DNA of 25,240 nt from a virus. A program made the position numbers and the translations under genes. Below, piece after piece: positions 1 through 25,240 of the stretch; the first letter of the stretch is position 1; every line of letters begins with the position of its first letter. The stretch lies in the IMG/VR virus record IMGVR_UViG_3300030419_007733, positions 1 through 25,240 of that record; one strand, written 5' to 3'. The notes beneath the pieces were generated by a model. That model ran no database searches and was not told the DNA's origin. It saw only the letters and a list, made by a program, of their open reading frames with translations.

Positions 1-474
1 ACCCTGATGCGAATCAGATACAATTTTAAAAATATTGTTAAGCCCGACTTGGTTCATGGCTACCAGCACCAAATGGCCGCTGGAATTGATCATGCTCTTA
101 GACTTGCCTTTCGACGCACTTTCATCTTCAGCTTCGACTTTATCTGTGTCGTTAATAACTTTTCTAGCCTGCTTCTTATCTTCTTTGATCCGATTATATT
201 CCTCTTTCCATTCTTCAATTGAAGATACGAAATATGCCTCGACACCAAAGATCGGCTTAAAGTCTCTTCCTTCAGCCTTCATCTTCTTGGCATGCAGTAC
301 TTGATATGACATACCATTCATATTTCCATGGTCGGTCAGTGCCAGGGCTTGCATTCCGTTCTCGTATGCGAAGTCCATATGATCTTGTGGGTAGCCAAAT
401 CCGTCAAATACAGAACCGGCTACGCTGTGTGCGTGCAGGCCGACAAACGGGATTGTAGGCGTAGCTCTTTCCAT
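1..474 (-). CDS. dnaE: DNA polymerase III alpha subunit (DnaE-type), N-terminal PHP domain, partial
   Basis: The reading frame is open from an ATG at 474 to the left edge (158 codons) with no stop, so the 3' end lies outside the window. The N-terminus matches the PHP domain that opens bacterial DnaE: an HAHS motif (H14, H16), then ALTDHGNMNG (D48, H49), then GVEAYF (E79), and later a GHLVLVA strand (H134) followed by NQVGLNNIFKIVS. These are the usual metal-ligand positions of the PHP fold and look intact. Between E79 and H134 there is a charged, lysine- and glutamate-rich insert longer than in typical DnaE. A GGAG-type ribosome binding site lies about ten bases upstream. It is the last gene of the minus-strand series here, 64 bases after the DUF6356-like gene. 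Whether a full polymerase or only a PHP protein follows cannot be seen. Replicative polymerase is the best family match. Confidence 0.85.
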   Translation of the reverse strand, partial: MERATPTIPFVGLHAHSVAGSVFDGFGYPQDHMDFAYENGMQALALTDHGNMNGMSYQVLHAKKMKAEGRDFKPIFGVEAYFVSSIEEWKEEYNRIKEDKKQARKVINDTDKVEAEDESASKGKSKSMINSSGHLVLVAMNQVGLNNIFKIVSDSHQG

Positions 475-538
475 GTGTGCTCTTCTCCGTGTTTTAATTG
501 CGTCCCTAGTAACATAAAAATTATTTAGGAAAAGTAAA

Positions 539-760
539 CTAACTTACTTCGTTATTCTTCCTAGAGAGAAAAATAATTGTTTGATCGAAATTCAATCTTG
601 CTGGGACCTGAATAAAAGGCAAAAGGCCGTGGATCATGTAGGCTGCCGAACACATCGCCAGTCTAACGCCTGCTTCCCAAATAAACATAGCATGCTCAAG
701 ATAGGTCTTACCGGCATTTTCCATAGGATGTTTTGTAAATAATTCTATTAGTTTTCTCAT
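539..760 (-). CDS. small DUF6356-like membrane-associated protein
   Basis: This 73-residue protein begins MRKLIELFTKHP, then a YLEHAMFIWEAG segment, then a hydrophobic stretch ending VHGLLPF-like (residues about 39-53, HGLLPFIQV). That combination of an N-terminal LF-x-x-HP, a YxEH in the middle and HGLLPF near the end resembles the DUF6356 family of small proteins known from Alphaproteobacteria and some phages; the match is from memory. The function of that family is unknown to me. One hydrophobic helix or hairpin (about residues 24-50) suggests membrane association. The ATG overlaps the stop of the upstream gene in an ATGA arrangement, which points to translational coupling. It could be a holin-like or host-membrane factor, but nothing in the sequence proves that. 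Confidence 0.7.
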   Translation of the reverse strand: MRKLIELFTKHPMENAGKTYLEHAMFIWEAGVRLAMCSAAYMIHGLLPFIQVPARLNFDQTIIFLSRKNNEVS

Positions 761-1602
761 TCTTCAAAACCAATCTCATTCCATTCAGAGTATTTGAGAA
801 ATTTTGGCTTTTTTATATTATTGTTTCCCACAAAAGCGCAATAATTTTCCCACGAATCGATAGCATGATAATCTTCTATCTCTTCTACTATATAATTATC
901 GAAATTAATTAAATTTAACGATTTTTTTAAATCAAAGTTCCTATATGAAAACCTTTCTTCAGGGGATAGTTTCTTGGTTCGAGTCTCGGGATCAAGCCAC
1001 AAGCCAGTTGATATCGAGCGCACCTCCTGGCGAAGCCGCTCTGCCTGTTCATTGGTTAGAGTGAAACCAAGATATAGGTTATCCTTGGCTGTCAACTTTT
1101 TGAAGCTTAAAGAGAAGTTTGATTCTAGGATCTCTCGTCGGAATGGTCGGACACTCGCAGGACTATAGTGTGAGTACGGCCAGGAGATATAAAACTTATT
1201 AGGCGCAACCCACTTACTTATTCTCTTCGAAACATCGTGAGCCACCTTGGAGCCATGCAGGATAGACCAACTTAAGCTATCTCTCTTATTTATATCTCTC
1301 GCGAAAATAGGAACGTAATAGATTCGAATCGGCTTTTTAAAATCATTCTTATTGTGCTCAAAATGTCTATAATTATAGATTGGATCTTCAACCTTTTCTC
1401 CAATCTGATGACGAATCAACGGGGAAATATCATCATTGCAAACAATCCATATTGTATTGCAGCCGGCGTATGCACACTCGGCTACCGCTCTCTCGATAGC
1501 TAGATAATTCGGGCCTATTGGCATAAGGCTAGGATGCCAAGGAAGATCAAAGTCAGCTTTTAGGCCAGCTACCGGTATTATTCCCGCAACGTGCTTCTTC
1601 AA
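757..1602 (-). CDS. putative nucleotidyltransferase-like protein (GT-A-type N-terminus)
   Basis: A 281-residue protein starting with TTG at 1602, six bases after the stop of the preceding gene. Residues 6-11 (AGIIPV) followed by a PWHPSLMPIGPNYLAIERA segment and AGCNTIWIVCND (about 47-58) follow the pattern of sugar-phosphate nucleotidyltransferases: a first beta strand with an AG motif, a proline-lysine-type LMPI segment, and the 'helper loop, I-x-I-V' strand. The canonical glycine-rich GxGTRL loop is not present, so catalysis is uncertain. The middle (IYYVPIFARDINKRDSLSW) and the YISWPYSHYSPASVRP segment are distinctive, and I recall similar proteins in marine phages without a proven role. 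The substrate is unknown. It lies in a run of uncharacterised genes between the transglycosylase and the DnaE fragment. Confidence 0.6.
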   Translation of the reverse strand: MKKHVAGIIPVAGLKADFDLPWHPSLMPIGPNYLAIERAVAECAYAGCNTIWIVCNDDISPLIRHQIGEKVEDPIYNYRHFEHNKNDFKKPIRIYYVPIFARDINKRDSLSWSILHGSKVAHDVSKRISKWVAPNKFYISWPYSHYSPASVRPFRREILESNFSLSFKKLTAKDNLYLGFTLTNEQAERLRQEVRSISTGLWLDPETRTKKLSPEERFSYRNFDLKKSLNLINFDNYIVEEIEDYHAIDSWENYCAFVGNNNIKKPKFLKYSEWNEIGFEE

Positions 1603-1608
1603 GTTTCT

Positions 1609-2550
1609 CTACGGCCTCTTCTTCTTTCCTCTGACAACGCCAGATGCATCACCACCAGTCAACTCATATCCTGCTAGCTCAGCCCATCGCTCGGCGGTTT
1701 CCGTATCTTCTATTTTTTGCTGAAATTGTGTTGCTCTGCGTTCTTGCTCACTTGGAAAAAGCTTGGATTTTACAAAACCAGCGCCCATCTCAAACGGAGC
1801 AGTATAAGATGAAATTAATCTCTTTACTCTCTGCTTCAAAGTCGGCGTCGGAATTTGAGAAATCTCCTCTCTAGATCCTCCAGTAAGAGCGGCAATTGCC
1901 TTGCGAAGCTCTGGGCCAGTGAGGGAGTCAACACCGTCAACAGTTGCCAAAGCAACGCCAGCAGGGCCCAGGGTTTTCAGTTTCGATGTTTTGGCCGACT
2001 TCTTTGGAAACGGCTCTTTAAATCCTTCTGGCGGTACCGCCTTGCCCGTGGCGGGATCGATGCGCGCTGCAGGATAGTCAGTAACGCGTCCGGACGGTGA
2101 TTGTGTTGGGGCTGGTGGCCGGCCAGTTGGGATATCCTCCGGACTAGGCAGTGGTTTAGACGGCGGGGACGACTTGAAAAACCCTTTCTTGGGAAGCTCC
2201 AAGGGGGCGCCCGTTTCCAAGCCTCGCATTGCATTATCCCAATATTCTATAATGTTGTTTCTGATAAGTGCACCGCGAGTTGCAGAGCTATACTGGCGCG
2301 TCCGGGGTTCAAGGCCCGGGCCATATTTTTTAAAGCGCCGGCGAAGTTCGTTGCTTAGCTTGTTGTAAAGATCTGGGTATTGTCTTTTCAAGTGGTCTCT
2401 CCACCTCAAAGGATCTGGTCGATTGCCCGGCTCATCCACCACAGGGCTTGTCATTCTAACATTGGGAACGTTAGGAAGCGTCCCAGTCCTTGTTTCGTTT
2501 ATGTTTGTGCTAACAAGATATTTGCGCCATTCTTTAAAAAGCTTTTTCAT
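1609..2550 (-). CDS. hypothetical phage protein with MKKLF-type N-terminus and proline-rich middle
   Basis: I choose ATG 2550, whose ATGA overlaps the TGA of the upstream gene; an in-frame start at 2634 would lie entirely within that gene. The resulting 313-residue protein begins MKKLFKEWRKYL, an N-terminal helix recurring in proteins of marine T4-like phages. It then has a basic region (RWRDHLKRQYPDLYNKLSN), a proline/serine-rich, probably disordered middle (about residues 125-185), and a helical C-terminal part with a GPAGVALATVDGVDSLTG segment and a lysine/arginine end (GKKKRP). No catalytic motif, signal peptide or clear membrane segment is visible. An internal virion protein or processed scaffold-like protein would fit the N-terminus, but that is a guess; the function is unknown. 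Confidence 0.7.
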   Translation of the reverse strand: MKKLFKEWRKYLVSTNINETRTGTLPNVPNVRMTSPVVDEPGNRPDPLRWRDHLKRQYPDLYNKLSNELRRRFKKYGPGLEPRTRQYSSATRGALIRNNIIEYWDNAMRGLETGAPLELPKKGFFKSSPPSKPLPSPEDIPTGRPPAPTQSPSGRVTDYPAARIDPATGKAVPPEGFKEPFPKKSAKTSKLKTLGPAGVALATVDGVDSLTGPELRKAIAALTGGSREEISQIPTPTLKQRVKRLISSYTAPFEMGAGFVKSKLFPSEQERRATQFQQKIEDTETAERWAELAGYELTGGDASGVVRGKKKRP

Positions 2551-3275
2551 TTCATACCACCCGACATCCAATAAAAATCGCCGAATTTGTTGATATAAAT
2601 AGTTTCTTTTATTGGATAAACATCTCTTTTCCATAACTCAATTGCTAAATCTCTATCTTCAAATATGCGGCTGATCTTAAGTCTAGCCATGGTGTCTGTG
2701 AAGTCGGGGTTTGTTAATTGTTCTGCGGTTAGGAATGACTCAGATACCATATCCACGTTTTCGTGCTTCGAGGCATCTAGTCGAGTGCTTTTAAAAAAGG
2801 TAATTTTCTTTACAAAGTCACTGCTATCATCTTCAATATCGTCAAACTGCGCAGATCCACCCTTGCGGATATCAAACCAGTCTAAAACCCTATAGCCAAC
2901 AGTGCGCTGGTCGAAGTATTTTTCTAGGCCATGCACGTTCTTTATATCAAACAAATACAAGTCCTTATATTTAATTTTATAAACACGCTCGCTTTTTAAA
3001 TTAACTTGGAGTATCTTCTCTTTCTCGCTAACACGGATAGTCTTTATTCGATCAGCAAAAGGCACCAATCCCAAGCGAGAGAGATCGTAACTGGCCGCGG
3101 CCCACTCGTCTTCTAGAAAAGAATTTCTGGAGACAGGTAGTGACTCATAAGAATGTATATCAGGAAAACAATTGAATAATATTTTAATCTTGTTTTTAGC
3201 GGCAAATCGTAATGCATTTATTTCACTTCCTATAACTACAGCGTCCCATATAAAATCAACATCCACATCCGCCAT
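2547..3275 (-). CDS. hypothetical protein with Rossmann-like N-terminus
   Basis: Start chosen at ATG 3275 because a GGAAGAG ribosome binding site lies about ten bases upstream; a GTG at 3284 is the alternative. The 242-residue product overlaps the end of the transglycosylase gene by about 20 bases. Residues 10-35 (WDAVVIGSEINALRFAAKN, then IKILFN) look like the beta-alpha-beta start of an FAD/NAD(P)-binding Rossmann fold, but the glycine pattern is degenerate: only one of the usual three glycines is present. The rest is charged, with several predicted strands and a C-terminal motif ending DFYWMSGGMK. I do not recognise a catalytic domain. It may be a relic oxidoreductase or mutase-like protein that no longer binds a dinucleotide. 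Its end overlaps the next gene by four bases, so the two are probably translated together. Confidence 0.65.
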   Translation of the reverse strand: MADVDVDFIWDAVVIGSEINALRFAAKNKIKILFNCFPDIHSYESLPVSRNSFLEDEWAAASYDLSRLGLVPFADRIKTIRVSEKEKILQVNLKSERVYKIKYKDLYLFDIKNVHGLEKYFDQRTVGYRVLDWFDIRKGGSAQFDDIEDDSSDFVKKITFFKSTRLDASKHENVDMVSESFLTAEQLTNPDFTDTMARLKISRIFEDRDLAIELWKRDVYPIKETIYINKFGDFYWMSGGMK

Positions 3276-3867
3276 CTTTTGCACACTCTTCCATATACTC
3301 TCTTCTTTCTTTCAGAGAGTCTTTGTGCCACCTCTTCATGATGCGATAAAACCTAGGCTTTTCATTACACCTTCCAGTTTTTTTTGGTGCTCTAATGGCT
3401 GTCGCCCAGGAGGCTAGCCATATGGCCTTCCTGTTAGATTTATTAATCTTACAATCAGAGCGAATTTTTAAAAATCTCTTAGTAACATGCCTCATGTACG
3501 CCTCCGCAGCTTCGGCCGGCTTGGTGCGATCAATCTCATACCCCCATGGCTTATTCCTCTCCCACCACGGCCACATCTGAAAAAGCCCAATCGCCTTGGC
3601 TTTACCTTGAGGGTGGAAACTGTGATCTCCACGCGCCAAAGGATCGTAGCCTGACTCGTGACACGCAGCAGCCAGAAGCATGCCTCTCAGCGATGGAGGT
3701 ACGTTATGGCGCTTCTCCACTTCGACGAGCAACTCCAGCAAGTCTAAGTCAATATCTTCCGGGATTGCATAATCACAGTCATAAATAGCCTTGTGCATGA
3801 TATCATCATAAGATGGATACTGCGGAGTTGTCGCAAACATAAGCATCAATGGTAACAAAAAATACAA
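3256..3867 (-). CDS. lytic transglycosylase (SLT/lysozyme-like fold), likely secreted
   Basis: A 203-residue cell-wall hydrolase. The core is AAACHESGYDP with the catalytic glutamate E71, followed by AIGLFQMWPWW (GLFQM at 94-98) and later a WLASW segment (150-154). This is the E-S, G-L-x-Q-M, then W/Y signature of soluble lytic transglycosylases that cleave the MurNAc-GlcNAc bond. The N-terminus LLPLMLMFATTPQ is a short hydrophobic stretch that could be a signal peptide or signal anchor, though it lacks a positive charge in front. The start is TTG 3867, supported by an AGGAG site seven bases upstream; an ATG at 3846 would shorten the hydrophobic stretch. The C-terminus is cysteine-rich (C140, C167, C195, C202). 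It is most likely the endolysin, with virion-associated lysis as alternative. No clear holin is adjacent. Confidence 0.8.
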   Translation of the reverse strand: MYFLLPLMLMFATTPQYPSYDDIMHKAIYDCDYAIPEDIDLDLLELLVEVEKRHNVPPSLRGMLLAAACHESGYDPLARGDHSFHPQGKAKAIGLFQMWPWWERNKPWGYEIDRTKPAEAAEAYMRHVTKRFLKIRSDCKINKSNRKAIWLASWATAIRAPKKTGRCNEKPRFYRIMKRWHKDSLKERREYMEECAKDGGCGC

Positions 3868-3885
3868 TTTTTTCTCCTATTATTT

Positions 3886-4158
3886 TTACTGGCCCAGGAA
3901 TCCTACAACATTATTTTCTAATACTAAATAGTAAGTATCATTCCCAACTGTAGCTTCCTCGACGGTGTGGGTCGGTACAATCAAACACATTCCCTGCTGC
4001 AGACTAGAGTCTCTATGAGTCTGCAATATCTTAACCTTACAAAAGGGAGAGTGGTTAACTTTTGCCTCTTCCGGCAGAAGAATTGTTGTCTCCTCTACGG
4101 GCTCTTCAGGGTCAGCACACATCTCCACAACAAGATATCTATTTAAGGGATAGAGCAT
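3886..4158 (-). CDS. GroES-like co-chaperonin (phage gp31 analogue)
   Basis: A 90-residue protein with the layout of a GroES monomer: MLYPLNRYLVVE as the first strand, an ETTILLPEEAK segment at about residues 23-33 that corresponds to the mobile loop contacting GroEL, a central KVKILQTH strand, a VPTHTVEEATV stretch and a final YYLVLENNVVGFLG strand. T4 gp31 and similar phage proteins replace host GroES when GroEL folds large capsid proteins. Length is close to GroES (about 97). No GroEL-like gene is in the window, so it would work with the host chaperonin. A GGAG ribosome binding site lies about eight bases before ATG 4158, and the gene follows the GapR-like gene by two bases. Some related phage proteins are annotated only as hypothetical, so the chaperone role is inferred from pattern. 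Confidence 0.6.
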   Translation of the reverse strand: MLYPLNRYLVVEMCADPEEPVEETTILLPEEAKVNHSPFCKVKILQTHRDSSLQQGMCLIVPTHTVEEATVGNDTYYLVLENNVVGFLGQ

Positions 4159-4160
4159 CT

Positions 4161-4412
4161 CTATACTCCTGTAATCTTCGTATTCAGTTTGTTAAAATAA
4201 TTCACGAATTCATTGATATCATCATCGTTCTTGAGCATCCTATAGGCTCTTACGACCTGACGTAATTCGTCCCGAGTCAGCCATCCGTTCTTGACGTAAT
4301 TAGCGCGTAAATCTCTCTTATGCTCCTTATAAGGCTCCATCTCATCTTCGATGGCCTTAAAAGCCTTGATAAACTCAACTGCATAATCATCTTTCTCATA
4401 ATTGTCACTCAT
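4161..4412 (-). CDS. GapR/DUF2312-like small protein
   Basis: The chosen ATG 4412 has a perfect GGAGG (4418-4422) five bases upstream; an in-frame start at 4445 would overlap the reductase gene and lacks such a site. The 83-residue product is largely helical: AVEFIKAFKAIEDEMEPYKEHKRDLRANYV-type first half, then GWLTRDELRQVVRAYRML. This parallels the GapR (DUF2312) family of alphaproteobacterial nucleoid proteins: long coiled helix with I-E-x-E, a D-I/L-x-x-x-Y segment, glycine, then L-R-Q-x-V-R. Length (about 80-90) agrees. GapR binds overtwisted DNA ahead of replication forks and stimulates topoisomerases. If correct, a phage version here, next to replication genes, could handle supercoiling or displace the host protein. 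The similarity is weak and from memory, so the role is tentative. Confidence 0.5.
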   Translation of the reverse strand: MSDNYEKDDYAVEFIKAFKAIEDEMEPYKEHKRDLRANYVKNGWLTRDELRQVVRAYRMLKNDDDINEFVNYFNKLNTKITGV

Positions 4413-4431
4413 TTTTTCCTCCGTTTTGTAG

Positions 4432-6288
4432 CTAAGTAACTTCACAAGAGCCGCCTGAGCAGGCCAACTCTCCAGATAGATTCGTATTGTCCTCTATTTC
4501 GACTATCTTTTCAACATCTACTTCTTTTAATGTAGCAACATATTTCTCATAGTCTTGCTTTGAACAGTCCTGAAATGGGGCTTGCTTGTACGTATGCTCA
4601 GACCATGGAAGGACTGATAGACCATTATATACATCCTTGTTTTCCCACATCCAGTCTGCTGCTAGCTCCCATTCGCTGTCTTTTATCGTTACTGTCGCCG
4701 ATACATTGTGTGTGTTCTGTCCACGGCCGTGGCCCGGGCGGACCCACTGTGATGAAACAGCGGAGACGCGCTGAAGAAGGTCGAGCGCAGACTCCTTTCT
4801 CGTAATCGAGCCCCGGGGACTTCTCTGTGGTACAGAAATAACAGCCGTGTCATGCGGCCTAAAGAACTCATCTTCGATTAATTCTGGGTGATTGACAAAC
4901 AAGTGCCAATAAATCGCCTCATTTTTTCCAACACGCACTCGCCTTAAATAATAATTGTTATGCCAGGCATGTATGCCGCTGGAAGTTCCAAGAGTAAGGG
5001 AAGTAGTGCCTGCTGGCTTCACGCATGTCGTGCGCGCAGCAGGCTTTATCCCAATTTCTGCTGCAACACGGCGATTTTCTTTCTTTACGACCAGGGCCGC
5101 GGCCTTCATGTCAAGCCCTAGAACCTTGCCGGATGCAATTCCCGTCATAGAGACGCCGATCAGTGCATCTTTTTCTGTAGTTCTGCGCCAGACATCTCTT
5201 AAATAATGAAAATCTGTATATCCTGCCTGTAGTGTTCCGATAAAGGCAGCTGCTTTGGCACGAGCTTCATAGTCCTCTTGACCCTCTAGGTTAGAGGCGT
5301 TGATCTCAGTTAGATTGCAAAACTGATATGGCCTTAGAGCGATCTCACAACAAGGGTTGGTGCCCCAATCCTTATCATTGGAAAAATAAAATCCAGGCTC
5401 GCCGGTACCGGACGCGCGGACTCGCTCCCAGATACTCATAAAGAATTCTTTTGTAATTCTATGACGCATCAATACTACTGAATTGTTCGCTCTGCCTCTT
5501 TGCGGATTGGCCTCCCACCAGCTCCCTGTCTTGGCTGCGAGCATTTCTTCGTCATCTGCCGAAAAAAGTGAAATAAGAGCAGCGCGGCGGATCCCCCCGG
5601 CAAGAACAGCATCAGCAATATGACAAATGATATCATGTACTTCGATTGGCTCAAGCTGATCACCGGGCTCCTTCATGTCAAGTATTCCACGAACCTTTAA
5701 GAGACACTCTTTTAAAGGCTGAGGGCCTGGGGCTTTGCCCCCAGAGGTAACTAGTCTGGAACCTTTCGGACGGATATCGCTAAAATCAAATCTTATTTGT
5801 GAAGTCCCTCGGAAATATGAGTTCATAAGGACTTTGACCGCATCCGCCCACCCTTCAATCGAATCAGCGATCAAAAATCGTCTAGTTCTTTTTGTGCTTG
5901 GCGGCTTGATTTCAGGTAGTTTTTCAACGTGGTGCTTTTGCACAGAAAATCCGACACCAGTTCCTCCAAGTAGAAGAAACATGCACTCACTAAAAGCAAG
6001 AGCATGATCAATAGGAAGGTAGGCACAATTATAAATCCTGTTAGGTGCCACTTCAATCGGCTTACCACCGAACTGCATTGATCGCATTGATGGGAGTACT
6101 TTTTTGCTGTATACATATTCATAGGCCTCCTCGATTTCGTCCCTAATCTGAGGATAATTCTTCAAATGCATATTTTTATTTCTCGTAACTAGTTCTTCCC
6201 AAGTTTCTCTTCTCTCTAATTCTGGTACGTAACGCGCATACTTCATATGAATCGTAATATCTGATAAAATCTTACTTGATAACTCCAC
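4432..6288 (-). CDS. nrdJ: class II (adenosylcobalamin-dependent) ribonucleotide reductase, monomeric type
   Basis: This 618-residue enzyme reduces ribonucleotides to deoxyribonucleotides using coenzyme B12. The N-terminus (YVPELERRETWEEL), NCAYLPID with C88, the LLGGTGVGFSVQ segment, NPCCE (N311, C313, E315) and FCNLTEIN (C324) correspond to the active-site cysteines, asparagine and glutamate of the Lactobacillus leichmannii monomeric enzyme; the C313-to-C324 spacing of eleven is the same. The C-terminal pair C610-x4-C615 is the expected swinging dithiol. No beta subunit gene follows, consistent with class II. It is shorter than the 739-residue bacterial enzyme. Unusual: the glycine usually after the catalytic cysteine is C314. 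The start is GTG 6288, overlapping the helicase end, with AGGAG (6296-6300) seven bases upstream. It supplies dNTPs for phage replication and depends on host or environmental B12. Confidence 0.92.
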   Translation of the reverse strand: MELSSKILSDITIHMKYARYVPELERRETWEELVTRNKNMHLKNYPQIRDEIEEAYEYVYSKKVLPSMRSMQFGGKPIEVAPNRIYNCAYLPIDHALAFSECMFLLLGGTGVGFSVQKHHVEKLPEIKPPSTKRTRRFLIADSIEGWADAVKVLMNSYFRGTSQIRFDFSDIRPKGSRLVTSGGKAPGPQPLKECLLKVRGILDMKEPGDQLEPIEVHDIICHIADAVLAGGIRRAALISLFSADDEEMLAAKTGSWWEANPQRGRANNSVVLMRHRITKEFFMSIWERVRASGTGEPGFYFSNDKDWGTNPCCEIALRPYQFCNLTEINASNLEGQEDYEARAKAAAFIGTLQAGYTDFHYLRDVWRRTTEKDALIGVSMTGIASGKVLGLDMKAAALVVKKENRRVAAEIGIKPAARTTCVKPAGTTSLTLGTSSGIHAWHNNYYLRRVRVGKNEAIYWHLFVNHPELIEDEFFRPHDTAVISVPQRSPRGSITRKESALDLLQRVSAVSSQWVRPGHGRGQNTHNVSATVTIKDSEWELAADWMWENKDVYNGLSVLPWSEHTYKQAPFQDCSKQDYEKYVATLKEVDVEKIVEIEDNTNLSGELACSGGSCEVT

Positions 6289-7657
6289 TAGTCGACTCCT
6301 TATTGTTTTGCTTTCTAAAAGCTTTGTATTTTTCTTTCAGCGTATTTGCCACTTGCTGGGGCGAGGCCAGAGGATTAGCCTCTGGAGATTCAACAGGAGT
6401 CAGCACCTTGAGCTGAACATTGCTCGTGTCGAAAAACATGGGAAACACCAGGCCATCTGGCCCATTTCTATTTTTTGCAATGAACATACGAGCGGTGTTT
6501 GCATTTTTATCTTTTATGGTTCTTGAGATAGAACAAATAAAATCTGAAATAAAACATTTATTGAAAGCTTCCGAAATTGATTCCATGGTCACGACCTCTG
6601 CATTCAGACCAGATCTATTGGTTTGTGAAGCAGTCCAAACCGGACACTTCAGCTCCTGCGCAATAGCTCTTAAGTTTTCATAAATAGATTCCAATTCATT
6701 CCTTTTCTCTTTGAAGTGTGACGCTGGTCTGAGCAAATCAGCGTAATCTATTATAATCATATCGATTTTATGATTTGTTTTTTTTAATTTTTCTAGGTGA
6801 GCCCGCAAAGTATTCGGCGAGGCAGTCTTTGTGGGGTATTCTTTAATGATCAAGGAGCCCTCAATATCGCTAATAGACTCCAACACTTCGTCTTTTCTAT
6901 GAAAAAGATTTGACAAGGGCACCTCACTGATACAACTGTCGTATCTCTGCCCAATAGAAGCTTCGGACAACTCTAGTGTGTAGTGTACGACGTTCTTGCC
7001 CGCCTTCACGGCGTTGGCGCCAAGGTGTGCAAGTGCCATCGACTTGCCGGCGCCGGTCGGCGCGATCACCACTCCAAGTTCGCCTATGCCCATTCCTCCG
7101 TTTGTAAGCTTGTCAATCCTATCCCATCCGGTGGAAACAGGATTACGCGCCTTGATCTCATACCTTAGCTCAAAGTCTTTTAAAAATTCATGTCCAAAAT
7201 TGTTATCAGTTCCTAGTCTTAATGCTTCGTCGATTAGCTTTTTTACTTCATCATAAGATGAATTTTGAATCAAATCGACAGATCTCATCAAGGCATCCTT
7301 AAGCTTTTGTTTCTTGCAGAAATCAAGAGAAGTTTCCTTAATGTATTTATCATCATCAACACGTTTGATAAGGGTGCGCGCAAAATAGTCTCTTACTTGC
7401 TTTCGGAGAGCTTCATTGTGATCGTCAATTTCAGTCCTCAAAATAGAGGCAACAATCTTTTCCGTAGGGTGTACGCCATACTTCTCCCTATAATCATACA
7501 GGATGGATACAAAAACTCTTAAATATTTTACCTCAAAAAAGCTAATATCGATAACTTCTTCGATCTGATCAGCAAATGGCCTATCTTGCAAAATAAGCTG
7601 CGCTATTGATTCTTGAAATTGTTTTCCATATTTGGAAAAACTTGTAGATTCGTTCAT
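6272..7657 (-). CDS. DnaB-like replicative helicase (T4 gp41 type)
   Basis: A 461-residue RecA-fold hexameric helicase. The Walker A motif APTGAGKS is at 199-206, Walker B MIIIDYADLL at 300-309 (D304), the WTASQTNRSG sensor loop at 341-350, and an arginine-finger-like KNRNGPDG at about 395-402. The first 150 residues are helical and correspond to the N-terminal domain of DnaB/gp41 proteins that docks primase. It unwinds DNA 5' to 3' at the fork. No primase or helicase loader gene is recognisable in this window. It starts at ATG 7657 after a GGGTGAGGG ribosome binding site. It lies between the FEN nuclease and the reductase, whose start lies inside the 3' end of this gene, so the two are translated in coupling. 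Confidence 0.92.
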   Translation of the reverse strand: MNESTSFSKYGKQFQESIAQLILQDRPFADQIEEVIDISFFEVKYLRVFVSILYDYREKYGVHPTEKIVASILRTEIDDHNEALRKQVRDYFARTLIKRVDDDKYIKETSLDFCKKQKLKDALMRSVDLIQNSSYDEVKKLIDEALRLGTDNNFGHEFLKDFELRYEIKARNPVSTGWDRIDKLTNGGMGIGELGVVIAPTGAGKSMALAHLGANAVKAGKNVVHYTLELSEASIGQRYDSCISEVPLSNLFHRKDEVLESISDIEGSLIIKEYPTKTASPNTLRAHLEKLKKTNHKIDMIIIDYADLLRPASHFKEKRNELESIYENLRAIAQELKCPVWTASQTNRSGLNAEVVTMESISEAFNKCFISDFICSISRTIKDKNANTARMFIAKNRNGPDGLVFPMFFDTSNVQLKVLTPVESPEANPLASPQQVANTLKEKYKAFRKQNNKESTSGVIK

Positions 7658-7694
7658 CCCTCACCCTTGTTCGTATTAATAATTTAAAAACACA

Positions 7695-8669
7695 CTAGGC
7701 GCTGTCTACGCACATCTTATTAAAATGCCTAAAAAGCTCGGTGAAATTAATTTCTCCGAAGCCATCCTGAGTCATCATTTTAACAATCTCCGTCCTATTA
7801 AAGCCCGGATCAGCGTCACGTAAAGTTTCCTGTATTTCTTTTTTCGCTGCTATGCTCAAACTTGGAGCATACAGTTGCATCATATCATAATTTCTTCGAA
7901 GAATTTTTTCGTTATCAATTACGCTTTTATATGCTTTTATATTCTTTTCTTCCAACTGTTCTCTGCAGTGGGACAAGACCTCTTCGAAAGTAACCGGCTT
8001 TTCATTGGCGAAGAAAGGAAAGCGGCGAACCACAGTCTTCAAGCCAATTGAGCCGACGCCTTCAAGATTGTCGGACTTATCTCCGGCCATCGCCCGGGCC
8101 ATGGCAAAGTTATTTGGGTGGATTTGAAATTTTTCTAGTATAGAATTCTTATTCAAAATCTCCTTTTGCACAGGACGGATTAGGACGGTAGTGTCATTTA
8201 ATAGTTGAAAAAAATCCTTATCGCTCGAAACGACCAGCTTTTCCCACGCCTCAAATTCAGGATGCTGACAAATGAAGCCAATTACATCATCTGCTTCAGT
8301 GCCATCAAACATGAACTGTATTACAGGCGTTTCATTAAGATATTCTATCAGCCTTGTCTGTTGCCAGATCTTATTTTGTATTTCTTGCTGTTCTGACAGG
8401 TGTCTTATGTCTCTATTGAGACGAATGGGTTTGCGGCCGGCCTTATAGTCTTTCTTTATGAGCTTGCGCTTCTTTGAGCCTCCAGCTCCGTCCCAGCAGA
8501 CCACAACGACGTCAGGCTTCGATTCTCTTACGATTTTTTGCAAACTCTGTATGCAACCCTTCAGGCCTCCAATGGGCATACCATTAGAAGACAAGCTAGG
8601 ATTAACAATGTAGTTGCGAAAAAACAAATTGAGCTGGTCGATTATTACAACTCTTTTCTTTTCTTTCAT
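7695..8669 (-). CDS. 5'-3' exonuclease, FEN/RNase H type (T4 rnh-like)
   Basis: A 324-residue nuclease of the PIN/FEN superfamily. Acidic metal ligands appear in family order: D11 in VVIIDQLNLFF, D60 in VVCWDGAGG, E125/D127/D128 in GTEADDVIG, D150/D152 in SSDKDFFQL and D197/D200 in GDKSDNLEGVGSIGLKT; the last also provides the helix-three-turn-helix that contacts the DNA. The basic KKRKLIKKDYKAGRK stretch (about 66-80) is the helical-arch region. Such enzymes remove RNA primers and 5' flaps. Because the phage's family A polymerase lacks its own 5'-3' exonuclease domain, this separate gene probably provides that activity. An AGAGGT ribosome binding site precedes ATG 8669, and the preceding gene ends 8 bases before it. 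Confidence 0.92.
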   Translation of the reverse strand: MKEKKRVVIIDQLNLFFRNYIVNPSLSSNGMPIGGLKGCIQSLQKIVRESKPDVVVVCWDGAGGSKKRKLIKKDYKAGRKPIRLNRDIRHLSEQQEIQNKIWQQTRLIEYLNETPVIQFMFDGTEADDVIGFICQHPEFEAWEKLVVSSDKDFFQLLNDTTVLIRPVQKEILNKNSILEKFQIHPNNFAMARAMAGDKSDNLEGVGSIGLKTVVRRFPFFANEKPVTFEEVLSHCREQLEEKNIKAYKSVIDNEKILRRNYDMMQLYAPSLSIAAKKEIQETLRDADPGFNRTEIVKMMTQDGFGEINFTELFRHFNKMCVDSA

Positions 8670-8677
8670 GAGACCTC

Positions 8678-9013
8678 TTAAGTTCTATAAATTCTATTTC
8701 GTACTTTTTCAACTCTGTATGGTATGAAAGAAAAAACACCATCTATTTTTCTGGCATCGTTAGCCATTCTTGTTAAGTGCTGCTTCATCGTAGGCTCAAC
8801 TTGAAAAAACTTAACTTTGAGATGAGTCTTTTCAGTGTTTCTCCCCACCGGCTCGGCCGGCCCTGTAACAGTCACCACCGTTATCCCACACACCCCGCGC
8901 AAGTTGTCAGTGATTTTTGTAATATTTTTAGACCGATCGGATCTGCACACGACATCAGCTTCATGTAAAGTCTCGTATAGGTACTCGGCAATAATCGATT
9001 TAATAGATTGCAT
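8678..9013 (-). CDS. conserved hypothetical protein between FEN nuclease and deaminase genes
   Basis: A 111-residue protein that I do not recognise at family level. It has an N-terminal helix (MQSIKSIIAEYLYETLHEAD), then NLRGVCGITVVTVTGPAEP, a KTHLKVKFFQVEP strand, a helical MKQHLTRMANDARKIDGVFSF segment and a basic end (RVEKVRNRIYRT). The alternation of helix, strand, strand, helix, strand resembles a small ferredoxin-like alpha-beta fold; this is inferred from residue pattern only. I recall similar short proteins in marine phages near replication genes. There is no catalytic motif, membrane segment or zinc pair. A clear GGAGG ribosome binding site lies about seven bases before ATG 9013. It probably has a nucleic-acid- or protein-binding role in replication, inferred from position alone. 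Confidence 0.7.
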   Translation of the reverse strand: MQSIKSIIAEYLYETLHEADVVCRSDRSKNITKITDNLRGVCGITVVTVTGPAEPVGRNTEKTHLKVKFFQVEPTMKQHLTRMANDARKIDGVFSFIPYRVEKVRNRIYRT

Positions 9014-9040
9014 TGTACAACCTCCATAGACTAAATAGTC

Positions 9041-9499
9041 TCATAGCTTATACATTTCTACTATACCTTCATTTGTCGTATAATAAACTCTCTTTATCCC
9101 AACATGCTTCATTGCCTCGTGACACATGGCGCATGGCTTACTATATCTAAACTCCCCATCGCGATTGATACGACAAACGTAAATATCTGCTCCGGTTGTC
9201 GACGAGCGAGGCATCCCTAAAATGCATCCAAGCTCGGCGTGAACCGTTGCATGCCCACGGTTAACATGTCGAAAGCGTGCGCCGAAGGAAGTAAAGTTAT
9301 CCTTATTGAAAGATGCATTAAGAATCGATCCACCCTTAACCAAAATAGCGCCATGGCGAATTTTTCCGTACGGACTATTATAGGCAATATTTCTGGAAAG
9401 TTCAAAATATCGCTGTATTTTCTTGGTCATCTCTACAGCTTCAGTACTAACCTGCGTCCTTAATTTGAAGCCGTGCTTATTTGGATTCCCCTCTATCAT
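9041..9499 (-). CDS. dCMP/cytidine deaminase family protein
   Basis: A 152-residue zinc deaminase. The HAE motif (H87, A88, E89 in TVHAELG) and the PCAMC motif (P122, C123, C126) provide the zinc ligands and catalytic glutamate. HGAILVKGG (about 49-57) is the first core strand and IKRVYYTTNEG a later one. The fold and motifs fit deoxycytidylate deaminase, which makes dUMP for thymidylate synthesis, and its place among dNTP and replication genes supports that role. Length is slightly shorter than T4 Cd (193). Alternatives are tRNA- or nucleoside-type deaminases of the same superfamily. The start is uncertain: ATG 9499 has a weak ribosome binding site, and ATG 9430 (residue 24, MTKKIQRYFE) is a plausible alternative that keeps the whole core. 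Confidence 0.85.
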   Translation of the reverse strand: MIEGNPNKHGFKLRTQVSTEAVEMTKKIQRYFELSRNIAYNSPYGKIRHGAILVKGGSILNASFNKDNFTSFGARFRHVNRGHATVHAELGCILGMPRSSTTGADIYVCRINRDGEFRYSKPCAMCHEAMKHVGIKRVYYTTNEGIVEMYKL

Positions 9500-9537
9500 A
9501 CCGCTAAAAATATAGGCACACAGCCTTAAAACGTAAA

Positions 9538-10650
9538 CTAGCTTTCTGAGTCGATATCGTAATAGTCCTCAGCTTTGCCTTCCTTCTTATCAAAGCGCAA
9601 GATAATATCTTCATCCATAATTTCCAGAACTCTATTTCTAAACTTTTCGTTTAAAAGTTTCTCCTTCCATTTAGACGCTTGAAATTTCTCAGATGTGCCA
9701 TCTCTGTAGACAAGGTTGAACCACGCGCCGGCTTGCTTCACCGAATCTGATCCTTTGATAGCCTCGAACCAGCTTTCTTCATCTTGAATACCCACATCAG
9801 ATCCCCATAAGATCTTGAAAGTACACTGACGACCTTCTGTGCCAAAACGACTCTTCTTTAGAGTAACTTTGACTTCCGACCCTACTCTAAATCCGTTTTC
9901 ATCTTGCACAAAAGCGGCCTTTGCCTTCCTCTTTGTTAGCCAGATACGTAAAGAATATGCGTAGTGCATGGCTTTTCCACCCGGGGTTACATAGGGTGTT
10001 GTCATTGCCTCCGCAGGGGATCTGGTGATGTTTGTCTTTAGCTGATTTAAAACCAAAAAAGTCGATTGAGAGTTTGCGATTGGCACGGTAAGCTTCGACA
10101 TGCCCTTGGCGAGAATCCGTGCCTTGACTGCCATGGACGACTGGGGATTAAAATCTCCCTCAACATCGCTGATCGCCGGCGTGAGAGCAAGGCTATCCCA
10201 AATAAATAACATTCTATTATCGTTTGAGCCGAGCAGTTCCTCGATGGTCTCCAGCACAAACTCAACATTTTGTGCCTGAACATAAAGCAGGCGCGTTAGA
10301 TCGCAGCCTGCGCGTTCGAGAAAAGACGGATCAATGGCCGATTCTGAATCGAAATACACAACATCAATATCTTTTTGCTGTGCGTTTGCTGCAATCTGAG
10401 CGGCCATATATGATTTTCCAGATCCTTCTAGGCCAGCGATTTCAACTACTTTCCCAACTGGAATACCCGAAAGCTTGCCTCTGCAAACTATACTGTCCAG
10501 CCAGCGGGAGCCGGTGGAGATCCACTCTCTTACTTCCGTCGGGTTATCGTCAGCTAAGCTGTGGGCCAAGCTGACACCAGCTTTTTTATTGATGAGGTTC
10601 TTCATCTCATCTAGATTTAATCTTCCAAGCTTTTTTGCTTTTTTAGCCAT
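9538..10650 (-). CDS. uvsX: UvsX/RecA-like recombinase
   Basis: Chosen start ATG 10650 (370 residues) has an AGAGG ribosome binding site; an in-frame GTG at 10683 would sit inside a hairpin. The Walker A motif GLEGSGKS is at residues 73-80, a DSESAIDPSF segment carries the glutamate that activates water, Walker B LFIWDS is at about 148-153, and LVLNQLK plus the TPGGKAMHYA segment match RecA/UvsX L2 and following regions. The C-terminus is acidic (DEDIILRFDKKEGKAEDYYDIDSES in composition), as in T4 UvsX where it affects gp32 and UvsY interaction. It promotes strand exchange and recombination-dependent replication. Directly upstream is the gp32-type ssDNA-binding protein, a natural partner. No UvsY-like mediator was recognised in the window. 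Confidence 0.92.
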   Translation of the reverse strand: MAKKAKKLGRLNLDEMKNLINKKAGVSLAHSLADDNPTEVREWISTGSRWLDSIVCRGKLSGIPVGKVVEIAGLEGSGKSYMAAQIAANAQQKDIDVVYFDSESAIDPSFLERAGCDLTRLLYVQAQNVEFVLETIEELLGSNDNRMLFIWDSLALTPAISDVEGDFNPQSSMAVKARILAKGMSKLTVPIANSQSTFLVLNQLKTNITRSPAEAMTTPYVTPGGKAMHYAYSLRIWLTKRKAKAAFVQDENGFRVGSEVKVTLKKSRFGTEGRQCTFKILWGSDVGIQDEESWFEAIKGSDSVKQAGAWFNLVYRDGTSEKFQASKWKEKLLNEKFRNRVLEIMDEDIILRFDKKEGKAEDYYDIDSES

Positions 10651-10676
10651 TTCAGAGACCTCTTGTTGTTTTTTTT

Positions 10677-10700
10677 GAGGCACCTATATCCCCGTGCCTC
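10677..10700 (-). promoter_or_regulatory. GC-rich stem-loop between gp32-like and uvsX-like genes
   Basis: On the minus strand GAGGCAC and GTGCCTC form a perfect 7-bp stem with a 10-base loop. It lies in the 67-base gap between the two genes, 26 bases before the uvsX ATG, and is followed by A residues rather than T residues, so it does not look like a Rho-independent terminator. It could affect mRNA processing or the relative expression of the two genes. The stem is seen directly; the role is inferred. Confidence 0.5.
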
Positions 10701-10717
10701 CCTGCGGGTTACCCACT

Positions 10718-11458
10718 CTAGGCGCCGAGAAGCTCCTCGAAGGCTTGATCGACAGAACTCTTTTCGGAATTATATCGACCGGACTCCGTAGAGACTTCTT
10801 CTGCGTCATCCTCGCTTAGAAGGAACTCGTCCAACATCACTTGAACTTGCTCTGGCGTCTTTCGTTCGAAGACATCATTATAGTCCGGAATGTTGTCAAG
10901 CAGAGTGCGAACCTCTTCCTCAGACTCCACGAGCTTGGAGGGACGACGACGTGGGGTGATAGTAGTCTGAGGAAATTGGGCTCCTACTGGCTTTCCATAG
11001 TTGATGACCAGGTCGGTACCCTCACTCACATCAGTAATATCACCGTACTCGGGATTGAGTACGAGGTTCAGTAACTCTTTGTAGGCCATCTTTCCATAGC
11101 CCCATAGGCGCACGCCTTCGCTCTCTTCACCGCGCACAAGCACTGGTGAGAAAAAGCGCTGGCGGGCTGACAGATCCTTTGCCATCTTTACAGAATCGTC
11201 AGATCCATCCTTGTAAAGATTGCGGATGAAATCATCAAGCGGATCATCTTCACCAAAATTCTTTTTAGGGCTTAGAAAGCCCGGGTTCTTACCCAGATTG
11301 TAGTGAAACCAATACTGCTTAAACGGATCTCCGTCTGCAGTGGGAAGAAGGCGGATTGTTTGTTCTCCGTCTTCTGGACGCCAGAAGACGCTCTTTCCAT
11401 TACCGCGATTTTCCAAGGCATCGCGTTTGGCCTTCATTTTTTCAAAATCAATTCCCAT
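10718..11458 (-). CDS. gp32-type single-stranded DNA-binding protein, lacking zinc cysteines
   Basis: A 246-residue protein with the gp32 layout. The N-terminus MGIDFEKMKAKRDALENRG is followed by SVFWRPEDGEQTIRLLPT, an OB-fold region (FHYNLGKNPGFLSPKKNFGEDDP), RQRFFSPVLVRGE, VRLWGYGKMAYKELLNLVLNPEYGDITD, a PRRRPS segment, and a very acidic C-terminal tail ending VDQAFEELLGA that would recruit other replication proteins. In relatives I recall, the FLxPKKNFGExxPxxDF region carries cysteines that bind zinc; here they read S, D and D, and the whole protein contains no cysteine. It coats ssDNA during replication and recombination and would work with UvsX and the polymerase. ATG 11458 follows an AGGAG site which abuts a nested hairpin. 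It is the upstream partner of uvsX. Confidence 0.88.
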   Translation of the reverse strand: MGIDFEKMKAKRDALENRGNGKSVFWRPEDGEQTIRLLPTADGDPFKQYWFHYNLGKNPGFLSPKKNFGEDDPLDDFIRNLYKDGSDDSVKMAKDLSARQRFFSPVLVRGEESEGVRLWGYGKMAYKELLNLVLNPEYGDITDVSEGTDLVINYGKPVGAQFPQTTITPRRRPSKLVESEEEVRTLLDNIPDYNDVFERKTPEQVQVMLDEFLLSEDDAEEVSTESGRYNSEKSSVDQAFEELLGA

Positions 11459-11463
11459 AATTT

Positions 11464-11518
11464 TCTCCTAGTATAGTATGTTTGGCAAATATCCCAAACA
11501 TCTGAAAAGAATATACTA
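11464..11518 (-). promoter_or_regulatory. nested stem-loop abutting the gp32 ribosome binding site
   Basis: The 85-base leader is the longest non-coding gap in the window. On the minus strand an 8-bp inner stem (ATGTTTGG with CCAAACAT, 11494-11501 with 11478-11485, loop 8) is nested in a 7-bp outer stem (TAGTATA with TATACTA, 11512-11518 with 11469-11475). The outer stem ends at the AGGAG site (11465-11469), sharing its first base. T4 gp32 controls its own translation through a structured leader; a similar role here is inferred. The outer right arm also contains TATACT, a possible -10 element. Confidence 0.55.
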
Positions 11519-11543
11519 ACATAAAATCGTTTATAAAGAGTAT

Positions 11544-12395
11544 TTAATCAATTTCTTTCTGTTCTTGCACTAAAGAAGCGTAATGTATTGAATATATATA
11601 ATTTTCTTCATATTCTGTGCTGTGTATGGAAAATGAAACTTCCGTGTTCTCGTCGGCCTGGCTGGCGACAAAGGCTCTAATATCATGTAGCAGCCCTTTG
11701 TTTTCGTTAAGTGTCTGCTCGTTGATACCAAAATAATATCTCTTGCATCTGGCCATTTTCAAGTCATAAAATAACTTCTCCTTTTTAGAATCGTAATTTA
11801 CAACTCCAAAAGTGCCTATCTTCGCCGATACCGGAAGAGAGGACTCTGCAGTCAAGAGAGGCTCTGTATTTTGAAAAACATTCAACATATGGTAAACACT
11901 ACAAATTACATTGTTGATATCTTCCCAATACGATTGGATCGATAAATTATTATCTAATATTTTTTCTATTTCCACATTGTCCACAACAAACATCTTTTCA
12001 AACATGTCGGATCTAGTATATTCTTGTAGGACACCAAAGGTGATCCTTTCCTGCATGCGCGCTTCTTTGGAAAGACTAGAAGGGTCGGATTTTATATATA
12101 AGATAGTGATATCCTCAATAAGATTAACCTTTCTTAGCTGCTCTAAGATTCTCAAACAAGCTCCGGAGATAGGCTCGGCGCCGGACAATATAAAAACAAC
12201 CGGGCCCTTTATATTGGCAAGTTTAATATTCTTATAGTTTTTTTCATATTCTTCGTGTGTTTTTTGCGCAGAGATCTTAATAAATGGTTTGTACCCCTCA
12301 TTGGTTGCATCAATGTATTTGATTGAATATTGATCAAATTTTTCAAGTGAATTTGCTAGCCTACAAGCAGCAGTGCCCAGAGCGAGAATATTCAT
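11544..12395 (-). CDS. divergent FtsZ/tubulin-like protein (tentative), conserved phage unknown
   Basis: A 283-residue protein whose segments fall in the order of an FtsZ GTPase domain: NILALGTAACRLANSL at residue 2, SIKYIDATN at 24, GPVVFILSGAEPISGACLRIL (64-84) where FtsZ has its glycine-rich tubulin signature, ITILYIKSD at 96, a MFEKMFVVDNVEIEKIL segment at 131, and a helix YWEDINNVICSVYHMLNVF at 156 followed by GTFGVVNYD. The canonical GGGTGTG loop is absent; only SGA and SGA remain, so GTP binding is uncertain. The layout resemblance is my inference; I recall such proteins only as hypotheticals in marine phages. It begins in an ATGA overlap with the polymerase stop after a GAGGAGG site, so it is translated with the polymerase and precedes gp32. 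An alternative is a generic Rossmann-like protein without nucleotide binding. Confidence 0.55.
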   Translation of the reverse strand: MNILALGTAACRLANSLEKFDQYSIKYIDATNEGYKPFIKISAQKTHEEYEKNYKNIKLANIKGPVVFILSGAEPISGACLRILEQLRKVNLIEDITILYIKSDPSSLSKEARMQERITFGVLQEYTRSDMFEKMFVVDNVEIEKILDNNLSIQSYWEDINNVICSVYHMLNVFQNTEPLLTAESSLPVSAKIGTFGVVNYDSKKEKLFYDLKMARCKRYYFGINEQTLNENKGLLHDIRAFVASQADENTEVSFSIHSTEYEENYIYSIHYASLVQEQKEID

Positions 12396-13609
12396 TCAAC
12401 CCTCCTCATGGCGCCATAGCTCTTTCCTATGCTTAGGTTGGTCTTAAACCTGCCAAATTTAGTATCTCCAAAGCATTCAAGAATTTCCTGAATTAAACAA
12501 TGGTCTTCTTTCGAATAGTCTATCACCAGACTGTCGTGAACACAAAAACTTATAAAAGAACTCCTATTCTTTAAAAGATTGTTAATCTTAATGGCTGACG
12601 TCAAAAACAAATCGCTAGATGTGCTTTGAATCAAATAATTTAAAGCCTTGCTGTCGTCTGCTTCGATGGTCCTCCCAAAAGGAGTTTGTACTACCCCGTC
12701 AATATAATATTTTTTTAATATATCGTCACGTTTTAGATAATCATTCAATTTGTCATTTCTAGCTTCGGGGTTGTAAAGCCAAGAAAAGACCTTTTTCTTG
12801 GTTTCGTCGCGACTATAGGCATTTTCAAATACACTTTTCCCGATCCAGGAATGTATGTCTTCTTCTGGCTGCTTTTCTCCCAGCAAGCCAAAGAGCGTGC
12901 GCAATTCTGCGGAGTTAAAATCCAACTCTACAAAGGCATCGTTCCTGGGGACTATAACGTCTCTCAGTTCTTTATTCAGAGTCAGAATAGGAAAACTTTC
13001 TTTTGCAGTTGACAGGCGTCCAGTAACCGTTCCCCATGGATTATATTTAATATATGGCTTTGCATTTTTAATTTTGCTCATTCCGCTACGCACCTTGGAG
13101 TCAATAAAATCTAAGTTCTCAATTCTTAAATTTAGTTTACGATTGCTTATTTCATCCAACATAGCGATAAGGCTAGAAAGAAAAAGATAATTTCTAGGTC
13201 TCTTGTAGTGTTCAAAAACCCAATCTGTTATTTTATTTTTTGTGCTGCAATAAGAAATTAGAAATTTCTTTGGTACCAAGTCATAAAAACAAACGTCGTC
13301 CAGATTAATTTTAGCCTCCTGGAAAGAAATTAAATATGAACGAGCCAGGCTATTAAGGCTCTCCCACTCTTCTTTTAGATGCTCAGGGCATATAGACGTC
13401 ATATCCTTGCCTAAGCACCATATTTTTGCATATTCAATATCCTGATCTGCAAAGTGCGCACTGTAGTCCCAAGTGTGGGTTAATTTCAGGCTGTTTGGGT
13501 AGTGGTAAAGATCCTCATCACAAAAGACAGCGTAACATTCTTTTTTTCTGTCTAAGACTTGAAAAAGCAAAATTTCCTCATTTCTTGCCTTTAGTGCCGA
13601 CCAGAGCAT
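12392..13609 (-). CDS. small family A DNA polymerase, polymerase domain only
   Basis: A 405-residue polymerase. WGTVTGRLST (192-201) corresponds to the RLSS region, VELDFNSAELR (227-237, catalytic D230) is motif A, the O helix R267-x3-K271-x3-F275-x3-Y279 matches E. coli Pol I spacing exactly (R754, K758, F762, Y766), NYLIQSTSSDLF (324-335) is the following helix, and VHDS (357-360, D359) is motif C. The glutamate after the motif C aspartate is serine here, and the glycine after the O-helix tyrosine is asparagine. The first 180 residues show no DEDD 3'-5' exonuclease motifs, so proofreading would come from elsewhere, as in the split family A polymerase I recall from Rhodothermus phage RM378. 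ATG 13609 overlaps the upstream gene by 32 bases; GAG-type ribosome binding site. Confidence 0.88.
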   Translation of the reverse strand: MLWSALKARNEEILLFQVLDRKKECYAVFCDEDLYHYPNSLKLTHTWDYSAHFADQDIEYAKIWCLGKDMTSICPEHLKEEWESLNSLARSYLISFQEAKINLDDVCFYDLVPKKFLISYCSTKNKITDWVFEHYKRPRNYLFLSSLIAMLDEISNRKLNLRIENLDFIDSKVRSGMSKIKNAKPYIKYNPWGTVTGRLSTAKESFPILTLNKELRDVIVPRNDAFVELDFNSAELRTLFGLLGEKQPEEDIHSWIGKSVFENAYSRDETKKKVFSWLYNPEARNDKLNDYLKRDDILKKYYIDGVVQTPFGRTIEADDSKALNYLIQSTSSDLFLTSAIKINNLLKNRSSFISFCVHDSLVIDYSKEDHCLIQEILECFGDTKFGRFKTNLSIGKSYGAMRRVE

Positions 13610-14903
13610 AATCTACTCTTGCAGGATCTATTATATTCTCCTGCGCATCAGCCTTCCTGTGCTCATATTGACTGCCAGCCTGGCCGTGCCAATATTTTCC
13701 TTTCTTAATAAATTTAGTCTCAAAGAAGCCCTTTGTCAAGTTATTTATGTAATTAGACGCCGCGTTTGGGCCCATTAGTCTTTTTATGTTTGTCATTTCA
13801 CGAATTAATCCGGGCAGGCTCTCAGAGGTGTGGTGAGTCTTAGTCTCTGCTAGTCTTAGCTTTAAAAGCACGCGAAACCAATACTCATCTACCTGCTCTT
13901 TGATTCCCAAAACCTGTGGCGGGGGGTCCCTGTCTCTTCTTTCGCTTTTTACTGGTATCGCCATACATTGGCCTCCGGAGTCTTTCGCCCTTCCGACTCT
14001 GGGCCATGCCAATGTCTCATAAGAGGGAAATTGAGAATAAAATGTCTCGTAAAATGAAAGAAGCAAGTTTTTAATTTCTTCCATATCATGTAGGTGGGAT
14101 TCTATAAAATATGTTTCGAATACATTATCAAAATTACAGCCATATGCATCCATGTATTTCTGCGCCCCTAATAAAGCGCTATTTGTTTGCTTAAGGTCTT
14201 CATATCCCGAGGCAATATTAAAAACAATTCGCCATGGTGCATTCTTGTCAACCATGAAGCCAAATTTTTTAGCTGTATTAGAAAAAAATTGAAAATTAGG
14301 ATCTGATAAGTACTTTAGTGCAACGTCCGTTCCAGGTGTATGCCTTTCACGACCTATCTCGATCATTAGGCCGCTAGCAAAAGGAGAACATCTGTTCGAT
14401 AATATAAAGCCAGTTTTTGTAATTGGAAAGTCATGTGCTATCCTCGTTGCATACCTTAAAAATTCTTTAGTAAAATCTTTAAAGTTTATAATTTTTTCGT
14501 GTCTTCGGTCGCGGTTAAGATAATCTTGTACAAAATTTGAATAAACTTTATTTATATGCCTGCTATATTGATAATCTAAAGAACGGCCCCATCTAGATTT
14601 GTGTGCCTTGAGATTAACATAGCGGCTATTGTTTTCAATATATCGCCCACGCGATGCGATGTATGCCTGCATATCTGAAAACGCGTCAGAAACAAAATCG
14701 GCAGAGAATTGAACGTTCTTGTCGTTTGAGAGTGATTTTAAATTGCTGGGGTCAATATAAACCGCATTCCCCTTCTTGTTGATCCTTCCATAAAAAAGAT
14801 GCTTTCTCTCAAGATCGAAGTGCTTCACCCCATGTAAGTAGGCGTATTTTTCACTGTATTTGACCTTATCATCAAAAAGATTTTTAACAATCTGCTCTGA
14901 CAT
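13578..14903 (-). CDS. conserved phage protein of unknown role, last gene of tail module
   Basis: A 441-residue protein between the 959-residue tail gene and the polymerase, overlapping both. It starts MSEQIVKNLFDDKVKYSEKYAYLHGV, has a strand-rich FYGRINKKGNAVYIDP segment, a basic helical part (KAHKSRWGRSLDYQYSRH), and a central FPITKTGFILSNRCSPFASGLMIEI stretch, then PWRIVFNIASGYEDL and DNVFETYFIESHLHDMEEIKNLLLSFYETF. No enzymatic motif, signal or membrane segment is evident, and exonuclease acidic motifs are missing, so it is not the polymerase's missing proofreading subunit on visible evidence. Position suggests a virion or assembly protein translated with the hub-like protein; this is inference. 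I do not recognise the family beyond a memory of similar hypotheticals in marine phages. Confidence 0.7.
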   Translation of the reverse strand: MSEQIVKNLFDDKVKYSEKYAYLHGVKHFDLERKHLFYGRINKKGNAVYIDPSNLKSLSNDKNVQFSADFVSDAFSDMQAYIASRGRYIENNSRYVNLKAHKSRWGRSLDYQYSRHINKVYSNFVQDYLNRDRRHEKIINFKDFTKEFLRYATRIAHDFPITKTGFILSNRCSPFASGLMIEIGRERHTPGTDVALKYLSDPNFQFFSNTAKKFGFMVDKNAPWRIVFNIASGYEDLKQTNSALLGAQKYMDAYGCNFDNVFETYFIESHLHDMEEIKNLLLSFYETFYSQFPSYETLAWPRVGRAKDSGGQCMAIPVKSERRDRDPPPQVLGIKEQVDEYWFRVLLKLRLAETKTHHTSESLPGLIREMTNIKRLMGPNAASNYINNLTKGFFETKFIKKGKYWHGQAGSQYEHRKADAQENIIDPARVDYALVGTKGKK

Positions 14904-17763
14904 CTGCTCTCAACCTCTTTCTTCCGTGTCCTACAGTCACGCCTGACACCTTTGTTTCAAACATTCCCTTGTTAATGCTCATTTTTGTCGTTAGAATCAA
15001 AAAATATCCTCCAAGATTCAATTGATATGCTAGCGAATTCGCGTCTTCTGGGGCCCCTAAGCCTAAAAAGCTGGGGTTGGCATAGAAAAACATCCCAGGG
15101 GTAAATAGTGGCGTTCCAACAAGTGTCAAGTCACAATTATAAGGAAATGCCAACTGCTGCATTTGATCGCTTCCATTCTCTATAGCCTCCAAACTCCTTA
15201 GCTCGGCCATACCTGGGAAATCCATTTTCTTAAAGTCCATCTTTTTTAATAAACCCATATCGGAGCCGATATTAAAATGATATATTCCCTCATTCAAATC
15301 TTCCCTGGGGTCGGCTGCGCGGGTTGCGACGCCTTTGTTGGTCGAAATATGTACGAACCAATAGTCAAAAGAGCTTTTTAGCATGGACTCTGAAGACACT
15401 GGATTTGATACTTTCTGAAAATAATCGACATCGAAATCCGCACTATCAACGTCTATGACAGGCCTGTGTGGGAGCAGTTCTTTGACGCGCGGCACATATC
15501 TCCCGTGCGCTATGATATCTTGTCCCGGGATCTGCTGACCTGGGAGTGTTAAAGCGACTGCCTGAGTACGAGTGCCTCTTGGTTTTATTGACTTTAGCAT
15601 GCCGGCGCCCATAGCGTCCAGGACCAGCTCATTTAATAATTTTGTGATAAACGTGCCCAGAGGCATCTGCACCCTGCCTCTGCTTATTATCTTTTCGAAA
15701 AACCATTCTCTAAAAGCATCGAAGGACAGAGGAAATTGTGCTAAGTTTATCCTTTTTAAATCGCCATCGGCGCCGTAATATTCTACAGGCCCAAGCAACA
15801 TCCTCATGTGTGTTAGTGGGTAGTCAAGCTCAGTTTCCTTGCCTAGGATATAGCCTTTCTTGTCGAAAACATATGGCTTGTTTGCATCCTCGCCTTGATA
15901 GTCTAATGCATAAAGGCCGGCGTTTTTACACGCCAATTCAATAACATCCCCCAGGAAAATAAATTGATACATATAGCTATCAGTGGCATCTTCTACAACC
16001 GTCTCTTTCGCTTTGTCTTTCTCTTCTCCCTCTGCATCAGAGTCTTTTGAGTCGGATTCCGACTTTATATCATCCTCTATCTCCTTGGCAATAAGCGCCA
16101 TGGTCTCGGCTGTGGCCTTCTTTATGTCATTACATCGCCCAACGCTAAATCCAGAAAACTTAGTGTTTGTAGCAGAAGCTTCGTCAAAAGCCTTCTTAAT
16201 TGCGTCTGTCTGAACGTCCTCTTCAGAAGCGTCTTTCTGCTGATCGCGGTTAGTGGCGGACCGCTCTAACACAATCCCATCTTGCTTGCGTATCTCATCT
16301 TTTGAAATCCGGGCGCAGAACAGTCTTGTTCCAGAGCCACCAGCTTCAACGGGATTTCCCTCGATCAAGCCCCTCAGAAAACTCTGATATACCTGTCGCT
16401 TGAAGAAGCCCACTTTTTTTCGCATGGTCGCGACCATCTTATCATACCCAGATGAAGCGCCTTCTTCTTCAGGCTCAGTCTTTAGCCAGTCGCCAATAAG
16501 AACAGGATCGGTTACCGATACAATCCCATTCTTTACGCGAACACCGACATCATCGCCGTTGGCGTCTCGTCCGGTGGTGCACCGCATTTCAGGGTCTCTC
16601 GCATCGCGATATACTGTAGAAAAGACAGAATCTTCCTCTATCATCTTTTTAAGAATGCTTCTGGCTTCACATTGATCATCTTGATTCTTGGCTCTCAATT
16701 TTTTATAAGCTGATTTTAACACGGTCATTAGGCGACTGAGCCTGGCAGTGTTATTTCTAATTTCAGCTTCTCCGGAAAAAATAAAGTTACCACTGCTATC
16801 TTCAATTTTAAAAGTGTCTTGAAAAATATTTACCTGATTGCTGTTGAGAGTCGACTCTATCACACCTCTAAAGTTTGCTGTTAGCTCAACACTGCCGTCT
16901 TCTTTAATTGAAAAATCATGATTATATAATACCAATGATAGAACTATATTTAATTTTTCAAGATTTGATATTGCTCGTAGGTCAGCAGGGCTCACGGCCT
17001 TAAGCTGATCCAATGAGGGCGCAGTGTAGCCCATCAAAACTTTTATCTGATAATGCTTTGGGTTATATTGCTGCGTATTTCTATCTATTTTTGCTTCAGG
17101 AAATAATATCAAATCAACATATCGCAAGCCCCCCTTTTCAGGTGGCGGCTCCCCTGGCGGCTGGGCTGCTAAATCTTTTAGGCTTTTAAAAGATAGTTTA
17201 AGAGTGCATTCAATATTATCCTCTTCAGCACCATGAGATGTACCAATTTGTTCAAAGGAGAACCCCTCCAGGCCTATATTTCGCCATGAGGGCTTGGTAC
17301 CTTCATACGCTAAGTAATCTTCAACACTAGCTGCTGTTTCTGTTCCGAAGTTGTCTGAAAAAACAAACTCCCTGTAGCACGGCGCCAGAAGTGGTGATCG
17401 TGTGCCAGTGCCAGGAGGGCCTCCAGGGAGGGGGATTGTCTCCTCATATGTAACTTTATATATTCTTAGCTTCGGCTGTAAAAGAGAAAGGACAGATGTC
17501 TTCATATTATAGAACGTATCGATACCCGTTATGCCTCTAAGCTTATTCACCATATGTGCGCCATTGCCATTGACCTGCCTGAAGGCACGATAGGCGAAGA
17601 GATCTTGATTAGCCAAATAATATTGATATACCTTATCAATATTGGCACTAAGATATTTTTGTTGCCTGTTTTCTGCGGCGCCGCTCTCATTGGAAACAGT
17701 CTTCTTTTCCTTATCTGAGTTTGGCTTCGCCTCCTCTACTGGATCTTGTGATGCTTCTGCCAC
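14884..17763 (-). CDS. large tail/baseplate protein with hub-like C-terminus
   Basis: A 959-residue protein, start GTG 17763 after a GGAAG site. The C-terminal about 70 residues read VGTPLFTPGMFFYANP, then LGLG, then LNLGGYFLILTTKMSINKGMFETKVSGV. This is the pattern 'G-x-P-x-x-x-P-G-M/Q ... L-G-G-Y-x-x-x-x-x-x-x-x-I-x-x-G-x-F-x-T' seen in tail hub proteins (gpD/gp27-like late-control family). The upstream gene encodes a LysM protein, the usual neighbour of such hubs. The N-terminal 300 residues contain a RQVNGNGAHMVNKLRGITGIDTF segment and strands; a lysine/glutamate/aspartate-rich linker of about 40 residues lies near 560-600. The protein is far longer than a typical hub (about 350-400), so it may fuse hub and other baseplate parts. 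I see no enzymatic motif. Confidence 0.6.
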   Translation of the reverse strand: MAEASQDPVEEAKPNSDKEKKTVSNESGAAENRQQKYLSANIDKVYQYYLANQDLFAYRAFRQVNGNGAHMVNKLRGITGIDTFYNMKTSVLSLLQPKLRIYKVTYEETIPLPGGPPGTGTRSPLLAPCYREFVFSDNFGTETAASVEDYLAYEGTKPSWRNIGLEGFSFEQIGTSHGAEEDNIECTLKLSFKSLKDLAAQPPGEPPPEKGGLRYVDLILFPEAKIDRNTQQYNPKHYQIKVLMGYTAPSLDQLKAVSPADLRAISNLEKLNIVLSLVLYNHDFSIKEDGSVELTANFRGVIESTLNSNQVNIFQDTFKIEDSSGNFIFSGEAEIRNNTARLSRLMTVLKSAYKKLRAKNQDDQCEARSILKKMIEEDSVFSTVYRDARDPEMRCTTGRDANGDDVGVRVKNGIVSVTDPVLIGDWLKTEPEEEGASSGYDKMVATMRKKVGFFKRQVYQSFLRGLIEGNPVEAGGSGTRLFCARISKDEIRKQDGIVLERSATNRDQQKDASEEDVQTDAIKKAFDEASATNTKFSGFSVGRCNDIKKATAETMALIAKEIEDDIKSESDSKDSDAEGEEKDKAKETVVEDATDSYMYQFIFLGDVIELACKNAGLYALDYQGEDANKPYVFDKKGYILGKETELDYPLTHMRMLLGPVEYYGADGDLKRINLAQFPLSFDAFREWFFEKIISRGRVQMPLGTFITKLLNELVLDAMGAGMLKSIKPRGTRTQAVALTLPGQQIPGQDIIAHGRYVPRVKELLPHRPVIDVDSADFDVDYFQKVSNPVSSESMLKSSFDYWFVHISTNKGVATRAADPREDLNEGIYHFNIGSDMGLLKKMDFKKMDFPGMAELRSLEAIENGSDQMQQLAFPYNCDLTLVGTPLFTPGMFFYANPSFLGLGAPEDANSLAYQLNLGGYFLILTTKMSINKGMFETKVSGVTVGHGRKRLRADVRADC

Positions 17764-17777
17764 TTATCTATACTTCC

Positions 17778-18110
17778 TTAGTATCCCATATAGTATATTG
17801 CGCTTTCTAGGGGGGTAGGTATGTGTATGACGTCTCCAAGCTTGACATGAAATTCAGTTGGCGCTTGGTTAAACAATGCAATCACCCACCACATTTCTGG
17901 ATCTTGGTAATATTTGCTAGCTAGCTTGTGAAAGCGATCACCTGTTTTCCAAACATGGCTTATTGTTCGAAAGTTTTTCATATCCGCAGTTGTGGGATGC
18001 TTAAACTTGGGAGTGTTGTATTGCCGGATGCTCTTTAGACCGCGGTCTTCTAGATATTTTCGGTATGCCTCGTGCGCATTAGAGAATATTCTTTGATTAT
18101 AGTATCTCAT
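17778..18110 (-). CDS. LysM-domain tail/baseplate protein (T4 gp53-like)
   Basis: A 110-residue protein. The second half (about 48-100) is a LysM-type fold: VWKTGDRFHKLASKYY, then PEMWWVIALFNQAP, then VKLGDVIHIPTP. The pattern 'GD-x-x-x-x-LA-x-x-YY-x-D-x-x-x-WW-x-I-x-x-x-N ... GD-x-I-x-IP' is the one found in T4 gp53 (baseplate wedge) and in the small LysM tail proteins that sit beside hub proteins in contractile tails. In such phages it helps connect the wedge or hub; peptidoglycan binding is not required. ATG 18110 has a GGAG site seven bases upstream. It lies between the gp48/gp54-like gene (12 bases away) and the hub-like gene, which strongly fits baseplate assembly. Confidence 0.85.
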   Translation of the reverse strand: MRYYNQRIFSNAHEAYRKYLEDRGLKSIRQYNTPKFKHPTTADMKNFRTISHVWKTGDRFHKLASKYYQDPEMWWVIALFNQAPTEFHVKLGDVIHIPTPLESAIYYMGY

Positions 18111-18122
18111 AAACTAGCTCCT

Positions 18123-19085
18123 TTAGTTGTCAACGCCGAGGGACCCGCCTGCGCCTACGGACTGGTCCACGATGTGATCACCGGCGTCGGACGGATTATT
18201 TAAATTTTGCGTCGCGGCAGAGGACACTCTCTCCTGTATGCTCCCAGGAGCAGCTGCAGGAGTGGTTGATTGTGGCGCAGGAGCAGTAACAGCCGCCGGC
18301 GGCTCATCGCTATCGCGCTGCAGACCTAGGCCATATGGATATCCTGGCGCTGTCTTTCCTCCTCTCCATTTTCCAGTTGCTGAGTCCCATCCGACTGCGT
18401 GATCGTGTACAACGTTTAAAGTACATCCTACGGACATTAATTTTGGCACCAATATGCTGTCTCCGTCTTCAACAGAGCGATCAAAACCTGCTGCCTTGAT
18501 CAAGCTACCATCAATATTGGCAAAGTTAGACCCCATATTCTTTGGATTAATAGAGATCCAGCCAGCTTTTTTTGTATCGTGTGTCACCGATACGTTCGTG
18601 ATGGTACACAGCACTCCTTGGCCATTTTGTGTCGACGAAGCTATCAAATTAGCATAACGTACGCGAAACAGAGGCGATGCTGCGATTGAGGTAGCTACCT
18701 GGCTTTGCTTATAGGTTGGATAAAGGGACGATAAAAACCAATTTAAATTATTTAAATTATCCAAAGCCTTGGCTTTAGAGGAAGACGGTACCGCCCACTT
18801 CACAGTTATGTTTCTTGTTGCAGATTGCCAAATATGATATGGCTCGGTTCGGCCAAAAGGCTGAGCTGATTGATATTTAGGATCGATCTTGTCAGTAAGC
18901 GTCTCAATATATGCCATAAATTGTATTACAGGAGGATTTTTGATATGCACAGGGATTATTTCTAGCACTGTACCTTGCTCTGCTGCAGAAGAATTGGTAA
19001 GATCTCCTTTGTTAAAATCAACATTTCTAAATGTTGATTTCTCACCGTTATAGGCGGCGATCTCTTTTTGAAAAAATTTTGGCAT
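18123..19085 (-). CDS. baseplate/tail-tube junction protein, T4 gp48/gp54-like (tentative)
   Basis: A 320-residue structural protein. The N-terminal 180 residues carry PVIQFMAYIETLTDKIDPKY, then QPFGRTEPYHIWQSATRNITVKW, a LNNLNWFLSSLYPTY helix, SPLFRVRYANLI and GVLCTITNVSVTHD. The series 'F-x-A-Y-x-x-x-L, GR-x-x-P-x-x-x-x, R-x-I-x-x-x-W, LYP-x-Y, P-L-x-R-V-R-x-x-N-L-I' resembles the tube-like domain of T4 gp48 and gp54, which cap the baseplate and start tail tube growth. The C-terminus has a proline/alanine/threonine linker (about 255-280) and a glycine/asparagine-rich end, likely flexible. It is placed directly after the tape measure gene and before the LysM gene, as expected. GGGAGAA precedes ATG 19085. 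Family assignment is from pattern memory; baseplate function is the safer claim. Confidence 0.65.
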   Translation of the reverse strand: MPKFFQKEIAAYNGEKSTFRNVDFNKGDLTNSSAAEQGTVLEIIPVHIKNPPVIQFMAYIETLTDKIDPKYQSAQPFGRTEPYHIWQSATRNITVKWAVPSSSKAKALDNLNNLNWFLSSLYPTYKQSQVATSIAASPLFRVRYANLIASSTQNGQGVLCTITNVSVTHDTKKAGWISINPKNMGSNFANIDGSLIKAAGFDRSVEDGDSILVPKLMSVGCTLNVVHDHAVGWDSATGKWRGGKTAPGYPYGLGLQRDSDEPPAAVTAPAPQSTTPAAAPGSIQERVSSAATQNLNNPSDAGDHIVDQSVGAGGSLGVDN

Positions 19086-19101
19086 ATCTAATGTTCTCCC
19101 G

Positions 19102-21168
19102 TTATGTCTCCAGCCTGTCCATTACCAGTTGGGCGAATCCTGGTGTTACTTTATCTGGCAGGAGGTCTATCTGGCCATGTATCTTTAAATTATCTAATTT
19201 TTCTACCAAGCCATTTGCAGCTACGGTAAAGTCATCCAACGATTTTCGATCGTTGTCGGCGAACCGAAATTCTTGAGGCCCTGGTGCTCGCCCGCGCTGG
19301 AAAACTTCGGGACTAGCTTCGACACCCTGCAGAAGATCAGGCATGATCTCTTGTATAGTCTCTAAAAGTTTTTTGCCCGCTTCACTGTTTTCCCCGCCGA
19401 GGACAGTCATCATGGCGGCAATGGCAGTCTTGATGCTGTTGAGGCCCGCGCCGTATTCCTGAGCTTGTCCGATCGCAGAGAGGCTTCCCACGAGACCTGT
19501 GACGGCTTCTTTCAAGGAGCTTGACTGCCGCACCGCGGTGGAAAATGCCTCAGCCACAGAGGCCGAGGCCTCAACTGAAGCGCCGCGGGCGCCATCGATC
19601 AACTCTTGAAACCCGCCGGCCAGGCCGCTCATGTTATTTCGCAGCGTCTCGACGGATGTTCTAGATTGCTTGATTTGTTCCTCCAGTTCTTGCTGGCTTA
19701 AAGCGGTTTTCTTTAAAGCTTCATTGGCAGTTTCCTGTTCTTCTTCGCTTCCAAACATTCTAGAAGCAAATTCGACATCGCCGCCGGCAATTGCATTTGC
19801 AATTACTTGTTTTTGACGACGATTTAAATCTTCATATTCCATGCCAGCGGATCCGAGGGCCTCTTTGATCAGATCAAATTTTTCATCAGGATCTGCGTGG
19901 ACAAGATCCATTGTGGATAAGTACGTATCACCTAGAAATGTATTTAACTTTCCAGCAGCCTGGGCTGCGCCCTCAAACGTATCAAGCTGCATAGCCTTAC
20001 TTGCTAGCTCACTCACGGCGATTCCAGTCGCGACAGACTGGACCTGGAGGCCTGCGAAAACGTCTGTAGCTCTAGAACCAAATTGCGCAAAAGTGTCCAT
20101 ATTGCTGTTAAAGTCCTCAAATGCCTTGCCCGCATCAATCTTCAGCGACTTCGCCATATGAAGAATTGATTTGGAAGACTTTAGCGTTTCCTTTGGGGAC
20201 TTTTTCATGACTTTACGAAAAATATCAAACTGTTTGGCAGTGCTAGCTTCCGCGACACCCAGCTGCTTTAATCCGGCTGCCAGATTTGACATTTCCCGAG
20301 TTGCTAAACGATCGGCCTGGGAGGCATTCTCGTCCAGCATCAAGCCGAAGCCGGCGAAATTTGTAACCAAGGCCCCGATGCCGGCCTTGACGTCTGCGGA
20401 GGTTATCCCAACACCTTGAAGGCCGGATTGAAAGCCCTTCATCCCGCGTGCAGCTGCGCTGGCGGGGTCGATCGAGTCAACAAATACATCCTGCAGCTCT
20501 TGATTCCAGATGCCGGTATCTTTTGTGATACTTCGAATGTCATCGCGTTGAGCCGTTATTTGTTGCCTAAAAGTACCGGCGGTCCATTGCCCGGTAAGAT
20601 CGGGCATCGCCATGGCGTACGCAACAAGCTCTGCGTTTGCTGTGTCTAACAACTCAGTGCCACTCTTAAGGCCGGCTTCCATCGCCTCCTGCAAGTTGAT
20701 GCTATTGTGTGCGTTTTGTTGAAAGAGGCCGGCCTGGGCTTTCTGTGCTTCCGTAACTTTTTTGACCGCGTCTTTCTCGCGTTGAGTAGCTTTTTCTAGT
20801 CGACCCCTGGTGTTGAGAATTTCCTTTAAGCGATGAGCATGCGCTTGCTCGAAACCGAAGGCTGACTGAGAGTCTCTCACGCCTTGTTTGCGGTGAGCTT
20901 CTAGCTTTTGATAGTAAGCCAATTCGTCTGCCAGAACCGCCTGGCGCGCTTGATCGCCGGCCGCGGCAGCTTGTTGTTGTCGTAGGCGCGCGATATTGCG
21001 TTGATAGATATGCTCTTCACGCTCCACTTCGGCGGCCAGCTGACGGAGGCGACCACGACCAAGTTCATTAATTATTTCCTGGTTCTGCTTGTTGCTGTTT
21101 AACAGCTCTTCCAGCCTCTCTTGAAGCGCGATGAGCTTTTCTGCTTGGTCTAGATCTTTCTTGGCCAC
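19102..21168 (-). CDS. tail tape measure protein
   Basis: A 688-residue protein with the composition and position of a tape measure. The first about 170 residues are a charged coiled coil (repeated Q/E/A/R/L, e.g. LRQLAAEVEREEHIYQRNI), followed by an alanine-, lysine- and glycine-rich helical body with small hydrophobic patches such as GIGALVTNFAGFGLML (about 262-277), a second coiled segment (ALSQQELEEQIKQSRTSVETLRNN), and a C-terminal alpha-helical part. In contractile tails it fills the tube and sets tail length; at about 1.5 angstroms per residue this would suggest a tail near 100 nm, an estimate from the general rule only. It starts with GTG 21168 after a G-rich site. It lies between the chaperone-like pair and the baseplate genes, the classic order. 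Length is similar to T4 gp29 (590). Confidence 0.85.
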   Translation of the reverse strand: MAKKDLDQAEKLIALQERLEELLNSNKQNQEIINELGRGRLRQLAAEVEREEHIYQRNIARLRQQQAAAAGDQARQAVLADELAYYQKLEAHRKQGVRDSQSAFGFEQAHAHRLKEILNTRGRLEKATQREKDAVKKVTEAQKAQAGLFQQNAHNSINLQEAMEAGLKSGTELLDTANAELVAYAMAMPDLTGQWTAGTFRQQITAQRDDIRSITKDTGIWNQELQDVFVDSIDPASAAARGMKGFQSGLQGVGITSADVKAGIGALVTNFAGFGLMLDENASQADRLATREMSNLAAGLKQLGVAEASTAKQFDIFRKVMKKSPKETLKSSKSILHMAKSLKIDAGKAFEDFNSNMDTFAQFGSRATDVFAGLQVQSVATGIAVSELASKAMQLDTFEGAAQAAGKLNTFLGDTYLSTMDLVHADPDEKFDLIKEALGSAGMEYEDLNRRQKQVIANAIAGGDVEFASRMFGSEEEQETANEALKKTALSQQELEEQIKQSRTSVETLRNNMSGLAGGFQELIDGARGASVEASASVAEAFSTAVRQSSSLKEAVTGLVGSLSAIGQAQEYGAGLNSIKTAIAAMMTVLGGENSEAGKKLLETIQEIMPDLLQGVEASPEVFQRGRAPGPQEFRFADNDRKSLDDFTVAANGLVEKLDNLKIHGQIDLLPDKVTPGFAQLVMDRLET

Positions 21169-21238
21169 GGCGCGCCCCCCTACGGTGTAATATAAATAGT
21201 GAGCTGTTTAAAAATAAAGTACACCAGGCACAGTCAAG

Positions 21239-21433
21239 TTACTTTCTGGCCTTTTCCATGGCTTCATTTTCTGCCTCGAATTGCTCCTTCAGTTTATGCA
21301 AAAACCACTTTCTTAAGCCAACGGGCAAATTATATGCTTCGATAAAACTCCAGCCGCCGTGATATTTCAATATGAAAAACTGCTCATAGACAGCCTCCAT
21401 GTAATCATCACCTAGGCCAAAAAAATTCCGCAT
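21239..21433 (-). CDS. gp51/tail-assembly-chaperone-like short ORF
   Basis: A 64-residue protein starting at ATG 21433, with GGAGG (21443-21447) nine bases upstream inside the preceding gene. The sequence MRNFFGLGDDYMEAVYEQFFILKYHGGWSF-like start, then EAYNLPVGLRKWFLHKLKEQF, has the look of the short second partner of phage tail assembly chaperone pairs: 'E-x-x-F-x-L-x-Y-x-G, A-x-x-L-P-x-x-x-R-x-W-x-x-x-x-L'. In T4-like phages the gp26/gp51 pair occupies this slot; gp51 promotes baseplate hub assembly. It is in the +1 frame relative to the gp26-like gene and overlaps its last 26 bases, so it could be translated alone or as a frameshift fusion. The identity is by context and pattern. Confidence 0.65.
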   Translation of the reverse strand: MRNFFGLGDDYMEAVYEQFFILKYHGGWSFIEAYNLPVGLRKWFLHKLKEQFEAENEAMEKARK

Positions 21434-22259
21434 TAAGCGGCACCTCCAGGTCTTTTTCGAAAGCACACTCGAAGCAGTAAAATTCTTGAGTCATATCCAC
21501 ATTTGGGATAAGTTGGTTATAAACTTTTCTTAGCAATCGTGAGTCTGAGGCGGGCATTGAATTGACAAACTGCTGAACAGTGTGTCGGTCAAAGTTTCCA
21601 TCAACAGAGTCCACCATATAGGACAATACCCCAGTAATCATATTGTCCTCTTTTTTAAGTAAATCTTTAGCCAGTCGAGCCTCATCAAAGCCAGTCAGCA
21701 TGCCAAAGCTCACGCGCACATCTGATCTTGGTAAGTGCATGTGGAACGTGCCGGCATTGTCGAATTCAACTTTATTTTCCTTTAAAAAGCTTTCATCAAA
21801 ACACTTCTCTCTTAGCTCCAAAGATGACATGTCGTATGTCTCCTTTGATTTGGCAGAGCAAGAAGGGCAAGTTACTTCTGCCTCATACTTACTGCCATAT
21901 GCAGAAATGCGAGCTGCAATAAGAATTGCATTCCTATCGCCCACCAGCAAGGTTGACGGGTCAACTGTATCGTCAACAAGCAAGCTTTGCAAAAGACGAT
22001 CTATGACGATGCCCTTCTTAATCAAAGTAGAAGAAGATAAGATATCCTCCTCTTTGGCTGTCATATACCTTATTTCAACAGTCTCCTCGCCGTGGAGCGG
22101 ATGATCTGCCGAATAAAAGCGTCCGCGCGAAGGCAGCTCAACAAATTCTGTTGGAGTAACAAATGCCAAAGGCGCTTGTTGTGCCTGAGCGAGAACTGGA
22201 GCAGGTGCGTCTGGGGCGGGAGCTTTATTCCCTCCAAGACGTCTCTGGTTGTTTCTCAT
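21408..22259 (-). CDS. gp26-type baseplate hub/tail chaperone protein with two CxxC pairs
   Basis: A 283-residue protein of the T4 gp26 baseplate family (Pfam T4_baseplate by my recollection). After a proline/alanine-rich tail (10-32), the FVELPSRGRFY and TVEIRYMTAKEEDIL segments match the family's start, KKGIVIDRLLQSLLVD is a conserved helix, and GDRNAILIAARISAYGSKYEAEVTCPSC contains the first CxxC (C131, C134). The second is C262-x2-C265 (YCFECAFE), followed by the family's ending VPLNAEFFWP. The two pairs may form a zinc ribbon. In T4 gp26 is part of the hub; its place just before the tape measure matches tail assembly chaperone G in other phages. GAGGT precedes ATG 22259. The end carries a T-run where a frameshift into the next ORF is possible. 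Confidence 0.88.
   Translation of the reverse strand: MRNNQRRLGGNKAPAPDAPAPVLAQAQQAPLAFVTPTEFVELPSRGRFYSADHPLHGEETVEIRYMTAKEEDILSSSTLIKKGIVIDRLLQSLLVDDTVDPSTLLVGDRNAILIAARISAYGSKYEAEVTCPSCSAKSKETYDMSSLELREKCFDESFLKENKVEFDNAGTFHMHLPRSDVRVSFGMLTGFDEARLAKDLLKKEDNMITGVLSYMVDSVDGNFDRHTVQQFVNSMPASDSRLLRKVYNQLIPNVDMTQEFYCFECAFEKDLEVPLNAEFFWPR
21419..21425 (-). other. T7 slippery tract, candidate +1 frameshift site
   Basis: On the minus strand seven T residues read TTT TTT TGG in the gp26-like frame, three codons before its TGA (21408-21410). Slippage by +1 on TTT would continue directly into the gp51-like frame (GGC CTA GGT), giving a 26-51 fusion. GGAGG lies about 18 bases upstream. The tract and frame relation are seen; use of a frameshift is inferred, and a normal ATG start within the overlap is a simpler explanation. 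Confidence 0.35.
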
Positions 22260-22285
22260 TTTTACCTCTCGTAAATATTATCGAC

Positions 22286-22867
22286 TTATCCAAGCCCGGG
22301 CTGGTCGGCGAGTTCTTGCACCGTACCATCGTAATCAGCCCAGTCAAACTTCATCTTTAAAGTAACTTCAATAAGATCGTCGCTATCGTAATCAAGGTCT
22401 CCCCAATTAACCTCGGTAACAAAAGCATTGTGCAAGCGCCATGTTTCAATTGCGTTGACAATGCCCGGGCCGGGTGAGCCCGGGGCAGATACGGATCCGC
22501 CGTCGAGCTGTCTGATGATGACCTGACCAAGTGAATTAACTGCATTAATCTTAGTAATGCCGGCTGCAGCGTTAGCGGCGCTGGTAGGAGCCATGTATCC
22601 TTGGTTGAGGAGAAGATTATAAAGCTCACTTCCCACGTTCGGATCTTTTGCATCAATCAGCGACATCTCAATTTCGCTCCATTTAACGATATTGGGAAAA
22701 TTAAATTGATGGTTCAAGAATCTATGCTCAGTACCTTCTAGAGTATACGAAGGCTTTGACACCTTTTTGGCCATGAAAGTGATATCTGCGATCGCGGGGA
22801 AGCTAACGGTAAAGCGAAAAGCTCTTTTCGGCTCGAATCCTCCTGCTGCACCATTATTAAAGAACAT
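22286..22867 (-). CDS. tail tube protein (T4 gp19-like)
   Basis: A 193-residue tail tube subunit. It begins with a loop, then PKRAFRFTVSFPAI (strand), VSKPSYTLEGTEHRFLNHQFNFP, a VKWSEIEMSLIDAKDPNVGSELYNLLL stretch (helix), and ends with FVTEVNWGDLDYDSDDLIEVTLKMKFDWADY, a strand pattern typical of T4 gp19 (about 163 residues): 'F-x-V-x-F, G-x-x-x-x-x-x-x-x-x-P-x-x-V-x-W, and the D-L-x-Y-D-S-D-D-L-I-x-V-x-x-x-x-x-Y/F-D'. The middle has a glycine/serine/proline-rich insert (about 94-136). AGGAGA lies before ATG 22867. It sits directly after the sheath gene, as in most contractile tails; together they form the tail shaft. A short glycine-rich extension at the start suits a flexible tube N-terminus. 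Confidence 0.92.
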   Translation of the reverse strand: MFFNNGAAGGFEPKRAFRFTVSFPAIADITFMAKKVSKPSYTLEGTEHRFLNHQFNFPNIVKWSEIEMSLIDAKDPNVGSELYNLLLNQGYMAPTSAANAAAGITKINAVNSLGQVIIRQLDGGSVSAPGSPGPGIVNAIETWRLHNAFVTEVNWGDLDYDSDDLIEVTLKMKFDWADYDGTVQELADQPGLG

Positions 22868-22908
22868 GTATTTGGTCTCCTATACTATTAATTAGTAGTT
22901 TTTTAAAA

Positions 22909-25240
22909 TTAGTCATCAAAAGAAGCACCACTTCTTGTAATAACAAAGTCAAGAGCAATAAACTCAATTGCTCGTGCAGGCTTGAGGAAAATCTTAGCAT
23001 ATAAGACGTTTCTGTCAACCAAGTCTGGCGTCGTTGTCTTGCTATCGAGAACAACCTTATAATCCGTTAAGCCAAGCCCAGCCTGAACGCCATCTAAGAA
23101 GGGGTTGACTTGGCCAGTAAACTTATCCCACGTAGCTTGTACGTTTTGCTCAAACAGGATTCTAGAAGCAATCGTTGAGATCTCCTTCTTGAGGAAGATC
23201 AACAAACGACGAACGTTAATTCTATCAAGAGCCGATGGAGTGACCTGCAGAGTCTTCTGCCCGAAGATCACGATTCCTTCCGAGGGGAAGCTGGCGATTG
23301 GATTGATGTTGGCATCGTATAGCCTATCTCGATCTGAGGCTATGAGGCGCTCTCTCACACCCAGCACTGGTAGTCCAGCTGAACCTTCGCTTAAGCCGCC
23401 GCGAGTAAAGCCGGCTGGTGCGAACCAAACCGCAGATTTACTCTGCGAGCTTGAGAAGGTTCCGAGAGCCACGACAGAAGGCGGCACATACAGAATCGAG
23501 TCATTAAGAAGATCACGAATTCTAACAAACGGATAGAACGCACACCCATAGCTTGAGTTAATATTCATATCCTTCAGCGCATTAACAGTCGCGGCGACAC
23601 TGCCTAGGCGGTTGGCCTCGGTAGCATTAGACTCGTGAGACGGCTGGTAGCCTCCTCGCACGTCGATGATGGCCAAAGAGTCACCCCTGTCAGTGCACAT
23701 ATCAACTAGAGAGTTGTTTAGGGAGTCTGTTGTAATTCCAGGCATCGTTGCAATATCAAACTCTACGAACTCTGCATCGGAAAGCATATCAATAGACTTC
23801 TTTAGCGAATAATGAACGTAGTTTGCTGCCTCTGAGCCCGGGCTATCGTTCCAAGGCTTGTTTCGAAGAGGGTCTTTCTCTGTCACATCAAAGCCATCGA
23901 ATCCGCCGAACATTGGCGAAGTAAAGCGATCAAATCCAGTTCCAGATCCGGTTAATATGAATGCGGATCCAGATTTTGCCGTCCAGGAGACACCGCTAGC
24001 ACGCGATCCTGACTCATGGTAGGCATGCTGTGTATCAGTCGCAGATTCGACAATATCGTCTAGAGTAAACACCCAAGAATACCTATTCGTCGGCGCCTTG
24101 GTGCTTGGATCAAGCCCTGCGGGCTGGCCGCGGAGGAGATCGATATTAGTCTTATCGAAAATTCTTGTGTTCTTCCGGGAGGCATTATACCCCCAATAAG
24201 CGTTGGATGCAATAACCATGCTACCTTCGGAAGAAGAATGTCGCAACCTCGTAGTTGGCCATTTTACCGAGCCAGTAAAAGTCAGGCCATCATAATCGCC
24301 GATTACCGGTAAGTTAAGAATCTTATTAGCACTATGCTGTGCGTGAATTGACCCGGAAGGAAGAACGGCTCCGGATGACCCAGAGCTAACAAGCCAAAAC
24401 GCACCTGCAATGGTCTCGGTTGTTCCGTCTCCACGATCAACTGTACTATCTGTATTATTCGTTGCGTTTGTTATAGCTAATGTTTCTGGCACAATAGGGC
24501 CATACACACCGTAAGGATGCAAGCCTTCGGCGCCGCCATCAGCGACAATAGGTGTAACCTCTACGCGAATGAACTTAGATCTATTATCGTATTCTCCGTT
24601 CTCTCTTAATACTTTCGTATCTGTATTAAATGTAAAGTACCTATCGCCAATCACCTTTTTAATATAGTTAACCGACGTAGGATCTAAGCTGACGCCACTA
24701 AAGCGCTCTAGAACGATCGGATTCTGGTCAGAGTCAGTCGCGCGTCTCACAAGAACAGTAAATGTGCCATATGAATTAAAATTATCCGACGGCGCTCTGA
24801 TGTCCTCGATTGAGATTTTGTAATCCCTATTTGCATGCTCGCCGCTATCTAAAGCATGAAATTTAAACAGAGTCTCTGTGTGGGCCGTAGGGTCAAAGCC
24901 TGACGTGGTGTTACCTCTGGTGTCTTGCGAAATAAACCATCCTGTCCTTGCGGCTTTGGCCTCTTGCTGGTGGTTGTGCCAATCGACATCACCAGAGTCA
25001 ACAGAGCTGTCCAGGCCAAGAATAACACCCCAGTATTTGGTGCCAGAAAAAGTAGAGCCGGCTTCTGCCAACTCACTATTCTGTGCTTCGAGCAGGTTAG
25101 ATTCAAAAGTCTCGCCTAGCCAGTACTTATGTAGTGTAGTGGTATCGGTATCGACCAAATCGCTATTTGTCTTTGTCGGATCAGTATTGAATACTTTTCT
25201 AATAAACTTATCACTATCTTTGTCAAAATTAAATGTAAAT
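22909..25240 (-). CDS. tail sheath protein (T4 gp18-like), 5' end outside the window
   Basis: At least 777 codons are open to the right edge with no stop; upstream of an internal TTG at 25158 the frame still encodes sheath-like sequence (a KVFNTDPTKTNSDL segment before KYWLGETFE), so the true start is outside. The C-terminal half carries conserved gp18 features: VPPSVVALG, WFAPAGFTRGGL, VLGVRERLIASDRDRLYDANINPIASFP, GIVIFGQKTLQ, INVRRLLIFLKKEIS and a final DFVITRSGASFDD. These are the regions that build the contractile sheath core and inter-subunit strands. It contains insert domains rich in serine, glycine and threonine (about residues 260-420 of the visible part), likely outward facing. Already over 100 residues longer than T4 gp18 (659) without its N-terminus. 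It heads the tail gene block; the tube gene follows 41 bases later. Confidence 0.95.
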   Translation of the reverse strand, partial: FTFNFDKDSDKFIRKVFNTDPTKTNSDLVDTDTTTLHKYWLGETFESNLLEAQNSELAEAGSTFSGTKYWGVILGLDSSVDSGDVDWHNHQQEAKAARTGWFISQDTRGNTTSGFDPTAHTETLFKFHALDSGEHANRDYKISIEDIRAPSDNFNSYGTFTVLVRRATDSDQNPIVLERFSGVSLDPTSVNYIKKVIGDRYFTFNTDTKVLRENGEYDNRSKFIRVEVTPIVADGGAEGLHPYGVYGPIVPETLAITNATNNTDSTVDRGDGTTETIAGAFWLVSSGSSGAVLPSGSIHAQHSANKILNLPVIGDYDGLTFTGSVKWPTTRLRHSSSEGSMVIASNAYWGYNASRKNTRIFDKTNIDLLRGQPAGLDPSTKAPTNRYSWVFTLDDIVESATDTQHAYHESGSRASGVSWTAKSGSAFILTGSGTGFDRFTSPMFGGFDGFDVTEKDPLRNKPWNDSPGSEAANYVHYSLKKSIDMLSDAEFVEFDIATMPGITTDSLNNSLVDMCTDRGDSLAIIDVRGGYQPSHESNATEANRLGSVAATVNALKDMNINSSYGCAFYPFVRIRDLLNDSILYVPPSVVALGTFSSSQSKSAVWFAPAGFTRGGLSEGSAGLPVLGVRERLIASDRDRLYDANINPIASFPSEGIVIFGQKTLQVTPSALDRINVRRLLIFLKKEISTIASRILFEQNVQATWDKFTGQVNPFLDGVQAGLGLTDYKVVLDSKTTTPDLVDRNVLYAKIFLKPARAIEFIALDFVITRSGASFDD

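Follow-up and report, generated by a model that had tools for sequence, protein, structure and literature searches.

Tubulin homologs encoded by phages have so far been taken to mark mainly nucleus-forming jumbo phages, and a 2025 survey described them as characteristic of Chimalliviridae plus a handful of others (PMC11835377). Assembly of PhuZ (phrog_4733; gp39 of phiKZ and gp59 of 201phi2-1), the tubulin of nucleus-forming jumbo phages, requires a long C-terminal helix, H11, and an acidic tail, and mutations in its T7 loop that block hydrolysis lead to static filaments (PMC7950403). Other members of the fold include TubZ from type III partition systems of plasmids and phages, FtsZ, and the archaeal FtsZ/tubulin family CetZ, which retains the GGGTG[ST]G signature and T7. 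FtsZl1 and FtsZl2 are divergent outlying families of the superfamily that keep GGGTG[ST]G and carry extra domains (Makarova and Koonin 2010, PMC2875224). The T6-H7 elements of FtsZl1 could not be confidently identified (PMC2875224). Tubulin and FtsZ hold the guanine base through an Asn in T6, an aromatic residue in H7 and the residue four positions further on.

The window is the whole stretch of viral DNA that was analyzed, 25,240 nucleotides of IMG/VR record IMGVR_UViG_3300030419_007733. It encodes a 283-residue protein with a predicted tubulin/FtsZ fold, and the gene lies in a replication module directly behind a DNA polymerase gene. The genes of this region are as follows.

6272..7657, minus strand, DnaB/gp41-like replicative helicase, same replication module
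7695..8669, minus strand, 5'-3' exonuclease, same replication module
9538..10683, minus strand, UvsX/RecA-like recombinase, same replication module
10718..11458, minus strand, gp32-like ssDNA-binding protein, next gene downstream (Pfam gp32, 8.5e-11)
11544..12395, minus strand, gene for the predicted tubulin/FtsZ-fold protein, intact ORF with an ATG start, 283 aa (basis: AlphaFold2 model, fold matches, relatives)
12392..13609, minus strand, polA, family A DNA polymerase, 405 aa (Pfam DNA_pol_A, 7e-14)
12400..12406, minus strand, Shine-Dalgarno sequence AGGAGGG, within the last polA codons and 5' of the tubulin-like ATG
13578..14903, minus strand, 441-aa protein without a Pfam or PHROG match, kept upstream of polA in most loci

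The tubulin-like start codon overlaps the polA stop codon in the window (ATGA at 12392-12395). The sequence 5' of the start reads GCGCCATGAGGAGGGTTGA-ATG, and its Shine-Dalgarno sequence was rated strong. Other neighbors are a dCMP deaminase and a ribonucleotide reductase, the latter named by inspection. The polA product has only 405 residues. Pfam matches it best over the C-terminal polymerase part, and a separate 3'-5' exonuclease was not recognized.

Sequence searches with the tubulin-like protein alone were uninformative. It had no Pfam match, no useful PHROG match (E 2.9) and nothing credible among PDB sequences (best 0.37, to ferritin), and searches of the PDB using the family profile returned chance matches only. 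Three close relatives were found in IMG/VR. A first family profile yielded 42 relatives and a second profile at least 557 loci. An alignment of 88 sequences, the window protein among them, was used to define the family.

An AlphaFold2 model of the window protein built on this alignment had a pLDDT of 95.5 and a pTM of 0.93. When it was compared with the PDB using Foldseek, the top 50 matches were all FtsZ or TubZ, with E values from 7e-13 and TM scores of 0.63-0.72 by query length. VIA-align placed it closest to CetZ 3zid (Z 24.7, rmsd 2.8 Å, 257 residues) and CetZ2 4b45 (Z 23.6), followed by TubZ (Z 22.6), Aquifex FtsZ (Z 22.4) and tubulins (Z about 22). The superfamily matches cover residues 1 to about 281-282, with 257-276 residues aligned, and extend over the central helix and on through the C-terminal domain. 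No other fold was present among the PDB matches listed. A search of viral models returned as the best match an uncultured Caudovirales protein named 'FtsZ cell division GTPase'. PhuZ structures were absent from the 50 listed VIA matches, which is not evidence against a relation to PhuZ.

A second model was built with L020, a member of a different subclade (43% identical), as the lead sequence. It had a pLDDT of 93.6 and the same kind of match list (CetZ 3zid Z 24.2, 4b45 Z 22.8, TubZ Z 21.9). The two models share most alignment rows, so their independence is incomplete. Across the two subclades the full-length fold matches had Z scores of 20-25. The positions of the FtsZ-like segments are kept across the 88-sequence alignment, and the fold match is far above background. 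The models thus predict, very probably correctly, a two-domain tubulin/FtsZ fold composed of a nucleotide-binding-type N-domain, a central helix H7 and a C-terminal domain. We regard the fold as settled as far as prediction allows.

A preliminary description of the window had proposed an FtsZ/tubulin-like layout for ORF 11544-12395 from the order of short segments, and had suggested a structure match over residues 1-200 with the helix between the two domains as a check. The layout held at the level of the fold by the AlphaFold model and structure search, the matches spanning residues 1-282, with both domains and the helix between them. Every segment is present and maps onto an element of the window model. 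The N-terminal strand-loop-helix consists of a strand (E2-6) and a helix (H8-19), and IDATN ends S2 (E24-29). SGAEPISGA lies between S4 and H4 (E66-70/H75-91). ITILYIKSD is S5 (E96-102), FVVDN is S6/T6 (E134-139), the central helix runs over 20 residues (156-175), and GVVNYD falls within and after S7 (E193-199). The description had also stated that SGAEPISGA replaces GGGTGTG, which is correct. Its term 'signature-less' was an overstatement, as a modified loop, GxGxISG, is conserved in the family. It was silent on the T7 catalytic residues, whose acids are missing. The nucleotide-related positions of the gene are as follows.

12354..12383, minus strand, T1 nucleotide loop, residues 5-14 ALGTAACRLA (family GLGxAGCxIA), profile-aligned to PhuZ GGAGxNIG
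12240..12260, minus strand, T3 position, residues 46-52 THEEYEK (family [S/T][H/P]EEYEK), aligned with the PhuZ T3 region
12159..12185, minus strand, T4 position, residues 71-79 SGAEPISGA in place of GGGTG[ST]G (family consensus GxGxISG)
11964..11990, minus strand, S6/T6, residues 136-144 FVVDNVEIE, aligned to E. coli FtsZ IPNDKLL; N140 is a predicted guanine contact
11871..11930, minus strand, central helix H7, residues 156-175, from the FtsZ H7 alignment; W157 and N161 are predicted to stack on or contact guanine
11820..11870, minus strand, T7/H8 position, residues 176-192, without the NxDxx[DE] acids and without H8 in the models

Profile evidence for homology is weaker than the structural evidence. 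At the gathering cut-off of PF00091 (Tubulin) neither the window protein nor four large gene-carrying contigs gave a match, and below it weak matches were found in 6/88 members (best E 0.0086). Comparison of the family profile with ten PhuZ proteins by hhalign gave a score of 44.9 (probability 78.6%) over 97 columns, with T1, S2, T3 and T4 in register. The background was 15.2 +/- 2.7 (maximum 24.6) for 150 column-shuffled PhuZ profiles; eight neighboring gene families and reversed profiles scored no more than 20.6 each, a Rossmann control (TrkA set) scored 25.8 over 17 columns, and the positive control, PhuZ against FtsZ, scored 51.5. The family against the FtsZ profile scored 16.0, which equals background, and E. 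coli FtsZ likewise gave no significant profile match. Most of the PhuZ score comes from the first 30 residues, as it fell to 25.9 without the first 20 residues and to 21.5 without the first 30, values close to background. Because the PhuZ signal is mostly N-terminal, the superfamily assignment rests on structure, and the affinity to PhuZ is suggestive only.

Many positions, among them those predicted to contact the guanine base, are strongly conserved. C11 in T1 (96%), D29 at the end of S2 (96%) and Y50 at the T3 position (97%) are nearly invariant, and H5 ends in QEYARSG, of which Q124, R128 and S129 are 100% conserved. Position 140 in T6 is Asn in 98% of the family, position 157 in H7 is aromatic in 81/88 members (W157 in the window) and N161 is conserved in 98%. 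The hhalign alignment places N140 and N161 on N165 and N186 of E. coli FtsZ. Since N140, aromatic 157 and N161 are conserved at the positions that hold guanine, recognition of the base looks intact. This is an inference from conserved residues, without binding data.

The phosphate side of the pocket is altered. The GGGTG[ST]G signature of T4 was found in 0/88 members. The common forms at residues 72-78 are G[AS]GxISG, and the window has GAEPISG; relative to FtsZ and PhuZ, the register of this loop could be off by one or two residues. The window copy is unusually degenerate, with A5, A10 and E74 in place of glycines found at 98%, 96% and 88% (weighted) in the family. A separate variant, TSCGxISG at residues 71-78, occurs in a further subclade (L067, L074, L086, L087, L095, L105 and L111).

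The catalytic end appears to be missing. FtsZ has its canonical T7 acids 27 and 30 residues beyond the H7 aromatic; at these offsets just 1% and 3% of members are acidic. A different acid, E/D178, occurs at +21 from the H7 aromatic in 77% of members, 6-9 residues before the FtsZ T7 offsets, as part of a conserved N-[TS]-[ED]-P at residues 176-179. Helix H8 was found in neither AlphaFold2 model. Because the T7 acids and H8 are apparently missing, canonical GTP hydrolysis is unlikely, although this is inferred from conserved residues and not from biochemistry. The T7 acids and H8 also belong to the longitudinal interface of known polymers, and the protein might possibly not polymerize at all. 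Absence of the T7 acids does not alone exclude filaments, since hydrolysis-dead T7 mutants of PhuZ still form static ones.

The family was compared with each described system. PhuZ shares the tubulin fold, is phage-encoded and was the best profile match among those compared. It differs in its T7 LDxxD acids, which the family lacks, while the family has GxGxISG at T4 and a place in the polA-gp32 module of T4-like phages; the family proteins also fall about 45 residues short of the phiKZ PhuZ. No link between PhuZ and the family was found by tblastn, and phrog_4733 matched neither the window protein nor the members listed, whereas phiKZ PhuZ matched it at 5e-118. The long H11 helix is present in neither AlphaFold2 model and a short acidic tail in one subclade only. 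That tail, a conserved LDDQDIG/S (L020, L021, L025, L055, L058, L077, L091, L100 and others), was modeled with low confidence for L020; the window subclade ends in QEQK or similar. The LDDQDIG form loosely resembles the PhuZ tail DDxDDDGMV.

TubZ shares the fold at Z 22.6 and 21.9 in the two models. The family is much shorter, lacks the long C-terminal extension and has lost the signature and the T7 motif, and the named neighbors of its gene are polA, gp32 and other replication genes. CetZ provides the closest solved structures to both models, but identity is 12-15% and CetZ is cellular rather than viral. FtsZ shares the fold (Z 22.4, Foldseek E 7e-13) and has alignable T6 and H7, but the family lacks the canonical T4, T7 and H8. 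No E. coli-type C-terminal peptide was seen by eye in the family alignment. Like FtsZl1 and FtsZl2 the family is a divergent outlier of the superfamily; unlike them it has an altered loop and no added domain, and its T6/H7 elements are retained. Very likely, then, this is a new compact family within the tubulin/FtsZ fold and not a member of PhuZ, TubZ, FtsZ or CetZ.

The source viruses are uncultivated, mostly marine and T4-like. A T4-type gp23 capsid gene was found in 12/12 large contigs tested (62-204 kb), and the tubulin-like gene was present in exactly one copy in each of 8/8 large contigs. A chimallin shell gene was found in 0/12 contigs, in a search for which no control genome gave a signal. 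The gp23 of one carrier contig had as its closest annotated relatives LR756508, Flavobacterium phage immuto and Microcystis phage Mel-JY01, with Rhodothermus phage RM378, the cultured Far-T4 phage, further off. From this single comparison, the T4-type capsid of the tested carriers is nearest to Far-T4 phages. Profile searches found no tubulin-like gene in the regions examined of phage immuto, Mel-JY01 and the 484-kb LR756508, nor in the part of RM378 examined (one weak match, E 0.049). No relative turned up among 50,697 GenBank phage records in tblastn searches that used four family queries, and a scan of GTDB genomes for the family found none. Since the gene was not found in the examined regions of the nearest annotated relatives, it is likely a feature of its own carrier clade and not of those relatives.

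The preliminary description had also noted coupling to polymerase and gp32 genes, and this held across the family. polA lies upstream in 92/93 loci with enough upstream sequence, and in 56 of these 92 it is within 10 bp of, or overlaps, the tubulin-like gene. gp32 lies downstream in all loci with room. When IMG/VR was searched with a polA profile from the carrier phages, 80/80 of the best loci had the tubulin-like gene downstream; these are the closest relatives of the carrier polA, and distant polA lineages were not covered. We consider the family part of the core replication module in a large T4-like (Far-T4) phage clade. One subclade (L055, L058, L021, L070, L103 and others) has an extra small gene in a 283-540 bp gap between polA and the tubulin-like gene. 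Its product carries the motifs KLVRDKIPEII ... KKLxEEVxEF ... RGGF and by eye resembles MazG-type NTP pyrophosphohydrolases.

A role as an organizer of replication similar to PhuZ, put forward in the preliminary description, remains unproven, as do GTP binding and filaments, for which there are no direct data. The most likely role is that of a guanine-nucleotide-binding organizer of phage replication. The protein would bind guanine nucleotide in a tubulin-type base pocket (aromatic 157, N161 and N140), with the phosphates held by the changed loop GxGxISG, and without the T7 acids it would not hydrolyze GTP by the usual head-to-tail mechanism. It would be produced together with the polymerase and act where viral DNA is copied, a site suggested by the fixed position of the gene directly behind polA. 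There it may self-assemble in a nucleotide-dependent manner into short or slowly turning-over polymers, a scaffold that would hold or position the replication machinery as an analog of the dynamic PhuZ spindle, but a distinct structure. We favor this nucleotide-dependent, self-assembling replication scaffold by a modest margin. Its parts are not equally secure. Nucleotide binding is likely, as inferred from conserved residues in the absence of binding data. A replication role is also likely, although gene position alone does not prove it. Self-assembly, for which no polymerization data exist, could as easily be wrong as right.

The most serious rival is a replisome subunit that does not polymerize, binding PolA or the gp32-coated strand as a processivity or regulatory accessory factor, in which the bound nucleotide would play a structural part or serve as a switch. 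It remains possible, and a monomeric polymerase partner must be taken seriously because the T7/H8 end is missing. In its favor are the strict one-to-one linkage with polA (80/80) and with gp32, the missing T7 acids and H8, and the failure to detect a T4-type gp45 clamp (PF02916) in eight large contigs (L026, L101, L011, L063, L020, L064, L068 and L112), though the positive control was silent as well. Against it are the highly conserved nucleotide pocket and the overall tubulin fold, whose well-characterized members polymerize, and there is no direct evidence of an interaction with the polymerase.

A second rival is a host-directed decoy, a mimic of tubulin/FtsZ that would attach to or cap the FtsZ of the host and keep the infected cell from dividing. 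An FtsZ-like fold whose T7/H8 end is defective could in principle cap filaments, and phage or prophage inhibitors of FtsZ exist, such as KilR (PMC12482147). We consider it unlikely, as in the loci examined the gene holds a fixed place among replication genes and not among host-takeover genes, and in sequence the protein is nearer PhuZ than FtsZ. That it is merely a generic NAD(P)-binding Rossmann protein, with a superficial resemblance to FtsZ, is very unlikely: weak TrkA_N matches in 31/88 members (best E 4e-5, at residues 2-41 or 65-107) support it, but they are partial, covering 30-42 residues of a GxGxxG-type stretch only, those listed individually (best 23.5 bits) fall under the 23.8-bit gathering cut-off, the tubulin/FtsZ match is full-length over both domains in two subclades (Z 20-25), and in profile comparison PhuZ outscores the TrkA control (44.9 against 25.8, the latter over 17 columns).

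A bolder reading can be put forward tentatively, with the balance somewhat against it. The protein would be a 'replisome tubulin', a guanine-nucleotide-binding obligate partner of the viral replicative polymerase without a classical GTPase cycle. Joined to this, and no more secure, is the proposal that a major clade of marine phages carries it throughout, and that surveys relying on standard tubulin profiles or on GGGTG[ST]G missed it. The HMM criterion of the 2025 survey (E < 1e-5) would be expected to miss such a family (PMC11835377). No tubulin homolog is mentioned in the Far-T4 and virioplankton polA papers searched in the open-licence literature; an earlier description elsewhere is possible.

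A divergent relative of tubulin in hundreds of T4-like loci would widen the viral reach of this cytoskeletal fold beyond the phages with which it has been associated. Its presence in all the relatives of one polA lineage that were examined would give reason to look for spatial organization of replication in T4-like phages of ordinary size. The family would also offer a natural case for learning what the tubulin fold does after the catalytic loop is lost.
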